Origin: Hyphomonas chukchiensis
Lineage (GTDB): Bacteria > Pseudomonadota > Alphaproteobacteria > Caulobacterales > Hyphomonadaceae
DNA: 64,000 bases
Direction: 5' to 3'
Assembly: GCF_000682695.1 (NCBI RefSeq)
Contig: NZ_AWFG01000041.1
Span: 124,001-188,000 of the forward strand
Shown: piece after piece, positions 1-64,000 of the stretch
Position numbering within the stretch: the stretch's first letter is position 1
Layout of the letters: the number at the start of each line of letters is the position of its first letter
Made by a program: the position numbers and the translations under genes
The notes under the pieces: model-generated
The model's database searches: none
Seen by the model: only the letters and a program-made list of their open reading frames with translations
What the model was told of the DNA's origin: nothing

Positions 1-545
1 GTCACATCGAATACATCCCGTACGGACTTCCCCTCGACTTGAGGATGTCCATGAACAGTTCCGTAAGCATATAAACTTTGTGCCACGTGAACCAGGGAGG
101 GGAATCTCACAACGGAGTTATACTCCGGGCTAAGAAAAGTAGTGCTTTTGGAGTCAGGGGATAAATGGGTTTGCGAGCGACTGGCGCAGAACAAGAAACA
201 TGGAATGTGAGTGCGGTCTATGAAATCTGTTATCAGAACGTCTTTGACGCCTTCGCTAATGACCATACCTATTTTCGCTGCATCTGCACGCTTTCTCTCT
301 TCTTCGGCAGGTATATCACCATTGCCGACTTCCATCCTTTCTAAAACGGTTTCTCCGCTTGCCTCATCCCGGTCCCCAATATTTCTGTCGCCAGTAGCAA
401 CTTCCAATAGGCGGTAAAGCCGAGCGTTTCCGATTCTGAATGAACCGCCGGCGAGTTTGTCCGTAAACTGTGAGGATAGATACTTGTATACTGGAACATC
501 CAAGGCTGCGTTTGTGCGTTGATTGTCCACGTACCAAATCTCCAA
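1..545 (-). CDS. Hypothetical protein, 5' part only (runs off left edge)
   Basis: The minus strand is open from about 545 to the window edge, 181 codons with no stop, so only the N-terminal part is present. The start is uncertain: TTG at 543-545 gives MEIWYVDNQ with TTG read as Met then GAG; GTG at 561-563 or GTG at 525 are alternatives, and none has a strong Shine-Dalgarno. The protein begins with a region containing LDVPVYKYLSSQF, then a charged Glu/Lys-rich middle, then FLFCASRS and YNSVVRF near the edge. This layout recalls uncharacterised proteins seen in accessory regions, but I do not recognise a named family. Base and codon use is visibly more AT-rich than the neighbouring thioesterase and nuclease genes, suggesting transfer. 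Function unknown. Confidence 0.6.
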   Translation of the reverse strand, partial: MEIWYVDNQRTNAALDVPVYKYLSSQFTDKLAGGSFRIGNARLYRLLEVATGDRNIGDRDEASGETVLERMEVGNGDIPAEEERKRADAAKIGMVISEGVKDVLITDFIDRTHIPCFLFCASRSQTHLSPDSKSTTFLSPEYNSVVRFPSLVHVAQSLYAYGTVHGHPQVEGKSVRDVFDV

Positions 546-546
546 A

Positions 547-1116
547 TTATGTCGGCTTGCCACTATAGCTTATTCTAATCTTCGTGCCTTCGTTGGCTTC
601 AATACAATGGTGTCTTCGCTTGTAGTAGAGTGGGTTGTTATTGCGGCTATTCTGTGATCGGCGCCGCGCGCTATTATGAGCCCCCTTCCGCAAAACCATC
701 TGCGTACACCGGAACAGCGCCATACGCTTTCCCGTGTCGGCGTGGGTGACTTCGCAGTGCCAGACCTGGGTGGCGCCGCCGATGTGGACCGGGGTGGCGC
801 GGGCGTGGACGCGGCCTTCGAGCGCGGTGGCGAAGAAGTTTGATTTCAGCTCGATCGTGGTGAAGCCGCTGGCCGTGTCTGACACGTTGGCGAGCGTGCC
901 ATAGCCGCAGAGCGAGTCCGCGAGCGTCACCACGCTGCCGGCATGGAGGAAGCCATTGGGGGCGTGGTGCGTGGGCACAATGTCGAAATGGCCTTCGACG
1001 CGGCCGCGCTCCATCACCGTGACGACAAGGCCGAGATGGCCGGGGAGATTGCCCTCGCCACGCTGGGTGAAGGCGGCGGCGCTGACCTGGTCGTCAGGCA
1101 GGAGATAGGACGTCAT
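547..1116 (-). CDS. PaaI-family hotdog thioesterase with a foreign C-terminal tail
   Basis: Residues 1-146 match a PaaI/YbgC-like hotdog-fold acyl-CoA thioesterase: the HAPNGFLHAGSVVTLAD segment is the typical catalytic loop and helix, followed by the ELKSNFFATALEG strand region and a final strand ending MVLRKG. Such proteins hydrolyse acyl-CoA or aryl-CoA thioesters in the cytoplasm; the substrate cannot be told. Start is taken at the second ATG (MTSYLL), with GGAG six bases upstream. The family normally ends near residue 145. Here about 43 extra residues, rich in Arg/Asn and unlike the family, follow and end at 547. The base composition changes at the same place (about 679), so the native 3' end was probably replaced by inserted DNA. 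Catalytic parts look intact. Confidence 0.8.
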   Translation of the reverse strand: MTSYLLPDDQVSAAAFTQRGEGNLPGHLGLVVTVMERGRVEGHFDIVPTHHAPNGFLHAGSVVTLADSLCGYGTLANVSDTASGFTTIELKSNFFATALEGRVHARATPVHIGGATQVWHCEVTHADTGKRMALFRCTQMVLRKGAHNSARRRSQNSRNNNPLYYKRRHHCIEANEGTKIRISYSGKPT

Positions 1117-1197
1117 GCGGGGCTCCATGGAAGGGCGTGTGATGCCCCCTATGAAAGCCGCCGCAGGGCCGCGCGCAAGGCGTGACGTCGGGCGAGC

Positions 1198-2172
1198 CTA
1201 TGCGGGGCGCAGCAGCAGGCGGTAGAGCATGGGATAATGGTCCGAGCCGCAGGCTTTCAGGCGGCGGATCTGCTTGATATCGAAATCGTCGGTGGCGAAG
1301 ACATGGTCGAGGGGCCAGGCGAGGACCGGGTTGCCCGCGCCGAAGGAATTGTAGAGGCCGCGCCCGCGCTTGGGGTCGCAGAGGCTGGCGTGGTCCTTGA
1401 ACTGGCGCACCATCCATGACCAGCCGACTTCGTTGAAGTCTCCCATCACGAGGGCGGGGCGTTCCTGCTGGCGCAGCTCGTCGGCGACGATCATCAGCTC
1501 GTCATCGAGATATTCCGTGTCGTCGCGCGGGCGGGGCGGGCGCGGATGGATGCAGTAGAGGCGCACTTCGCGGCCGCCCGCCTCAATGTCGATGGTGAGG
1601 GAGGGGACGTGGCTCTGGCAGAGATAGCGCTCCTGCACGCGCGCGATGGGGAAGCGCGAATAGACGAGGAGGCCGTTATGTTCCTCCTTGGGCAGAAGGC
1701 TTGTGTGGGGATAGGTTTCTTCGAGCGAGCGCAGGGCGCTGCGCCAGCGGGCATTGGTTTCCGAGAGGAACACGACGTCGGCATCGGCCTCGCGGATGCG
1801 GGCGCGGACGGCGTCCTCGTCGGTATTCTCCTGCAGGACATTGAGGAGGAGGACGGAGAGGCCCGTGCCCTCGGCGCCGGGGAGGGCGGTGTCCATTTCC
1901 AGCGGGCGGCCGCTTGTATAGGGCCAGAGGTCTGCCGCGCAGGTGACGAAGGCGGCGGCATAGGCGAGCATCAGCAGGGCGGCGGGCAGGCTGTCCACGC
2001 CGTAGAGGAACAGGAACAGCGCGGCGACGATGATGAGGGCGATGCAGGTCTGCTGGCGGCCATAGACCCAGACGCGGAGCCACCAGATCTCGGTTTTGAA
2101 CTTGGGAACGAAGGCGGCGAAGAGGCCAAGCGCGCCCAGCAGGTAGAAGGCGGGCTTGAGGAGGGCGAGCAT
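1198..2172 (-). CDS. Membrane-anchored endonuclease/exonuclease/phosphatase-family hydrolase
   Basis: The first ~90 residues hold two to three hydrophobic segments (about 5-22, 40-60 and 62-82). From about residue 100 follows an EEP-fold domain (Pfam Endonuclease/exonuclease/phosphatase, YafD-like). Expected active-site blocks are visible in order: LLLNVLQEN, DVVFLSETN, the YCIHPRPP block, VMGDFNE and GSDHYPM (metal, Asn-Asp and general-base His motifs). This is a metal-dependent phosphodiesterase fold, here tethered to the inner membrane. The substrate could be nucleic acid or a phospholipid/inositol phosphate and is not decided by sequence. It is transcribed toward the thioesterase gene; a strong terminator upstream (2333-2360) isolates it from whatever is transcribed from further right. 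Confidence 0.8.
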   Translation of the reverse strand: MLALLKPAFYLLGALGLFAAFVPKFKTEIWWLRVWVYGRQQTCIALIIVAALFLFLYGVDSLPAALLMLAYAAAFVTCAADLWPYTSGRPLEMDTALPGAEGTGLSVLLLNVLQENTDEDAVRARIREADADVVFLSETNARWRSALRSLEETYPHTSLLPKEEHNGLLVYSRFPIARVQERYLCQSHVPSLTIDIEAGGREVRLYCIHPRPPRPRDDTEYLDDELMIVADELRQQERPALVMGDFNEVGWSWMVRQFKDHASLCDPKRGRGLYNSFGAGNPVLAWPLDHVFATDDFDIKQIRRLKACGSDHYPMLYRLLLRPA

Positions 2173-2326
2173 GGGCGGGCTTTCGGGGCAGGGGAATGCG
2201 GGCGTGCGGGGAGACTACGCGCGGATCACCGAGGGGTTGCGCCGGCCGCGTGGGGGACAGGGCGCGGGCTTTCCGACCGGGATGGGGGCGGGTGTAGATT
2301 GCTCGCCAGAGGACGTAGGGCCCCAA

Positions 2327-2360
2327 CAGAAAAAGACGTGAGCGGTGAGGCTCACGTCTT
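2327..2360 (-). terminator. Intrinsic terminator (minus strand)
   Basis: A perfect 11-bp stem (2333-2343 with 2350-2360, sequence AAGACGTGAGC) encloses a 6-base loop. On the minus strand it is followed by a T-run (complement of the A-run at 2330-2334). It lies upstream of the EEP gene, so it must end a transcript coming from the 2400-3000 region. Confidence 0.8.
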
Positions 2361-3097
2361 CTCTGGTGCATCGAATCGGACTACCGAGACTATGTGCTAG
2401 CACTCGTCGCCGGTCATCTCAGCCACCGGGCGACACTTGATCCGCCGAAACGGGTCTCCTGTCACCTTTCCGGATCCGGCTGGTCGCCTTTTGGGGGCGC
2501 CCATGCTGGGCCCGAGGCCTTCCATCACCCAGGGGCGAAGTTCAGACCTGACCGCCGGAATTTCCAGAGGATTTTCCTTTGGTCCCGTGTTTCGGATCGC
2601 GCCCCGGTCACGGTCTAGGGCTCCTGGTTCAGGGGTCTAGCTCCCCCTCAATCGGTCACCGCCTGCTTTATCCCTTCACTTTACAAGGCCCTTTGCGCGG
2701 CTGCTCTCACAGCCTGGCTCCTGGCCCGGTATCGTCCGGGGACGGTGTGCATCGCCAACGCGCCTTGGGTGGGTGTGCTCCCGTCCTGACTTCGTTGGTT
2801 AACCGAAACGATCTCACCAAAGCCCCGGTGAGTCGAGTCCCTGTCCATCACTTTTTCGCCTCTCGGGGGAGGAATTTCACAGTTTTGCGACGGGTGTGAA
2901 ATTGCTGCGCCGCACACGGATACGAAGCACGAACAGATGCACGGAAAAAGCACGAAAACAGCCCGGAGGATGATGTCAGGTGTCCCTCTCCCTGCCACCC
3001 TGGAGATGGCGATGAATGCTTTTCTTTCAAGAATTGTTCGCGCGCCGGTTTTTCGCATAGTGCGGGGCTCAGGCAGTTCAGGCGGAGGGCGAGCGAC
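2361..3097 (-). other. Gene-poor stretch ending in a terminator; possible structured RNA or small ORF
   Basis: There is no confident protein gene in this stretch, yet the minus strand ends in a strong intrinsic terminator. The minus strand has an open frame from about 2633 to its stop at 2397-2399. The best starts are ATG 2525 (42 aa) or ATG 2504 (35 aa, beginning MGAPKRRPAG, GAAGG about 13 bases upstream). A second small frame on the same strand, starting near 2849 (MDRDSTHRGF), ends near 2681. Arg/Gly codons in these frames include rare CGA, AGG and GGA, which argues against ordinary coding. Several palindromes suggest RNA structure: GTGCTAGCAC (2395-2404), CCGGATCCGG (2470-2479) and a GGGGCG/CGCCCC pairing near 2600 and 2530. 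It does not show the signature bases of RNase P RNA, SRP RNA or alphaproteobacterial tmRNA that I could check. Confidence 0.3.
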
Positions 3098-3514
3098 ATG
3101 TATGCACGGGATGTGGACGCGGCGGCGGAATTCTATCACGGCACACGGGCGGACCTTGGCACGGGAGACCTGATCGGTCCCGGCCACCGCTCCAATTATG
3201 GCAGCCGGCGCGTGGCCAAGCATGTCTATTTTGCCGCGACTCTGGAGGCGGCGATCTGGGGAGCGGAACTGGCGCAGGGCGAGGGGCGCCAGCGCATCTA
3301 CCGCGTCGTGCCGACGGGCGCGTTCGAGGACGACCCCAACCTCACCGATCAGAAATTCCCCGGCAATCCGTCCATGTCCTACCGCACGCGTGATGCGCTG
3401 CGCATCATTGGTGAGGTTGAAACATGGCAGGGCCATGCGCCCGACGTGCTTCAGGCAATGCGTGACCACGTCGCGGAGCTGGCGCGTCAGGGGATCGAAG
3501 CGCTTGATGAGTGA
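3098..3514 (+). CDS. arr: Rifamycin ADP-ribosyltransferase (Arr)
   Basis: This 138-aa protein matches the short Arr family end to end: EFYHGTRADL near the N-terminus, GHRSNYG, VYFAATLEAAIWGAE, EDDPNLTDQKFPGNP, SYRTRDALRI and WQGHAPDVLQAMRDH. Arr transfers ADP-ribose from NAD+ to the C23 hydroxyl of rifamycins and inactivates them. Length is typical for the family. ATG is preceded by GGAGGG at about eight bases. The gene stands alone, convergent with the next gene eleven bases downstream. Codon use is like the GC-rich core, so this looks like a resident chromosomal copy rather than a recent cassette. Whether it confers measurable resistance in this host is not visible. Confidence 0.92.
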   Translation: MYARDVDAAAEFYHGTRADLGTGDLIGPGHRSNYGSRRVAKHVYFAATLEAAIWGAELAQGEGRQRIYRVVPTGAFEDDPNLTDQKFPGNPSMSYRTRDALRIIGEVETWQGHAPDVLQAMRDHVAELARQGIEALDE

Positions 3515-3525
3515 GGAGGGCGCCG

Positions 3526-3747
3526 TCAGACGTCGAGGAAGGAGGCGAGGCTGAGGATGCGGTCGGCGGCGAGGAGTTCGATGCGCTGGCGCAGGGAGGC
3601 GGGCGAGCCCTTCATCTGCTTCTCGGTGACGCGGAAGCTCACGATGATCTCCGTGCCGTCGATGCGGTGCACGGCCCGCACCTTCGCATCACGGTCCTCA
3701 AGGTCGATGGTGACCCCATCGATTTGCCACAGTTCCAGCCGCACCAT
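3526..3747 (-). CDS. Small conserved-looking hypothetical protein (73 aa)
   Basis: A 73-residue cytoplasmic protein starting MVRLELWQIDG at the ATG 3745-3747, with GGAG five bases upstream; the frame can be extended upstream but this start has the ribosome site. It contains a short beta-rich half (IDLEDRDAKVRAVHRID, EIIVSFRVTEKQM) and a C-terminal helix (LRQRIELLAADRILSLASFL). Codon use is GC-rich and core-like. I do not recognise the family. It converges on arr and is the last core-like gene before the AT-richer cassette to its right. Confidence 0.5.
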   Translation of the reverse strand: MVRLELWQIDGVTIDLEDRDAKVRAVHRIDGTEIIVSFRVTEKQMKGSPASLRQRIELLAADRILSLASFLDV

Positions 3748-3885
3748 ATTCTCCAACCACGCGAGTGCCCCTGTCGAGGATACAGCTATTTGGAGAATTG
3801 TCGCGACCGGGCGTGGAAGAAGGTGTGCGTGGAGGTTGAGGGGGTTTGGTAGGTTGGGTTGAGCGAGGTGATTCCCACTCAACGC

Positions 3886-4326
3886 TTACTTCCAATAGCC
3901 AGAGCGCTGTTGTGGTTCTGCAAAAGTATCCGTTACATCATGAAGTCGGTCAGATTTTCTCTTGGCAGAGACATATCCGAGCAGAAACACTAAACCGTAT
4001 AAAACGTAGCAAACCAATCCTGCTGTGAAGGCGCTCGCTAACTGTTCCTGGGGTAGAGATTGGGCGGCACCGAAAGCGATGAAGCCAGAAAACATTCCCA
4101 CGCTTGATGTCAAATATGAGTAACGAGCTAAGGGCTTAGTTTTCCTGACGAAAAGTAGCACTGCGAGACCAAGGATAATGGGCAGGATGGCCATAGTAGA
4201 AGCGGTAACATAGTCCAATATCCGATCAACTTCGACATCACCCGTATTCGCAAAGGGTCGGTTGCAGAAGAAGAACAGCGTTGAGGTTATCAACCAAAGA
4301 GATAGGAATACCAATATCAGGCGCAT
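3886..4326 (-). CDS. Four-TM membrane protein of the RelA/SpoT cassette
   Basis: A 146-aa protein with four hydrophobic segments at about residues 2-20, 42-62, 70-92 and 100-122 and a charged C-terminal tail (about 123-146, ending RSGYWK). The start is the third in-frame ATG, because only it has a good ribosome site (AGGAG six bases upstream). It is the last gene of a three-gene, AT-richer unit: unknown 342-aa protein, RelA/SpoT-domain synthetase, then this gene 75 bases downstream. No family was recognised. By position it may be a membrane effector, sensor or immunity-like partner of the synthetase; that is inference from context only. Confidence 0.65.
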   Translation of the reverse strand: MRLILVFLSLWLITSTLFFFCNRPFANTGDVEVDRILDYVTASTMAILPIILGLAVLLFVRKTKPLARYSYLTSSVGMFSGFIAFGAAQSLPQEQLASAFTAGLVCYVLYGLVFLLGYVSAKRKSDRLHDVTDTFAEPQQRSGYWK

Positions 4327-4401
4327 CGACACTCCTAAACTTCTAACCTGAAGCAAGTGAAGGTTGGATGGCAGAGCGATACCCACCATCATTTGCTGCT
4401 T

Positions 4402-5025
4402 CTAGGGTTTCCTAAACTGCACTATTCTACTTCGAGCGATCTCTTCGAACGCATTGTCTGCGCCCCAAGCCTGAGCAGAGGCAAAAGCTATCTTCCGCTT
4501 ATCGTCAAAGGTTAGTGGCTCGTTTTCTTCTTTATAGTCGAGATCGTGGCTTGCCTCTGACCACGCATGTTGGAAAACCGTCTTGATTTGAAGCTCAAAA
4601 ATCTCAGGTGCTTGGTCGGGCATGCCTTCTACGAGAACGTCTGAGGGCAAAAGCAACACAAAGTGCTTTCCGAAATAGCCAAATTCGTACTCTGAGTTGG
4701 GAGATAATTCCTTCTCCTCAATCGGTGTGAAGTGCGTTTCAACCATCTTGGTGAGCGCCTCCACGTCTGGCCTGTAGAACGTCACTATTCGGGCACCAAC
4801 TACGTCTTGAATTTGTTCAAGCGGATCGCTGTACTTAGCTGAGCCGTCGTTATTGAGTTTTGCGGCTTTCTTGACAAAGCTATCAATTGCCTTGGCCCGG
4901 CACGAAATGCGGTCCACACGCGGTTGTTTTTCGAAGACCTCTTTTAAGTGCAGCTCAAGTCGGGCGGCCAGCGGAACTAAATGTTTCTCTCGGATTTCCT
5001 GATAAGCCTTGTCGAAGCTGATCAT
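4402..5025 (-). CDS. Small RelA/SpoT-domain nucleotide pyrophosphokinase
   Basis: A 207-aa protein that is essentially a lone RelA/SpoT synthetase domain (PF04607). Visible signatures are the ATP-binding RAKAIDS block (R43, K45, S49), DPLEQIQDVVGARI with the Mg-binding Asp about 74, and FELQIKTVFQHAWSEASHDLDY (E144, H153, H160). There is no HD hydrolase, TGS or ACT domain, so it should make, not degrade, a phosphorylated product. Small synthetases include (p)ppGpp makers and also toxic versions that make (p)ppApp or modify tRNA; which applies cannot be read here. It starts in a four-base ATGA overlap with the upstream 342-aa gene, implying strict co-translation. AT-richer than core genes, consistent with horizontal transfer. 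Confidence 0.85.
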   Translation of the reverse strand: MISFDKAYQEIREKHLVPLAARLELHLKEVFEKQPRVDRISCRAKAIDSFVKKAAKLNNDGSAKYSDPLEQIQDVVGARIVTFYRPDVEALTKMVETHFTPIEEKELSPNSEYEFGYFGKHFVLLLPSDVLVEGMPDQAPEIFELQIKTVFQHAWSEASHDLDYKEENEPLTFDDKRKIAFASAQAWGADNAFEEIARSRIVQFRKP

Positions 5026-6050
5026 TTTTCAGCTCCGATCCGACGGCGAACAATTCGCTCATCAACAATTCGCCCGGTCGTTTGAAATTGGGTTTTGTCG
5101 CCGACTTTCTTGGCCTCGAAAACTTCAGCAAACTGAATCGCATCCGCTGTGAGTACCCCTCCATTGTCGAGGACAATGGATCGGTACTTAAAATGCTCCG
5201 AGAACGCGACCGGTGCAAACTTGAAGTTTTCAGAGTAGGTGCCCGGATTTTTCAGGTGAGATTTGATAGCCGCGATGGTCTCAGCGGTGAAATTTAGCTT
5301 TTGAGCTATGTCTTCGATGCTCGTTACGCTTCCAGAAAATTTTGAGAGCAACATGCCAGCGCCAGCTATCTGTTGCTTAACGTCTAAACTCTTTGAGACC
5401 GTTGCAGCTTTCTTCAGCGCTTCAGCCATGCGCTTAGTTCCAGCTACTGACGTCGTAACAAAATCAGACTCTAAGAAATCGAAAATCCAGTACTCGGATG
5501 AAAGCCCGCTTACATCATTGATCTGCTTATCGACTGCCTTTCCTTTCCAAGCGCTGGAAGTCGAGATGACGTTTTTATAGGCGACAGCTTTGTACGAACG
5601 AGCGCTCTTCATGAATACACGTTCGAGATATTCAACTGAGAGCCCGCCGTTCTTCTCGTCAGCGAGTATCCCGCTGTCAGCCGGAAACCTCGAAATTACC
5701 ACCATGGGCTTTCCCTTATAAAGCCCACGAACGAGAAATAGCAGACCCAAGCCGGATCGTTTGGTCGTGACCAATTCCAGTTTGTGCGCAATTTTCGTGG
5801 CGGTCGATAAACTGGGCGTCTCTGAGAACTCTGCGATAAGGTCTCGCGCGGCATTTTTTTGCTTTCCATCGGGCGCCATCTTGAAAACGATATCGATGTT
5901 GCACTCTTGATCAGAGGTCTCGAAAATACCGTTCAACATGTCAAAAAGCTTGCCGCTTTTAGGTAGTACCGTTCCTGCCGTGTTGGATTTTTTAGCGCTT
6001 TTGAGCTCTTTCACTAGGAATGAGCAAATGTGGGTTACCCCATCGGTCAT
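5022..6050 (-). CDS. Unknown 342-aa protein, first gene of the RelA/SpoT cassette
   Basis: A soluble-looking protein without a signal peptide or membrane segment. Residues about 85-150 (LVTTKRSGLGLLFLVRG, VVISRFPADSGILA, LSVEYLERVF) and 165-215 (AWKGKAVDKQIND, YWIFDFLESDF, GTKRMAEAL) look like an alpha/beta core, followed by a helical C-terminal third ending in a basic tail. I do not recognise a named family. The ATG at 6048-6050 has AGGGG seven bases upstream, and that site overlaps the TAG stop of uvrB, so the gene is likely co-transcribed and coupled with uvrB. Its own stop overlaps the RelA/SpoT start by four bases. Codon use is AT-richer than uvrB, indicating an acquired cassette. Confidence 0.75.
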   Translation of the reverse strand: MTDGVTHICSFLVKELKSAKKSNTAGTVLPKSGKLFDMLNGIFETSDQECNIDIVFKMAPDGKQKNAARDLIAEFSETPSLSTATKIAHKLELVTTKRSGLGLLFLVRGLYKGKPMVVISRFPADSGILADEKNGGLSVEYLERVFMKSARSYKAVAYKNVISTSSAWKGKAVDKQINDVSGLSSEYWIFDFLESDFVTTSVAGTKRMAEALKKAATVSKSLDVKQQIAGAGMLLSKFSGSVTSIEDIAQKLNFTAETIAAIKSHLKNPGTYSENFKFAPVAFSEHFKYRSIVLDNGGVLTADAIQFAEVFEAKKVGDKTQFQTTGRIVDERIVRRRIGAEK

Positions 6051-6060
6051 AGATCGGCCC

Positions 6061-8250
6061 CTAAATCCCCAAATCCTGCTCCCGCAGCCGCTTTAGCTCG
6101 TCGCGCAGCCGCGCCGCATCTTCGAATTCCAGGTTAGCGGCGGCTTCGCGCATCCGTTTTTCTGTATCTGCGATGACAGCTTTCAAGTTGTGACCAGATT
6201 CACCGGCAAGTGGCAAGGCTTTTTCTTCGGCCATGCCTTTGTCGCGGTCACGGCGGGCGCGGGATTTGGTGCCGGGTTTCTCGCCCAGCTCGCCGAGGAT
6301 GTCCTGCACGCCGCGGATGATCGTGGTCGGCGTGATGCCGTGCTCCAGGTTGTGGGCGATCTGTTTCTCGCGGCGGCGGCTGGTCTCTTCCATGGCGCGT
6401 TCCATGGAGCCGGTGATGCGGTCGGCATAGAGGACGACGCGGGCCTCGGAGTTGCGCGCGGCGCGGCCGATGGTCTGCACGAGGCTGGTCTCCGAGCGCA
6501 GGAAGCCCTCCTTGTCCGCATCGAGGATGCCGACAAAGGCGCACTCGGGAATGTCGAGCCCCTCACGCAGCAGGTTGATGCCGACGAGCACGTCGAACAC
6601 GCCGAGCCGGAGATCGCGGATGATCTCGATGCGCTCGATCGTGTCGATGTCGGAGTGCATGTAGCGCACCTTGACGCCGTTCTCGTGGAGGAATTCGGTG
6701 AGGTCTTCCGACATCTTCTTGGTCAGCGTCGTGATCAGCGAGCGGAAGCCCTTGGCCGCGACGGCCTTCACCTCCGCCATGACATCATCGACCTGGTTGG
6801 CGCCGTCCTTCGAGACGGGGCGGACCTCGACGGGCGGGTCGATCAGGCCGGTGGGGCGGATGACCTGTTCGGTGAAGACGCCGCCTGTGCGCTCCAGTTC
6901 CCACTTGCCGGGCGTGGCCGAGACGTGGATCGTCTGCGGGCGCATGGCGTCCCATTCCTCGAACTTGAGGGGGCGGTTGTCCATGCAGGAGGGGAGGCGG
7001 AAGCCGTATTCGGCCAGCGTCGACTTGCGGCTGAAGTCGCCCTTGAACATGGCGCCGATCTGCGGGACGGTCTGGTGGCTCTCGTCGGCGAAGACGAGGG
7101 CATTGTCCGGCAGGTATTCGAACATGGTCGGCGGCGGCTCACCGGGCTTGCGGCCGGTGAGGTAGCGGCTGTAATTCTCGATGCCGTTGCAGCTGCCGGT
7201 GGCCTGCAGCATTTCGATGTCATACTGGCAGCGCTGCTGGATGCGCTGGGCCTCGAGCAGTTTCCCGTGTTTCTCGAAATGCGCGATCGTGGCCTTCAGC
7301 TCGGCCTTGATCTTCTCGGTGGCCTGCTGGAGCGTCGGGCGGGGCGTGACATAGTGGCTGTTGGCGTAGATCTTGATCGCGGGGAGGGACTGGATCTTCG
7401 CGCCGGTGAGGGGGTCGAACTCGGTGATGGCTTCCAGCTCGTCGCCGAAGAAGGAGAGCTTCCAGGCGCGGTCCTCATAGTGGGCGGGGAAGATGTCGAT
7501 GACGTCGCCCTTCACGCGGAACGTGCCGCGCGTGAAGGCGATGTCGTTGCGAGTGTACTGGTTGGCGACGAGGCGCTCGGCAACGGCACGCGGGTCGATG
7601 CGCTGGCCGGGCTCGAGCTTGAAGGTCATCGAGGTATAGGTCTCGACCGAGCCGATGCCGTAGATGCACGAGACGGAGGCGACGATGATGACGTCGTCGC
7701 GTTCGAGGATGGCGCGGGTGGCCGAGTGGCGCATCCGGTCGATGGCCTCGTTGATGGAGGATTCCTTCTCGATATAGAGGTCGGCGCGGGGCACGTAGGC
7801 CTCCGGCTGGTAGTAGTCGTAGTAGGAGACGAAATACTCGACGCTGTTCTCGGGGAAGAAGGATTTGAACTCGCCATAGAGCTGGGCGGCGAGGGTCTTG
7901 TTGGGGGCGAGGATCAGGGCAGGGCGCTGGGTCGCCTCGATGATCTTGGCCATGGTGAAGGTCTTGCCGGTACCGGTCGCGCCGAGGAGGACCTGGTCGC
8001 GCTCGCCGGCCTGGATGCCATCGACGAGTTCGGGAATGGCGGTGGCCTGGTCGCCCGCAGGCTCGTAGGGCGCGTGGACCTTGAAGCGCTTGCCGCCTTC
8101 CAGCTTGTCCCACTCGCGGTCGGGCCTGTGCGGCGTCCACAGCATCGGGGCCACGGTCTCGATGGCGCCCTGCGCCGGCCCGTCCAGCGTGAACACGGAC
8201 GGGGCTTCAGAGACGCCTTTGGCGGGGGATTTGGAGGAGGAACGGGCCAT
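6061..8250 (-). CDS. uvrB: Excinuclease ABC subunit UvrB
   Basis: A 729-aa UvrB, the helicase-like damage-verification subunit of nucleotide excision repair, which loads from UvrA2 and recruits UvrC. Visible features: an N-terminal extension of about 45 residues, Walker A GATGTGKT, the DNA-gripping beta-hairpin region YYDYYQPEAYVP, FADESHQT, the GLDIPECAFVGILDAD and IGRAARN helicase motifs, and a C-terminal UVR motif (LEFEDAARLRDELKRL) for UvrC contact. Length is slightly above the usual ~670 because of the N-terminal extension. A near-consensus SOS box sits about 40 bases upstream. Downstream it runs straight into the 342-aa cassette gene. Confidence 0.97.
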   Translation of the reverse strand: MARSSSKSPAKGVSEAPSVFTLDGPAQGAIETVAPMLWTPHRPDREWDKLEGGKRFKVHAPYEPAGDQATAIPELVDGIQAGERDQVLLGATGTGKTFTMAKIIEATQRPALILAPNKTLAAQLYGEFKSFFPENSVEYFVSYYDYYQPEAYVPRADLYIEKESSINEAIDRMRHSATRAILERDDVIIVASVSCIYGIGSVETYTSMTFKLEPGQRIDPRAVAERLVANQYTRNDIAFTRGTFRVKGDVIDIFPAHYEDRAWKLSFFGDELEAITEFDPLTGAKIQSLPAIKIYANSHYVTPRPTLQQATEKIKAELKATIAHFEKHGKLLEAQRIQQRCQYDIEMLQATGSCNGIENYSRYLTGRKPGEPPPTMFEYLPDNALVFADESHQTVPQIGAMFKGDFSRKSTLAEYGFRLPSCMDNRPLKFEEWDAMRPQTIHVSATPGKWELERTGGVFTEQVIRPTGLIDPPVEVRPVSKDGANQVDDVMAEVKAVAAKGFRSLITTLTKKMSEDLTEFLHENGVKVRYMHSDIDTIERIEIIRDLRLGVFDVLVGINLLREGLDIPECAFVGILDADKEGFLRSETSLVQTIGRAARNSEARVVLYADRITGSMERAMEETSRRREKQIAHNLEHGITPTTIIRGVQDILGELGEKPGTKSRARRDRDKGMAEEKALPLAGESGHNLKAVIADTEKRMREAAANLEFEDAARLRDELKRLREQDLGI

Positions 8251-8508
8251 GCGTCCAGATATGGATGCGGGGCAGGGGCGTGTCTAGGGTGTTCTTGGTT
8301 TGTTTGCTGTTGCTGCTGACATGAACAGGAGGGCGGTGAATGACCTTTTCTTTCATCATGAGGCCCAGCGGATACGGGACAAGTTCTTACGGCTCCGTTT
8401 TATCGGCTTTGAAAGTGGTGCCAATAGCGAGGGGCGTCGATCCTACTTGCAGTTGCTGCTTGCTAAGTCCAACATCCAATTTGGGTTGAGGAAAGGGGCG
8501 GGTGCTGA
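8251..8508. promoter_or_regulatory. Divergent uvrB / ParA-type gene promoter region with SOS-box candidate
   Basis: GTTC at 8291-8294, seven bases, then GTTT at 8302-8305: one mismatch from the alphaproteobacterial LexA site GTTC-N7-GTTC. It lies 41 bases upstream of the uvrB start, a sensible operator position. The rest of the stretch separates two diverging genes and becomes AT-richer toward 8400-8508. A 71-codon plus-strand frame (8300-8515) overlaps the next gene and has no good ribosome site. Confidence 0.55.
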
Positions 8509-9693
8509 ATGTTAGAGGAATCGGCTAATAGTGAATCCTTACAAATGCCTGATGCTCAAAAGCTTTGGGAATGGGGCGTTAGCTTTGTACCAGACGAATA
8601 TAAGCAGTGGGTCGTGGTGGGGGGAACTGCACTTGTAACCGCTCTCGTAGTTCTAAACTACGCTACGACTTTGTTGCGCTTTTGGCGGGAAGTGAGAAAT
8701 TTTTGGAAGTCGAAAAAGCCTGTCGTGCCTCTTGGCCCAGATGAGATGCCTCCTCCCAAAATTAGTTTTTGGACCAAGCCTGTCAACGTCGCTAAACGGC
8801 CTTCGAAGCTTTCGAATTCGATTCCAATAGTCACAATCGCGGCAATGAAAGGAGGGGTTGGAAAGACTACTCTAACCGCCAACCTTGCTGCGTTTTTGGA
8901 CAGGAGGGGTTCGCGAGTTTTGCTTATCGATTTCGATTATCAGGGGTCTTTATCTCAGATGGTCACGGCAGCGGCAAACTTATCAGTTAAAGCTAGCGTT
9001 GTAGACAGTTTGATAGACGGCACCGCAACGACCGAGAGCATACTCACCTCGGCGCGAAGCTTATCGCCAGCGCTTCCGAATACGAAACTGCTCAGCTGCT
9101 ATTATCAATTTTCGGACACTGAGACCAACGTAATGGTGAACTGGGTGTGTGCGGATCGAATGGGTGGCGAGACCGAGGAAATCCGTTTTCGGCTTGAGCG
9201 GCTTTTGCATAACCGAGATTTCCAGTCACAATTTGACTTTGTGTTGATTGATGCGCCTCCTCGCTTTTCCACAGGAGCGATGAATGCATTTTGTGCGAGC
9301 ACACACATGATTATACCGACAGTGCTGGATACAATGTCGGCTGAAGCGGCAACTTATTTTTCGCAAGATATCGCATCAATGCGTCAGGAACTGTTTCCGG
9401 AACTGCAATTGATTGGCGTTATCCCTTCGATGACTTATCAAACCGCGAAATATACGCGTAGAGAAGACGATATTATCGACTACTTGAACGACAATCTGAA
9501 GAAATTTTGGGGCGGGCGCTCCGTCGTCTTGGAGAAGGCGAACATTCCTCGAAAAAATGCGATCGGAGACGTGGCTGGCTTAGATATCGGATATCTCGAC
9601 GCTGGCACGAAGACCGCGACAGCTGAAGTCCGGAAAATATTTGACAGAGTAGGCGCGGAATTTTTGAGACGGTTAGAACATGAACAAAGCTAG
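8509..9693 (+). CDS. Membrane-anchored ParA/MinD-type P-loop ATPase
   Basis: A 394-aa protein: one transmembrane segment at about 34-56, a Pro/Lys-rich linker (65-105), then a ParA/CbiA-type ATPase domain with deviant Walker A KGGVGKT (114-120), the LLIDFDYQGS block (about 138-147) and Walker B FVLIDAPP (about 244-251). ParA ATPases partition plasmids or position cargo, but they are normally soluble; an N-terminal membrane anchor is unusual. There is no HTH domain of plasmid ParA type. The start is taken at ATG 8509, with a GGAAAGG/GGGGCGGG region upstream; ATG 8545 is possible. It overlaps the next gene by 14 bases. Composition is AT-richer than the core. A role in defence, partitioning of a mobile element or protein positioning are all open. 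Confidence 0.85.
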   Translation: MLEESANSESLQMPDAQKLWEWGVSFVPDEYKQWVVVGGTALVTALVVLNYATTLLRFWREVRNFWKSKKPVVPLGPDEMPPPKISFWTKPVNVAKRPSKLSNSIPIVTIAAMKGGVGKTTLTANLAAFLDRRGSRVLLIDFDYQGSLSQMVTAAANLSVKASVVDSLIDGTATTESILTSARSLSPALPNTKLLSCYYQFSDTETNVMVNWVCADRMGGETEEIRFRLERLLHNRDFQSQFDFVLIDAPPRFSTGAMNAFCASTHMIIPTVLDTMSAEAATYFSQDIASMRQELFPELQLIGVIPSMTYQTAKYTRREDDIIDYLNDNLKKFWGGRSVVLEKANIPRKNAIGDVAGLDIGYLDAGTKTATAEVRKIFDRVGAEFLRRLEHEQS

Positions 9694-10126
9694 ACTGATT
9701 GCCGACCTGAAGAGCCTGATGAAGGATGTTGAGGACTTAGGCGGTAATGCACCTTCGTCGCTTCTACTTGAGTTCGTAACGGGACTTGAGAACCAGACGT
9801 TTACCATTTCAACCAAGACTACCCGGAAACCCAGTGGTATTCCTCGCAAGCCCCGTAAAACGGCAGCAGGAAAAAAGGATCCGGCGGCCGTGGCAAACAC
9901 AATTTCTGAACTGAGCTCTAAGCTTAGAGCCGCTTTTGAAAGCGATGAGAAGTTTGAGCGTACTGTTCAGGATCTTGAAGAAAGCGGCTTAACAAAAGCC
10001 AGTGTCATTGAAGTTTATAATGCCGTTTTTGATACTCGGAAGTCTTTTCCAAAATCAGTATCCAAAGACGCGCTGCTGAAAGCGTTACGTAAAGATCGTA
10101 TCGCAAAGGTACGAGCAGCGTCTTAG
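9680..10126 (+). CDS. Small basic protein paired with the ParA-type ATPase
   Basis: A 148-aa protein whose start overlaps the ATPase gene by 14 bases. Residues 1-40 form a predicted helical segment (LIADLKSLMKDVEDL, SSLLLEFVTGL). Residues about 44-66 are a Lys/Arg/Pro-rich linker (TTRKPSGIPRKPRKTAAGKK), and the rest is helical and charged, ending KALRKDRIAKVRAAS. This looks like a DNA-binding or ATPase-stimulating partner (the way ParB or small CopG-type proteins work with ParA), but no family was recognised, so this is context inference. Same AT-richer composition as its partner. Confidence 0.7.
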   Translation: MNKARLIADLKSLMKDVEDLGGNAPSSLLLEFVTGLENQTFTISTKTTRKPSGIPRKPRKTAAGKKDPAAVANTISELSSKLRAAFESDEKFERTVQDLEESGLTKASVIEVYNAVFDTRKSFPKSVSKDALLKALRKDRIAKVRAAS

Positions 10127-10286
10127 CATTTATTCGGCGGAACACTCGTGGTGCCGATTTATCACGGCTACCTCCTGCTCCCCATTCATCGCCGCTCGCG
10201 CTTTTTCCTCCGCGTCCTCCAACAAAAAAGGGTGCGGAGCTTTTGCGCCGCACCCTCTGTCTCAGGCTCTAGAGCCGCGTGCGTGA
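10127..10286. other. Convergent intergenic region with terminator
   Basis: Between the small partner gene and the lipoprotein gene. An 8-bp stem GGGTGCGG (10230-10237 with 10248-10255) is followed, on the minus strand, by a six-T run (10224-10229), a good intrinsic terminator for the lipoprotein gene. Nothing else was seen. Confidence 0.75.
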
Positions 10287-10742
10287 TCAGCTGGCGGGCT
10301 GGTCGTCTGTGAGCTCTTCGAGCTTGGTGGCGATCTCGGCCTTTGCGCTGGTGTCTTCGGGCAGTTTTTCCAGGGTGACCTTGAGCGGATTGGGCACGAG
10401 TTCCTGCGTCGCGCCATTATTGGCGTCGAGGATGGCGCCGATGCCGCCGCCGAGGATGACGTTGCCGGCCATGCCCGCGCCGCCGCCACCGGACATCTGG
10501 TGCGTGATGTTATGGGTCGTGGTCTTGTAACCCTCTTTCTCGATCGTGACGGAGAATTCGGCTTCGCGCTTCACCTTCGGAATGGCGCAGGGCGTCGGCG
10601 TGCAGCTGAGGCCGAGGCTGGTCGACACGTTTGCACCCGATGGTTCCGTTTCCACGAGGAATGCCTCGGTTGTGCCGCGTGTGACTGTCGCGCAGCCGCT
10701 TATGGCTATTGCCAATGGCAATAGCAGGAAGAGTGGTTTCAT
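10287..10742 (-). CDS. Lipoprotein with PEGA-like domain
   Basis: A 151-aa exported protein with a signal sequence ending in lipobox AISGC (Cys17), so it should be lipid-anchored in the envelope. Residues about 25-75 (AFLVETEPSGANVSTS, TPTPCAIPKVK, EFSVTIEKEGYKTTTHNI) look like a PEGA carbohydrate/peptidoglycan-contact domain. A Gly-rich stretch (84-104: GGGGAGMAGNVILGGGIGAI) follows, resembling lipoproteins with a membrane-facing glycine zipper. The exact role is unknown. Monocistronic, with a clear terminator downstream. Confidence 0.7.
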   Translation of the reverse strand: MKPLFLLLPLAIAISGCATVTRGTTEAFLVETEPSGANVSTSLGLSCTPTPCAIPKVKREAEFSVTIEKEGYKTTTHNITHQMSGGGGAGMAGNVILGGGIGAILDANNGATQELVPNPLKVTLEKLPEDTSAKAEIATKLEELTDDQPAS

Positions 10743-11070
10743 TGTTTAGGAGCCCCCAGGCTTTAAGTAATTACAGGTTGCCGATTCTACGGCAAGTTTA
10801 GTTATGGGTTGAGGGTGGGGGCTGGCAAGGCTTTTCTTGGAAATGGCGAGCGACAAGTTGCCTGCCGCGCTTTTGCCCTGGCATCGAAGGTCTTGATCAC
10901 GGCGTTCGGCCTGGGCTCCGTACACGGCTGTTGCGGCGGCATCAGTTCACAGGGTAAATCGCCCGTTAAGATAGAATTTCGATAAAAGTAACTTTTTCCG
11001 GGAAATCCATATTGCTGCCACAGTCGTAAATTATTCTGCGCAATATAATAAAAAGTCGCAGGAGGATGCG
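10743..11070. other. Intergenic region upstream of a PilZ gene
   Basis: There is no gene here. The right half (about 10990-11055) is AT-rich and suitable for a promoter of the PilZ gene, whose ribosome site GGAGG lies just before its ATG. The left half is the leader of the minus-strand lipoprotein gene. No repeat or RNA gene was recognised. Confidence 0.5.
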
Positions 11071-11424
11071 ATGAGTGCGTTGAGTGACAAGAGGGCGTCT
11101 GCGCGGGTGCGCGTGAACATGCCCGGGCGGATCGTCGTGACGAGCCTGGATGCGGCGCGCGACTGCGTGATCCGGGACCTGTCGGCGCATGGCGCGAACC
11201 TTCAGGTGCGCGACTGGGCCGAGGTGCCGCTTGAATTCTATCTCCTGTTCCAGAGCCTCGCCCACCCGGGGGGCGTGCGCCGCACCTGCCAGCGCCGCTG
11301 GCAGGTGGGCGATGTCGTGGGCGTCCAGTTTATCGATGCGGCCGTGGACGTCGCCGTGCGCAACACTCTGGCCGACGACACGGACCTCTACGCCCGCCTG
11401 ACAGGCCTGCCGCTGAAGATTTAG
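11071..11424 (+). CDS. Short PilZ-domain protein (1)
   Basis: A 117-aa stand-alone PilZ domain. The N-terminal DKRASARVRVNMPGR carries the arginine-rich c-di-GMP arm, and IRDLSAHGANL is the D/N-x-S-x-x-G block; VGVQFID is the last strand. PilZ proteins bind cyclic di-GMP and pass the signal to motility, pili or secretion. GGAGG sits upstream of the ATG. It is a clear paralogue of the second PilZ protein at 16047: both share the pattern PLEFYLLF/PREFYLFI and the RRW-x-VGV ending. The partner is not evident from its neighbours. Confidence 0.8.
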   Translation: MSALSDKRASARVRVNMPGRIVVTSLDAARDCVIRDLSAHGANLQVRDWAEVPLEFYLLFQSLAHPGGVRRTCQRRWQVGDVVGVQFIDAAVDVAVRNTLADDTDLYARLTGLPLKI

Positions 11425-11446
11425 GGCGGGCGGCGGTCAAGGCCGC

Positions 11447-13816
11447 TCAGAACTTCGCCGCGAGCGTGATGCCCCATGTGCGCGGGTCTCCCGGCTGGCC
11501 GACGATCAGGCCGGAATTGCCGGGCTGGGCCGCGAGGAGTTCGAAATAATCCTCATCGAGCAGGTTGCGCGCCCAGAGATAGACGCTCCAATCATCAGTT
11601 GCGCGAAAGCCGATACGGCCGTTGACGAGGGCGTAGCCGTCGACCGTCATGTAGCGCGACTCCGACGGGCTTGAGGAGAAGTCGGACCGGAAACTGGTAT
11701 CCACGGCAAGGAAGCCATCGCCCTCGCGGCCGAGGAAGTGGCTGGCTGTCGTGTACTCGCCGCCGATGGCGCCGGCCCACTCGGAAATGCCGGGCAACCG
11801 CGACCCGGAGATGTCGACGACTTGCGGGCCTCCCGTTCCCTCGATTGGGGGAGGGGCGTCCGTGAAGGAGACATACTTGCCGTCGGTCCAGGCAAGCGCG
11901 GCGTGGAAGGTGAGGTGATCATTGACGGTGAGGTTTCCGTCAAGCTCGATGCCCCGCACACGGACCTTCTCTGCATTGGCGAGATAGCCGCGCAGCACGC
12001 CGACCTGCGCGTTGACGACCTGGGTCTGATAGTCGGAGATTTCGGTATTGAAGGCGGTGATGTTCGTGGTGAGGCCGGGGAGCGGCTGGGCCTTGAGGCC
12101 GATTTCGATATGGCGGACATCCTCCGGCTTCACTGTGGCGGCATCGAGCGCGGGCTGGCCGGACGCATCGTTCGGGATGCCGCCGAGGTTCAGGCCGACG
12201 GACTTGAATCCGGTGGCGAATGTGGCGTAGCCGTTCAGCGTGTCGGTGAATTCATAGGCGGCGGTCAACTGGCCGGAGATATTGGTATCGTCGGTCTCGG
12301 TCGCGTAGGCGAGCGGGGCAAGGATGGAGCGCTGCAGGGCGATAAGAACGGGGTCGGTCGTCTGCAGGCCGCCATAGACCTCCGCATTATAATCGACGCT
12401 TTTCTTGTCATAGTTGACGCGCAGGCCGGGCAGTAGGCGCAGCCTGTCCGTCACGCGCCATTCGAGCTGGCCGAAGAGAGCGGCACTGGTGTTTTCGGAG
12501 CTGATGTCGGACGTCTGGCCGTAGCCGTCGAGCAGGCCCGGCGTATCGGCGCCAGGGCTGGCCGGGTTCAGCAGCCAGCGCGCAGCGGCGCTGCCCTGTT
12601 GCTGCTTTCCGGTCGAGTCGATGGTCTGGTGGAATCCAAAGGCCCCGATGACGAAGCCCAGGTTCGGGGAGATGTCGCCGGCATAGCGCAGCTCCTGCGT
12701 CCACTGGCGCTGCTCTGACGGGTTGGCCGAGATCGTGGTGATCGGAAGGCCGATGAAGTCGCGGTCACTGGACGGGTCCCAGTCCCAGTAGCGCCAGGCG
12801 GTGATTGCCGTCAGCGTGCCGGGGCCGACATCCCATTCGGCGGTGAGGGAGAGGCCGCCGATGTCCTGGTTGGACTTGTGGCGCGTGTCTGTGTCGGTGA
12901 GGCGGTCGAAAGGATTGAAGCTCGGCGGGGCATAGCCGAGGTCAGCGGCCATGGCGACGTATCGGCGGGACGGATCGCGCAGGGTCGGCGCGACACTAAC
13001 GGGCACGAGAGCATAGCCTTCAGGACGTTGGCGCGTGTAATCGCCCGCGAGCGTGATGGAGAGGGCATCCGACGCCTCGAAGAGGAGTGCTCCGCGCAGG
13101 CCGAGATTGTCGAGCGTGTTGAGATCATTCTGTTCGGTTGTATTGTAGAGCGTGCCGTCGCGATGCGTGCCGGAGAAAGACAACCGCGCGGCGACCTTGT
13201 CTGACAGGGGGCCGCTGACGGAGGCCTTGGCCTGCGTGAAGCCGAGACTGCCATAGCTGAGCTCGGCTTGCGTTTCAGGTTCGAATGAGGGCTTGCGCGT
13301 GGTGATGTTGACGGCGCCCGCGGTCGTGTTCTTGCCGAAGAGCGTGCCTTGAGGGCCGCGCAGGACTTCGACCTGGGCGACGTCGATGAAATCGAGCGTG
13401 GTGGCGGCGGGGCGCGCCTGGAAGACGCCGTCGACATAGAATCCGACGCCTGCATCGAGGCCGTCATTGGTGAGGCCGAACGGCGCGCCGATGCCGCGAA
13501 TATTGACGGCGGTGTTGCGCGGGTTGGTGGAGTAGAATTGCAGGCTGGGGATCAGTTCCTTGAGACGACCGACATTGAACGAGCCGGTGTCAGCCAGGAG
13601 ATCTGCGCTGAGGACCGAGATGGGGATTGGCACATCCTGCAGTTTTTCCTCCACCCGGCGAGCCGTCACGACGATGGTTTCGCGGCGCAGTTCCGCGTCC
13701 GGAGCATCGGTTGGCGGGGAAATATCGGCGGTGACCGGGACGTCTTCCTGGGCATAGGCAGAGGGGGCAGCAAGCAGGATGGTGGCGAGGGGCCACAGGG
13801 CGGATCGGGGCGTCAT
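11447..13816 (-). CDS. TonB-dependent outer-membrane receptor
   Basis: A 789-aa receptor: signal peptide (cut near AYA-QED), TonB box ETIVVTARR (about residues 45-54), plug domain with IPSLQFYST, NIRGIGAP and VEVLRGPQGTLFGKNTTAGAVNI, then a large beta-barrel ending in Phe (TLAAKF). It imports a scarce ligand across the outer membrane using TonB-ExbBD energy. The ligand (siderophore, cofactor, sugar) cannot be told. The short TonB-box-to-plug layout is of the catecholate/Proteobacterial sphingomonad-like type. AAGGAG precedes the ATG. Divergent from an Rrf2-family regulator, which may control it. Confidence 0.9.
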   Translation of the reverse strand: MTPRSALWPLATILLAAPSAYAQEDVPVTADISPPTDAPDAELRRETIVVTARRVEEKLQDVPIPISVLSADLLADTGSFNVGRLKELIPSLQFYSTNPRNTAVNIRGIGAPFGLTNDGLDAGVGFYVDGVFQARPAATTLDFIDVAQVEVLRGPQGTLFGKNTTAGAVNITTRKPSFEPETQAELSYGSLGFTQAKASVSGPLSDKVAARLSFSGTHRDGTLYNTTEQNDLNTLDNLGLRGALLFEASDALSITLAGDYTRQRPEGYALVPVSVAPTLRDPSRRYVAMAADLGYAPPSFNPFDRLTDTDTRHKSNQDIGGLSLTAEWDVGPGTLTAITAWRYWDWDPSSDRDFIGLPITTISANPSEQRQWTQELRYAGDISPNLGFVIGAFGFHQTIDSTGKQQQGSAAARWLLNPASPGADTPGLLDGYGQTSDISSENTSAALFGQLEWRVTDRLRLLPGLRVNYDKKSVDYNAEVYGGLQTTDPVLIALQRSILAPLAYATETDDTNISGQLTAAYEFTDTLNGYATFATGFKSVGLNLGGIPNDASGQPALDAATVKPEDVRHIEIGLKAQPLPGLTTNITAFNTEISDYQTQVVNAQVGVLRGYLANAEKVRVRGIELDGNLTVNDHLTFHAALAWTDGKYVSFTDAPPPIEGTGGPQVVDISGSRLPGISEWAGAIGGEYTTASHFLGREGDGFLAVDTSFRSDFSSSPSESRYMTVDGYALVNGRIGFRATDDWSVYLWARNLLDEDYFELLAAQPGNSGLIVGQPGDPRTWGITLAAKF

Positions 13817-14042
13817 TGAGCAACTCCTTGCTATTAATACACTTAACTCGATCTGTTTAGTAGGAATTAGTCAAGACACGCTGGCGTGGGCGTTTTCAGT
13901 CTGAGGAAAGGACGATTTGCGCCCCGGCCCTGCGGCTGCTGCAGGACCAGAAGAAATAAGCCTATCGACTTAATCGACATTACATTTTAGCTATCAGATA
14001 TTGCCCTTGCGCGGGGCGGCGACCAAACGGGCACCGGACACG
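13817..14042. promoter_or_regulatory. Divergent receptor / Rrf2 promoter region with repeat
   Basis: The stretch contains the direct repeat ATCGAC at 13966-13971 and 13975-13980 in an AT-rich segment (about 13960-14005), and another AT-rich segment at 13835-13870 near the receptor start. Both could be Rrf2 or promoter sites; not proven. Confidence 0.35.
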
Positions 14043-14489
14043 ATGATTTCCCAGAAAGCCAAATACGCCTTGCGGGCGCTGATCGATCTGGCTGAGGCAT
14101 CGCATGATGATCCCGTCCAAATCAGCGACATTGCCGCCTCGCAGGATATTCCGCGCAAGTTCCTGGAGCAGATCCTGCTGGACCTGAAACACCAGGGCCT
14201 TGTGGCCAGCCGACGAGGCAAGGCGGGCGGCTATATCCTGCTGCGCGCGCCGGAGGCGATCACGTTCGGGGAAGTGCTGCGCATCATTGATGGCCCGCTG
14301 GCGCCGCTGCCCTGCCTGTCCAAGACGGCCTATCACCGATGCGTCGACTGCAAGGATGAGGCAGCCTGCCAGATCCGCCGCGTCTTTGCTGGCGCGGCCG
14401 ATGCGACACGCGGCGTGCTCGACAAGGCGACGATCGCCGACGCGATGGGCGATGCCGGGCGGGCCGGCGCAGCGACTGTGCTCGCCTAA
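14043..14489 (+). CDS. Rrf2-family transcription regulator (probable Fe-S sensor)
   Basis: A 148-aa winged-helix regulator beginning MISQKAKYALRALIDLA, with the family HTH (ISDIAASQDIPRKFLEQILLDLK) and the wing RRGKAGGY. Cysteines at 91, 100, 103 and 109 lie where IscR, NsrR and RirA carry their iron-sulfur ligands, so it should sense iron, sulfur or nitrosative state through a cluster. Spacing (C91-x8-C100-x2-C103-x5-C109) is closest to the RirA/CysB-like group, but the exact subtype is not decided. The longer frame upstream is ignored because this Met is the conserved N-terminus. Divergent from the TonB-dependent receptor; autoregulation is likely. Confidence 0.85.
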   Translation: MISQKAKYALRALIDLAEASHDDPVQISDIAASQDIPRKFLEQILLDLKHQGLVASRRGKAGGYILLRAPEAITFGEVLRIIDGPLAPLPCLSKTAYHRCVDCKDEAACQIRRVFAGAADATRGVLDKATIADAMGDAGRAGAATVLA

Positions 14490-14545
14490 AGGGCTAGCTT
14501 CTGAAAGCTCTGGACAGCGTGCGGGGCTGGCCCTAGCGAGCTCCC

Positions 14546-15457
14546 ATGATCGCGCGTCTCCTCTCTGCTCCCCTGTTGCTTGCCGTTCTGGCCGTGGCCA
14601 TGGGCTCGGGCATTGATGCGCTGGTGAAGGCGACGGCGCCGGGGGCGGGGGTCATGGTGCTGGTGGCGTGGCGATTCCTGTTCGGAGCGATGATTGCAGG
14701 CGCGGTTTTCCTGCTGCAGCGGCGCGCCTGGCCGCCGGGTGAAGCCGTGCGCTTTCATATCATGCGCAGCCTGATGCAGGTGGCGAGTGCCATCCTGCTC
14801 TTCCATGCGCTGACGCAGCTGGCGCTGGCCGAGACGGTGCTGATCGGTTTCACGGCGGCGCTGATGGTGCCTTTTGCGGCATGGATCATTCTGGGCGAGG
14901 CTGTCTCGCCGCGCGCATTCGGGCTGACGGTGCTGGGCTTTGCCGGCGCGGCATTTGCGGTGAGCGCGGCGCCCGAGGGGGCCGTGGGCGCACACCGGCT
15001 GCTCGGCATTGCCTCGGTCCTGGCATCGGCCATGCTCTATGCGATTGTGCTGGTGCTGCTGCGCCTGCGCGCGGTGAAGGAGGATGCGACGACGATTGCC
15101 CTGTTCACCAATGGCGTGCCGGCGCTCTGCCTGTCGCCCTTCCTGTTTGGCATTGCCGGGCCGGTGAACGTGAATGACCTGCCTGTCTTCATGCTGCTGG
15201 GAGCGATCGGTTATGCAGTCTGGTACCTGCTGACGCTGGCCTATGCACGGGCGCGGGCGCAATTGCTGGCGCCACTGGAATATACGGCGCTGATCTGGGC
15301 GGCGCTGATCGGCTTTGTCTTCTTTGACGAAGTGCCGGGCTGGCGCGTGGCCGTCGGCGCGGTGCTGATTGTCGCCGCGTGCCTCGGTGTGGCCTTCGAG
15401 AACCATTTCGCGACACGCCGCGAAACCGGCCAGCCGGTCAGCGACCTGCCGGACTAG
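14546..15457 (+). CDS. EamA/DMT-superfamily permease
   Basis: A 303-aa membrane protein with about ten hydrophobic segments in two similar halves (AVLAVAMGSGIDALV at the start; LLGIASVLASAMLYAIVLVLL opens the second half), the layout of a 10-TMS drug/metabolite transporter with two EamA domains. The pattern (ALTQLALAETVLIGF, IVAACLGVAFENHF) fits the RhaT/YdcZ-like exporters of amino acids or nucleobases; substrate unknown. Downstream of the Rrf2 gene with a short gap, so it may share its promoter. A strong bidirectional terminator follows. Confidence 0.85.
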   Translation: MIARLLSAPLLLAVLAVAMGSGIDALVKATAPGAGVMVLVAWRFLFGAMIAGAVFLLQRRAWPPGEAVRFHIMRSLMQVASAILLFHALTQLALAETVLIGFTAALMVPFAAWIILGEAVSPRAFGLTVLGFAGAAFAVSAAPEGAVGAHRLLGIASVLASAMLYAIVLVLLRLRAVKEDATTIALFTNGVPALCLSPFLFGIAGPVNVNDLPVFMLLGAIGYAVWYLLTLAYARARAQLLAPLEYTALIWAALIGFVFFDEVPGWRVAVGAVLIVAACLGVAFENHFATRRETGQPVSDLPD

Positions 15458-15471
15458 GGGCCCATAACGAA

Positions 15472-15501
15472 AAGCCCCCGCACCTTGCGATGCGGGGGCT
15501 T
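15472..15501 (-). terminator. Terminator between EamA and csp genes
   Basis: An 11-bp stem AAGCCCCCGCA (15472-15482) pairs with 15491-15501, with an 8-base loop. The U-rich tail is best on the minus strand (TTTTCGTT), serving the cold-shock gene; it can also stop the convergent transporter transcript. Confidence 0.85.
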
Positions 15502-15545
15502 CAGGATCGTGTGGCTCTCGCGGCGTACGCGGGGCCTAAAGGCTT

Positions 15546-15755
15546 TTAGGCGGAGGCCAGTTGGCCAGCCGACATCTTGCCGCTGCGAGCGTCTTTTTCG
15601 AGCTCGTAGCTGACTTTCTGGCCGTCGTTGAGCGTGGCCATGCCAGCGCGCTCGACTGCAGAGATGTGAACGAACACATCAGCGCCGCCGGCGTCGGGTT
15701 GAATGAAGCCAAAGCCTTTTTGGCTGTTGAACCACTTAACAGTTCCTGTGGACAT
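15546..15755 (-). CDS. Cold-shock-domain protein
   Basis: A 69-aa single cold-shock domain: [17 protein letters not shown] carries RNP1 (KGFGFI), and DVFVHISAV is RNP2. It binds single-stranded nucleic acid and melts mRNA structure, as CspA family members do. The start is the internal Met (MSTGTVKW); upstream residues in the frame are not family-like. The leader up to about 15870 is unusually long, as is common for csp mRNAs regulated by their 5' UTR, but I did not identify specific elements. A terminator follows directly. Confidence 0.92.
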
Positions 15756-16046
15756 AGATCTTACCTGGTCTAAAAAATTCACGGACACGCGGAGTTGCGC
15801 GTACATGATCAATCTCGGTTATTGCGGGGGAGTAAGTCGGTCTTGCAGCGGCGCTTAAGCACGGCCTTAGTTGCGAGTTATCCGACACAAGTTCGAAGTC
15901 GATGGAAACCTTATCGCACAGATCGGGGGCTTCCACAATGCACCTTTACATGGCGGCGCCCGCACGCCGCCGTATCTTGCTGCTTATAGCTGAATTGGTG
16001 GAATTTATTTGCAAATGGTTTACCCGGCTTGCGCATATTCGCCCGC

Positions 16047-16418
16047 ATGGACAGATTCACCTCAAGACTGCAGGCGGGCCTCAAGCGGGTCCAGATGGAG
16101 TTCCGGCGCGCAGAACCGCGTGTCGAGGCTTACCGGCCCGGCCGCATGGTCTGGCCTGATCTCTGCGCATCGCGGGATATTTCCATCCTCGACATGTCGC
16201 CATCGGGCGCGAAACTGACCTTCGGGGAAGGGGCCATCCTTCCCGAGCTTCCACGCGAATTCTACTTGTTCATCCATGGCCTGGGCGGCCATGTGTCGGT
16301 ACGCCTTGTCTGCGAAAAACGCTGGCAGCGCGCGGAACTGGTGGGCGTGAAGTTCATCAAGAAGCTGGAAGACGCCGATTTCGAGCGTCTGGTGGCTGCG
16401 GCACCGTCCGAGCACTAG
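16047..16418 (+). CDS. Short PilZ-domain protein (2)
   Basis: A 123-aa PilZ protein from ATG 16047 (MDRFTSRLQAG); TTG 16029 is an alternative and neither has a strong ribosome site. The FRRAEPRVE arm and ILDMSPSGAKLTF block mark the c-di-GMP pocket, and LVGVKFIKK closes the barrel. It is a paralogue of the PilZ protein at 11071 with shared FYL-F and RRW-like strands, though the arm is shorter. The gene stands alone between the csp gene and the response regulator. A role as a c-di-GMP receptor is likely; the target is unknown. Confidence 0.75.
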   Translation: MDRFTSRLQAGLKRVQMEFRRAEPRVEAYRPGRMVWPDLCASRDISILDMSPSGAKLTFGEGAILPELPREFYLFIHGLGGHVSVRLVCEKRWQRAELVGVKFIKKLEDADFERLVAAAPSEH

Positions 16419-16593
16419 CGCGGCCAATCCGGCGAATTCGCCAGAAATTTCATCGATTCATTGAACGTGATCCACACATCCCTGTGTCAGAACGGGGCGT
16501 CGCGATGTGGGACGCCTTCTGTTCCATTTCGCTCCACTAACTGATGGCACGGGGGCGGCTTCAGACCCTCCGGCTACGAACAAGGGTATGATG

Positions 16594-18072
16594 ATGGCGA
16601 AGACCGTACTGGTAATTGATGATGATCCGACACAGCGCCGCCTGCTTCAGGCTGCGGTGGAGAAGGCGGGCTTTGCCTGCCGCACGGCGCCTGACGGCGA
16701 AGCGGGCATTGCGGTTGCGGCCGATCCGAAGGATGGCGTCGACGTTGTCCTGCTGGACCTGACCATGCCCGGCCTTTCGGGCCTCGACACGCTCGAGCGC
16801 CTTGCTGCCAAGCGTCCGGACCTGCCTGTCATCATGCTGACCGCCACAAGCGGTATCGACACGATTGTCCAGTCGATGCGCCGCGGCGCGGTCGACTTCA
16901 TCGTCAAGCCGGCCAATCCGGAACGCGTGGTTGTCTCGATACGGAACGCCCTGAAGATGCAATCGCTGACGGGCGAAGTGAAACGCCTATCTCGCAAGGC
17001 CGAGGGCGGCATGAGCTTTGACGACATGATCGCGTCGGCTGCGCCCATGCGCCAGGTGATCCGTCTTGCCGAACGCGCGGCCGTCTCAGACATTCCGGTC
17101 CTGATCCTCGGCGAAAGCGGTGTGGGTAAGGAAGTTGTTGCGCGCTGCATTCAGGGCGCTTCGGGCCGCTCGGGCAAGCCATTCGTCACCGTCAACTGCG
17201 GCGCCATCCCGGAAAACCTGGTTGAATCGATCCTGTTCGGACACGAGAAGGGGGCCTTTACCGGCGCTGTCTCCAAGTCGCCCGGCAAGTTTCTTGAAGC
17301 CGATGGCGGCACGCTGTTCCTCGACGAGGTGGGCGAACTGCCGCTCGACGCGCAGGTCAAGCTGCTCCGCGCTTTGCAGGAAGGTGAGGTCGACGCTGTC
17401 GGCTCGCGCCGTCCGACCAAGGTGGACGTGCGCATCATCTCTGCCACCAACCGCGACCTTGCCCAGCAGGTTGCCGATGGCACATTCCGCGAAGACCTGT
17501 TCTATCGCCTCAATGTTTTCCCTGTGGACATGCCGAGCTTGCGGGAACGCCGCGATGACATCCCGGCCCTGGTCGAGCATTTCATCACGCGCTTCAACGC
17601 GAGCGAAGGCACGAAAGTGTCCGGTGCATCCGATGATACGCTGAAAATGCTCTATGCGTTCGACTGGCCGGGCAACGTGCGCCAGCTGGAGAATGCCGTG
17701 TTCCGCGCAGTGGTCCTTTGCGAGAGCGACAAGCTGCAGCCACAGGACTTCCCGCAGATCTCCGGCCAGATGCCGGACATTTCGAGCCTGCCGGCAGCGC
17801 CTGTTGCGGCCAACGCCGTGCCGACGGCCCCCATGGCCGCCAATGACGTGGGCGCTGCGGGCGCTTCGTCCAGCCCCGTCAGCATCACCGATGAGCATGG
17901 CGAGCTGCGCTCGCTGACCGATATCGAGCACGATATCCTTCAGTATGCGATTGATTTCTATGACGGCCACATGAGCGAAGTCTCGCGCCGTCTCGGCATC
18001 GGGCGCTCGACGCTGTACCGCAAGGTCCGCGAATACGATCTTGAAGTCCGCAGCGAACGCGAAGCGGGCTAG
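16594..18072 (+). CDS. NtrC-type sigma-54-dependent response regulator
   Basis: A 492-aa three-domain activator. Receiver: acidic D9-D11, phosphoacceptor D55 (VVLLDLTMPG), T83 and K105 (FIVKPA). AAA+ domain: Walker A GESGVGKE (173-180), the sigma-54 loop GAFTGA (220-225), Walker B LFLDEVGE. C-terminal Fis-type HTH around SEVSRRLGIGRSTLYRK. It should activate RpoN promoters after phosphorylation. The start is the third of three ATGs (MAKTVLV), seven bases after AAGGG; the first or second are possible. No sensor kinase is adjacent, so it is an orphan here. Resembles the FlbD/NtrC-like orphan regulators of Caulobacterales, but the regulon is unknown. Confidence 0.92.
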   Translation: MAKTVLVIDDDPTQRRLLQAAVEKAGFACRTAPDGEAGIAVAADPKDGVDVVLLDLTMPGLSGLDTLERLAAKRPDLPVIMLTATSGIDTIVQSMRRGAVDFIVKPANPERVVVSIRNALKMQSLTGEVKRLSRKAEGGMSFDDMIASAAPMRQVIRLAERAAVSDIPVLILGESGVGKEVVARCIQGASGRSGKPFVTVNCGAIPENLVESILFGHEKGAFTGAVSKSPGKFLEADGGTLFLDEVGELPLDAQVKLLRALQEGEVDAVGSRRPTKVDVRIISATNRDLAQQVADGTFREDLFYRLNVFPVDMPSLRERRDDIPALVEHFITRFNASEGTKVSGASDDTLKMLYAFDWPGNVRQLENAVFRAVVLCESDKLQPQDFPQISGQMPDISSLPAAPVAANAVPTAPMAANDVGAAGASSSPVSITDEHGELRSLTDIEHDILQYAIDFYDGHMSEVSRRLGIGRSTLYRKVREYDLEVRSEREAG

Positions 18073-18095
18073 GATATAAAAGGCAGGAAACGCTG

Positions 18096-18121
18096 GGAAA
18101 CGGTCCTTCGAGGCCGTTTCC
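18096..18121 (+). terminator. Terminator of the response-regulator gene
   Basis: An 8-bp stem GGAAACGG / CCGTTTCC (18096-18103 with 18114-18121), 10-base loop, then CTTTAT. Located 24 bases after the stop. Confidence 0.75.
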
Positions 18122-18168
18122 TTTATCGCAACACTAAAGTTTTCACTTGACTGTTGGCGGGCGCTGAT

Positions 18169-18194
18169 AATACTGAAGTTCAGGCTTTAGTATT
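18169..18194. promoter_or_regulatory. ArsR-type palindromic operator of the AHSA1/arsR operon
   Basis: Inverted repeat AATACTGAAG (18169-18178) and CTTTAGTATT (18185-18194), 9 of 10 bases symmetric with a 6-base spacer, ending 13 bases before the AHSA1 start. A related half-site ACACTAAAG lies at 18131-18139, with a TTGACT -35-like element at 18147-18152. The position suits autorepression by the ArsR protein. Confidence 0.65.
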
Positions 18195-18207
18195 CCAGGA
18201 GATTTCC

Positions 18208-18684
18208 ATGCCCATCCCTACCGTCACCCATGGCACCTTCACGATTGAGCGCACGTTCAAGTCTGCACCCGCGCGCGTGTTCGACGCCTTTTCCGACCAG
18301 GCCAAGAAGCGCCGCTGGTTCGCCGAAGGACCGGGCTTCCACCTCGACGCGTTCGAGATGGATTTCCGCGTCGGCGGGTCGGACCGGCTTCGGTTTCGTT
18401 TCGTCGCCGACAAGCCGATCGCCGAAGGTACGCCTTGCGCCAATGACACGGTCTACATGGACATCGTGCCGGATGCCCGGATCGTCATTGCCTATGGGAT
18501 GAGCGTTGCCGGGCAGCCCATATCGTCCTCACTGGCCACAATGGAATTCCTCCCTGACGGTACAGGGACCCGGTTCGTGTTCACCGAGCAGGCAGCGTTC
18601 TTTGCAGGCGGCGACGGAATCGAGATACGCGAGGCGGGCACGCGCGAACTGTTTGGGCAGCTTGCGACCGAACTCGGTGAATAG
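18208..18684 (+). CDS. AHSA1/SRPBCC-domain protein
   Basis: A 158-aa protein of the START/SRPBCC superfamily (activator of Hsp90 ATPase homologue 1-like): TFTIERTFKSAPARVFDAF opens the fold, RRWFAEGPGF follows, and the C-terminal amphipathic helix is EAGTRELFGQLATELGE. Such proteins bind small hydrophobic ligands and often pair with an ArsR repressor, as here. Start chosen from AGGAG seven bases upstream. First gene of a two-gene operon; controlled by the palindrome just upstream. Ligand unknown. Confidence 0.85.
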   Translation: MPIPTVTHGTFTIERTFKSAPARVFDAFSDQAKKRRWFAEGPGFHLDAFEMDFRVGGSDRLRFRFVADKPIAEGTPCANDTVYMDIVPDARIVIAYGMSVAGQPISSSLATMEFLPDGTGTRFVFTEQAAFFAGGDGIEIREAGTRELFGQLATELGE

Positions 18685-18696
18685 GGGAGAGTGAGA

Positions 18697-19041
18697 ATGC
18701 AGGCGCGCGCGACCGGCCCGACCATTGACGATGTATTCCATGCGCTGGGCGACCCGACGCGCCGGGCCATTGTCGAGCGCCTGAGCCAGCGCCCGGAATC
18801 CATGTCAGACCTGGCGGCGCCCTTTGACATGTCGCTCGCCGCCGTCGGGCAGCATGTTCAGGTGCTCGAGCGCAGCGGTCTTGTGCGTACAGAGAAGATT
18901 GGCCGGACGCGAACCTGCGAGATCAACCCGCTTGGAATGGCGCTCGCACGGCAATGGCTGGAAGCGCGCCGTCGGCTCTGGGAGACGCGGTTCGACCGGC
19001 TCGCGGATTTCCTCGGCGAGAACGAGGACGGCGCGGACTGA
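18697..19041 (+). CDS. ArsR-family repressor
   Basis: A 114-aa winged-helix protein: FHALGDPTRRAIVERL and the HTH MSDLAAPFDMSLAAVGQHVQVL, then the wing LVRTEKIGRTRTCEI. It lacks the Cys-Val-Cys metal motif, placing it with the SRPBCC-associated ArsR regulators (YczG/PagR-like) that act as plain repressors. ATG 18697 is used (GGGGAG eight bases upstream); GTG 18691 is alternative. It follows the AHSA1 gene by 12 bases and probably represses both from the operator at 18169-18194. Confidence 0.88.
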   Translation: MQARATGPTIDDVFHALGDPTRRAIVERLSQRPESMSDLAAPFDMSLAAVGQHVQVLERSGLVRTEKIGRTRTCEINPLGMALARQWLEARRRLWETRFDRLADFLGENEDGAD

Positions 19042-19055
19042 CAAAAGCTGGCGCG

Positions 19056-19952
19056 TCAGGTCAGCGCCGCCTTCACCACCTCGCCGATCTTGCGGGCGTC
19101 GGCTTCGCGGGGGCTGCCGGTTTTCCAGGCGATGCCCACCTGACGGCCGATGACAGGGGTCGTGAATTCGCGCACGGCCACGTCATGGCTGACCGCGAGG
19201 CCATGATCCATGGCAAGGCGGGGGAGGAGGGAGACGCCGAGCCCGCCTGCCACCATGTTGACCAGCGTGCCAAGCGAGGTGGCCGCAACCTGGCCCGCAT
19301 GGTCGCCGGTCTTGAGGCGGCAGATCGAGAGCGCGTGCTCGCGCAGGCAATGGCCGTCTTCGAGCAGCAGGATGTCCTCGCCATTGAGGTCTTCGGGCGA
19401 GAGGCCGTTCTTCTTGGCCAGCGGGTGGCTGGTCGAGGAAGCGAACAGGAATTCATCATCGAACAGCGGCACGGTCTCGATGCCGGGCGCATCCCAGGGT
19501 AGGCCGATCAGCGCCGCGTCCAGCGTGCGGGTGCGCAACTGGTCAATCAGGCGCGTTGTCTTGTCTTCATGCAGGTAGAGCTTGAGGTCCGGATAGACCT
19601 CCGACAGCGCCCGCACGGTCTGCGGCAGCACGAAGGGCGCAATCGTCGGGATGGCACCGAGATGGAAGGGGCCTGTCAGCATGGCCCCGGCGCTCTGCAC
19701 AACCTGGACGAGCGCGTGCGCGTCAGCGAGCAGGGCGCTGGCGCGGGCGACGGCGAGCTCTCCGGCATGCGTCAGCCGGGCGCCGCGGGCCTCGCGATCG
19801 GCGAGGCGCACGCCCAGCAGGTCTTCCAGTTCCTTGATGCCGGCCGATAGCGTCGGCTGCGTCACATGACACGCCTCGGCCGCCCGGGAGAAGGACCCGG
19901 TATCGCCGAGGGCGGTGAGGAACTGAAGCTGACGTAGCGTCGGTATAGCCAT
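19056..19952 (-). CDS. oxyR: Hydrogen-peroxide sensor OxyR
   Basis: A 298-aa LysR-type regulator. The HTH is in residues 1-60 (TGSFSRAAEACHVTQPTLSAGI). The effector domain carries the OxyR signature DGHCLREHALSIC, with Cys202 and Cys211 spaced exactly as the redox pair Cys199/Cys208 of E. coli OxyR. Oxidation to a disulfide turns on antioxidant genes. Divergent from ahpC-ahpD, the classic target. A candidate OxyR site overlaps its own start codon, suggesting autoregulation. Confidence 0.95.
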   Translation of the reverse strand: MAIPTLRQLQFLTALGDTGSFSRAAEACHVTQPTLSAGIKELEDLLGVRLADREARGARLTHAGELAVARASALLADAHALVQVVQSAGAMLTGPFHLGAIPTIAPFVLPQTVRALSEVYPDLKLYLHEDKTTRLIDQLRTRTLDAALIGLPWDAPGIETVPLFDDEFLFASSTSHPLAKKNGLSPEDLNGEDILLLEDGHCLREHALSICRLKTGDHAGQVAATSLGTLVNMVAGGLGVSLLPRLAMDHGLAVSHDVAVREFTTPVIGRQVGIAWKTGSPREADARKIGEVVKAALT

Positions 19953-19990
19953 AGACTGCCTCTATATCAAATACTGGAAATATCAATTTT
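19951..19990. promoter_or_regulatory. OxyR binding-site candidate
   Basis: ATAG at 19951-19954, seven bases, then CTAT at 19962-19965 is the exact first half of the OxyR consensus ATAG-N7-CTAT-N7-ATAG-N7-CTAT. The second half is weaker (ACTG, then an AT-rich end). It overlaps the oxyR start codon (19950-19952) and faces ahpC, so it can serve both genes. Confidence 0.65.
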
Positions 19991-20077
19991 TCTTTTGGAA
20001 AAAACAACCCCAAGTGCAGCACTCGCGGGCTTCACCGGGCCCGCTTACTGCAGCATTCCCAACAGGAGACCTCCCAT

Positions 20078-20626
20078 ATGCTCGGCATTGGCCAGAAACT
20101 TCCCGATTTTAAAGTCACCGGCGTGAAACCAAAATTCATGCAACACGAAGAAGGCGGCGTCAGCGCGTTCGAAGACCTCACGCAGGACAGCTTTGAGGGC
20201 AAGTGGAAGGTCATCTTCTTCTACCCGAAAGACTTCACCTTCGTCTGCCCGACCGAGATTGCCGAATTCGCCCGTCTTGGCGAAGAATTCGCGGATCGCG
20301 ATGCCGTGGTTCTCGGCGGCTCGACCGACAATGAATTCGTCAAGCTCGCCTGGCGCCGCGACCATGCGGACCTTGCAGAACTGCCAATCTGGCAGTTTGG
20401 CGATACCAATGGCTCGCTCGTCGACGGTCTGGGTATCCGCGATCCTGAAGCCGGCGTTGCCTATCGCGCCACTTTTGTCGTCGACCCGTTCAACGTCATT
20501 CAGCACGTCTATGTGAACAACCTGAATGTCGGCCGGAACCCTTCGGACACGCTGCGCGTGCTCGACGCCCTGCAGACCGACGAGCTGTGCCCATGTAACC
20601 GCCCGGTCGGCGGAGATACATTGTAA
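20078..20626 (+). CDS. ahpC: Alkyl hydroperoxide reductase AhpC (peroxiredoxin)
   Basis: A 182-aa 2-Cys peroxiredoxin. Peroxidatic Cys57 lies in DFTFVCPTEI; resolving cysteines are Cys171/Cys173 near the C-terminus (ELCPCNRP). It reduces H2O2, organic peroxides and peroxynitrite. The extra C-terminal Cys-Pro-Cys is typical of the AhpC type that is recycled by AhpD rather than AhpF, and ahpD is next. Start has AGGAG nearby. Under OxyR control by position. Confidence 0.95.
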   Translation: MLGIGQKLPDFKVTGVKPKFMQHEEGGVSAFEDLTQDSFEGKWKVIFFYPKDFTFVCPTEIAEFARLGEEFADRDAVVLGGSTDNEFVKLAWRRDHADLAELPIWQFGDTNGSLVDGLGIRDPEAGVAYRATFVVDPFNVIQHVYVNNLNVGRNPSDTLRVLDALQTDELCPCNRPVGGDTL

Positions 20627-20680
20627 TTTTGTAATTTGCCGCTGCGGCGGCGAATACCCAAATGAGTCCTGCAGGCAAGG

Positions 20681-20722
20681 AATGACGGCCTTATCCCTCC
20701 CCCCTTGAGGGCCGTTATTTCC
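20681..20722 (+). terminator. Hairpin between ahpC and ahpD
   Basis: The 10-base arms AATGACGGCC (20681-20690) and GGCCGTTATT (20710-20719) pair at 9 of 10, followed by a short TTT run. It likely ends most ahpC transcripts with partial read-through to ahpD. Confidence 0.6.
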
Positions 20723-20868
20723 CTGCAGGATACGACGTCCGGCGAGCTGCCGTTTGCGCCTTTACCCCTTGGGCGCTCGGCCAGTTTGTCCCCGCAAGCC
20801 CCATGGCGCTCGCCGGATTACGTCTCTCCCGCCCATCCCTGCACCTCTTCCCCGAAAGGACACGCTTG

Positions 20869-21411
20869 ATGTCGCTCGACACCCTGAAATCCCGCATGCC
20901 GGACTATGCCAAGGACCTGAAGCTGAACCTGGGCTCGCTGGTCAATGAAACCGTGCTGACCGATCAGCAGAAATATGGCTGCCTGCTCGCGTCGGCCCAT
21001 GCTGTCGGCGAGCCTGTGACGCTGCGCGCCCTCGAGGCCGAAGCGCAGGGCAAGATGACCCCCGAAGCGATCAAGGCGGCCAAGGCGGCGAGCGCGATTA
21101 TGGGCATGAACAATGTCTATTACCGTGCCACGCACCTGATCTCGAACACGACCTATACGACCGTGCCGGCCAAGCTGCGCATGAACGTCATCGGTTCGCC
21201 CGGTATCGAGAAGGCAGATTTCGAACTCTTCTCGCTGGCGGTATCGGCTGTGAACGGCTGCGGCATGTGCCTTGATGCGCACGAGGCCGAACTGCGCAAG
21301 CATGGCCTGACGACCGACCAGATCCAGGCAGGCCTGCGCATCGGCGCGGTGGTCAATGCCGCTGCCCGCGTGATGGCCGCCGAAACGGCGCTGGAATCCG
21401 AAACGGCCTGA
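20869..21411 (+). CDS. ahpD: Alkyl hydroperoxidase AhpD
   Basis: A 180-aa AhpD-fold protein with the redox motif C131-G-M-C134 and His138 (NGCGMCLDAHE), the proton-relay and thiol site of AhpD. It transfers electrons from dihydrolipoamide to AhpC. Length and the N-terminal domain match the two-repeat AhpD family. The start is chosen from GAAAGGA upstream of the ATG and the family N-terminus MSLDTLKSRMPDYAKD. Co-operates with the ahpC gene 240 bases upstream. Confidence 0.93.
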   Translation: MSLDTLKSRMPDYAKDLKLNLGSLVNETVLTDQQKYGCLLASAHAVGEPVTLRALEAEAQGKMTPEAIKAAKAASAIMGMNNVYYRATHLISNTTYTTVPAKLRMNVIGSPGIEKADFELFSLAVSAVNGCGMCLDAHEAELRKHGLTTDQIQAGLRIGAVVNAAARVMAAETALESETA

Positions 21412-21863
21412 GCGCTGAAATATCCCTGATCCTGACGCCGCCGGAGTTAGCGCTTCAGCGGCGTTTGCTTGCGTGCGCACATGTATTCGCCAAGGGCAGG
21501 GAAGGGGTGCGCAAAGGATTCGGAAAGGCCTGTGATGTTTTCAGGCAGCTGCGGACATTGATTTGATGTAATGTCAGGCAAATAGGCAGGAATTCGCAGC
21601 CAGTTTTTGACCGCGATGCAAACCGACAACACGGCCCTTCAGTCAATTGATTAACAAGGAATAAATAAACCCGCCCCATGCCCGCCCAAGGGGGTGTTCC
21701 TGTATGTTCCTGCTGTGTGCTTTTTATGTTCCGTGGTGGAGGGGGTGTGGATATTTCGATTCACCGTGTTCGCCCATTGAGGCCCATAGCTGCCCATGAT
21801 ATTCCAAATTTACACATGGGTAACCATGCTGGGGTTTAGGCATAACTATTACAGGGTTGGCGG
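21412..21863. other. Intergenic region upstream of the dcw cluster
   Basis: Separates ahpD from mraZ. It holds AT-rich segments (about 21640-21670 and 21790-21860) suited to promoters, three repeats of TGTTCC (about 21694-21733) of unknown meaning, and the MraZ boxes. No gene or RNA was recognised. Confidence 0.6.
21773..21797 (-). promoter_or_regulatory. MraZ boxes (three direct repeats)
   Basis: CCCAT occurs at 21773-21777, 21783-21787 and 21793-21797, exactly ten bases apart, that is ATGGG-N5-ATGGG-N5-ATGGG on the minus strand. This matches the known MraZ target of TGGG-type repeats spaced by five bases upstream of mraZ. It lies 67 bases before the mraZ start and implies autoregulation of the whole cluster. 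Confidence 0.85.
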
Positions 21864-22379
21864 GTGTTCGTTTCCACCTATGAGAGCGCTATTGATGCAA
21901 AAGGCCGGGTTTCCATCCCCGCGCCCTTTCGCGCAGAGCTTGGGGGAAGCACGCGGATCTTTCTCTGGCAGGCGCTGGACGGCTCCGGCTGCCTCGAAGG
22001 CGGCGGTGAGGCCCTGATGGCCATGTACCGCGCCACGCTCACACGCCTCGCCCCGCAATCCGAAGTTCGCAAGGTGCTGGTCAACCGCATCATCGCCGGA
22101 TCGGCCGACCTGAAGATGGACGAAACCGGCCGGATCAAGCTGCCCGAAGACCTCTGCAAGGCGGCCGAGCTTGAGGGCCGCATCAAGTTTGCCGGCAATA
22201 TGGACAGTTTCCAGATATGGAACCCCGAGAAGCACGCCGCCTACAATGCCTCGATGGAGGCGGCTGCCGCCTCGCCGGACGTGATGGCCGCCTTTGGCCG
22301 GGCCTATTCCGAAGTGCTGCACCAGCAGGGCGCCGGGCATTATAATGGCCCCAAACTGGTCGAAGGAGGCGAAGGCTGA
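21864..22379 (+). CDS. mraZ: Transcriptional regulator MraZ
   Basis: A 171-aa protein with two SpoVT/AbrB-like repeats; each has the DxxGR signature: IDAKGRVSIPAPFR near the N-terminus and MDETGRIKLPEDL in the middle. It forms a ring that binds the repeats upstream and represses the dcw cluster. It starts at GTG 21864, as the family N-terminus (FVSTYESAIDAKGR) requires. The C-terminal tail is somewhat longer than in E. coli. Overlaps rsmH by one base (TGATG). Confidence 0.95.
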   Translation: MFVSTYESAIDAKGRVSIPAPFRAELGGSTRIFLWQALDGSGCLEGGGEALMAMYRATLTRLAPQSEVRKVLVNRIIAGSADLKMDETGRIKLPEDLCKAAELEGRIKFAGNMDSFQIWNPEKHAAYNASMEAAAASPDVMAAFGRAYSEVLHQQGAGHYNGPKLVEGGEG

Positions 22380-23407
22380 TGAGCGCACGGCACACATCCC
22401 CGCGCCCTGAGGCATCCGGCCACCGGCCCGTCATGCTGGACGAAGTGCTCGCATGGCTTGGCCCCCAGGACGGCGACCGGATCGTTGACGGCACATTCGG
22501 CGGCGGCGGCTACACCCGCGCCATCCTGCTGGCCGCGAAATGCAGCGTCCTGGCCATCGACCGCGACCTTGATGCCATCCTGCGCGCCGAGAAAATGGCC
22601 ACGGAAACCCCTCGCCTGACGCCTTTGCTGGGCCGGTTCGGCGAGATGGACACATTGGTCCGGAATGCCGGGTTCGAGACGGTCGACGGTGTCGTGCTCG
22701 ATATCGGCGTCTCCAGCTTCCAGATCGACGAGGGCGAGCGCGGCTTTTCCTTCATGAAGGATGGCCCGCTCGACATGCGCATGGGCGCCGCCGGGCCGAC
22801 AGCGGCGGATGTGGTCAACACCATGTCCGAACGGGACTTGGCCAACATCATCTTCCGCCTCGGCGAAGAGAAGCAGGCGCGGCGCATTGCCCGCCATATC
22901 GTGCAGCGCCGGGCGCAAAAGCCTTTCGAGACCACGGCAGACCTGGCCGATGCCGTCGAAGTGGCCGTTGGCGGGCGGCGAGGGGCGCGCACGCACCCGG
23001 CCACGCTGACCTTCCAAGCCATCCGCATGTACGTGAATGACGAGTTGGGCGAGCTGGCCCGTGCGCTGCAGGCGGCCGAGCGGCTGCTGCGGCCGGGCGG
23101 ACGGCTGGTCATCGTTGCGTTCCACTCGCTGGAAGACCGGATGGTCAAGCAATGGCTACGCGACCGGGGCGGCAAGACGGGCGGTGGCTCACGTCACATG
23201 CCGCTGGCAGCCAAGGGGCCGGAGCCGACCTTCGAACTCTCTGTTTCTAAAGCAATTGTCCCTTCTGATAAGGAAGTGGAAGGCAATCCGCGTGCACGCT
23301 CAGCCAAGTTGCGGGCCGCGATCCGTACAGGCGCACCTGCGATCGAGGAAGAGACCAGCGACGGCATGAACCTGCCGCCGCTGTCGGACCTGGAGGATGC
23401 CCTATGA
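22379..23407 (+). CDS. rsmH: 16S rRNA (cytosine1402-N4)-methyltransferase
   Basis: A 342-aa MraW/RsmH: HRPVMLDEVLAWL start, SAM-binding DGTFGGGGYTRAIL, LDIGVSSFQID, the helical insert after GFSFMKDGPLDMRM, and the C-terminal VIVAFHSLEDRMVKQWL block. Methylates C1402 in the ribosomal P site. Overlaps both neighbours (mraZ by one base, ftsL by four), so translation is coupled. Confidence 0.96.
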   Translation: MSARHTSPRPEASGHRPVMLDEVLAWLGPQDGDRIVDGTFGGGGYTRAILLAAKCSVLAIDRDLDAILRAEKMATETPRLTPLLGRFGEMDTLVRNAGFETVDGVVLDIGVSSFQIDEGERGFSFMKDGPLDMRMGAAGPTAADVVNTMSERDLANIIFRLGEEKQARRIARHIVQRRAQKPFETTADLADAVEVAVGGRRGARTHPATLTFQAIRMYVNDELGELARALQAAERLLRPGGRLVIVAFHSLEDRMVKQWLRDRGGKTGGGSRHMPLAAKGPEPTFELSVSKAIVPSDKEVEGNPRARSAKLRAAIRTGAPAIEEETSDGMNLPPLSDLEDAL

Positions 23408-23739
23408 GTCGCCGTGCCTTTTTCTTTGGAATCCTGGTTGTCGGGCTGCTGATTGTCAGCCTCTACCGGGCAAAATACGGCGCCAAGGACACGGCGGCCG
23501 AGATCATGGCTGTCGAGGCCCAGATCGAGGATGCGCGCCACGAGAAGGCGCTGCTCGAGACCGAGCTGTCGCACATGAGCCGGCGCGAGTGGATCGAGGA
23601 ATATGCCCGGGGCGAGCTGGGCATGGCGCCGCCGCGTTCCGACCAGATTGCCGGTGAGGGCGACCTTGATGCGCTTGTCGGCCCGCCGGTGAAGGCTGGC
23701 GCGGCACCCAAACCGCAGCAGACGGGGGGCGAAAAGTGA
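23404..23739 (+). CDS. ftsL: Cell-division protein FtsL
   Basis: A 111-aa bitopic protein: short cytoplasmic start, one transmembrane helix (about 6-21), then a periplasmic coiled coil (AAEIMAVEAQIEDARHEKAL) and a Pro/Ala-rich tail. FtsL proteins share little sequence; the call rests on size, topology and position between rsmH and ftsI. FtsL joins FtsB and FtsQ to activate FtsW-FtsI. The start overlaps rsmH by four bases. Confidence 0.85.
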   Translation: MSRRAFFFGILVVGLLIVSLYRAKYGAKDTAAEIMAVEAQIEDARHEKALLETELSHMSRREWIEEYARGELGMAPPRSDQIAGEGDLDALVGPPVKAGAAPKPQQTGGEK

Positions 23740-25364
23740 CCCGCGACGCCCGCGACCGCACACGGCTGGCAGGATTAGGCCTCAGCGCCCTCTTCGTCGT
23801 GCTGGCGGGCAAGGGCGGCTATCTTGCCATCTCGGGATCAACACCGGGCCATGCACACAGCGTGGCCAAGGCCGAAGCGCCTGTCCGGGCCGACATTGTC
23901 GACCGCAATGGCGAGCTTCTCGCGACATCGGTGACCGCCTATTCGCTGGTCGCCAATCCGAAACTGATCTGGGACGCGGGGGAGGTTGCCCACTCGCTCA
24001 AGGGCGTGTTCCCTGACATCAATGTCGCGACCCTGACAAAACACCTGTCCAACGAGACGCGTGAATTCGTCTATGTGAAACGCGGCCTGACCCCGCGCCA
24101 GCGCAAGGCCGTGTTCGACCTTGGCCTTGAGGGCCTGCGCTTCGAGGAAGAAAGCCGCCGGGCCTATCCGCGCGGCACGCTGGCCGGCCATATCCTCGGT
24201 TTCACAAATGTGGACGGGAAGGGCATTGGCGGCATCGAATATGCGATGGATGATCGCCTCAAGGCGGGCGGCGAACCGCTTCGGCTGACCATCGACAATG
24301 GCGTCCAGTCGGCTGTTGAGTCCGAACTCTCCGCCGCCGCTGCCGAACATGACATTCAGGGCGGCGCCGTGATCCTGATGGACGCGCATACCGGCGAGGT
24401 GCGCGCCATGGCCAGCTGGCCGCCGCTGGACGCCAACCGCGCGCTCGACCTGCCGCTGGACGACACGGCCCGCCTCAACCGGGCAACCGGTGCGGTCTAT
24501 GAGCTTGGGTCCGTGTTCAAGCCCTTCACGGTGGCGGCTGCGCTGGAATCCGGCGCGATCAAGCCAACCGACATTTTCGACGTGCGCACGCCGATGGAAA
24601 TCCGCGGCTACACGATCCACGACCTCCACCCGATTTCGGGCACCGGCACCGTCACCCGCATCATCTCGGAAAGCTCGAACCTCGGCACCGTGCACATCAA
24701 TGCCGCCCTGGGCCCGCGCCGCCAGAAAGCCTTCCTTGGCGCGCTTGGCCTGCTGGACCGGGCGCCGATTGAGCTGGCAGGCAGTGCCAGCCCGATCCTG
24801 CCGGAGCGTTTCGACGATCTTTCCTCCGCAACCATCTCCTATGGCCACGGCATCGCCGTGACGCCCATGGCCTTCCTTGAAGGCTTCTCGGCCTTTGCGA
24901 ATGGCGGCGAGCGGGTCGCGCCGACCCTCGTTGCAGACGATGCCCGCAAGGCAGTGCCGGTGCGTGTCATGTCGGCCCTGACGACCGACATGGTCAATGC
25001 GATGATGCGTGAAGCGGTGCTGACCGGCACCGGCAAGCGCGCCGAAGTGGCGGGCTACCGCGTCGCCGGCAAGACAGGCACGGCGGAAAAGCCGACGCTG
25101 GGGGGCTATGACGACACCCATAACGTGACGAGCTTTGCGGCCATTTTTCCCTATGACCGCCCCCAATATGCCCTGATCGTGACATTGGATGACCCCAAGG
25201 TAGGGGCGGAACGTGGCGATACTGCTGCGCTGAATGCGGCGCCAACGGCCGGACGCATCATCGAACGTGTCGCGCCTCTGCTCGGGCTCGCCCCGCGTTT
25301 CGAGGGTGTCCGTCCTGCTGGCGCTGAACTCCGCTCTGCATCGGATGAGAGGAGTTCCCTGTGA
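23736..25364 (+). CDS. ftsI: Septal peptidoglycan transpeptidase FtsI (PBP3)
   Basis: A 542-aa class B penicillin-binding protein: N-terminal TM (about 10-30), PBP dimer domain beginning APVRADIVDRNGELLAT, and transpeptidase domain with SxxK (GSVFKPF, Ser about 258), SxN (SESSNLG, about 314) and KTG (AGKTGTAEKP, about 446). It cross-links septal murein as the partner of FtsW. Starts at GTG overlapping ftsL by four bases. Slightly shorter than enteric FtsI. Confidence 0.96.
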   Translation: MTRDARDRTRLAGLGLSALFVVLAGKGGYLAISGSTPGHAHSVAKAEAPVRADIVDRNGELLATSVTAYSLVANPKLIWDAGEVAHSLKGVFPDINVATLTKHLSNETREFVYVKRGLTPRQRKAVFDLGLEGLRFEEESRRAYPRGTLAGHILGFTNVDGKGIGGIEYAMDDRLKAGGEPLRLTIDNGVQSAVESELSAAAAEHDIQGGAVILMDAHTGEVRAMASWPPLDANRALDLPLDDTARLNRATGAVYELGSVFKPFTVAAALESGAIKPTDIFDVRTPMEIRGYTIHDLHPISGTGTVTRIISESSNLGTVHINAALGPRRQKAFLGALGLLDRAPIELAGSASPILPERFDDLSSATISYGHGIAVTPMAFLEGFSAFANGGERVAPTLVADDARKAVPVRVMSALTTDMVNAMMREAVLTGTGKRAEVAGYRVAGKTGTAEKPTLGGYDDTHNVTSFAAIFPYDRPQYALIVTLDDPKVGAERGDTAALNAAPTAGRIIERVAPLLGLAPRFEGVRPAGAELRSASDERSSL

Positions 25365-26797
25365 AGCTGAAAGACCTGTTCCCCCTCGCCGAAGATGGCG
25401 ACACCGAAATCACCGGCATGACGGCCGACAGCCGCAAGGTGCAGCCGGGCTTCCTGTTTGCCGCCTTGCAGGGCACGGCAACGGACGGCCGCAAATACGT
25501 GCCGCAGGCCATCGAGGCGGGCGCCGCAGCGATCCTGTCGGATGGCGGCATCGAGAACGTGCCTGTGCCGCATATCATTGCGGATGAGCCGCGCCTTGCG
25601 CTGGCCCTTGCGGCCAAGCGCTTCTACAATTCTCAGCCAGACACCGTCGTCGCCATCACCGGCACGAATGGCAAGTCATCCACCGTGGACTTCCTGCGCC
25701 AGATATGGTCGCGCGCCGGCTATGGCGCCGCCTCCATGGGCACGCTCGGCGCCATCGGCCCCGGCGGCAAGATCGATGTCGGCCACACGACGCCCGACCC
25801 GGTGACCATCCACGAAACACTCCGCGAACTCGTGCGCCAGGGCGTGACGCACTGCGCGATGGAAGCTTCCAGCCACGGGCTTGAGCAGTTCCGCCTTGAT
25901 GGCGTTGACCTTTCGGCCGTCGCCTTCCTCAATTTCACGCAGGACCATCTCGATTATCACGCGACGATGGAAGCCTATCTCGACGCCAAGCTCCGCCTCT
26001 TCCGCAAGCTCGGCCACGCGGGCATGCCGGCCATCGTCAACGCTGACAGCGACCATCGCGAGGCATTTGAAGGCGCGGCGACGGAAGCGGGCCTCAAGGT
26101 CGTGTCCTTCGGCTGGCGCGGCGAGGATCTCTGGATCGACGAGATCATGCCGCGGGCCACCGGCCAGGTGCTGACGCTGTTCTGGCGCGATGTGGAGCAC
26201 AAGCCGCTGGAGCTGCCGCTGATCGGTGAGTTCCAGGCACTGAACGCGCTCGGCGCGGCGGCGATTGCCCTGTCGCTGGGCATGGACTTCGAAACGGTGG
26301 CCGATGGCCTGACCCATCTGCAGCCTGTCAAAGGCCGCCTCGAACTCGTCGGCAAGACACCGGCCGGGGCAGGGGTGTTCGTCGACTATGCGCACACGCC
26401 TGATGGTCTGGACGTACTGCTGCGCGCCGTGCGCCCGCACACGGCGGGCCGTCTGAAAGTGATCTTCGGCTGCGGCGGTGACCGCGACGCCAAGAAGCGC
26501 CCGATCATGGGCGAGATCGCCACGCGCCAGGCCGACGATGTGATCGTGACCGACGATAATCCCCGCACGGAAGATGCCGCTGCCATCCGCAAGGCCGTGC
26601 TGGCGGGCGCCCCGGGCGCGCGTGAGATCGGCGACCGCGAGGAAGCGATCCGCACGGTCATCGCGGAACTGAAAAAGGGCGACACGCTGGTCATCGCCGG
26701 CAAGGGCCACGAGACCGGCCAGATCGTCGGCAAGACGATCATTCCCTTCTCCGACCAGGATACGGCGCTTTCGGCGCTGGCAGGGGAGGACGCATGA
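25361..26797 (+). CDS. murE: UDP-MurNAc-tripeptide ligase MurE
   Basis: A 478-aa Mur ligase with ATP loop GTNGKSST (about residue 105-112), the TTPDPVTIH substrate block and the DNPR motif (TDDNPRTED), which marks meso-diaminopimelate as the added amino acid. It acts third in the cytoplasmic stem-peptide pathway. GTG start overlaps ftsI by four bases. Confidence 0.96.
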   Translation: MKLKDLFPLAEDGDTEITGMTADSRKVQPGFLFAALQGTATDGRKYVPQAIEAGAAAILSDGGIENVPVPHIIADEPRLALALAAKRFYNSQPDTVVAITGTNGKSSTVDFLRQIWSRAGYGAASMGTLGAIGPGGKIDVGHTTPDPVTIHETLRELVRQGVTHCAMEASSHGLEQFRLDGVDLSAVAFLNFTQDHLDYHATMEAYLDAKLRLFRKLGHAGMPAIVNADSDHREAFEGAATEAGLKVVSFGWRGEDLWIDEIMPRATGQVLTLFWRDVEHKPLELPLIGEFQALNALGAAAIALSLGMDFETVADGLTHLQPVKGRLELVGKTPAGAGVFVDYAHTPDGLDVLLRAVRPHTAGRLKVIFGCGGDRDAKKRPIMGEIATRQADDVIVTDDNPRTEDAAAIRKAVLAGAPGAREIGDREEAIRTVIAELKKGDTLVIAGKGHETGQIVGKTIIPFSDQDTALSALAGEDA

Positions 26798-28230
26798 GCC
26801 AGCTCCTCTGGACCTCTGAAGAGATTGCCCTCGCAACCGGCGGCACGGCCTCAGACCCGTTCTGGGTGTCGGGCTCGATCTCGATCGATACGCGCACCCT
26901 GATGCCGGGCGACCTGTTCGTGGCGCTGCAGGATGCGCGCGACGGGCACGACTTTGCCGAGGCCGCCTTCAAGGCAGGCGCGGCTGGCGCGCTCGTTTCG
27001 AAGCCGGTCAGCGGCGGGCCGACCATGATGGTCGACGATGTGCAGGCCGCGCTGGAAATGATGGGCATTGCGGCGCGGTTGCGCTCCGGCGCCATCCGCA
27101 CGGCTGTGACGGGCAGCGTGGGCAAGACCAGCGTCAAGGAAATGCTGGCGCGCATCTATCGCGCGGCGGGCCCGGCGCACTGGAACGTCAAAAGTTTCAA
27201 CAATCACTGGGGCGTGCCGCTGACACTGGCGCGCATGCCGGAAAATACCGAACGCGCCGTCTTCGAGATCGGCATGTCGACGCCCGGCGAGATCGCCCCG
27301 CGCAGCCATATGGTGCGCCCGCATATCGGCATCATCACCTGCATTGCCGGCGCGCACCTTGAAGGCCTCGGCAGCCTTGAGGGCGTCGCCAACGAGAAGG
27401 CCGACATCTTTGCCGGCATGGAAGCGGGCGGCACGTTCATCCTGCCTGCCGACGATGCCTTCCTGGACTTCCTGTCGGCGCGCGCCCGTGAGCTGTGCCC
27501 CACAGGCAATCGCGAGACATTCGGCTTTGCCGAAGACGCGACAGCGCGGGTGACGGGATATGAATCAAACGGCGTGACGAGCCGCATCACCGTGGAAGTG
27601 ATCGGCCAGAGCGTCAGTGTGGAGATCGAGGCAGTCGGGAAGCATTGGGCCCTCAACGTGGCCGCAGCGCTTCTCGCGGCAAGCCAGACGGGGCGCTCAT
27701 TGGCGGACTGTGCCGAGGCCCTGTCTGGCTATTCGCCGCCACCCGGTCGCGGCACGGCCGAACGCCTGCCCCTGCCGCAGGGCGGGCACTTCACGCTGGT
27801 CGACGATGCCTACAATGCGAACCCCGCCAGCATGCGCGCGGCGCTCGCGGCCCTGGCCCAGCGGCCCGGCGGCCGACGTCTCGTCGCGCTCGGCGAGATG
27901 CTGGAAATCGGCGCGGAATCCAACAGCGAACATGCCGGTCTGGCGGCAGATGTCGTGGCCAGCGGCGCCGAGGGCGTCTTCCTCGCCGGTGACAAAATGA
28001 CTCACCTTGCCGAGGCCCTTCCGCCGGGTCTTCAGCAGGCATGGGCCCCCAAGGCAGATGAGCTGTGGAATGCGCTGCTAAATGCAGTCCGTGATGGCGA
28101 CGTGCTCTTGATCAAAGGGTCGAATGCCTCCGGGATGGGACGTATTGCAGACCGCTTGCGCCAACGAAGTGCAGCGGCTGGTTTGGGCAAGATGGATAGC
28201 AGCGCAGAAGACGCTGCAGAGGTCAGGTGA
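26794..28230 (+). CDS. murF: UDP-MurNAc-pentapeptide synthetase MurF
   Basis: A 478-aa Mur ligase: N-terminal substrate domain with [21 protein letters not shown] loop [13 protein letters not shown], central [17 protein letters not shown], and C-terminal [15 protein letters not shown]. Adds D-Ala-D-Ala. ATG overlaps murE by four bases; its stop overlaps the mraY start. Confidence 0.96.
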
Positions 28231-29423
28231 TGCTGTACGAATGGTTGGCTGCGGATAGCGGTTTCTTCAATCTGCTGAACTATATCACCTTCCGCGCTGG
28301 CGCGGCGGTTGTGACCGCCTTCCTTGTGACGGTCGTGTTCGGCGACATGATCATCAACATGCTCCGGGCCCGGCAGGGCAAGGGCCAGCCGATCCGCGAC
28401 CTGTCGCTGGAACAGCAGTTGTCGAAGCAGGGCACGCCCACGATGGGCGGTGTGCTCATCTGGATCGGCCTGCTTGTCGGCGTGCTGCTCTGGGGCAACC
28501 TTCGCAACCCCTATGTCTGGGTCGTGCTGTTCGTGACGCTCTCCTATGCGCTGCTCGGCTTCCTCGATGATTATGCCAAGGTGACGAAGCAGAGCGCCGA
28601 TGGCGTGTCGGCCCGCGCCCGCCTGCTGATCGGCTTCGGCATTGCCGCTGTCGCCTGCGCGTTCATCATGGGCCTTCATGGCGCCCACACGCCTGCCGGA
28701 CATGCCGAGTGGGGCTCGCTGAACGGCCTCGCCGAGATGATCGCAAGCATGGCGCCGAAAACATCCGTCCAGCCTGCTGACCCGGCCTTCTCCGGCGGCG
28801 TTGCAGTGCCCTTCGTGAACAATTACTTCCTGCCGCTCGGCGGCTTCTTCATCCTCTTCGGCATGATCGTCGTCGTCGGCAGCGCCAATGCGGTGAACTT
28901 CACCGACGGGCTCGACGGCCTCGCCATCGTGCCGATGACCTTCGCCGCCGCCGCCTATGCGATGATTGCCTACCTCACCGGTAACTTCGTCTTCGCCGAA
29001 TACCTCGGCATCCAGTTCGCGCCCGGCGCGGGCGAGATTTCCGTCCTGCTCGGCGCGATGATCGGCGCAGGCATGGGTTTCCTCTGGTTCAATGCCTATC
29101 CGGCCAAGGTCTTCATGGGCGACACAGGCTCGCTTGGCCTCGGCGGCATGCTCGGCGTCGTGGCCGTGGCGACCAAGCACGAGTTCGCCCTCGTCATCAT
29201 TGGCGGCCTCTTCGTGATGGAAGCCCTGTCGGTCATGATGCAGGTCGGCTGGTTCAAGATCACCAAGCGCCTGACCGGCACCGGCAAGCGCATCTTCCTG
29301 ATGGCGCCGCTGCACCATCACTTCCAGAAAAAGAACTGGCCGGAAACGCGTGTCGTCGCGCGCTTCTGGATCCTGTCGGTCCTCTTCGCCCTCGCGGGCC
29401 TCGCAACACTGAAGCTGAGGTGA
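28230..29423 (+). CDS. mraY: Phospho-MurNAc-pentapeptide translocase MraY
   Basis: A 397-aa, ten-TM enzyme making lipid [12 protein letters not shown] (Asp pair of the active site), [26 protein letters not shown] and the MAPLHHHF block near the C-terminus. The start is taken at ATG 28230, overlapping the murF stop (TGATG); GTG 28227 is alternative. Confidence 0.97.
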
Positions 29424-29433
29424 CCGCAAAGCC

Positions 29434-30849
29434 ATGATCCCCATTACGGAATACGCAGGACGGGATGTCGCCGTGTTTGGCCTTGGCCGGACAGGCCTCA
29501 GCGCAGCAAAAGCGCTGAAGGCGGGCGGCGCACGCGTGCATGCGTGGGACGATAATGAGGAAACACGCAACAAGGCCGAAGCGGCGGGCCTCACCCTGTC
29601 GGACATCAACAAGCGCGACTGGCAGACCTTTGCCGCGCTCGTCCTGTCGCCCGGCATTCCCTACAAGTTCCCGGCGCCGCACCGCATCGTGCGCATGGCC
29701 GAAATGACAGGCGTGCCGGTTGTCGGCGACATGGAACTCTTCGCCCGCGCCGTGCAGTCGCTGCCGGAACGCGGCCGCCCGAAAATCATCGGCATCACCG
29801 GCACCAATGGCAAGTCGACCACGACCTCGCTGATCGGCCATATCCTGAAACAGGCCGGGCGCGACGCGCGCATCGGCGGCAATATCGGCACCGGCGTGCT
29901 GGACCTTGCTGCCCTCCATGCCAACGCCGTCTATGTGCTGGAGCTTTCGTCCTACCAGCTGGACCTCGTGAAAAGCCTGCACTGCGATGTGGCGGTGTTG
30001 CTCAACATGAGCCCGGACCATCTCGACCGGCATGGCGGCATGGAAGGCTACCAGGCCGCCAAGATGCGCATCTTCCAGAACCAGCAGAAGGGCGATGTGG
30101 CCATTGTCGGCTTTGACGATGTCATCACGCAGTCGATCGCCATTGGCCTCTCCGGACAAGGCAAGGCCCGCGTTGTCCATGCCTCGTCGACCTATGCCCT
30201 TGGCAGGGGCGTCAGTGCAATCGATGGCAAGCTCTATGACAACCAGTCGGGCAAGGCCGAGTTCATCGGCAATCTCGCCGAATGCCCGGCGCTGCCCGGC
30301 AAGCACAATCACCAGAACGCCGCTGCCGCCTATGCCGCCTGCCGCGCGCTGGGCGTCGAGCATGGGGTCATCATGGCCGGACTCAAATCCTTCCCCGGCC
30401 TGCCGCACCGCCTCGAAACGGTTGGCACCATTGATGGCGTGCGCTTCGTGAATGATTCCAAGGCCACCAATGCCCAGGCTGCCGAACAGGCGCTGAAGGC
30501 CTTCAAGAATGTCTACTGGATTGCGGGCGGCGTTCCCAAGGCCGAAGGCATCGAGCCTCTCGCGCCGCTCTTCCCGAACATTGCCAAGGCCTACCTGATC
30601 GGCGCAGCCGAAGACGCCTTCGCCAACACGCTGAAGGGCAAGGTCGCGCTGCAGAAATGCGGGACGCTGGAGAACGCTGTCGCGGCCGCCCTTCGGGATG
30701 CCAAGGCCGCAGGTGAGGAGGGCGCCATCGTGCTGCTCTCGCCCGCCTGCGCCAGTTTCGACCAGTTCCGCGATTTCGAGCATCGGGGCGATGTCTTCCG
30801 CTCGATTGTCCAGTCGATGATGCCCGCCGAGCTCAAGGTGATGGCTTGA
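29434..30849 (+). CDS. murD: UDP-MurNAc-L-Ala D-glutamate ligase MurD
   Basis: A 471-aa Mur ligase: N-terminal Rossmann-like VFGLGRTGLSAA, ATP loop GITGTNGKSTTTSLI, LNMSPDHLDRHGG and FVNDSKATNAQA. Adds D-Glu to UDP-MurNAc-L-Ala. Ten bases after mraY; stop overlaps ftsW start. Confidence 0.96.
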   Translation: MIPITEYAGRDVAVFGLGRTGLSAAKALKAGGARVHAWDDNEETRNKAEAAGLTLSDINKRDWQTFAALVLSPGIPYKFPAPHRIVRMAEMTGVPVVGDMELFARAVQSLPERGRPKIIGITGTNGKSTTTSLIGHILKQAGRDARIGGNIGTGVLDLAALHANAVYVLELSSYQLDLVKSLHCDVAVLLNMSPDHLDRHGGMEGYQAAKMRIFQNQQKGDVAIVGFDDVITQSIAIGLSGQGKARVVHASSTYALGRGVSAIDGKLYDNQSGKAEFIGNLAECPALPGKHNHQNAAAAYAACRALGVEHGVIMAGLKSFPGLPHRLETVGTIDGVRFVNDSKATNAQAAEQALKAFKNVYWIAGGVPKAEGIEPLAPLFPNIAKAYLIGAAEDAFANTLKGKVALQKCGTLENAVAAALRDAKAAGEEGAIVLLSPACASFDQFRDFEHRGDVFRSIVQSMMPAELKVMA

Positions 30850-31997
30850 GCCCAGCGCCGACCGCCTTGCAGTTTGCCCGGTCGGACACGTCCTGGCTCA
30901 CCGAATGGCGCCGCACGATTGACTGGGGCCTGATGGGCGGGGCCTTCTTCCTCATCGGGATTGGCCTGCTCATGTCACTGGCAGCGGGGCCAACAGCCGC
31001 GATCCGCATCGGCTATGACAACGAATACTATTTCATCATCCGCCAGGCCGTGTTTGCGGCGGCGGCAGCGGTCATCCTTGTCTCCTTCAGCCTGCTTGAC
31101 CAGACATGGGCCCGGCGGGCGGCAGCGGTGATCTTCTTTGTGTCGCTGGCGCTGATGATCTGGATCCTTGTTTTCGGCTACGAGGCCAAGGGCGCCCAGC
31201 GCTGGATCCGGATTGGCAGCTTCTCGCTGCAGCCAAGCGAAATCGTCAAGCCCGCCCTGATCGTGCTCAGCGGCTGGCTGCTGGCCCAGCGCGAGGCCTA
31301 TCCGAGCGGGCCGTGGGCGGTCATCGCCTTTCTCTTCTATGCGGTGACGCTTGGCCTCTTGCTGTTGCAGCCGGATGTCGGCCAGTCCGTGCTGCTGACG
31401 GCGGCCTTCGTCATCACCTTCTTCATCAGCGGCCTGCCCTGGCGCTGGGCTGCGGCCTTTGCCGGGGGCGGGGCCGGGCTTTCGGGCCTGCTCTATGCGT
31501 TGCTGCCGCATGTGCGGGCGCGGGTGAACAGCTTCTTCAACCCGACGCAATACGACACCTACCAGATCGACAAGGCGGCCGAGGCCATCGGGCGCGGCGG
31601 CCTGTTCGGTGTCGGGCCGGGGGAGGGGCTTGTGAAAGCCAGCCTGCCGGACGCGCATACAGACTTCATCTTCTCCGTCATGGTCGAGGAATTCGGCCTT
31701 GTGGCCGCCATCGTCCTGCTCGCGGCTTTCTCGCTCATGGTCCTGCGCGGCTTCCGGGCGGCGGCCCGTCTGGAAGACGGTTATGCGCGCGCGGCCGCTG
31801 CGGGATTGTTTTCATTATTCGGCCTTCAGGCGGCCATAAACATCGCCGTAAATGTAGCCTTGATCCCGCCCAAGGGCATGACACTGCCTTTTGTATCGTA
31901 TGGAGGCTCTTCTATGATCGGCACGGCATTGACACTCGGGCTTGCACTGGCACTTGTGCGCGGACAAGGTACGCGCACAAGGGGACGGTATGGGTGA
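30846..31997 (+). CDS. ftsW: Septal glycosyltransferase FtsW
   Basis: A 383-aa SEDS protein with about ten TMs; signature [18 protein letters not shown] and FVSYGGSSM, plus a short cytoplasmic N-terminus. It polymerises lipid II at the septum with FtsI. It starts at TTG 30846, overlapping the murD stop by four bases; the N-terminus from TTG fits family length. Confidence 0.94.
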
Positions 31998-33090
31998 CGG
32001 TAGCTCCGACAAGCTGGTAATCATCGCGGCAGGCGGCACGGGGGGACACATGTTCCCGGCGCGCGCCTTCGCCGACGAGATGCGTGCGCGCGGGTGGACC
32101 GTGGGCCTGATCTCGGATTCCCGCGGGCTGCGCTATGCCGCTGACTTCCCCGCCGCCTGGAAGGAAGAGGTGAAAGCCGCCTCGCCGAACTTCCGCAAGC
32201 CGTGGACACTTCCCGCAGCGGCCCTGAAAATCAATGCCGGTATCAGCCGCGCGACCAAGCTGATGAAGGCAACAAAGCCTGCGCTCGTCGCCGGTTTTGG
32301 CGGCTATCCGGCCTATCCTGCGCTGGCGGCGGCCAAGCGGCTGAATGTGCCGATCATCATCCATGAACAGAACGCGGTGCTCGGCCGGGTGAACCGCCAG
32401 TTCGCGCGCCATGCCAAGCTGGTGGCGAGCGGCTTCAACCGGCTCGACTACCTGCCGCCGGGCGCTGCCCATATGGCCATCGGCAATCCGGTGCGCGCGC
32501 CCATCATTGCCATGCGCGATCAGCCTTACCCCCCCACCGACGGCAAGCTGAACCTGTTCGTCACCGGTGGCAGCCAGGGGTCCAGCATTATTGGAGACAC
32601 GGTACCGCTGGCCATCGCCGATCATATCCCTGCGCCGTTGCGGGCCCGTTTGAAAGTGGTGCAGCAGGTGCGCGAGGAGCAGATGGAGGGCGTGCGCAAC
32701 CTCTATCGCCGCGCCGGTGTCGATGCGGATCTCGCGCCCTTCTTCAGCGACATGCCCGAACGCCTCGCGGCGGCGCACCTCGTCGTGGCGCGCTCAGGCG
32801 CGGGAACGGTCAGCGAACTCGCCGTCGTTGGGCGCCCGTCGATCCTGATCCCCCTCGCCATCGCCATGGACGACCATCAGGCCGCCAATGCCGAAGCGCT
32901 GACGGATGTCGACGCGGCAGACATGGTGCTGGAGTCCAATCTCTATCCCAAACTGCTCGGCAGCCTGATCGCCGTGCGCCTGGAACATGGCGACGACCTG
33001 CGCAAACGCGCCGCCGCCGCGAAATCGGCGGGCAAGATGAATGCAGCCGCAGACCTCGCCGACATGGCCGAACGGGTGGCTGAGCTTTAG
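31990..33090 (+). CDS. murG: Lipid II synthase MurG
   Basis: A 366-aa GT-B glycosyltransferase: the N-terminal [10 protein letters not shown] loop, [32 protein letters not shown] and the [24 protein letters not shown] block. Transfers GlcNAc to lipid I on the inner face of the membrane. Start at ATG 31990 with AGGGGACG upstream; overlaps ftsW by eight bases. Confidence 0.96.
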
Positions 33091-33164
33091 GCGGCCGAAG
33101 GGCGGCAGCCGTGGGTCTTGTGCATCTGCGCCGCGCGCAGCCAGTCCCAGCCGAAAGCGGCATC

Positions 33165-33575
33165 TCAATCGCCGTCGCGTTCGCGTGCGGCAAGCCTTTC
33201 CAGCGCTTCATCCAGCGTCGGTGTGTGCCCGGCCGGCACCCACCACATGACGAAATGCATGCCGCCGAGTATCTCGAACCATTCCTCGCGCCGCTCATAG
33301 AACTTGCGGTGGACGGTGCCCCAGACGAAGCGCTCAAGGCTTTCCACGTCTTCCCACACGGTCAGGTTCGACACGAATTGCGGGTCGCCGTCGATCTTCG
33401 CTTCGGTATTGCCTGTGCCGGGTTCGCCGGAGCCCTCCATCATCCAGACAAATCCCGGCATGGACTTGCCGAGGCCGTTGATGAAATCGAGATTGTCCAT
33501 GAAATCCTTGACGCGCGGGTCGTCGGTAGGCGCGAGCAGGCGGCCGATATTGAGCTCTGCAAGGTGCATTTTCAT
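33165..33575 (-). CDS. DUF3291-family protein inside the dcw cluster
   Basis: A 136-aa protein matching DUF3291: MKMHLAELNIGRLLAP, DFMDNLDFINGLGKSMPGFVW, VSNLTVWEDVESLERFVW and REEWFEILGGMHFVMWWVP. A ferredoxin-like dimeric alpha-beta barrel, related to antibiotic-biosynthesis monooxygenases, function unknown. It is on the opposite strand between murG and murC, splitting the otherwise continuous cluster. Confidence 0.88.
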   Translation of the reverse strand: MKMHLAELNIGRLLAPTDDPRVKDFMDNLDFINGLGKSMPGFVWMMEGSGEPGTGNTEAKIDGDPQFVSNLTVWEDVESLERFVWGTVHRKFYERREEWFEILGGMHFVMWWVPAGHTPTLDEALERLAARERDGD

Positions 33576-33767
33576 CGACAGGTCCCCACGTCCCGAAAGC
33601 GCCCCAAAGCACCTCTGATTGCGTCAATCAATCGCCACGATTGGTGGCGAACTTGCAGCTTGCCGCGCCGGGCTGGCAATTTCAATGGGCACGGGTCCTT
33701 GCCTACGGAATGCGCAGCGCGGTAACGCTATCGCTGACACTCTCTCTCTGACGGATCGGTCTTCTTC

Positions 33768-35189
33768 ATGGCTTCACCCACTCCTTTCGACCTCGGCCCG
33801 GCGCATATCGTTGGCATCGGCGGCATCGGCATGTCCGGCATCGCCGACGTGATGCTGACCATGGGCTATCAGGTCCAGGGCTCGGACATTTCCGAAAGCG
33901 CCAACGTCCAGCGCCTGCAGGAGAAAGGCGCGAAAGTGTTCATCGGTCACAAGGGCGAGAACGTGAAGGGAGCCGGAACGGTCATCATTTCCTCCGCCAT
34001 CAAGAAGGACAATCCGGAAGTGCTGGCCGCCCGGGCTGCAGGCATCCCCGTTGTCCGCCGCGCCAATATGCTCGCCGAGATCACGCGCCTCAAATACACG
34101 GTCTGCGTGGCCGGTACGCACGGCAAGACGACGACGACCAGCATGGTCGCCTGCCTGCTCGACGGTTGCGGCATCGACCCGACGGTCATCAATGGCGGTA
34201 TCATCCATGCCTATGGTTCGAACTATAAAGCCGGCGAGAGCGACTGGATGGTGGTCGAAAGCGACGAGAGCGACGGCACGTTCGCCAAGCTGCACCCGAC
34301 CTGCGCGATCGTCACGAATATCGACCCGGAGCACATGGACCATTACGGCTCCATGGATAAGCTGCGCGAGGCATTCGACACATTCGTCGAGAACCTGCCC
34401 TTCTATGGCTTTGCCGTGCTCTGCACCGACCATCCTGAAGTGCAGGACCTCGCCGCCCGCGTCACTGACCGCCGCCGGATCAGCTATGGCTTCAACCGTC
34501 AGGCCGATGTGCGCGCGATCAACCTGAACACCGATCTCGAAGGGGCCCATTTCGATGTCGCGCTGCGCCGGCCCGGTTCAGCCACGCCGCGCATCATTGC
34601 CAACTTGACCCTGCCCATGGCGGGCGAGCACAATGTGCAGAACTCGCTGGCCGCGATTACCGTGGCGCTGGAGCTTGGCGCGAGCGATGACCAGATCCGC
34701 ACGGCCCTTGCGGGCTTCGGAGGGGTCAAGCGTCGCTTCACAACGGTCGGGGAATGGTCACCGAAGGGTCCGAACGCGGCCCCGGTGCGGATCATCGATG
34801 ACTATGGCCACCACCCGGTCGAGATTGCCGCCGTGCTCAAGGCAGCCCGCGCCATGCTTGGCCAGGGCCAGCTGATTGCCGTCTGCCAGCCCCACCGCTA
34901 CACGCGCCTGCGCGACCTGTTTGACGAATTCTCGCGCTGCTTCGATGCCGCCGACGAAGTCTATGTGGCGCCTGTCTATGAAGCGGGCGAATCGCCGATC
35001 GACGGCATTACGAGCGATGCACTGGTCGCGAGCATCAAGCGCCACGGCCACCGCGGCGCGCATGTCCTCGCCTCGCTGGACGACTTGCCGGACATGGTCC
35101 GCAAGGTGGCCCAGCCGGGTGCGATGGTCGTCTGTCTCGGAGCGGGGGACATTACAAAATATGCCGGCGAGCTCGCTTCCAAACTGTAG
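33768..35189 (+). CDS. murC: UDP-MurNAc-L-alanine ligase MurC
   Basis: A 473-aa Mur ligase: [13 protein letters not shown] at the N-terminus, ATP loop [25 protein letters not shown], and [10 protein letters not shown], the C-terminal loop. Adds the first L-Ala. The long gap to murG, with an antisense gene in it, implies a separate promoter, which lies within 33576-33767. Confidence 0.96.
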
Positions 35190-35310
35190 CAGCCATAGCA
35201 GGTGACGCGACGCAAAGTAGCTTGATCGCTGTCAAAGACCTTTCCTCGCGCCACGGAATGTCGCACGGTTGTCCCCGAGCGCCGCTCAGAGCGCACCGGG
35301 AGAGCAGTCT

Positions 35311-36828
35311 ATGAGTAGCGACATTACCGAACCGACCTTGCCAGCGACGGAGGGCCAGATGGCCGAAATCGAGGATGCCCAGATGGGCTTTGTTCGAGGC
35401 GGTGAAGGTGGCGCAACCGGCAAGACGGGCCTCGCCTGGGCCTGGTTCGAATGGGCCCGCAATCCGTATTACATTCTCATCGTCATCTATATTTTCGCGC
35501 CCTATTTCGCGCGTGACATCATCGGCGGAAACCTGCTGGCCAGCGGCGCGCTGGACGGCATGGACCCGGCCAAGGCCAATGCGGTTGCGGGTGCGCAGGG
35601 GCAGGCGACCGTCGCGGCTGTCACCAAATGGGCTGGCCTGATTGCGGCGCTGACCGCGCCCTTCCTCGGTGCCGCCTTTGATCGCGGCCTGAAGCGCAAG
35701 CCGTTCATCTTCATGAACATGGCCGTCATGGCCGCAGCGAGTTTCATGCTCTGGTGGGCGATCCCCGGCAATGCAGGTCTCTCGATCCCCATGATCATGG
35801 GCCTGCTGATCATCGCCTATGTATCCTACACCTATAGTGAGGTGGCGCATAATTCGATGCTGTCGGACGCGGCGCGGCCTGAGGCCCTGCCGGGCGTTTC
35901 CGGCCTTGGCCTAGCGCTCGGCAACGGTGCGGCTACGCTGATGTTCATCGCAATCGTCTTGCTGTTCGCTTTGCCGGACGTGATCCACTGGCCGTTCAAA
36001 TCGGCAGCCTTCGGGATCGACACGTCAAAGTTCGAGCAATTCCGCCTTGCCGGACCGCTCTGCGCTGTCTGGCTCGCGATCATGATCTTTCCCTTTTTCC
36101 GCTACGCCAAGGACACCGGCATTAAGGGCACGCCCATCATCCCGGCCTTCCGCGATGGCGTGCGCGGCGTGATCAGTACGGTGAAGCGGGCGAGCGAGCA
36201 TCGCGAGGCCTTCAAGTTCCTGATCGCACGTACGCTCTATGCCGATGGCATGGCGGCATTGCTGGCCGTTGGCGCGGTCTATGTCAGCCTGTTCCTCGGC
36301 TGGGGCCTGATCGAGCTGACCGTCTATGCGATCTGGGCGTCGATGTGGGCCGTTGTCGGCGGCATCTTTGGCGGCTGGCTGGACCGGCGCATGGGACCGA
36401 AGAATGCGCTGATCTTCGAACTGTCGGCGATTGTCGTCGTCATGTTCTATGGCCTGTCGATCACCAAGGAGACGATCCTCTTCGGGCTGATCCCGAATGT
36501 GGAACTGTTTGACTGGCCGTATTTCGGAACGCTGTCTGACCTTGCCTACCTCGTGCAGGGCATGCTGATCGCGATCTTTGCCACTGCCAATATCTCGTCT
36601 AGCCGCTCGATGGTCGTGCATGTCGCGCCGCCGCATATGCGCGGCGAGTTCTTTGGTCTCTTCGCGATCGCCGGAACGATCACGGTGTGGATGGGCCCGC
36701 TGCTGATCGAGTATTTCACCAAATGGTCTCAGGACCAGCGGATCGGCATGTCGGCGATCGCGCTCCTCTTCTTCCTGGGGCTCGCGATGCTCACCACAAT
36801 TAACGCAAAAGACAGGCCGGCCTCCTGA
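35311..36828 (+). CDS. UMF1-type major facilitator transporter
   Basis: A 505-aa MFS protein with ~11-12 hydrophobic segments, fitting the UMF1/Atg22-like family: N-terminal WAWFEWARNPYYILIVIYIFAP, YTYSEVAHNSMLSDAARPE, and C-terminal HVAPPHMRGEFFGLFAIAG. Substrate unknown; amino-acid efflux is the known role of the yeast relative. ATG 35311 begins MSSDITEPTL. It stands where murB/ddl/ftsQ would follow murC in other alphaproteobacteria. Confidence 0.88.
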   Translation: MSSDITEPTLPATEGQMAEIEDAQMGFVRGGEGGATGKTGLAWAWFEWARNPYYILIVIYIFAPYFARDIIGGNLLASGALDGMDPAKANAVAGAQGQATVAAVTKWAGLIAALTAPFLGAAFDRGLKRKPFIFMNMAVMAAASFMLWWAIPGNAGLSIPMIMGLLIIAYVSYTYSEVAHNSMLSDAARPEALPGVSGLGLALGNGAATLMFIAIVLLFALPDVIHWPFKSAAFGIDTSKFEQFRLAGPLCAVWLAIMIFPFFRYAKDTGIKGTPIIPAFRDGVRGVISTVKRASEHREAFKFLIARTLYADGMAALLAVGAVYVSLFLGWGLIELTVYAIWASMWAVVGGIFGGWLDRRMGPKNALIFELSAIVVVMFYGLSITKETILFGLIPNVELFDWPYFGTLSDLAYLVQGMLIAIFATANISSSRSMVVHVAPPHMRGEFFGLFAIAGTITVWMGPLLIEYFTKWSQDQRIGMSAIALLFFLGLAMLTTINAKDRPAS

Positions 36829-36839
36829 CGGAGGCCGGC
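36816..36839 (+). terminator. GC-rich hairpin at the end of the MFS gene
   Basis: A 10-bp stem GCCGGCCTCC / GGAGGCCGGC (36816-36825 with 36830-36839). The stop codon TGA lies in the 4-base loop; the following T-run is weak. Convergent terminator. Confidence 0.6.
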
Positions 36840-36898
36840 TGCCGGCGTTTCCTCTTTATAGGGTAGGACGCTGCGTCTTGTGCGCAATCATTCGCGAC

Positions 36899-37510
36899 TT
36901 AGCTGGTCGGGCCGAACGGGTTGCCATTGGTGTTCTTGTCATGCGTGCGGTTGATCTCGTTCACGCGGCGGGGACGAAGATAGAACGTATCCGACACCGT
37001 GCGCTCGGTCTGGAGCACGTAACCGAACGGGCTCTTATAGTTGTAATAGACTTCCGCCATGATGACGGAGCCGGGGGAGGGGACGATGCCGGGTTCCACC
37101 GCGACACTGGTGCCTGGCGCAAGGGCCGTGAGATTGTAGGCATCCGACCAGGCAACTTTCGGGTGGCCGTCGCCACTGTCGACAAGGCTGGTGATCCGGA
37201 GATTGGCAGCGTTTGCATCATAGGGCTGCATCATGACTTTGGCGGCATCGAACATCTCATGCATGTCGGCATCAGTGACCGTCGACAGGCGGGCGGTGAG
37301 ATCTCCAAGGCTGGCGCTGGTTGAAGTGACCCGGCGATCAACCCGCATCAGGAAGCTAAGCTCGATGCAGCCGAAGTAGACAAGGATCATGACAGGCGCG
37401 ATCAGGGCGAATTCGACGGCTGACACACCCCGCTCATTATAGCAGAGACCCTTGATGCCCCGCCATTGGCTACGCTGCGTCAGGCGCAAAAGGAGTGATG
37501 TGGCTGACAT
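36899..37510 (-). CDS. TadE-like pilus pseudopilin (1)
   Basis: A 203-aa protein with an internal prepilin-like motif NERGVSAVEFALIAPVMILVYFG at residues 26-48 (Glu at +5 of the processing site), the TadE/TadF signature. A cysteine-containing periplasmic region follows. TadE proteins are processed by the CpaA/TadV peptidase and needed for Flp pilus assembly. It follows the next gene with a 3-base gap (GGAG upstream), so the two form an operon. Confidence 0.85.
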   Translation of the reverse strand: MSATSLLLRLTQRSQWRGIKGLCYNERGVSAVEFALIAPVMILVYFGCIELSFLMRVDRRVTSTSASLGDLTARLSTVTDADMHEMFDAAKVMMQPYDANAANLRITSLVDSGDGHPKVAWSDAYNLTALAPGTSVAVEPGIVPSPGSVIMAEVYYNYKSPFGYVLQTERTVSDTFYLRPRRVNEINRTHDKNTNGNPFGPTS

Positions 37511-37513
37511 CGG

Positions 37514-38074
37514 CTAATCTCCGAAAGGTTCGTTGCGGAACACGGCATTTGCCTGCACCAGGAATTTCGAGCCCGCCATATTGGCCAGCGGTGCCGACAT
37601 CACAGGTGTCATGAGACTCCACTCATAGAAGATACGTACAGCGACAATGTCATTCGGACCGCCCGGATCGTAGCCGAAACCGTCGGCATCAAACTCGCCA
37701 TCCTCATCCAGCGGCATGTCGATGTTGGCCGCCGAAAACCCGTTCAGGGCCTTTACGTCAATGTGCAGCTTGGCATCGCAATCGAGTATGCCCATGAACC
37801 GGTCACACACGGAAGTCCGGAAATTCTGCTCATTGAAGCCATTTTCCTGTGCCTGACCCGTGCGGATCTGGCGGGAAGCTTCGGCAACGGCATGTTCCAT
37901 GATCGTGGAGACAACAAACAGAACGCAAATTTCAAGAAGGCCGAAAATAAGCAGGAAGAAAGGCGCTGCGACCATGGCGAACTCGACCGCCGCAAGGCCG
38001 CGACGGTCTTTCGCATACGCCTGCCACGTCCGCATGATACGGGGCGTGATGATACCCAGACCGGTGTAGAACAT
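37514..38074 (-). CDS. TadE-like pilus pseudopilin (2)
   Basis: A 186-aa protein with DRRGLAAVEFAMVAAPFFLLIFG near the N-terminus (residues ~23-45), a second TadE-type prepilin motif. Start is ATG 38072-38074 with AGGGGTG upstream; a longer frame upstream is not needed. It is the first of the pair and may form a heteropseudopilin with the next gene. No TadG-like protein is visible in this window. Confidence 0.82.
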   Translation of the reverse strand: MFYTGLGIITPRIMRTWQAYAKDRRGLAAVEFAMVAAPFFLLIFGLLEICVLFVVSTIMEHAVAEASRQIRTGQAQENGFNEQNFRTSVCDRFMGILDCDAKLHIDVKALNGFSAANIDMPLDEDGEFDADGFGYDPGGPNDIVAVRIFYEWSLMTPVMSAPLANMAGSKFLVQANAVFRNEPFGD

Positions 38075-38212
38075 GACGTCACCCCTATCAGACTCGTGTC
38101 TCAGTATTGTTTCAATATCAGGTCTGAGTTTGTGCCGGGTTGAGCAAGTTGATGAAATTTTACCGATTTCACGGGCGGCGGCATGTAAGCCGCCAGCCGT
38201 CATGAGCGATAA

Positions 38213-38656
38213 CTAGTTGCCGTCGTTGAGGGTCTGCAGGCTTTTTTGCTGCCTGACAATCTGGTCAAAGTATTCACCGGAATCGCCCGTGCTCATCACC
38301 GAGCGACATTCGGGGGCGCAGTCATAGGTAAAGCTCTGGCCCGACTTGTTGACGGTGACGAGGTTTGACGAATTGGCCGTCACAACGACATCGGAGGACA
38401 GGATCTGGTTTCCGGCGGAATCGAAGATCATCAGGTTCGTCGTGCCGAAGGCTTTGCCGGTGATGAATAGCAGGTGTTCATTGTGTACCGCAACGTCTGC
38501 CACGTTCTTGTTGCCGATAACGATGCTTGCGGCTGAGCCGGGGACGCGTACGGGAACTGTCTTGTTCGCCTCTACGGAGATGCTCTGTGCGACGGCTGAA
38601 GCGGCGAACAGGGAGCCTGCCAATGCGATCATGCTGTATTTGGCAAGGATGTTCAT
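38213..38656 (-). CDS. Small periplasmic secretin-N-domain (CpaC-N-like) protein
   Basis: A 147-aa exported protein: signal peptide (MNILAKYSMIALAGSLFAAS... cut after AVAQ), then the 'pilus assembly N-terminal' domain also found at the start of CpaC: VEANKTVPVRVPGSAASIVI and VADVAVHNEHLLFITGKAFG. It lacks a secretin pore. A Cys pair (YDCAPECRSV) in the C-terminal part is unusual. It probably binds secretin CpaC and aids pilus assembly. Divergent from flp. Confidence 0.82.
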   Translation of the reverse strand: MNILAKYSMIALAGSLFAASAVAQSISVEANKTVPVRVPGSAASIVIGNKNVADVAVHNEHLLFITGKAFGTTNLMIFDSAGNQILSSDVVVTANSSNLVTVNKSGQSFTYDCAPECRSVMSTGDSGEYFDQIVRQQKSLQTLNDGN

Positions 38657-38863
38657 TGTCGGTGCTCCACCATTTGCTTGAGAAAAACCTTTGTATGAAG
38701 AAGGTTGCTCGTTTCCTAATCGGCTCAGAAGTGACCTTATTCTATAGACGCCGAGATTCGCGGTGAGCGGATGCAAAGAAGGTAAACGAATCACTCATTT
38801 GCTTTCACGGATTATCTGGATTCCTTCATCTGATATTTGGAATAGTCCTGTAATTTCAGCAGT

Positions 38864-38897
38864 GTTCCAGAAAGAAAAGAATGTCTGGAACTTTTTT
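38864..38897 (+). terminator. Terminator-like hairpin just before flp
   Basis: An 8-bp stem GTTCCAGA (38864-38871) pairs with TCTGGAAC (38884-38891), 12-base loop, then a six-T run (38892-38897). It ends 22 bases before the flp start, with GGGAG in between. No plus-strand gene lies upstream, so it should act on a leader or small RNA; see findings. Confidence 0.6.
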
Positions 38898-38918
38898 ATC
38901 GCATGATGGGAGTTTCCA

Positions 38919-39092
38919 ATGTTTGCACGTTTTCTTAAAGACGAATCCGGCGCCACGGCTATCGAATACGGCCTGATCGCTGCTCTGATCGCAGTTGCTA
39001 TCATCGGTGGTGTTACCGCCCTTGGTACGAACGCCAACGCGACGTTCACCACGGTTTCCGAATCGATGGGCGCAGCACCAGCTGCTGAGTAA
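38919..39092 (+). CDS. flp: Flp-type major pilin
   Basis: A 57-aa type IVb prepilin: short leader MFARFLKDESG, then ATAIEYGLIAALIAVAII with Glu at +5 after the cleavage site and the hydrophobic assembly helix. Only about 46 residues remain after processing, typical of Flp. GGGAG is seven bases before the ATG. A strong terminator follows, so flp mRNA is probably made in excess over the machine genes downstream. Confidence 0.94.
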   Translation: MFARFLKDESGATAIEYGLIAALIAVAIIGGVTALGTNANATFTTVSESMGAAPAAE

Positions 39093-39119
39093 TTGATCGT
39101 CTGAACCTCTAAGGTTTGG

Positions 39120-39159
39120 GGAAAGGCCGTCAGGGAAACCTGGCGGCCTTTCCTTTTTT
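39120..39159 (+). terminator. Strong terminator after flp
   Basis: A 15-base arm (39120-39134) pairs with 39139-39153 around GGAAAGGCCG / CGGCCTTTCC, loop 4, then six T. Partial read-through to cpaA is expected. Confidence 0.88.
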
Positions 39160-39253
39160 GGCTGTCGTCAGCCAGACGGTCGATGCGAAGTGTGTAAAAC
39201 CTTCCTTTAGTCTTTTCGCCCAGAGTTGCGCTCGAACGCAGGACAATGGGGCG

Positions 39254-39775
39254 ATGCTAATGATCTTGAATATTCTTGCCGGACTGTTTCTGGCCTTGTG
39301 CCTGCTGGCCGCAATCCATGACGTGAACAGACTGACCATTCCGAACTGGCTGAATCTGGCGCTGGCGGGCCTGTTCATTCCTGCGGCGGCGGTTTCGGGT
39401 CTGCCACTCGAAATCCTCGGTGGCCACCTGATGATTGCCGCCTTGGCGTTCCTTATCGCCTTTGGCCTGTTCGCCTTCAGGATTTTTGGGGGAGGGGATG
39501 CCAAGATGATCCCCGCCGTGATGTTGTGGCTTGGACCTGAGGCTGGCGTGCCTTTCGTTTTCAGCATGGCTCTGGCAGGTGGCGCGTGCGCCCTCCTGAT
39601 CCTGGCGGTGCGCCGCACGGTACCTGCGGCTGCTGTGCCTGGCGTCGTACGGGCACCTTTCGAGGAGAATGCCGGCGTTCCATATGGCGTGGCGATCGCG
39701 GCCGGGACGTTTATGGCGGCTTCGGCGTCTCCATTTCTTTCTGATTTATTAAACCAAGTGAGTGCATGGAGTTAA
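39254..39775 (+). CDS. cpaA: Prepilin peptidase CpaA (TadV)
   Basis: A 173-aa membrane peptidase of the type IV prepilin family (A24): Asp in AAIHDVNRLTIPNW and the GGGDAKM motif are the two catalytic aspartates; six hydrophobic segments. It should cleave Flp and TadE pre-proteins. The start is ATG 39254; ATG 39260 possible. The methyltransferase domain is absent, as in TadV. Confidence 0.9.
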   Translation: MLMILNILAGLFLALCLLAAIHDVNRLTIPNWLNLALAGLFIPAAAVSGLPLEILGGHLMIAALAFLIAFGLFAFRIFGGGDAKMIPAVMLWLGPEAGVPFVFSMALAGGACALLILAVRRTVPAAAVPGVVRAPFEENAGVPYGVAIAAGTFMAASASPFLSDLLNQVSAWS

Positions 39776-39788
39776 CCAAGCCTTAGGC

Positions 39789-39813
39789 CCAATCATGGAA
39801 ATGTCCTGATTGG
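39789..39813. repeat. Inverted repeat between cpaA and cpaB
   Basis: CCAATCA (39789-39795) and TGATTGG (39807-39813), perfect 7-base arms with an 11-base spacer, in the 100-base gap before cpaB. May be an operator or mRNA-processing hairpin; no factor recognised. Confidence 0.4.
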
Positions 39814-39875
39814 ACGGGGGGTCCGCATAGTCGCTGATCACCTGCCAGGTTCAGTCATTACAGGGAGTGGCGCTA

Positions 39876-40718
39876 ATGTCGCCCATGCGTCTCATAATTC
39901 TGGTTGGTGCTGCGATGGCAGCCATGGCTGCCGCTTTCCTGGTGCGCAATATGGCGAAACCGACAACGGTCACCGAGATTGTTCCCGAGATCCAGACCCA
40001 GGTCACGGAAGTTTCCGAGACCCAGGTTCTTGTCGCGCGGCGCAAGCTCGAGATCGGCGACCGGCTTGCGAGCAGCGATTTCGAATGGGCGCCCTGGCCG
40101 AAGGCGAATGTTGCAGAGGGTTATCTGACCGAAGCCAAGGATCCGGATGCCATTGAAAGGGTGACTGGCGCCATTGTGCGCATACCCATCTTTGACCGCG
40201 AGCCGATCAATCCGGCGAAACTGGTCCTGGCATCCGATTCCAGCGTGATGGCGGCGATCCTGTCGCCGGGAATGCGCGCGATGTCTGTCGAGATATCCAC
40301 CGAGTCAGCCTCGGGCGGCTTTATCCTGCCCAATGACAAGGTTGACGTCATCCTTACGCACGAAATTCAGGTCCAGACAGACCAGATGATGACCGAGCGA
40401 CCTTCGACGTCCACGATCATCAAGAACGTTCGCGTTCTGGCGATCGATCAGGTTTTCAAGCCTGATGAGAATGGCGGGTCTTCCCAGATTGGCAATACCG
40501 CGACGCTTGAGCTGACCGAAAAGGAAGCCGAGCTGATTGCGCAGGCCCAGAGAATGGGAAGCCTCTCGCTGGCCCTGCGGCCCTGGTCTGACTCAGGTGA
40601 CGACCAGAAACGGGATTCACGCACGGACATGCTGAACGGCGGCTCCGGCATGCAGGGCGGCATCACGATTTTTCGCAATGGCTCGGTGACCACGACGACA
40701 GGGCTTGGGGGAAGTTGA
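39876..40718 (+). CDS. cpaB: Tad pilus assembly protein CpaB (RcpC)
   Basis: A 280-aa protein: N-terminal membrane helix (MRLIILVGAAMAAMAAAF) and an SAF domain (TQVLVARRKLEIGDRL...), then an RcpC domain with VDVILTHEI. Periplasmic CpaB links the secretin to the inner-membrane platform. AGGGAG eight bases before ATG 39876. Confidence 0.92.
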   Translation: MSPMRLIILVGAAMAAMAAAFLVRNMAKPTTVTEIVPEIQTQVTEVSETQVLVARRKLEIGDRLASSDFEWAPWPKANVAEGYLTEAKDPDAIERVTGAIVRIPIFDREPINPAKLVLASDSSVMAAILSPGMRAMSVEISTESASGGFILPNDKVDVILTHEIQVQTDQMMTERPSTSTIIKNVRVLAIDQVFKPDENGGSSQIGNTATLELTEKEAELIAQAQRMGSLSLALRPWSDSGDDQKRDSRTDMLNGGSGMQGGITIFRNGSVTTTTGLGGS

Positions 40719-40720
40719 GC

Positions 40721-42289
40721 ATGGCATTTCGGTCTCCCATGAAGACGGGCCTTCTGTTGGCCGCCGCGGTTCTCGGACCGTGTTTCGCGCAGGCTGCGCC
40801 CAATGACATGGGAACGGTCATCACCGCGCCCGGGCAATCCAACGTGTCGCAACAAGTTACGCTTGGGCTCAACAAGTCTCTCATCATCGATCTGGAATAT
40901 CCGGCGGCTGATGTCGTGATCACGAACCCGGCCATCGCGGATGCTGTGGTGCAAACGTCCAAGCGGATCATCTTCCGGGGTGTGAAGTACGGCCAGACGA
41001 ATGCCTTCGTCTTCGATCGTGACGGAAACCAGCTGCTGAACCTTGAAATCAATGTCGAAACCGACATGACCAGCCTTCATCAGTTGATTGAGCGGCATAT
41101 CCCCGATGCGCGTGTCAATGTTGAGGGCCTGAACGGCAATGTGCTGATCACCGGCAGCGTGGATGACATGCAGCAAAGCGATCAGGTCGAGCGCCTTGTC
41201 TCTGCTTTTCTTGGCGCAGATGACAAGACCCAGATCGTCAATATGGTCGAGATTGCCGCCAAGGATCAGGTCATGCTGGAAGTGCGCATAGTCGAGATGC
41301 AGCGCACGGCCATCAAGCAGCTGGGCATCAGCCTGTCTGGCACGCCCGCCTTTGGCGACATGGCCAAGCTGGTCGAGAAGCAATTGTTTTCCGACACCAA
41401 TGGCGATGGCATTCCCGAAGACACGGGAACCACGGGCCTTTTCCCCGGCTTGCCGCAGAGCTTTTCAGGCACTGTCAGCGCCAGCAACAGCTTCCCGATT
41501 CAGGGCAGGGCGCTGGGTGGTCTCGGTGGCACGTTGACCTATTCCAACTATGTTGGAGACGATCTGCAGTCGAGCGTCGGGGTTGCCCTCGATGCCCTTG
41601 AGCGTATTGGCATCGTCAAGACGCTCGCCGAGCCCAACATTGTCGCCATGTCGGGCGAGAGTGCCAAGTTCCTGGCGGGCGGTGAATTCCCTGTGCCTGT
41701 TGGCCAGGACAAGAACGGCAACGTCACCATCGATTTCAAGCCTTATGGTGTGGGCCTTGGCTTCACGCCGGTCGTGCTGTCCGAAGGGCGCATCTCGCTC
41801 AAGGTTTCAACGGAAGTATCGGAACTCACCTCGCAGGGATCGTTCCAGGGCAACACCCAGTCCGTGATCGATTCCAATGGCAATATCCAGCAGGTCGCGG
41901 GGATCACCATTCCGGCGCTTTCCGTTCGCCGCGCCGAATCCGTGATCGAACTGCCTTCAGGCGGGTCGATGATGATGGCCGGCCTGATCCAGTCCAAGAC
42001 CCGCCAGACGCTGGACCAGATTCCCGGCCTCAAGAAACTGCCCGTCCTCGGCGCGCTCTTCCAGTCGCGTGACTTCCTGCAGGACGAGTCCGAGCTGGTC
42101 GTGATCGTGACGCCTTACCTGGTGGATCCGACCCAGAAAGACCAGCTGCGCACACCGGCAGACGGCTATGCCAATGCGTCTGATGCGAAGACGATTTTCT
42201 TCGGCAAGCTGAACGAACAATACGGCAAGGACGGTGCGCCCGTGGACGCAGAAAACTACCGTTCACCCGTTGGATTTATTGAAGAGTAA
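40721..42289 (+). CDS. cpaC: Tad pilus outer-membrane secretin CpaC (RcpA)
   Basis: A 522-aa secretin: signal peptide (cut near FAQAAP), the pilus N-terminal domain with SLIIDLEYPAADVVITNP, a BON domain (LNGNVLITGSVDDM), and the secretin barrel with VGVALDALERIGIVKTLAEPN and VPVGQDKNGNVT. Forms the outer-membrane pore of the pilus. ATG is two bases after the cpaB stop. Confidence 0.95.
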   Translation: MAFRSPMKTGLLLAAAVLGPCFAQAAPNDMGTVITAPGQSNVSQQVTLGLNKSLIIDLEYPAADVVITNPAIADAVVQTSKRIIFRGVKYGQTNAFVFDRDGNQLLNLEINVETDMTSLHQLIERHIPDARVNVEGLNGNVLITGSVDDMQQSDQVERLVSAFLGADDKTQIVNMVEIAAKDQVMLEVRIVEMQRTAIKQLGISLSGTPAFGDMAKLVEKQLFSDTNGDGIPEDTGTTGLFPGLPQSFSGTVSASNSFPIQGRALGGLGGTLTYSNYVGDDLQSSVGVALDALERIGIVKTLAEPNIVAMSGESAKFLAGGEFPVPVGQDKNGNVTIDFKPYGVGLGFTPVVLSEGRISLKVSTEVSELTSQGSFQGNTQSVIDSNGNIQQVAGITIPALSVRRAESVIELPSGGSMMMAGLIQSKTRQTLDQIPGLKKLPVLGALFQSRDFLQDESELVVIVTPYLVDPTQKDQLRTPADGYANASDAKTIFFGKLNEQYGKDGAPVDAENYRSPVGFIEE

Positions 42290-42300
42290 GGGATATCCGA

Positions 42301-43011
42301 ATGAACCCGACGCTTAAGACAGCCAATACTCTGATCGCCGCGGGCCTGTGCCTGGTCGGCCTGACAGCTTGTGCAAGCCAGGCGCCGACGGCTGTGCCGT
42401 CATCCTATCTGCAAGGCACCGCGCTGGATCGCAATGCCATCGGCGTGACCAAGCGGACCGAATTCCTGGAAATCAACATCGACCCGATGACCAGCGAGCT
42501 CAGCCTGAAGGACAAGGCGCGCATCGAGGATTTCGTGCGCACCTATCGCGTCAAGGGCCATGGGCCACTGATCGTCTCGCTGCCTGAAACGAGCGACAAT
42601 TCGCAGCTGGCTGTCGAGGCCATCGTGACCGCGCGCGAGATCGCCTGGCAGAATGGTGTCGAATATGACGAGATCGCTGGCAGCAGTCATGGCGCCGACT
42701 CTGACGCGTCCGAACCCATGATCATGGCCTTTCAAGTGTATGACGCGGTCAAGCCCGACTGCAAGTCGATGGCGGAATATGACGTGGCCGATATCAGGTC
42801 GAACAATGAAATGCCCAGCCTTGGCTGCTCGATCCGTACAAATCAGGCGGCAATGATCGCCGATGCGGCCGATCTCCTGGGACAACGTGATCTGGATCAG
42901 GGCGACGCGCTGCGCCGAAAGGTCATTCTCGAAAAGTTCCGCAATGGCGATTCAACGGCTTCGGCCCGCTCATCCGCGGAATCCGGCGCGATCTCCAGTG
43001 CGGTCAACTAG
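42301..43011 (+). CDS. cpaD: Tad pilus lipoprotein CpaD (RcpB)
   Basis: A 236-aa lipoprotein with lipobox LTAC (Cys24), then a CpaD domain: DRNAIGVTKRTEFLEI, LSLKDKARIEDFVRTYR and the CSIRTNQAAMIADAADLL block. It supports CpaC in the outer membrane. ATG is 12 bases after cpaC. Confidence 0.9.
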   Translation: MNPTLKTANTLIAAGLCLVGLTACASQAPTAVPSSYLQGTALDRNAIGVTKRTEFLEINIDPMTSELSLKDKARIEDFVRTYRVKGHGPLIVSLPETSDNSQLAVEAIVTAREIAWQNGVEYDEIAGSSHGADSDASEPMIMAFQVYDAVKPDCKSMAEYDVADIRSNNEMPSLGCSIRTNQAAMIADAADLLGQRDLDQGDALRRKVILEKFRNGDSTASARSSAESGAISSAVN

Positions 43012-43044
43012 GCGCGGCCCGTCGAATAGAAGGACGAAAGTATA

Positions 43045-44442
43045 ATGTCGAAAGAGAAAGCGCTCTTTGAAGACGAATTCGACGCAGACTTCGACGATGT
43101 CTTCGCTGAAGATCAGGGAATCGATGCCCTGGATGCTCCAGCCAATGATGCATTCGACAGCTTCATGAGCAGCGATGACCTGCTGGCGGCGCCTGAGCAG
43201 AAGCCTGTCCTGTCGGACCAGCCGATCTTCACGATGCCTGATTTCAATGGCGGCGACGCACCTCTGCCGGCGATTTCCATCAAGGTTTTCTACGAGCGCG
43301 AGGAAACGCGCATGATGATGGATGTGTGCGCCCGCGACCGCCGCATGGGCCGCGCCACACTGGAGGCCATTCCCGGCGGCATTCCGGCCGCCATCGCCTA
43401 CATGCAGCAGAATCCGACGCCAAACCTGCTGATGATCGAGTCCTCGGCCAACGCGCAGCAGATCCTCGGCGAAATTGATTCGCTGGCCGAGCATTGCGAC
43501 GAGAATGTCCAGGTCATGGTCGTTGGCGTGGTCAACGATATCAAGCTTTATCGCCAGCTCGTGGCGCGCGGTGTCAGCGAATATCTCGTGCCGCCGTTCG
43601 AGCCGATCCAGATCATCCGGTCCATCTCCAGCCTCTTCGTCGACCCGGACAGGCCCTTTGTCGGCAAGCAGATTTCCGTGATCGGCGCAAAGGGCGGGGT
43701 AGGGGCCTCCACCATCGCGCACAATCTGGCCTGGGCGCTGGCCGAGAACACGCGCGTGAACACGACGCTTGTGGATCTTGATCTCTCCTTCGGCACCACG
43801 GCGCTCGATTTCAACCAGGAAACCCCTCAGACCATTGCTGATGCCCTGCTGGCGCCTGAACGCGCTGACGATGCCGTCATCGAGCGTCTGCTTGCCAAGG
43901 CGACCGACAGGCTGTCGCTGTTTACCGCGCCCGCCTCGATCAACCAGATCATGGACATCCCCGACGAGGCCTTCACGACCGTGATTGAAAGCGTTCGCCG
44001 GAACGTGCCCTATATGGTGCTCGACCTGCCGCATACATGGAGCCGCTGGGTGCAGCGCACCCTGGTCGCGTCTGACGAAGTCATCATCGTCTGCCAGCCG
44101 GACCTTGCCTCGCTGCGCAACGGCAAGAACTTCATCGACCAGCTCAAGGGCCAGCGCCCGAACGATAATCCGCCACGGCTGGTGATCAACATGAGCGGGG
44201 TTCCGAAACGCCCGGAAATCCCGATCAAGGATTTCGCCGCGGCCATCGGCGTCGAGCCGGAAATCATCCTGCCTTTCGAACCGGAATTGTTCGGAACGGC
44301 GGCCAATAATGGCCAGATGATTTCCGAGACGGATGCAGCGTCACGTTCCTCCATGGCGATCGACCATCTGGCCACGGTTCTGACCGGCCGGGTCGTCGCA
44401 AAGCCGGCCAAGTCTTTCCTCAACAAACTCCTCGGCAAGTAA
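43045..44442 (+). CDS. cpaE: Tad pilus localisation ATPase CpaE (TadZ)
   Basis: A 465-aa protein: disordered acidic N-terminus (~1-75), receiver-like domain lacking a clear phosphoacceptor (~75-200), then a ParA/MinD ATPase with variant Walker A GAKGGVGAST (K about 216), LVDLDLSFGT and VLDLPHTWSR. CpaE/TadZ marks the polar assembly site in Caulobacter. Confidence 0.93.
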   Translation: MSKEKALFEDEFDADFDDVFAEDQGIDALDAPANDAFDSFMSSDDLLAAPEQKPVLSDQPIFTMPDFNGGDAPLPAISIKVFYEREETRMMMDVCARDRRMGRATLEAIPGGIPAAIAYMQQNPTPNLLMIESSANAQQILGEIDSLAEHCDENVQVMVVGVVNDIKLYRQLVARGVSEYLVPPFEPIQIIRSISSLFVDPDRPFVGKQISVIGAKGGVGASTIAHNLAWALAENTRVNTTLVDLDLSFGTTALDFNQETPQTIADALLAPERADDAVIERLLAKATDRLSLFTAPASINQIMDIPDEAFTTVIESVRRNVPYMVLDLPHTWSRWVQRTLVASDEVIIVCQPDLASLRNGKNFIDQLKGQRPNDNPPRLVINMSGVPKRPEIPIKDFAAAIGVEPEIILPFEPELFGTAANNGQMISETDAASRSSMAIDHLATVLTGRVVAKPAKSFLNKLLGK

Positions 44443-44465
44443 CCTCAATCGAAAGGGGCCCTTAG

Positions 44466-45956
44466 ATGGCCTTCGGCAAGCGTTCCGGATCACCAGATGC
44501 AGCAGCACCAGCGGCGCCCAGACCGGCGGCTCCCGTGGCGCAGCCGCGTCCTCAGGTGTCCAAGCCGAAAGCGCCTGATCCCGTCCATGTAAAAGGTGCG
44601 CCAAAGCTGAGCGCGGGTGCGCCCGTCAAGATCAAGACACCGGAAATCAAGCCGGAGCCGGTCCGCAAGGTCAACCAGCAGTCCGAGCAATATTACGCAA
44701 CAAAGACAACGGTCTTCAACGCACTCATCGACACGATCGACCTTTCGCAGCTCGCCCAGCTTGATGCGGAAAGCGCGCGCGAAGAGATCCGCGACATCGT
44801 GGTCGAGATCATCAGCATCAAGAATGTGCTGATGTCGATTTCCGAGCAGGAACAGCTGCTCGACGATATCTGTAACGACGTGCTGGGCTATGGCCCGCTC
44901 GAACCGCTGCTGGCGCGCGACGACATTGCCGACATCATGGTCAACGGTGCGGACACGACCTATATCGAGGTCAACGGCAAGATCGAGCGGACCAATATCC
45001 GCTTCCGTGACAATGCCCAGCTGATGAACATCTGCCAGCGCATCGTGAGCCAGGTTGGCCGCCGCGTGGATGAAAGCTCACCGATCTGTGACGCGCGCCT
45101 GCTCGACGGTTCACGTGTAAACGTTATCGCGCCGCCGCTGGCGATTGACGGTCCCACACTTACCATTCGTAAGTTCAAGAAGGACAAGCTGCAGCTGCAG
45201 GACCTCGTGAATTTCGGATCGATCAGCGAGGCGGGTGCCGAAGTGCTGCGCATTATCGGCCATTCGCGCTGCAACGTTCTCATCTCCGGCGGTACGGGTT
45301 CGGGCAAGACAACGCTCCTGAACTGTTTGACGGCCTTTATCGAGCCCGGCGAGCGCGTCATCACCTGCGAAGACTCCGCCGAACTCCAGCTGCAGCAGCC
45401 GCACGTCGTGCGCCTTGAAACGCGCCCGCCGAACATTGAAGGCTCCGGCGAGATCACGATGCGCGAACTGGTCAAGAACTGCCTGCGTATGCGCCCGGAA
45501 CGCATCATCGTCGGCGAGGTTCGCGGACCGGAAGCGTTCGACCTTCTCCAGGCCATGAACACGGGCCACGATGGTTCGATGGGCACGCTGCACGCCAACA
45601 GCCCGCGCGAAGCCCTCAGCCGTGTGGAATCCATGATCACGATGGGCGGCTTCTCGCTGCCCGCCAAGACGATCCGCGAAATGATCGTCGGCTCGATTGA
45701 TATCGTCGTCCAGGCCTCGCGCCTGCGTGACGGTTCGCGCCGCATCATGTGCATCACCGAAGTGATGGGCATGGAGGGCGACACGATCGTGCTCCAGGAC
45801 GTGCTCAAGTTCGAGATGGATGGCGAGGACGCGAACGGCAAGATCATCGGCGCCCACCGTGGCACGGGTGTCGGCCGTCCGCGCTTCTGGGAGCGTGCGT
45901 CCTATTACAATCTTGAGCGTGAACTCGCGGCGGCGCTCGACGCGCTGGGGAGCTGA
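44466..45956 (+). CDS. cpaF: Tad pilus motor ATPase CpaF (TadA)
   Basis: A 496-aa type II/IV secretion ATPase: Ala/Pro-rich start, LDDICNDVLGYGPLEPLL, Walker A GGTGSGKTTLL (~275-285), Asp box CEDSAELQL and Walker B IIVGEVRGPEAFD, plus GTLHANS. Powers pilus assembly (and likely retraction). Codon use core-like. Confidence 0.96.
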   Translation: MAFGKRSGSPDAAAPAAPRPAAPVAQPRPQVSKPKAPDPVHVKGAPKLSAGAPVKIKTPEIKPEPVRKVNQQSEQYYATKTTVFNALIDTIDLSQLAQLDAESAREEIRDIVVEIISIKNVLMSISEQEQLLDDICNDVLGYGPLEPLLARDDIADIMVNGADTTYIEVNGKIERTNIRFRDNAQLMNICQRIVSQVGRRVDESSPICDARLLDGSRVNVIAPPLAIDGPTLTIRKFKKDKLQLQDLVNFGSISEAGAEVLRIIGHSRCNVLISGGTGSGKTTLLNCLTAFIEPGERVITCEDSAELQLQQPHVVRLETRPPNIEGSGEITMRELVKNCLRMRPERIIVGEVRGPEAFDLLQAMNTGHDGSMGTLHANSPREALSRVESMITMGGFSLPAKTIREMIVGSIDIVVQASRLRDGSRRIMCITEVMGMEGDTIVLQDVLKFEMDGEDANGKIIGAHRGTGVGRPRFWERASYYNLERELAAALDALGS

Positions 45957-45959
45957 TCC

Positions 45960-46988
45960 ATGGATAGCACCCTGATGATCTACGCTGTTGCCGGTCTCGC
46001 CTTTGTGGCGCTGGCGGGCATTGGTCTGGCGTTCACCAGCGGGGAAGGGGATGCGGCCAAGAAGCGTGCCAGGGCCATCGGTGCAGGCGCGTCAGCCGGC
46101 AAGGTGCGCGGCAAGGTTCAGGACGAGAATTCCAAGCGGCGCGCCAAAACGGAGGCAATGCTCGACAACCTGCGCAAGCAGGACAAGGAGCGCCGCCGGT
46201 CCATCGCGCCGCGCGACGTTGCCTCGAAGATCGCGCAGGCTGGCCTCGAACTGCCCGTATCCGCTTTCTGGATCGGCTCACTGGTGCTGGGTATCGTGTG
46301 CGCCTTCCTCATCTACCTGTCCGGCGCGGATGGCCTCGTCATTTCCGGCATATCCTTCAAGAGCAAGCCGGTCCTGATTGCCGGCGCGTTTCTCGCCGGT
46401 TCGCTTGGCCTGCCACGGTTCATCCTCGGCTTCCTGACCAAGGGCCGCTACAAGAAGATGATCAACCAGTTCGCCGATGCGCTCGACATCATCGTGCGGG
46501 GTGTGAGATCCGGCCTGCCGCTGAATGAATGTATCCGCATCATTGCCAAGGAAAGCCCCGAGCCGCTCCGCAAGGAGTTCATTTCGCTGGCGGACAACCT
46601 CGCCATGGGCGCGGGCCTGGAGCGGTCACTGAACAGTTTTTACAAGCGCGTGCCGCTGCAGGAAGTGAACTTCTTCGTGATCGTGCTGCTGATCCAGGGC
46701 AAGGCGGGGGGTAACCTGTCCGAGGCTCTGGGCAACCTGTCGACCGTGATCCGTGCACGCAAGATGATGCGGGAAAAGGTCAAGGCCCTGTCATCTGAAG
46801 CCAAGGCCTCGGCCATGATCATCGGTTCCCTTCCGTTCGCCGTGGGCGTCATGGTGTTCCTCACGACGCCCGACTACATCATGCAACTTTTCATTACAGA
46901 GACAGGTCATCTCGTCCTGGCCATGGCCGCAGGGATGATGGGCATGGGCATCATGGTAATGAAAAAGATGATCAACTTTGACATGTAG
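45960..46988 (+). CDS. tadB: Tad pilus inner-membrane platform protein TadB
   Basis: A 342-aa type II secretion F-domain protein: N-terminal TM, charged linker, then GRYKKMINQFADALDIIVRGVRSGLPL and RVPLQEVNFFVIVLLIQGKAGGNLSE, C-terminal TMs. With TadC forms the CpaF platform. Three bases after cpaF. Confidence 0.93.
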   Translation: MDSTLMIYAVAGLAFVALAGIGLAFTSGEGDAAKKRARAIGAGASAGKVRGKVQDENSKRRAKTEAMLDNLRKQDKERRRSIAPRDVASKIAQAGLELPVSAFWIGSLVLGIVCAFLIYLSGADGLVISGISFKSKPVLIAGAFLAGSLGLPRFILGFLTKGRYKKMINQFADALDIIVRGVRSGLPLNECIRIIAKESPEPLRKEFISLADNLAMGAGLERSLNSFYKRVPLQEVNFFVIVLLIQGKAGGNLSEALGNLSTVIRARKMMREKVKALSSEAKASAMIIGSLPFAVGVMVFLTTPDYIMQLFITETGHLVLAMAAGMMGMGIMVMKKMINFDM

Positions 46989-46999
46989 GGTGACAGGCG

Positions 47000-48025
47000 A
47001 TGTATGATTTCCTTGTAAGCTTCACCCACCCCGACACGCTGGCGGCCTATCTCGTTGCTGCAGCCGTGTTTGCGACATTCGTTACGGTCTTCCTGCCTTA
47101 CCTGAAGGGCGACAAGCTGGAGACGCGCCTCAAGGCCGTGTCGACCCAGCGCGAAAAGCTCCGCAAGCAGAGCCGCGCCGCGCTCGAAACCAAGAGCCTG
47201 CGCCGCGAAGACAAGAGCATGATGGGGGTAGTGGCCTCCAAGCTGAACCTGGCCAAGGCGCTTGAAGACCCGAACGTGGTCAAGCTGATGAACCAGGCCG
47301 GCCTGCGCGGCCCCGGCCCGATCTCGGCCTTCTATTTTGCCCGTATGGCACTGCCCTTTGTCGGCCTCCTGCTGACCTTCTTCTATATCTTCTTCGTCAA
47401 TGACCTCGGCCTGAACCCGACCATGAAATACGGCTCGCTGGCCTTCGGCATGGCTGCCGGATTCTATGCGCCGAACATCTACGTCAAGAACCTTGCCGCC
47501 AAGCGCCAGAAGTCGATCATGCTCGGTTTCCCGGACTCGCTCGACATGCTGCTGATCTGCGTCGAGGCCGGCATGTCGATCGAGCTTGGCTTCAACAAGG
47601 TCAGCCAGGAGATCGGCTCTGCCTCGCCGGAACTGGCCGAGGAATTCGGCCTCACCGTGGCGGAACTGTCCTACCTGCCGGACCGGCGCCAGGCCTATGA
47701 CAACCTCGCCGCACGGACAGGGCATGAAGGCGTCAAGGCCGTCTGCATGGCGCTGTCACAGGCGGAACGCTACGGTACACCGCTTGGCGATGCGCTGCGC
47801 GTCATGGCCAAGGAAAACCGCGAGATGCGCATGTCGGCCGCCGAGAAGAAGGCCGCGGCGCTGCCTGCCAAGCTGACAGTGCCGATGATCCTGTTCTTCC
47901 TGCCCGTCCTCTTCCTGGTCGTTCTGGGCCCGGCTTACATCAAGTACCAGCAGATGCAGGAGAAGAATTCCGCCGCGCCCGCTCTGACAACCTCGCAGAT
48001 CGAACGGCCCCTGCGCGACGTCTGA
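47000..48025 (+). CDS. tadC: Tad pilus inner-membrane platform protein TadC
   Basis: A 341-aa F-domain protein: GFPDSLDMLLICVEAGMSIELG and HEGVKAVCMALSQAERYGTPL, three to four TMs, ending before a Pro/Thr tail. Eleven bases after tadB. Terminator follows. Confidence 0.93.
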   Translation: MYDFLVSFTHPDTLAAYLVAAAVFATFVTVFLPYLKGDKLETRLKAVSTQREKLRKQSRAALETKSLRREDKSMMGVVASKLNLAKALEDPNVVKLMNQAGLRGPGPISAFYFARMALPFVGLLLTFFYIFFVNDLGLNPTMKYGSLAFGMAAGFYAPNIYVKNLAAKRQKSIMLGFPDSLDMLLICVEAGMSIELGFNKVSQEIGSASPELAEEFGLTVAELSYLPDRRQAYDNLAARTGHEGVKAVCMALSQAERYGTPLGDALRVMAKENREMRMSAAEKKAAALPAKLTVPMILFFLPVLFLVVLGPAYIKYQQMQEKNSAAPALTTSQIERPLRDV

Positions 48026-48054
48026 TACGGCCGCTTGAAAGATGGATTGCCCGA

Positions 48055-48085
48055 TGCCCGTCTGCTGCCTGCAGGCGGGCATTTT
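48055..48085 (+). terminator. Terminator of the cpa/tad operon
   Basis: An 11-bp stem (48055-48065 with 48071-48081, one G-T pair), 5-base loop, then four T (48082-48085). Confidence 0.8.
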
Positions 48086-48105
48086 CCGTTTGACGGTGGG
48101 GCGGT

Positions 48106-49071
48106 CTAATTCCGGCGCAGGCGCAGGCCGGTATCGCTGCTGTCCGGCATCGCGGCCGGCGCATCGGTGACCGGTATTGATGTCGCGGCCTGTGGGCGAT
48201 CTGAATCCGGGCCTGCGGTACGCGGCGCCGTCGGGGCAGGCGGCAGCTTGCCCAGTTCGGCATGTTCCGCGAGCGCTTCCCATGTGCGTGTCGGTTGCAC
48301 CATTTCGCGCAGCAGTTCTACGTTCTGCTCGACGATGCGCGGCGGAGCATTGCCGCCGCTGGCTTCCTTCATCTCGGCATACTTGCCCTGCAGGCCCAGC
48401 ACGAGCGCAAGGTTTTCCTTCACGCGCGTATTGGTGTCGGGCTGGGCATCGGCCAGCCGCAGCTTCGCTTCGGCGCCGGCAAGATCACCGGCCAGCGCCA
48501 GTGACAGGCCGTAGTTGGCGAGTGTTGAGGTCCGGTTCGGCTCGATGGCGAGGGCGCGCTCATAGGCGGTCTGGGCATCGGCGTGACGGTCGATCTGGTC
48601 GAAGGCCGTGCCGAGCGCCGCCCAGGCCTCGGCCCGCTCAGGCTCCAGCGTGGCGGCCTGGCTATAGGCCTGGATCGCGGCGGCAAAGTCCTGCTTGGTC
48701 GAAAGGGCCCGGCCAAGCACCATCAGGAGTTCGGCGCTGTCGGGATGCACGACCAGCTCCTGCGAGAGCACATCAATGGCGCGGTCGTCGCTGCCGATCT
48801 CGCGCAGGGCCTTGGCAAAGGTGATGGCGGTTTCGAGGTTTTCCGGGTCCTTGGCATGTTCCTTGGACCAGAAGTTCGCCTTGGTCAGCGGATCGGCGCG
48901 ATTGGCGGCAGCGACCTCTTCCGGGCTGGCCGGCTTCATCGCTTCTTCCATGGCCTTTTCAAGCTGGGCCTTCTGCGCCTTTTCCTCTTTCGACGCCGTG
49001 CTTGCGCAGCCTGTTGTCGTCGCAGCCAGGACAAGCGCGAGGACAGCCAGTGACGTTTTGACTCTGGACAT
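48106..49071 (-). CDS. TadD-like TPR lipoprotein
   Basis: A 321-aa protein with a signal ending at Cys22 (TTGCAS), then TPRs (AIDVLSQELVVHPDSAELLM, AWAALGTAFDQIDRHADAQ, TLANYGLSLALAGDLAGAE). TadD lipoproteins support Tad assembly in other genera. Start ATG 49071 with GGAG seven bases upstream. Convergent with tadC; C-terminus is Pro/Ala-rich and ends near a terminator. Confidence 0.82.
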   Translation of the reverse strand: MSRVKTSLAVLALVLAATTTGCASTASKEEKAQKAQLEKAMEEAMKPASPEEVAAANRADPLTKANFWSKEHAKDPENLETAITFAKALREIGSDDRAIDVLSQELVVHPDSAELLMVLGRALSTKQDFAAAIQAYSQAATLEPERAEAWAALGTAFDQIDRHADAQTAYERALAIEPNRTSTLANYGLSLALAGDLAGAEAKLRLADAQPDTNTRVKENLALVLGLQGKYAEMKEASGGNAPPRIVEQNVELLREMVQPTRTWEALAEHAELGKLPPAPTAPRTAGPDSDRPQAATSIPVTDAPAAMPDSSDTGLRLRRN

Positions 49072-49187
49072 GGGAAGGCTCCAAGTATGTATCAGGTGCA
49101 TGTGAGGCCGAGTCTGGCCTGCCGAGGTCAAGGTTCAGTTAACAAAACCGGCCGCCTGATTAACAAATCGCCCGGAGAGGCACGTAA

Positions 49188-50552
49188 ATGCACAAGAGTT
49201 TCACCGCCGAGGGGGCCAAAGCGGCCGCCATCCACCTGTTCACCCCAGCCGGCTTCGACGGCCTGAAGGATGATCCCTTTCCCGGCGCCCGCGCGCTGGC
49301 CAAGGGGCAGGGGTTTACCGGCGCGGCGGGGCAGGTGGTTTATCAGGCGGGGGAAGACGGCAAACTGAGCCATGTGCTGGCTGGCATCGGCAAGGGGCAG
49401 GACGCGCTGGCTGTCGCGGCCATCTCTGCGAAACTTCCCGAAGGCGCCTATGCGATTGCCGGGGACGGCGGAATGGCCTTTGCCCATATCGCAGCCGGCT
49501 GGGCCGATGGCGCCTACCGCTTCGATCGCTACCTCAAGGACAAGGCCAAGCCGCCGCTTCTGGTTATGCCTGTAAGCGCCGACGCTGACGCCCTCTCGCG
49601 GGAAGCCGATGCCTGCGCACTGCTGCGTGATCTCGTCAACACGCCCGCCGCCGACATGGGCCCGCAGGATGTTGACGCGACCATCGCCAGTATTGCAGAG
49701 CGTTTCGGCGCGACGCTGACGACCATCGTGGGGGATGACCTGCTGGAAGAGAACTATCCGCTGGTGCATGCCGTCGGCCGGGCTGCCGTTTACGCGCCGC
49801 GCTTCATGGAACTGGAATGGGGTGACCCGGCGCACCCGAGCCTGGCACTGGTCGGCAAGGGCGTGACCTTCGATTCCGGTGGTCTCGACATCAAACCGGG
49901 CAGCGGCATGCGGATCATGAAGAAGGACATGGGCGGGGCCGCGCATGTCATTGCGCTGTCGCAGCTGATCATGAGCGCGAAGCTGCCTGTGCACCTGAAA
50001 CTCTATGTCCCGTCGGTCGAGAATGCCGTGGCCGGGGACGCCTTCCGGCCGGGGGATATTCTCAACAGCCGCAAGGGCCTGACCGTGGAGATCGACAATA
50101 CGGACGCAGAGGGACGCCTGATCCTCGCCGACGCGCTGGCGCGGGCCTGTGAGTTCAAGCCGGACGTGCTGATCGATTTTGCGACTCTGACCGGGGCCGC
50201 GCGGGTGGCGCTGGGAGCCGATCTTGCGCCGTTCTATACGGATGATGAGGATATGGCAGGGGCCATTCAGGCGGGGTCTGCCATGTCCGGCGATCCTGTC
50301 TGGCGCATGCCGCTCTGGGATCCCTATCTCTCAGACCTGAAAAGCCCGATTGCCGATCTCGTCAATTCCGGCGGCCGGTTTGCCGGCTCGATCACGGCCG
50401 CGCTGTTCCTGAAACAGTTCGTCGACGCGAAAAGCTGGACGCATCTGGACGTGTGGGCCTGGCGGCTTGGCAAGTATGGACGGCCCGAGGGCGCAGCCGC
50501 GTGCGGCCTGCGCGCTGTGTGGCAAATGCTGCAGGACCGCTATTCGGTCTGA
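49188..50552 (+). CDS. M17 leucyl-aminopeptidase-family protein
   Basis: A 454-aa cytosol aminopeptidase: metal and catalytic blocks GKGVTFDSGGLDIKPGSGM, VLIDFATLTGAARVALG and the signature NTDAEGRLILADAL are intact. N-terminal domain is shortened, placing it with the PepB/PepA-like alphaproteobacterial group. Removes N-terminal residues from peptides. Its stop overlaps the convergent TPR gene by 13 bases. Confidence 0.93.
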   Translation: MHKSFTAEGAKAAAIHLFTPAGFDGLKDDPFPGARALAKGQGFTGAAGQVVYQAGEDGKLSHVLAGIGKGQDALAVAAISAKLPEGAYAIAGDGGMAFAHIAAGWADGAYRFDRYLKDKAKPPLLVMPVSADADALSREADACALLRDLVNTPAADMGPQDVDATIASIAERFGATLTTIVGDDLLEENYPLVHAVGRAAVYAPRFMELEWGDPAHPSLALVGKGVTFDSGGLDIKPGSGMRIMKKDMGGAAHVIALSQLIMSAKLPVHLKLYVPSVENAVAGDAFRPGDILNSRKGLTVEIDNTDAEGRLILADALARACEFKPDVLIDFATLTGAARVALGADLAPFYTDDEDMAGAIQAGSAMSGDPVWRMPLWDPYLSDLKSPIADLVNSGGRFAGSITAALFLKQFVDAKSWTHLDVWAWRLGKYGRPEGAAACGLRAVWQMLQDRYSV

Positions 50553-51214
50553 GGCGACACCATGCGCACTTCCGAGAGGCGGATGGCCTCGCGGATACGG
50601 CCACGCAGGACGAGCGTGTCGATATTGTCCGGTTCGGCAGCCATGGCGGCCTTAACGTCGGCGAGGGCCGGTTCGAGGTCGTTCATGTTGAGCCGGGCTT
50701 CGGCGCGCAGCTGGTGGGCCGCCGCAAGGCCGGGGGAGGCCGAGAGGGCCTTGTCGAGATCCTTGATGGCTTCGGGCCATTTCTCGAGCAATATCTGGGC
50801 GCTGGCGCGGTCGACGAGGAGATTGGCGTCGTCGGGCATGATTTTCAGGGCATTGGTGAGCGTCACGACGGCCGCTTCCGGGGCGCCGGCGACGAGCCAG
50901 GCATTGCCCGCCTGCATCAGGTAAACGGCGCGCTGGTCCATCGATCCGCCGTCGCTGGCATTGGCCAGTTCTTCAAGCCTTGCTGCACCTTCAGCCTCCT
51001 GGCCGAGGGCAATCAGGGCAAGCGCGACGCACTGGCGGGCGCCGGGCCGATTGCCTTCGAAACTCCAGGCGAGGGCGTCTTCATAGGCCTCGTCGGGGTC
51101 TTCATCGATGCGGGCGATACAGGCGTCGAGGCGGGTGGCTTCGCGCTGGGCAAAATCAGTGCTGACATTCTGCAGCATGGCGAGTGAGATCGCCGCGGCG
51201 GCAAGGATAGACAT
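50540..51214 (-). CDS. Exported TPR-repeat protein
   Basis: A 224-aa protein with a hydrophobic N-terminus (MSILAAAAISLAML) probably acting as a signal or anchor, then TPR units: AVYLMQAGNAWLVAGAPEAA, LVDRASAQILLEKWPEAIKD, AAHQLRAEARLNMNDLEPAL. TPRs bind protein partners; none is evident here. Convergent overlap with the aminopeptidase gene. Confidence 0.75.
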   Translation of the reverse strand: MSILAAAAISLAMLQNVSTDFAQREATRLDACIARIDEDPDEAYEDALAWSFEGNRPGARQCVALALIALGQEAEGAARLEELANASDGGSMDQRAVYLMQAGNAWLVAGAPEAAVVTLTNALKIMPDDANLLVDRASAQILLEKWPEAIKDLDKALSASPGLAAAHQLRAEARLNMNDLEPALADVKAAMAAEPDNIDTLVLRGRIREAIRLSEVRMVSPQTE

Positions 51215-51275
51215 GGATAAGAAGCTCCGGGACCTGTAGTGAGGTCTATAGTCATGACTGGGAGGCCGAGCGCAA

Positions 51276-52130
51276 ATGACAGTTCCGCCATCACTGCTTT
51301 TTGTCTTTGGACTGGGCTATTCGGCGCGGGCACTGGGCGAGCGCCTGGTGGCGCGGGGCTGCGACGTCACGGGGACTTCCCGGACCATTCCGGGACCGTT
51401 CCCGGACCGCTTTGAGGTCGTTCAGTGGGACGGCAAGGGACAAATTGCGCCGCCCGAGGGCGCACACTGGCTGATCACGCTGCCGCCGGACGCGGACGGC
51501 TGCCCGGCGGCGCGCGTGGCAGGGCATCTCGCCCAGCAGGCGGCCTCGGTGACCTACCTTTCGACGACAGGCGTCTATGGCGACCTTGGCGGCGGCTGGG
51601 CGATGGAATGGAGCCCGGTCAATCCGGGCTCGCAAAGATCGAAGCAGCGGGTGCTGGCTGAGACGCAGTGGCGCGAGGCGACCGGGGACAAAGTGCGTAT
51701 TGTCCGCCTGCCGGGCATCTATGGACCTGGGCGCTCACCATTCGAGAAGCTGCGGAACGGCACGGCGACGCGTGTGGTGAAGCTGGGGCAGGTGTTCAGC
51801 CGGGTGCATGTCGACGACATCGCGGGCGGACTGGAAGCGCTGATGCTGAGGCCGGAGGCAAGCGGGGTGTTCCACCTCTGCGACGACCTCGCGGCGCCGC
51901 CGCAGGACGTGACCGGTTTTGCGGCGGAGCTGCTGGGCCTTGAGCCGCCGTCCGAAACGCTGCTCGACGAGACCGACATGAGCGCGATGGCGCGCAGCTT
52001 CTATGCCGAGTGCAAGCGGGTGTCGAACGCGCGGGCCAAGGCGGCGCTGGGCTGGCGGCCGGTCTATCCAACTTACCGGGAAGGGCTGACCGCCGTGCTC
52101 GCCGCCGAACAGGACAGCCCTAGGCGTTGA
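51276..52130 (+). CDS. NAD-dependent epimerase/dehydratase-like SDR protein
   Basis: A 284-aa extended SDR: N-terminal dinucleotide fold FVFGLGYSARALGERL, YLSTTGVYGDLGG (Thr/Tyr region), RLPGIYGPGRSPFEKL and a C-terminal substrate lobe. YeeZ/SDR-like family; substrate unknown. Stop overlaps the convergent diguanylate cyclase gene by 11 bases. Confidence 0.85.
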   Translation: MTVPPSLLFVFGLGYSARALGERLVARGCDVTGTSRTIPGPFPDRFEVVQWDGKGQIAPPEGAHWLITLPPDADGCPAARVAGHLAQQAASVTYLSTTGVYGDLGGGWAMEWSPVNPGSQRSKQRVLAETQWREATGDKVRIVRLPGIYGPGRSPFEKLRNGTATRVVKLGQVFSRVHVDDIAGGLEALMLRPEASGVFHLCDDLAAPPQDVTGFAAELLGLEPPSETLLDETDMSAMARSFYAECKRVSNARAKAALGWRPVYPTYREGLTAVLAAEQDSPRR

Positions 52131-53859
52131 CCACGACGGGTTTGAAGCCGGGCTGGCCGACGGGTGACTGGCGCTGATCAAACAGGCGCACGACGCCCTT
52201 GCCTTCACGCTTGGCGGCATAGAGGGCCGAGTCGGCGCGGGAAATGCTTTCCCGGAAATCCACATGATCGTCGATGAAGGCGACGCCGACGCTGGCGCCG
52301 ACATTCAGCAATGTGCCGCGGAAGGCGATGGGGCGGTTGATGACTGCAATGCACTGGTTTCCGAAGGCCTGAATCTCCGCGCGGGCGTCCTTGCTGGAAT
52401 AGACGATCAGGAATTCGTCGCCACCGGTGCGGAAGGGCTTGGCGCGCCCTGCACCGACATTTTTCAGGCGGCTGGCGATGACCTGGAGCACCAGGTCGCC
52501 GGCATCGTGGCCATGCGTGTCATTGATGACCTTGAAGCCATCGAGGTCGACGGCGAGCACGGCCGTGCAGGCGGGCGTGTTGCTGCGCGTCAGGGCCGCG
52601 AGCGTCGTGTCGAGGTCGCGCCGGTTGGAGAGGCCGGTGAGCGGATCGGTTGCGGCGCTGGCTTCGGCATCCTTGACGCGGTTGCTGATTGCCCAGCTGA
52701 ACTGGAACACGGTGAAGCAGAGGCCCAGCGGCACGATATAATGGTTGATCTCGAAATAGGGCGTGATCTCGAAGAGGCGCAGATAGAGCCAGACCGTCGC
52801 CATGATCAGCGGCGCCCAGCCGACGAGAACGGCCCCGGCACCCGGCACGCCGCGGCGATGCAGCGCCCATACGCCGATCAGCACGACAACAGGGCCGATG
52901 CCCGAGCAGATCATGTAAACGGCGCGCGACAGGAGACCCGGGAAGAAGCCGCCGATGCTGCTGAGCACGCATAGCGCCACAAGTCCGTTGATCACGATGT
53001 AGAAGGATGGCCAGCGACGACGGATATCCAGGAAGTTGGAGATGAACACGGCACCGAAGGCGGTGACGGCGCCCTGAAGGATGTAGACGAGCGTTATCGT
53101 GCTGACATTCGATCGCGGCCAGAAGAGCGATTTGCCCATGCCGGTCGAAAAGATCACATAGGTGATGGCCGTGACGCAGAACCAGAAATAGAGCCCATAG
53201 GCCGGCGTGTCGGATTTGCGCGCGATGGACCAGGCATAGGCGGTGAATGTGCAGGCGATACCCATCAGAAGCGCGAAGATGCCAACCGAGCCCTGAAACC
53301 AGGACTGGTAGTCGGCGCTGGTGTGAAACCAGACCGGCATGACAACCATGGGGCCGCCACTCGCGCGGATATAGACGGTACGGGTCTCGCCGGCGGGCAC
53401 ATCAATTTCGAAAGTCGGGAAGGGGGCGGGCAAGCCAATGCCGGAAAGGGCGACACCCGAACCGGCCGTCCCCGTCTGAATGTATCCATCCGCATCAAGA
53501 AGATAAATATCGACGCGCTCAAGATAAGGAAAGCGGACGACAAGATCGCCGTGCAGGTCGGTCGCGCCGGAATTGCGCAATTGCGTGCGCATCCAGACGT
53601 CGCCTTTCCGGCTGCTCGCCTGGAAGGCATCGGCGTGGTTCTTGACGAAAGCAATGTCACTGGTCGGGCTGAGGATGTCCGCAAGCGTGATGGCGGTCGG
53701 CACATCGCTGGCGACCGTCGCATGCCGACTGATATTCATGCGGCCGTCGAGGTTGCCCACGTCAATCGCCTGCGCATCGGACGGGAAGCTCAGCGAGACC
53801 CAGACCACGATGAGAAGGCTTAAGAATCGGCCCGCAAAATTTAGAAAGTCGCCCCGCAA
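52120..53859 (-). CDS. Membrane diguanylate cyclase with 7TMR-DISM sensor
   Basis: A 579-aa protein: N-terminal signal/TM, periplasmic 7TMR-DISM extracellular domain (~30-190, FPYLERVDIYLLDADG), about seven TMs (~195-390), then a GGDEF domain with DPLTGLSNRR, VDLDGFKVINDTHGHDAGD and FRTGGDEF. The active GGDEF motif is intact, so it should make c-di-GMP. The usual RxxD inhibitory site is not present upstream (RAKP instead), suggesting no product inhibition at that site. It may feed the PilZ proteins or pili here. Confidence 0.9.
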   Translation of the reverse strand: MRGDFLNFAGRFLSLLIVVWVSLSFPSDAQAIDVGNLDGRMNISRHATVASDVPTAITLADILSPTSDIAFVKNHADAFQASSRKGDVWMRTQLRNSGATDLHGDLVVRFPYLERVDIYLLDADGYIQTGTAGSGVALSGIGLPAPFPTFEIDVPAGETRTVYIRASGGPMVVMPVWFHTSADYQSWFQGSVGIFALLMGIACTFTAYAWSIARKSDTPAYGLYFWFCVTAITYVIFSTGMGKSLFWPRSNVSTITLVYILQGAVTAFGAVFISNFLDIRRRWPSFYIVINGLVALCVLSSIGGFFPGLLSRAVYMICSGIGPVVVLIGVWALHRRGVPGAGAVLVGWAPLIMATVWLYLRLFEITPYFEINHYIVPLGLCFTVFQFSWAISNRVKDAEASAATDPLTGLSNRRDLDTTLAALTRSNTPACTAVLAVDLDGFKVINDTHGHDAGDLVLQVIASRLKNVGAGRAKPFRTGGDEFLIVYSSKDARAEIQAFGNQCIAVINRPIAFRGTLLNVGASVGVAFIDDHVDFRESISRADSALYAAKREGKGVVRLFDQRQSPVGQPGFKPVVVNA

Positions 53860-53991
53860 GATGTGTCCGCCCGGTGTTTCAAACTACTGACGGGGCTTAT
53901 GACAGACAAAGCGGTATTTATGCTTAGTGCGGGGCGTCGGATTTGCGGCGGGGCGTACACAGATTGTTAAGGGTGCCCTTCGTCCGCTGAC

Positions 53992-54567
53992 TCAGCGCGG
54001 CGGGCGGCTGCCGCCCCGGGGCCCGCCCATATCGCCGCCCGGGCCCATGCCGCCGCGCTGCATCATGGCGCCGGACTCGGCGCGGGCGGGTGCGTCGATC
54101 AGGAGTTCGGCACGCGTCAGGCGGCGGTCATGATCCTTGTCGAGCGCGGCAAATTCGCTGATCAGGCGGGTGCGGAATTCGCTTTCGCTGACCTGTCCGT
54201 CGAAATTGCTGTCAAAGGCAATATTGTTCGGCAGCGCGTCCGCGTCGCCCAGTGCGTGGACGGACCACTCGGCCAGCCCGAGGGCGGATGCGCCGGAATG
54301 GCCGGACAGATTAAAGCCCTGCCAGTCGTGCAGGATGCCGCTATCCAGCTCGGATTCGTCGATGACATGGTCCTGGTTCAGATCCATGCCGGCAAAGAGG
54401 AGGCCGATCGGTCGGGCGATCTTGCCGCCCTGCACGCGCATGGTCTCGCCCTGCATGTTGCGTCCGCCCTGTTGCGGTGGCTGGCGCCCGGAGGCGCAGG
54501 CCGTGGTGAGGAGGAGGGTAGCAAGGCAGATGCCTGCACCCGCGCGGGACGATGGAGTGATTTTCAT
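53992..54567 (-). CDS. EF-hand calcium-binding lipoprotein
   Basis: A 191-aa protein with lipobox LTTAC (Cys24), then three EF-hand-like loops: DLNQDHVIDESEL, DSNFDGQVSESEF and DKDHDRRLTRAEL, then a Gly/Met/Arg-rich tail. Binds calcium in the envelope; role unknown. Start ATG 54567 after GGGG; a hairpin lies just upstream (54584-54605). Confidence 0.82.
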   Translation of the reverse strand: MKITPSSRAGAGICLATLLLTTACASGRQPPQQGGRNMQGETMRVQGGKIARPIGLLFAGMDLNQDHVIDESELDSGILHDWQGFNLSGHSGASALGLAEWSVHALGDADALPNNIAFDSNFDGQVSESEFRTRLISEFAALDKDHDRRLTRAELLIDAPARAESGAMMQRGGMGPGGDMGGPRGGSRPPR

Positions 54568-54583
54568 TATGGAGAGCCCCTTC

Positions 54584-54605
54584 AAGCCTGAAACATGTCA
54601 GGCTT
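54584..54605 (-). promoter_or_regulatory. Hairpin in the leader of the EF-hand gene
   Basis: AAGCCTGA (54584-54591) pairs with TCAGGCTT (54598-54605), perfect 8-base arms and 6-base loop. It sits on the minus strand right before the ribosome site of the EF-hand lipoprotein gene, where it could modulate translation. No T-run, so not a normal terminator. Confidence 0.5.
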
Positions 54606-54780
54606 CAACGCGTCTCAATGCTCCCGTCCGTCGCGCGGTTACCCATTTGTAATACCGGGCTGACGCATGAAGCGACAAAGGGGGATCACCGGAAGGACAA
54701 TTCGTGCTAAGAGGGATTTATTAACAGAAAGGGGCTGGTAGCCGCCTGGCTGGCACGTCCCGGTGATGAGGGGACGAACA

Positions 54781-56517
54781 ATGAGACACCGCATTTTCAC
54801 AATGGCGGTCAGCGCCGTCGCGTTGACCGGGTGCAGCCATTTCAAGACGTCAGGACATGGCACGGACGGCCTGGCCATGGAGCCGGTATCGGAACTGGCC
54901 GCCACGCCGCCAGAAACCGAGAAGCTGGATGTCACCGCCACGGCGGGGGCGCCGCTGTTCGAGGGCATGGGCGACTTCCACCGCAAGATATCAACGTCGA
55001 GTGCGGAGGCGCAGAAATATTTCGATCAGGGGATGATGCTGGCCTTCGGATTCAATCACGCCGAGAGCATCCGCTCGTTCAAGGCGGCGCAAAAGCTCGA
55101 CCCGGAATGTGCCATGTGTTTCTGGGGCGAGGCGATGGCCACGGGCCCGAACATCAACGTCACCAGCAAGGGCAAGGCTGTGATGTCGGATGCCGACCGG
55201 GTGGCGGCCTTTGCCGCGATTACCAAGGCGCTGGAGCTGAAGGACACTGCGACGCCCGCAGAGCAGGCGCTGATAGCGGCCATGGCCGCGCGCTATAATG
55301 GCGATCCGTCGACGTCGCGCGAGCCGCTGGATGTCGCCTATGCCGAGGCGATGGGAGACTATGTGAGGGACCATCCGGACGATTATGATGCCGAGGCCAT
55401 GTATGCCGAGGCATGGATGAACACGATGCCGTGGGACTATTGGTCGGCGGATGGCGCGCCAAAGCCGGAGACGGTGAAAGTGATCAGCGCGCTGGAGGAC
55501 ATTATCGCCAATGCGCCCGAGCATCCGCTGGCGCTGCACCTCTATATCCATGCGGTGGAGGCCTCTGCCGATCCGGGGCGGGCCGAGGATGAGGCCGACA
55601 GGCTGGCGGGCCTCGTGCCCGGATCGGGGCATCTGGTGCACATGCCGGCGCATATCTACTGGCGCGTGGGGCGCTATGACGATGCGGCCAAGGCCAATAT
55701 CACGGCGGCCAAGGTGGACGAGGATTATATCGCGCAGTGCAATGCGCAGGGTTTCTATCCGGCGCTCTATTATCCGCATAATATCCATTTCCTGTGGGCG
55801 GCGGCCAGCATGTCGGGCCAGCAGGACATGGCCATCGAGGCCGGGCAGAAAGTGGCCGACAATGTGCGCATGGAGCAGATCCAGGAGTTCCCGACGATCG
55901 AGTTCTTCAAGACGATCCCGCTATTGTCACTGGTGCAGTTCGGCCAGTGGGAGACGATCCTCGCAACGGAGCCGCCGCCCGAGACGCTCGATTATTCGAA
56001 TGCGATCTGGCATTACGCACGCGGCGTGGCCCTGGCGCGGAGCGGCGATGTCGCAGCAGCTTCTGCCGAACGGGAGGCGCTGGCGGGGCTGACGGGCAGC
56101 GTGCAGATCAGTTTCATGGACACGGCGGATTATCCGGCCAGCACGCTGCTGACGATTGCGGACGAGCTGTTGCAGGGCGAGATTGCCAGTGCTGAGGCCA
56201 GTCATGAGGACGCGATTGCGCATTTCACGGCTGCCGTGGAAGCGCAGGACTCGCTGCCCTATATGGAGCCGCCTTTCTGGTATTACCCAACACGGCAATC
56301 GCTGGGCGAGGCGCTGATCGCGGCGGGCCAGTATGCCGAGGCGGAGGCCGTCTACCGGAAAGACCTTGAAGAGTACCCGCACAATGGCTGGTCCATGTCC
56401 GGCCTGATGAAGGCGCTGGAGAAGCAGGGCAAGAGCGATGAGGCCGCCGAGATGAAGCCCATGTTCGATATTGTCTGGCGCAATTCGGACGTGACGCTGG
56501 ACGGCTCGCGCCTCTAG
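54781..56517 (+). CDS. Large TPR lipoprotein with CxxC motif
   Basis: A 578-aa protein with lipobox ALTGC (Cys18), then TPR units along its length; one contains LDPECAMCFWGEAMA with Cys110-x2-Cys113 followed by GPNIN. This CxxC-in-TPR layout marks a widespread uncharacterised family of envelope TPR proteins; the cysteines could bind metal or form a redox pair. Start at ATG 54781. Stop overlaps the convergent hydrolase by four bases. Confidence 0.8.
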   Translation: MRHRIFTMAVSAVALTGCSHFKTSGHGTDGLAMEPVSELAATPPETEKLDVTATAGAPLFEGMGDFHRKISTSSAEAQKYFDQGMMLAFGFNHAESIRSFKAAQKLDPECAMCFWGEAMATGPNINVTSKGKAVMSDADRVAAFAAITKALELKDTATPAEQALIAAMAARYNGDPSTSREPLDVAYAEAMGDYVRDHPDDYDAEAMYAEAWMNTMPWDYWSADGAPKPETVKVISALEDIIANAPEHPLALHLYIHAVEASADPGRAEDEADRLAGLVPGSGHLVHMPAHIYWRVGRYDDAAKANITAAKVDEDYIAQCNAQGFYPALYYPHNIHFLWAAASMSGQQDMAIEAGQKVADNVRMEQIQEFPTIEFFKTIPLLSLVQFGQWETILATEPPPETLDYSNAIWHYARGVALARSGDVAAASAEREALAGLTGSVQISFMDTADYPASTLLTIADELLQGEIASAEASHEDAIAHFTAAVEAQDSLPYMEPPFWYYPTRQSLGEALIAAGQYAEAEAVYRKDLEEYPHNGWSMSGLMKALEKQGKSDEAAEMKPMFDIVWRNSDVTLDGSRL

Positions 56518-57269
56518 GCGAGGGTGCGGGCGATCTCGGTGCAGGTGTCGAGCAGGCGGGCGATGTCCTGCTCGCGGCTGAGGCGGTGGTCGCCGTCCTT
56601 GATGAGGGTGATGGTGAGGTCGGTGGCGGTCATCGTGTCGACGAGGCGGGCGGCGTGGGTCCATGGCACGTCGGCATCTTCCATGCCCTGCAGGATGCGG
56701 ACGGGGCCGTCAAAGGCGATGGGCTTGTCGAGGATCTGCCACTGGCGGCCATCCTCGATCAGGGCGCGGGTGATGACATAGGGTTCGTCATAGTCCGAGG
56801 GGCGCAGGGTCTGGCCGGTCTCCATGATCTCGGCCTGCGCCTCGGGGGAGAATTCGGGCCACATCAGCTTTTCGGTAAAGTCCGGCGCCGGGGCGATGAG
56901 GACGAGGCCTTTGACACGCTCGGGCCGGGCGAGGGCCGAGAGCAGGGCCATCCAGCCGCCCATGCTGGAGCCGACAAGGACGAGCGGGCCGTCTGTCTGG
57001 TTGTCGATGGCGGCGAGGGCGTCGGCGCGCCACTGGCTGACCGTGCCGTCCTCGAAGGCGCCTTCGGACTGGCCATGGCCGGAATAATCGAAGGCGAGGA
57101 AGCCGTGGCCGGCCTGATTCGCCCAGTCTTCCAGACGCAGCACTTTGGTGCCGGTCATGTCGGACTTGAAGCCGCACATCCAGACATAGGTGAGATCGCC
57201 CGTGCTGGCGTTGCTGCGGCGAAAGGCGAGGCGGTGGCCAGCGGGGCCGGTGAAATAGGACGTTGTCAT
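56514..57269 (-). CDS. Alpha/beta hydrolase
   Basis: A 251-aa hydrolase fold: oxyanion strand TYVWMCGFKSDMTG, FLAFDYSGHGQSEG, nucleophile elbow VGSSMGGWMAL (Ser), an acidic residue near GMEDADVPW and His in IKDGDHRLSR. Similar to ABHD10/palmitoyl-protein thioesterase-like serine esterases. Start ATG 57269. Substrate unknown. Confidence 0.88.
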   Translation of the reverse strand: MTTSYFTGPAGHRLAFRRSNASTGDLTYVWMCGFKSDMTGTKVLRLEDWANQAGHGFLAFDYSGHGQSEGAFEDGTVSQWRADALAAIDNQTDGPLVLVGSSMGGWMALLSALARPERVKGLVLIAPAPDFTEKLMWPEFSPEAQAEIMETGQTLRPSDYDEPYVITRALIEDGRQWQILDKPIAFDGPVRILQGMEDADVPWTHAARLVDTMTATDLTITLIKDGDHRLSREQDIARLLDTCTEIARTLA

Positions 57270-57327
57270 TGCCTCTCCGTTCCGCCATCTGTCTCCCCTG
57301 TCAAGCGAGCGAGGGACGAGAGCAGCT

Positions 57328-58488
57328 TTGGACGATTTTCCGGATCTCAGCGGCAAGACCATCCTCCAGGTGGCGCCTGAACTCTCGGCCGGCGGCGTGG
57401 AGCGCACCGTGCTGGAAGTAACCGAGGCGATTATTGCGGCCGGTGGCCGGGCGCTGCTGGCGAGCAAGGGCGGGCGGCTGGAGGACGAGTTTGCGGCGCT
57501 GGGCGGCGAACTTTTCCGGATGGACGCGAAATCGAAGAACCCGCTGACGCTGAAAATGAACGAGGGCAAGCTGAAGAGCCTGATCGCGCGCGAAGGCGTG
57601 AGCCTTGTGCATGCGCGGTCGCGGGCGCCGGCCTGGAGCGCCTATTGGGCGGCGAAGGCGGCAGGCGTGCCGTTCGTGACGACCTATCATGGCGCCTATT
57701 CGGGCACGAGCGGCCTGAAGCGGCGCTATAATTCGGTCATGGCGAAGGGCGATCTCGTGATTGCCAATTCCAACTGGATTGCGGCGCATGTGCATGATGT
57801 GCACGGGATTGCGGCTGAGAAGATCGTCACCATTCCGCGCGGTGTGGACCTTGATGTGTTTGACCCGGCCAGGGTCGCGCCTGCCCGGATCGAGGCGGTG
57901 CGCGGGCGCTGGGGCATCGCGGGCGACAGCCGTTTGACGCTGTTCCTGCCGGGGCGCCTGACCGAGTGGAAGGGCCAGCTGGTCGCGATCGAGGCGCTGG
58001 GCCTGATGTCGGTGGACGAGCTGAAGAAGCTGGTTCTGGTGCTGGCGGGCGATCCGCAGGGCCGGGCGGGCTATGTGACCCGGCTGGAGGATGCGATCCT
58101 CGCGCACAGGCTGGGCGGCACGGTGCTGCTGGCCGAACATGAACGCGACATGCCGGCGGCGTGCCTTGCGGCAGATATCGTGATGACGCCATCCATCAGG
58201 CCGGAAGCCTTCGGACGGGTGGCGGCGGAGGCTTCGGCCATGGGGCGGCCGGTGATCGTGGCGGACCATGGCGGCGGGCGCGAAACGGTGATCGAGGGCG
58301 AGACCGGCGCGCGGGTGGAACCGGGCAGTCCGGCAGCGCTGGCAGGCGCCATCAGGGCCCTGCTGGACGTCGGCCCGAGTGCCCGCGCAGGCATGGGAAA
58401 GGCCGGCCAGGCGCATGTCCGGGCGCATTTCTCCAAGCGGGGGCTTCAGGCGGCGACGCTTAATGTCTATAAGCGGTTGTTGGAGTAG
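57328..58488 (+). CDS. Glycosyltransferase family 4 protein
   Basis: A 386-aa GT-B enzyme: N-terminal VAPELSAGGVERTVLEVT, middle IPRGVDLDVFDPARV, and the C-terminal donor block PEAFGRVAAEASAMGRPVIVADHGGG with E-x7-E. Starts at TTG 57328 (the ORF's first good start). Likely builds LPS or exopolysaccharide with the next gene; substrates unknown. Confidence 0.88.
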   Translation: MDDFPDLSGKTILQVAPELSAGGVERTVLEVTEAIIAAGGRALLASKGGRLEDEFAALGGELFRMDAKSKNPLTLKMNEGKLKSLIAREGVSLVHARSRAPAWSAYWAAKAAGVPFVTTYHGAYSGTSGLKRRYNSVMAKGDLVIANSNWIAAHVHDVHGIAAEKIVTIPRGVDLDVFDPARVAPARIEAVRGRWGIAGDSRLTLFLPGRLTEWKGQLVAIEALGLMSVDELKKLVLVLAGDPQGRAGYVTRLEDAILAHRLGGTVLLAEHERDMPAACLAADIVMTPSIRPEAFGRVAAEASAMGRPVIVADHGGGRETVIEGETGARVEPGSPAALAGAIRALLDVGPSARAGMGKAGQAHVRAHFSKRGLQAATLNVYKRLLE

Positions 58489-58526
58489 GGATTTATACCG
58501 CAGACATGGCCAGGAGTGAGACCACG

Positions 58527-59543
58527 ATGAGCCCGGTGAACCCGGGCGCCAGCGCAAAGGAAGTGCTGATCATCAAGCTCAGCGCGCTCGGCGACTTCGT
58601 GCTGTCGCTGGGGGCGATGAAGGCTGTGCGCGAGACTCATCCCTCGGCGCGGATTACCCTGCTGACGACGCCATTCTTCGAGGAATTCGGCAAGCTCTGC
58701 CCCTATGTGGACCGGGTGGAGACCGATGGCCGCCCCGAGGGCATGAAGGCGACGGCGGCGCTGATCCAGCGGATCCGCAAGGCCGATTATGACATTATCT
58801 ATGATTTCCAGACCAGCGGGCGCACCAAGAACTATTTCACCGCGCTGAGCCGCTCGGGCAAGGCGCCGCTCTGGTCGGGCCATCATGAGAAGGCGGCCTT
58901 TTTCCACGATAATGCCGAGCGGGGGCGGATGCACTCGATTGACCGCCTGGCGGAGCAGCTGGAAGTGGCGGGCGTGCCGCCGGAAGGCCGCTGGCTGGGC
59001 ACGAGCGCGCCCTTCCCGGACCTTTCATGGGTGCGTCACAAGCTGGGCGACACGCCGCGCCTGCAGCCCGCCTATTTCTCGCTGGAAGAGCCCTACATGC
59101 TGCTGATCCCCGGCGCCTCGGCGCACCGGGAGGCCAAGCGCTGGCCGGAAGAGAATTATGCCGAACTCGCCTCGCGGGTGGCCGATGCGGGCATCCAGCC
59201 GGTGATTATCGGCGGCAAGGCGGAGGGCCCGCTGGCGCACGAGATCGTGCGGCGCGAGCCACGGGCGAAGAGCCTTGTGACGCGGACGGACCTGTTCCAG
59301 ATCGTGACGCTGGCCGAGAAGGCGCTGTTCGTGGTCGGCAATGATACCGGCCCGATGCATATGGCGACGCTGGCCGGGGCGCCGGGCATTGCCCTGTTCG
59401 CCCTGACCGAGAGCAACCCGGACCATGCCGCGCCGCGCGGCCCAAAACAGCCGGTGATCATCAATTCGGCCCCGACGCTGAAAGAGCTGAGCGTGGACGA
59501 TGTATGGCAGTCGGTGCGGGCCCTTGGGCTGTTGCCTGCTTGA
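58527..59543 (+). CDS. Glycosyltransferase family 9 (heptosyltransferase-like)
   Basis: A 338-aa GT9 protein: IIKLSALGDFVLSLGAMKAV (glycine loop), IPGASAHREAKRWPEENY and GNDTGPMHMATLAGAPGIALF (ADP-heptose-binding region). Resembles WaaF/WaaC-type heptosyltransferases of LPS inner core, though the exact acceptor is not clear. Start at ATG 58527 with AGGAG ten bases upstream; ATG 58506 is possible. Follows the GT4 gene. Confidence 0.88.
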   Translation: MSPVNPGASAKEVLIIKLSALGDFVLSLGAMKAVRETHPSARITLLTTPFFEEFGKLCPYVDRVETDGRPEGMKATAALIQRIRKADYDIIYDFQTSGRTKNYFTALSRSGKAPLWSGHHEKAAFFHDNAERGRMHSIDRLAEQLEVAGVPPEGRWLGTSAPFPDLSWVRHKLGDTPRLQPAYFSLEEPYMLLIPGASAHREAKRWPEENYAELASRVADAGIQPVIIGGKAEGPLAHEIVRREPRAKSLVTRTDLFQIVTLAEKALFVVGNDTGPMHMATLAGAPGIALFALTESNPDHAAPRGPKQPVIINSAPTLKELSVDDVWQSVRALGLLPA

Positions 59544-59614
59544 CTTGCAACAAATTTGGGAACAACCGACGCGCCTTGATGATTAGGCCAACGAATGGCA
59601 TATTCACCAAGCCT

Positions 59615-59644
59615 ATGAACAGCCACAAAGGAGACAGGCCATAG
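59615..59644 (+). CDS. Short upstream ORF overlapping the infC start (possible leader peptide)
   Basis: ATG 59615 to TAG 59642-59644 encodes 9 residues (MNSHKGDRP). It spans the infC Shine-Dalgarno AAGGAG, and its TAG overlaps the infC start codon in the string ATAG. No own ribosome site is clear. It may be chance or a coupling element for infC. Confidence 0.25.
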
Positions 59645-60180
59645 CTCGCAGACCAGACGCCGACGCCCCGCCGAAACAGACCGGCCCGCGCATCAATGAC
59701 GACATTCGTGCCGCCAAGGTTCTATTGATTGATGAGAACGGTGAGAAACAGGGCGTGATGCCCCTCGCAGCAGCCCTTGATGCGGCGCGCGAGGCGAGCA
59801 TGGACCTTGTTGAAGTGTCCCCCGACCAGGAAGTCCCGGTCGTGAAGATTCTCGACTATGGCAAACTCCGCTTTGAAGAGCGCAAGAAGAAGGCTGCTGC
59901 CAAGAAAAAGCAGCGCTCCAGCGAACTCAAAGAGATCAAGATGCGCCCGAACATCGACACGCATGACTATGAGGTCAAGGCGCGCGCGATGCAGCGTTTC
60001 TTCGACGATGGCGACAAGGTGAAGGTGACCCTTCGCTTCCGTGGCCGCGAAATGGCGCACCAGCATCTCGGCATGCAATTGCTCGAGCGGGTGAAGCTGC
60101 AGTTCGAAGAGACCACGAAAGTGGAAACCGAACCCAAGCTGGAAGGCCGTCAGATGACGATGGTCCTAGCGCCGCGATGA
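59641..60180 (+). CDS. infC: Translation initiation factor IF-3, AUA start
   Basis: A 179-aa IF-3: N-domain [24 protein letters not shown], linker with [23 protein letters not shown]-domain [37 protein letters not shown]. The family N-terminus (ARRP...) begins at codon ATA 59641, with AAGGAG seven bases upstream; no ATG/GTG/TTG lies in frame before it in a useful place (first ATG in frame is internal). IF-3 proofreads initiator tRNA and rejects non-AUG starts; infC commonly uses a rare start so IF-3 limits its own synthesis. Confidence 0.93.
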
Positions 60181-60557
60181 AGATGCATGCTGGCCTGATC
60201 CTGGGCTTTGCCCTGATGGCGGGCGCCTGTTCGGCGCCTGCGCCGGAAACCGCGCCCGAAGCCGCTGCACCTGAGGCGGCCGAGCCTGCGCCGGCCGAGA
60301 CGCCGGATGCTGCGACCGAGACCGACACGGCCGTGCAGCCGGAAATGAACCCGATCGACACGATGGATGACACGTGCGGCATGGCTGCGCTGGAAACCTA
60401 TGTGGGCCAGCAGGCCAGCGCGATTCCCGAGGCCGAAATGCCCGAGAACACCCGCGTGGTCGGCCCGGACGACCAGGTGACGATGGACTATGTGCCAACG
60501 CGCCTGAACGTGCTGACCGATGCCGAAGGCGTGGTGCTCAGCCTGAAGTGCGGCTGA
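60177..60557 (+). CDS. Lipoprotein with I78 peptidase-inhibitor domain
   Basis: A 126-aa exported protein with lipobox AGAC (Cys18), a low-complexity Ala/Pro/Glu linker (~20-60), then an inhibitor I78 domain: [41 protein letters not shown] and VLSLKCG (PF11720). I78 inhibitors block serine proteases. ATG overlaps the infC stop (ATGA), so it may be translationally coupled. Confidence 0.88.
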
Positions 60558-60586
60558 TTCTGATTTAGAAGCAGACAGAACAAAGA

Positions 60587-60618
60587 ACCGGACGGGCCCC
60601 TTGGCCCTCCGGTTTTTC
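60587..60618 (+). terminator. Terminator after the I78 gene
   Basis: AACCGGA..GGGCC pairs with GGCCC..TCCGGTT (60587-60599 with 60604-60615, with a bulge), followed by a TTTTT run. Confidence 0.75.
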
Positions 60619-61029
60619 TCTTTGTGGCGGGCGGAGGGAAGAGGGCCGCATCGCTTTATGAAGATGACACAGGAAAACACCGGGTCGCGAACCCTGTTTC
60701 CCTCCGTTTGCCGGGGCTTTCGCCCCCATGACAGCTGCCTGGGAAAACCAGCCGTCATGACAGGCACATCATGGCCCCGCCGGGCTTGCGGTCGGACAGG
60801 TTTTCGGGGATCTGGCGAGGCAATTGGGGCCGGGCCGGGGAGACGGGCTGCGCTTTCCCCCGTTTCCGGCGCAAATCGCCTGCTGAATCGGGCATCTGGC
60901 CCCTTGATTCTCTGTTCCTGATCCGTCATAAGCCGGCTCTTCCGAGCGGTGCGGGCGAACGGCATGCCCCTCTGCTCATGAACGACCAAGGGCCGCCCAA
61001 GGGTGAGAGCTCATATAAGGAGACAAGAA
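60619..61029. other. Leader region of rpmI-rplT
   Basis: 410 bases without a gene before rpmI. It is GC-rich with several hairpin-forming segments, for example near 60728-60770 (CATGACAGCTG and CAGCCGTCATG). In many bacteria the rpmI-rplT leader carries an L20-binding autoregulatory structure; this stretch is of suitable length but I did not match a specific motif. AAGGAG precedes rpmI. Confidence 0.4.
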
Positions 61030-61233
61030 ATGCCGAAGATGAAGACCAAGAAAGCCGCTGCAAAGCGGTTCAAGATCACCGCTACGGGCAAGCTGAAGCA
61101 CGGTGTCGTGGGTAAACGCCACCGTCTGATGAGCCATAATGCCAAGTACATCCGCCAGAACCGGGGCACGAAAGTCGCTTCGAGTGCTGATGTCGCGCGC
61201 GTCATGAAGAAGTTCCTGCCGTACGGCCTGTAG
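61030..61233 (+). CDS. rpmI: Ribosomal protein L35
   Basis: A 67-aa L35: PKMKTKKAAAKRFKITATGK, KRHRLMSHNAKYIRQNRGT and VMKKFLPYGL. Starts after AAGGAG. Forms the conserved rpmI-rplT pair. Confidence 0.97.
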   Translation: MPKMKTKKAAAKRFKITATGKLKHGVVGKRHRLMSHNAKYIRQNRGTKVASSADVARVMKKFLPYGL

Positions 61234-61275
61234 GCTTTTCCCGTTTTTCCCCCGATCTTGACTTAGGAGGCCACC

Positions 61276-61638
61276 ATGCCCCGTTCACGTAACAAAGTGC
61301 CAGCGCACGCTCGCCACAAGAAAATCATCAAGCAGGCCAAAGGCTTCCGCAACCGTTCGAAGAACACGTTCACGAACGCGAATTCGGCCGTCTGGAAAGC
61401 CGGCCAGTACGCCTATGTCGGCCGCAAGGTCAAAAAGCGTACGTTCCGCTCGCTCTGGATCCAGCGCATCAACGCCGCTGTCCGCATCCATGACGACGAA
61501 CTCACATATAGCCGCTTCATCGACGGCTTGACCAAGGCCGGCATCGAAGTCGACCGTAAAGTCATGTCCGACATCGCGATCCGCGAGCCGGAAGCGTTTG
61601 CTGCACTGGTCAAGCAGGCGAAAGCCGCGCTCGCCTAG
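61276..61638 (+). CDS. rplT: Ribosomal protein L20
   Basis: A 120-aa L20: [42 protein letters not shown] and [17 protein letters not shown]. Early 50S assembly factor and, in many bacteria, repressor of its own mRNA. GGAGG before ATG. Confidence 0.97.
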
Positions 61639-61668
61639 GCTGCACACACCGTTGCTGCAATACAGGAG

Positions 61669-61695
61669 AGCCCGGCCCCCAAAGCCGGGCTTTTC
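61669..61695 (+). terminator. Terminator after rplT
   Basis: An 8-bp stem AGCCCGGC / GCCGGGCT (61669-61676 with 61684-61691), loop CCCCAAA, followed by TTTCC. Confidence 0.85.
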
Positions 61696-61763
61696 CTTTG
61701 GGCGTTTGCATGTTGACCCGAAGCGACTAGAAAGCGCGCTGAATCGCAAGAGAGGCTGAAACC

Positions 61764-62840
61764 TTGTCTGATATCAAAACGATAGAGAAAGAGGCCCTTG
61801 CGGCGATTGCCGCGGCGACGAGCCTCGACGCGCTGGACGCCGTGCGCGTGGCCGAGCTGGGCAAGAAAGGCCGCGTGTCCGGCCTGATGGGCGCACTGGG
61901 CAAGATGACGCCCGAAGAGCGCAAGGAAAACGGGCCGAAGCTGAACGCGCTGAAAGTGACGGTGGATGACGCCGTGCGTGCGCGCAAGGCGTCACTGGAA
62001 GGCGAGGCGCTCGAGGCGCAGCTGGCGACCGAGAAGGTCGACCTGACGCTGCCGCCGGCGCCCGGCCCACGCGCCGGCACGCTGCACCCCGTGATGCAGG
62101 TGTTCGAGGAGATTGCGGCGATCTTCGGCGACATGGGCTTCACCGTGGCCGAGGGCCCGGACATTGAAGACGACTGGCACAATTTCACCGCGCTGAACTT
62201 CCCCGAAGGCCACCCGGCGCGCGAGACGCATGACACGTTCTTCCTCGACGCCCCCGAAGGCGGCACGCCGAAAGTGCTGCGCACGCATACGAGCCCTGTG
62301 CAGATCCGCACCATGATAAGCGAGAAGCCGCCGATCCGGATTCTCGTGCCGGGCCGCGTTTACCGCAATGACTGGGATGCGACGCATACGCCGATGTTCC
62401 ACCAGGTCGAAGGCCTGGTCATCGAGGAGGGCATCCACATGGGCCACCTCAAGGGCTGCCTGATCGATTTCGTGAAGGCCTTCTTTGAAGTGGACAATGT
62501 CGTCTCGCGCTTCCGCCCGCACTTCTTCCCGTTCACCGAGCCATCGGCCGAGATGGACGTGCAGTGCCTGCGCGAAGGCGGCACGGTTGAGGTGGGCAAG
62601 GGCACGGACTGGCTGGAAGTGCTGGGCTGCGGCATGGTGCATCCGAACGTGCTGCGCAATTGCGGGCTGGACCCGGCGACGCATCAGGGCTTTGCCTTCG
62701 GCATGGGCGTCGATCGCCTCGCCATGCTGAAATACGGCATGCCGGACCTGCGGCCTTACTTTGAGGCTGACCCGCAATGGACGCGCCACTATGGCTTTGC
62801 ACCATGGACAACCCCGTCGGTCAGCGGCGGACTGAGCTGA
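61764..62840 (+). CDS. pheS: Phenylalanyl-tRNA synthetase alpha subunit
   Basis: A 358-aa PheS: N-terminal coiled coil ([18 protein letters not shown]), class II core with [39 protein letters not shown] (motif 2), and [18 protein letters not shown] (motif 3). Starts at TTG, preceded by GAGAGG. Partner of pheT downstream. Confidence 0.96.
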
Positions 62841-62850
62841 GGACGGACAG

Positions 62851-63459
62851 ATGGGCAATGGCAACAAGGCGGAAATGCTGATCGCGATCTGCGCGGTGAT
62901 TACCAGCGTGGTGGCCCTGTTCATTGGCTGGGATCAGGCGCGCCAGATGCGATCGCAGCAGCGCGCCGATGTCTGGCCGATCCTGCAAGTGACGCATCAG
63001 ACCGAGGTGAACAGTGAAATCGTCAGATATGCGGTCGAGATCCGCAATGCGGGTGTCGGCCCGGCGCTGATCGATTCCAGCTATATTTACATTCCGGGGC
63101 GGGATGAGTCTGCCAGCTTCGACGAGCTGGTGACCTATTCGGTGCCGGAGACGTTCGATGCGCCGCTACTGACAACCGCGTCAATCGAGGGGCGGGTCAT
63201 ACGGCAGGGCGATTTCCTGGTGCCGATCAGCGCAACATGGCCGATGACGGAGGAGACCGCCGAGGGCTTGCAGACGCGTGTCACGCAGTTCGTGTCGGGC
63301 GAGCTGGAGCCGGCCGTCGTGTTTTCCTGTTTCTGCTCGATCCTGGAGGATTGCTGGATCTCCAGCACCCTGCAGCACCAGCCGCGCCCGGCAGCCGTCA
63401 AATCCTGTTCCACGCTTGAGCGCGATGCCAAGGACCTACTCGCCGAATACGGCTCATGA
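62851..63459 (+). CDS. Membrane-anchored hypothetical protein between pheS and pheT
   Basis: A 202-aa protein with one N-terminal TM (IAICAVITSVVALFIGW, ~10-26), then a cytoplasmic or periplasmic domain: AVEIRNAGVGPALIDSSYI suggests an immunoglobulin-like beta fold, and a cysteine-rich C-terminal part (FSCFCSILEDCW). Ten bases after pheS. Family unknown; an insertion into the pheST operon. Confidence 0.65.
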   Translation: MGNGNKAEMLIAICAVITSVVALFIGWDQARQMRSQQRADVWPILQVTHQTEVNSEIVRYAVEIRNAGVGPALIDSSYIYIPGRDESASFDELVTYSVPETFDAPLLTTASIEGRVIRQGDFLVPISATWPMTEETAEGLQTRVTQFVSGELEPAVVFSCFCSILEDCWISSTLQHQPRPAAVKSCSTLERDAKDLLAEYGS

Positions 63460-63478
63460 GCACTGAAAGACAGACGAT

Positions 63479-64000
63479 ATGAAGTTCACCCTTTCCTGGC
63501 TGACCGATCACCTGGCGACAAAAGCCGGGCTCGACGAGATTCTGGCGTTGATGCTGAAGGCAGGGCTGGAGGTCGAGGAAGTGATCGACCCTGCGGCCAA
63601 GCTTGCGCCATTCACCGTGTGCAAGGTGATCGCGGCCGAGGCGCATCCGGATGCCGACAAGCTGCGCGTGTGCCAGGTGGAAACCGTTGACGGCATGAAG
63701 CAGATCGTGTGCGGCGCGCCGAATGCGCGGGCCGGCATGACGGCGATCTATGCGCCGCTCGGCGCCTATATTCCGGGGCTTGAGTTTGCGCTCGACAAGA
63801 AGCCGCGTGCCATTCGCGGCGTCGAGAGCCAGGGCATGATGTGCTCAACCAAGGAACTGGAAGCGGGCGAGGACCATGACGGCATTGCCGACCTGGACGC
63901 GTCCATTCCGATGGGCACGCCGGCGGCCAAGGCGCTTGGCCTGACAGACCCGGTGATCGATTTCGAAGTGACGCCGAACCGGCCGGACTGGCTGGGCGTG
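63479..64000 (+). CDS. pheT: Phenylalanyl-tRNA synthetase beta subunit, 5' part
   Basis: The first 174 codons of PheT, open to the right edge: [11 protein letters not shown], the tRNA-binding EMAP/OB domain with [21 protein letters not shown] and [27 protein letters not shown], and [18 protein letters not shown] starting the B3 domain. The C-terminal catalytic-like parts lie beyond the window. Confidence 0.95.

Follow-up and report, generated by a model that had tools for sequence, protein, structure and literature searches.

A small alarmone synthetase paired with a YejK-like protein in a probable defence or toxin-antitoxin operon downstream of uvrB in Hyphomonas chukchiensis

Alarmone-synthetase toxins act in phage defence, and the partners described for them in the literature searched comprise small antitoxins, hydrolases and fused domains; the products of the toxSAS enzymes are the subject of a review (PMC12691689). 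A YejK nucleoid-associated domain is among the domains newly validated in defence systems in E. coli (PMC13092281), NdpA2, a protein of the YejK family, is encoded on an ICE (PMC8565334), two temperate phages carry YejK-like genes (PMC10305613), and the Kiwa system is summarised in PMC12904381. Among the literature matches listed, whose scope leaves most subscription journals outside, none, judged by title and opening of the abstract, pairs an alarmone synthetase with a YejK/NdpA protein. Such a pair is found in the window investigated here, the whole stretch of 64,000 nucleotides that was analysed (contig NZ_AWFG01000041.1, positions 124,001 to 188,000), where gene A, coding for a YejK-like protein, and gene B, coding for a small alarmone synthetase (SAS), probably constitute a SAS-based defence or toxin-antitoxin operon. 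The types of its parts are already known, and what is new, as far as the searched literature shows, is their combination.

The distinct composition of the pair becomes apparent in comparison with its closest described counterparts. As in the toxSAS operons of FaRel2, PhRel2, CapRel and FaRel, a stand-alone RSH synthetase domain resides in an overlapping two-gene operon, and B shares with these enzymes the absence of a hydrolase domain and the preservation of eight counterparts of donor-site and catalytic residues. In contrast, the counterpart of S70 of FaRel2 varies among B proteins, and the partner, a protein of about 340 amino acids, is predicted to adopt a YejK fold. A resembles YejK/NdpA proteins (Pfam NA37) in its fold, which matches over the full length, and in a collinear profile match, whereas it differs from them in being beyond the reach of the Pfam model, paired with a synthetase and located on mobile elements. 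Unlike Kiwa (KwaA-KwaB), A-B contains neither a KwaB Pfam match nor a conserved membrane partner and has a synthetase instead. The likeness of A to the YejK-domain system found with DefensePredictor, which was protective in E. coli (PMC13092281), is at the level of the domain as far as the accessible description extends. We assign a probability of about 0.6 to the reading that A-B is a mobile module, most likely antiphage, in which B would be a growth-halting pyrophosphokinase and A its YejK-like controller; support for it comes from the conserved operon, the predicted folds, the active-site residues, the horizontal spread and the location in a defence-rich slot.

The organisation of the locus is summarised in Table 1. 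The earlier note had described a trio of AT-richer genes following uvrB on one strand, with 10 bases between uvrB and A, a 4-base overlap between A and B and a Shine-Dalgarno-like motif of A that reaches into the uvrB stop codon, all of which is borne out by the sequence. Scans from uvrB to C for promoters and terminators gave counts near those of shuffled sequences (3 vs 1.9; 4 vs 3.4), and a search for repeats marking the border of a mobile element found short chance-like repeats only.

Table 1. Features of the uvrB-proximal locus, in positions of the window
Feature	Position	Strand	Description
uvrB	6061-8250	minus	ORF; GC 0.647; chromosomal anchor of the cassette slot, outside the module
Gene A	5022-6050	minus	342-aa YejK/NA37-fold protein; GC 0.480; first gene of the conserved pair
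Gene B	4402-5025	minus	small alarmone synthetase of 207 aa with a RelA_SpoT synthetase domain and no other; GC 0.487
Gene C	3886-4392	minus	168-aa membrane protein (146 aa from start at 4326); GC 0.467; neighbour, outside the module
ATGA, overlap of A stop and B start	5022-5025	minus	sequence; 4-base overlap in 19/23 other junctions listed
Shine-Dalgarno-like AGGGG of gene A	6058-6062	minus	overlaps uvrB stop codon 6061-6063
LexA-box-like site upstream of uvrB	8291-8305	plus	one mismatch from GTTCN7GTTC

That A and B form a single unit is supported by their conserved order, their overlap and their correlated divergence. Gene A was found in 4 of 101 relatives, all of them in the genus (sampled with 42 genomes), and a close B, with at least 44% identity, is present in the same four; weaker B matches (29% identity) in four other relatives lie within longer proteins. 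In a class sample of 385 genomes, H. chukchiensis is the sole carrier of A; at E 1e-20, B matches occur in its genome and in three others, where the proteins are longer (316-355 aa) and weaker. The rarity of A in this sample counts against an antiphage role. Beyond the relatives, A was located in 20 loci on genome contigs. By their titles these belong to Alpha-, Beta- and Gammaproteobacteria, Planctomycetota, Acidobacteria, Gemmatimonadetes, Eremiobacterota and Chitinophagales, with the class of some records following from the genus named; since 15 of the 20 titles say MAG, single taxon labels may be wrong. In 17 of these loci B directly follows A, and in the remaining three (L033, L037, L038) A runs off the end of the contig; A is broken in L032, L033, L036 and L037. 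The ATGA overlap recurs in the large majority of the other A-B junctions (Table 1), among which L026, L027 and L029 are near-identical. The junction is kept beyond chance in records of several phyla, unlike gene C and the coupling to uvrB. The distances among A proteins correlate with those among B proteins (r 0.875 for 20 pairs, in a test that leaves out L029 as near-identical to L026), a value reached in 0 of 5000 permutations, whose maximum was 0.707; as a common history of transfer of both genes would also give correlated distances, this does not prove their contact. The alignment of A (A3) was built without the near-identical L027 and the broken or cut copies L032-L038.

The sequence of B is that of a competent small alarmone synthetase. 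PF04607 is the sole Pfam family in the protein (E 2.9e-14), in line with its previous description as a lone synthetase without a hydrolase. Its predicted model (pLDDT 84.0) matches the fold of SAS1/RelQ of B. subtilis (5dec) with an E-value of 2.4e-10 and that of CapRel with 7.7e-8. The donor-site, catalytic and acceptor residues of FaRel2 have been described (PMC11782079). Mapped by reading of the motif spacing, R64, K66, K74, D90, R95, Y128, E145 and Q147 of FaRel2 correspond to R43, K45, K53, D74, R79, Y117, E144 and Q146 of B, which are invariant in all 18 aligned B proteins. The higher profile score for RelQ (40 bits) than for CapRel (22 bits) provides a mild hint that the product of B may be a nucleotide rather than a modified tRNA. 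Among PADLOC models, PDC-S33 matches B with an E-value of 3.7e-9, over positions 38-177 of 349 only. B is not the sole RelA/SpoT protein of its genome, since an open frame of 767 amino acids elsewhere also contains PF04607.

No Pfam family was detected in A, which does not reach the curated cut-off of NA37; one of 14 relatives touches this family at E 0.0033, and PF04245 has no match in the genome of H. chukchiensis and none among 61 near relatives. The best viral match of A in Foldseek is at 2.0e-5. A search with PADLOC models gave no match for A at E 1, and one of the 14 relatives touches REase_II at 0.044; the absence of a model for A and the partial one for B count against the antiphage reading. 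A is probably not an antitoxin of a known kind, as neither pZFD, Tis1-like, PanA nor hydrolase Pfam families were detected and the fold search led to YejK, though such an antitoxin may be absent from these listings; that no known toxSAS antitoxin was detected likewise weighs against an antiphage role. An identity of A as KwaB of a Kiwa system was also dismissed, since the likeness is confined to a weak similarity of the fold, and the KwaB domain PF16162 has no match in A or elsewhere in its genome.

In the mechanism that we favour, B would act as an active pyrophosphokinase that halts growth once it is released, either by producing (p)ppGpp or (p)ppApp or by attaching pyrophosphate to the ends of tRNA. 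A might keep B silent, or it might turn B on upon encountering a signal of infection, which would probably be phage DNA or altered nucleoid DNA. What we infer in this proposal is that B is toxic and under the control of A, what triggers it and what it makes, and that the pair protects from phages. The pairing of a synthetase with a protein of the YejK kind hints at a further route by which infection may be sensed, via the state of DNA or of the nucleoid, and it would provide a context for proteins with a YejK fold in defence. An alternative distribution of roles, where B is the sensor and its nucleotide switches A, a DNA-binding effector that blocks phage DNA, would combine the logic of CBASS with a KwaB-like output and link alarmones, YejK and the capture of DNA in one mechanism. 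We regard it as unlikely, since by Z the likeness of A to KwaB ranks among unrelated entries and its profile match does not rise above background (prob 0.1), and an antitoxin-toxin relationship fits the gene order and overlap equally.

The distribution of the pair on plasmids and viral contigs identifies it, at the level of sequence records, as a mobile, horizontally spread two-gene module. A was found in 6 of 72,556 plasmid records, and the same six contain B at 48-54% identity, whereas other B matches (seven in plasmids and three in phages) do not exceed 36%. B adjoins A in all four plasmid records read as whole loci; in plasmid H2/H8 the matched parts of both genes are 51 bases apart, and in the sixth plasmid a gene for an IS481 transposase is located between them. 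In three rhizobial plasmids the pair lies near a DarT-annotated gene together with TniQ/TniB genes, near a TIR-domain gene or near an AbiJ-domain gene. A has no match in GenBank phages, and it is found together with B in three viral contigs (L039, the same contig as L052, L050 and L053). Four further viral contigs (L051, L054, L055, L056) contain B or a piece of it with no A beside it, which counts against the antiphage reading; a search for A in the records that contain L051, L054 and L055, each possibly a fragment, found none. The C-terminal part of B is lost or changed in L051 and L054, and in the 174-kb record of L055 most active-site residues are kept, with L and Y replacing R79 and H153. 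A family of orphan B proteins acting as phage decoys was considered and discarded, as L055 is the one full-length case and a scan with it retrieved only itself.

Carriage on plasmids also fits a selfish addiction module and in this respect counts against a role in defence. In such a module, the toxin-antitoxin pair would stabilise plasmids or islands and have no antiphage function, in accordance with the typing of all six A-carrying plasmid records as conjugative and with the integrase or recombinase genes near L026, L033 and L039. We consider this explanation rather improbable in light of the presence of A-B in viral contigs and in a chromosomal slot that holds defence-like genes in sister genomes.

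This slot, the 3' flank of uvrB, is shown by comparison of its sequences to be a defence-rich site of cassette insertion in the genus. A uvrB match is present in all 42 genus genomes, with fragments only in G026 and G037; uvrB loci were obtained from 30 of these genomes, most of which differ from each other in the DNA downstream of the gene, and 20 were read in more detail. The 700 bases downstream of uvrB are below 0.53 GC in 21 of the 30 loci. At least 200 bp are common within 1 kb downstream of the gene in 23 of 435 pairs of loci, 15 of which are among GC-rich genomes and six involve G020, the last two being an A-B pair and a HipA-like pair. The slot contains a SIR2 protein and a ParA-like ATPase in G002, AbiL/RloB in G011, GmrSD-N proteins in G003, G024 and G025, a HerA-like protein in G008, an AAA_21 ATPase with PtuA-model matches in G012, a HipA-like kinase in G031, with a similar protein in G019, and a dCTP-deaminase-like protein in G013. 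From 35 slot ORFs below 0.56 GC, 20 from 14 genomes were submitted to PADLOC and 20 to Pfam. PADLOC matches at 1e-5 were obtained for 10 of the 20 proteins from the slot, spread over 9 of the 14 genomes, compared to one of ten GC-rich flanking proteins, with scanned and control ORFs both picked by eye and two of the nine genomes relying on weak matches (G016, 2.8e-10; G031, 3.8e-6). A match to a ParA, HerA or AAA model is no specific sign of defence. Scans of one or two genes per genome assigned no family in G018, G041, G005 and G022 (and in G007, by Pfam only), and the slot offers further inserts without a known family, for example in G018, G041 and G005.

The position of the pair relative to uvrB had led to the proposal that expression of the cassette is coupled to this gene, which agrees with the short gap in H. 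chukchiensis and does not extend to the other three genus members with A-B or to loci outside the genus. The distance between uvrB and A is 50 bases in G009, and an ORF of 76 amino acids separates them in G035. In G004, an ORF of 158 amino acids and a remnant of a uvrB tail are found in between; the latter is a diverged duplicate of the 3' end of uvrB, including a stop, that lies just upstream of A and separate from the resident uvrB, and it looks as though the cassette had brought along the tail of a foreign uvrB. Outside the genus, the examined stretches of A-B loci L021-L044 and L047-L056 contain no uvrB match. In 26 of 30 genus loci, the best site of the locus is within one mismatch of GTTCN7GTTC, the alphaproteobacterial LexA box, and is located 46-70 bases ahead of the uvrB match; in three of the other four a LexA-like box is at the usual place, and the fourth (L108) has no usable upstream sequence. 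As the window contains 45 such sites compared to 41.6 expected, a single one per genome is unremarkable and the weight lies on its conserved position. It is plausible that this box links uvrB to DNA damage and that, in this genome, transcription from an SOS-type uvrB promoter reads through into A-B. The box, conserved in 26 to 29 of the 30 loci, and the YejK-like fold of A would also suit a stress-regulation pair in which an SOS-driven stringent response and a remodelling of the nucleoid are tied to uvrB, an interpretation that we consider very improbable for a pair that is AT-rich, mobile and patchy (4 of 42 genus genomes) and that occurs outside the genus with no uvrB in the stretches examined.

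A system of three genes including the membrane protein C, as put forward in the earlier note, is practically untenable and was dismissed, since C, despite its shared strand and similar GC content, is present in one of 101 genomes, absent from every other A-B locus scanned and equipped with its own ribosome-binding-site-like sequence, so that of the proposed unit only A-B stands. No match to C at E 1 or better was found in ORFs of L016-L044 and L047-L056, and the protein itself gave no family above the curated cut-off and no PADLOC match at E 1. The 75 bases previously given for the gap between B and C apply if C starts at the later methionine at 4326, which is preceded by AGGAG, whereas from its first ATG the gap amounts to 9 bases. 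The number of its transmembrane segments, given before as four, is three to four, with three obtained by a hydropathy cut-off.

In the genus, the DNA on the 3' side of uvrB (loci L119-L138) is a hypervariable cassette slot, whose AT-rich inserts differ. Inserts in nine of the 14 genomes scanned contain PADLOC matches. In four genomes (G018, G041, G005 and G022) no family was found among the insert proteins scanned, and these inserts may hold unknown defence genes. In genus member G004, A, the gene of the YejK/NA37-fold protein, is preceded by a divergent uvrB 3'-end remnant that contains a stop (Table).

On the far side of uvrB, the position of the LexA-box-like site is conserved in most genus loci. 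The ParA-like ATPase encoded in the window by the pair on this side contains a single, N-terminal transmembrane segment. The same pair occupies the same position in genus member G035, and it was not found in loci L017 or L018, the latter from G004.

Table. Coordinates of features around uvrB and the A-B cassette
Feature	Location	Strand	Remarks
AT-rich gene pair	window 8509-10126	+	across uvrB from cassette; ParA-like ATPase and 148-aa protein without known family
Same pair, G035	L016 4191-5811		
LexA-box-like site	window 8291-8305	+	upstream of uvrB
DNA methyltransferase-like, HNH endonuclease-like and Vsr endonuclease-like genes	L018 14538-16850		G004, far side of uvrB; likeness judged by eye
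Divergent uvrB 3'-end remnant with stop	L018 11540-11713	-	directly upstream of A; separate from resident uvrB
A-B pair interrupted by IS481 transposase gene	L139 212-1162; L043 7953-8948		transposase gene between A and B; R. leguminosarum Vaf10 plasmid
B-like gene without A	L055 5899-6618	+	174-kb viral record
Arr-type rifampin ADP-ribosyltransferase gene	window 3098-3514	+	adjoins cassette; NF033144 above cut-off
Hypothetical gene, ~160 aa	L040 9693-10175; L041 9689-10171; L042 9691-10173	-	after B, opposite strand; three rhizobial plasmids

The pairing of A with B, the gene of the small alarmone synthetase, is not preserved in every copy. In the Vaf10 plasmid it is broken up by the inserted transposase gene. 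In four loci (L032, L033, L036 and L037) A is broken or split in two frames, for which sequencing error, masking and decay are possible causes; two of them, L032 and L036, retain an intact B. The protein of the viral B-like gene in L055 carries leucine and tyrosine at the positions of Arg 79 and His 153 of the window protein, and the gene could be an inactive phage-borne copy (n=1).

Among the genes adjoining the cassette, the Arr-type gene of the window is an ordinary member of its family.
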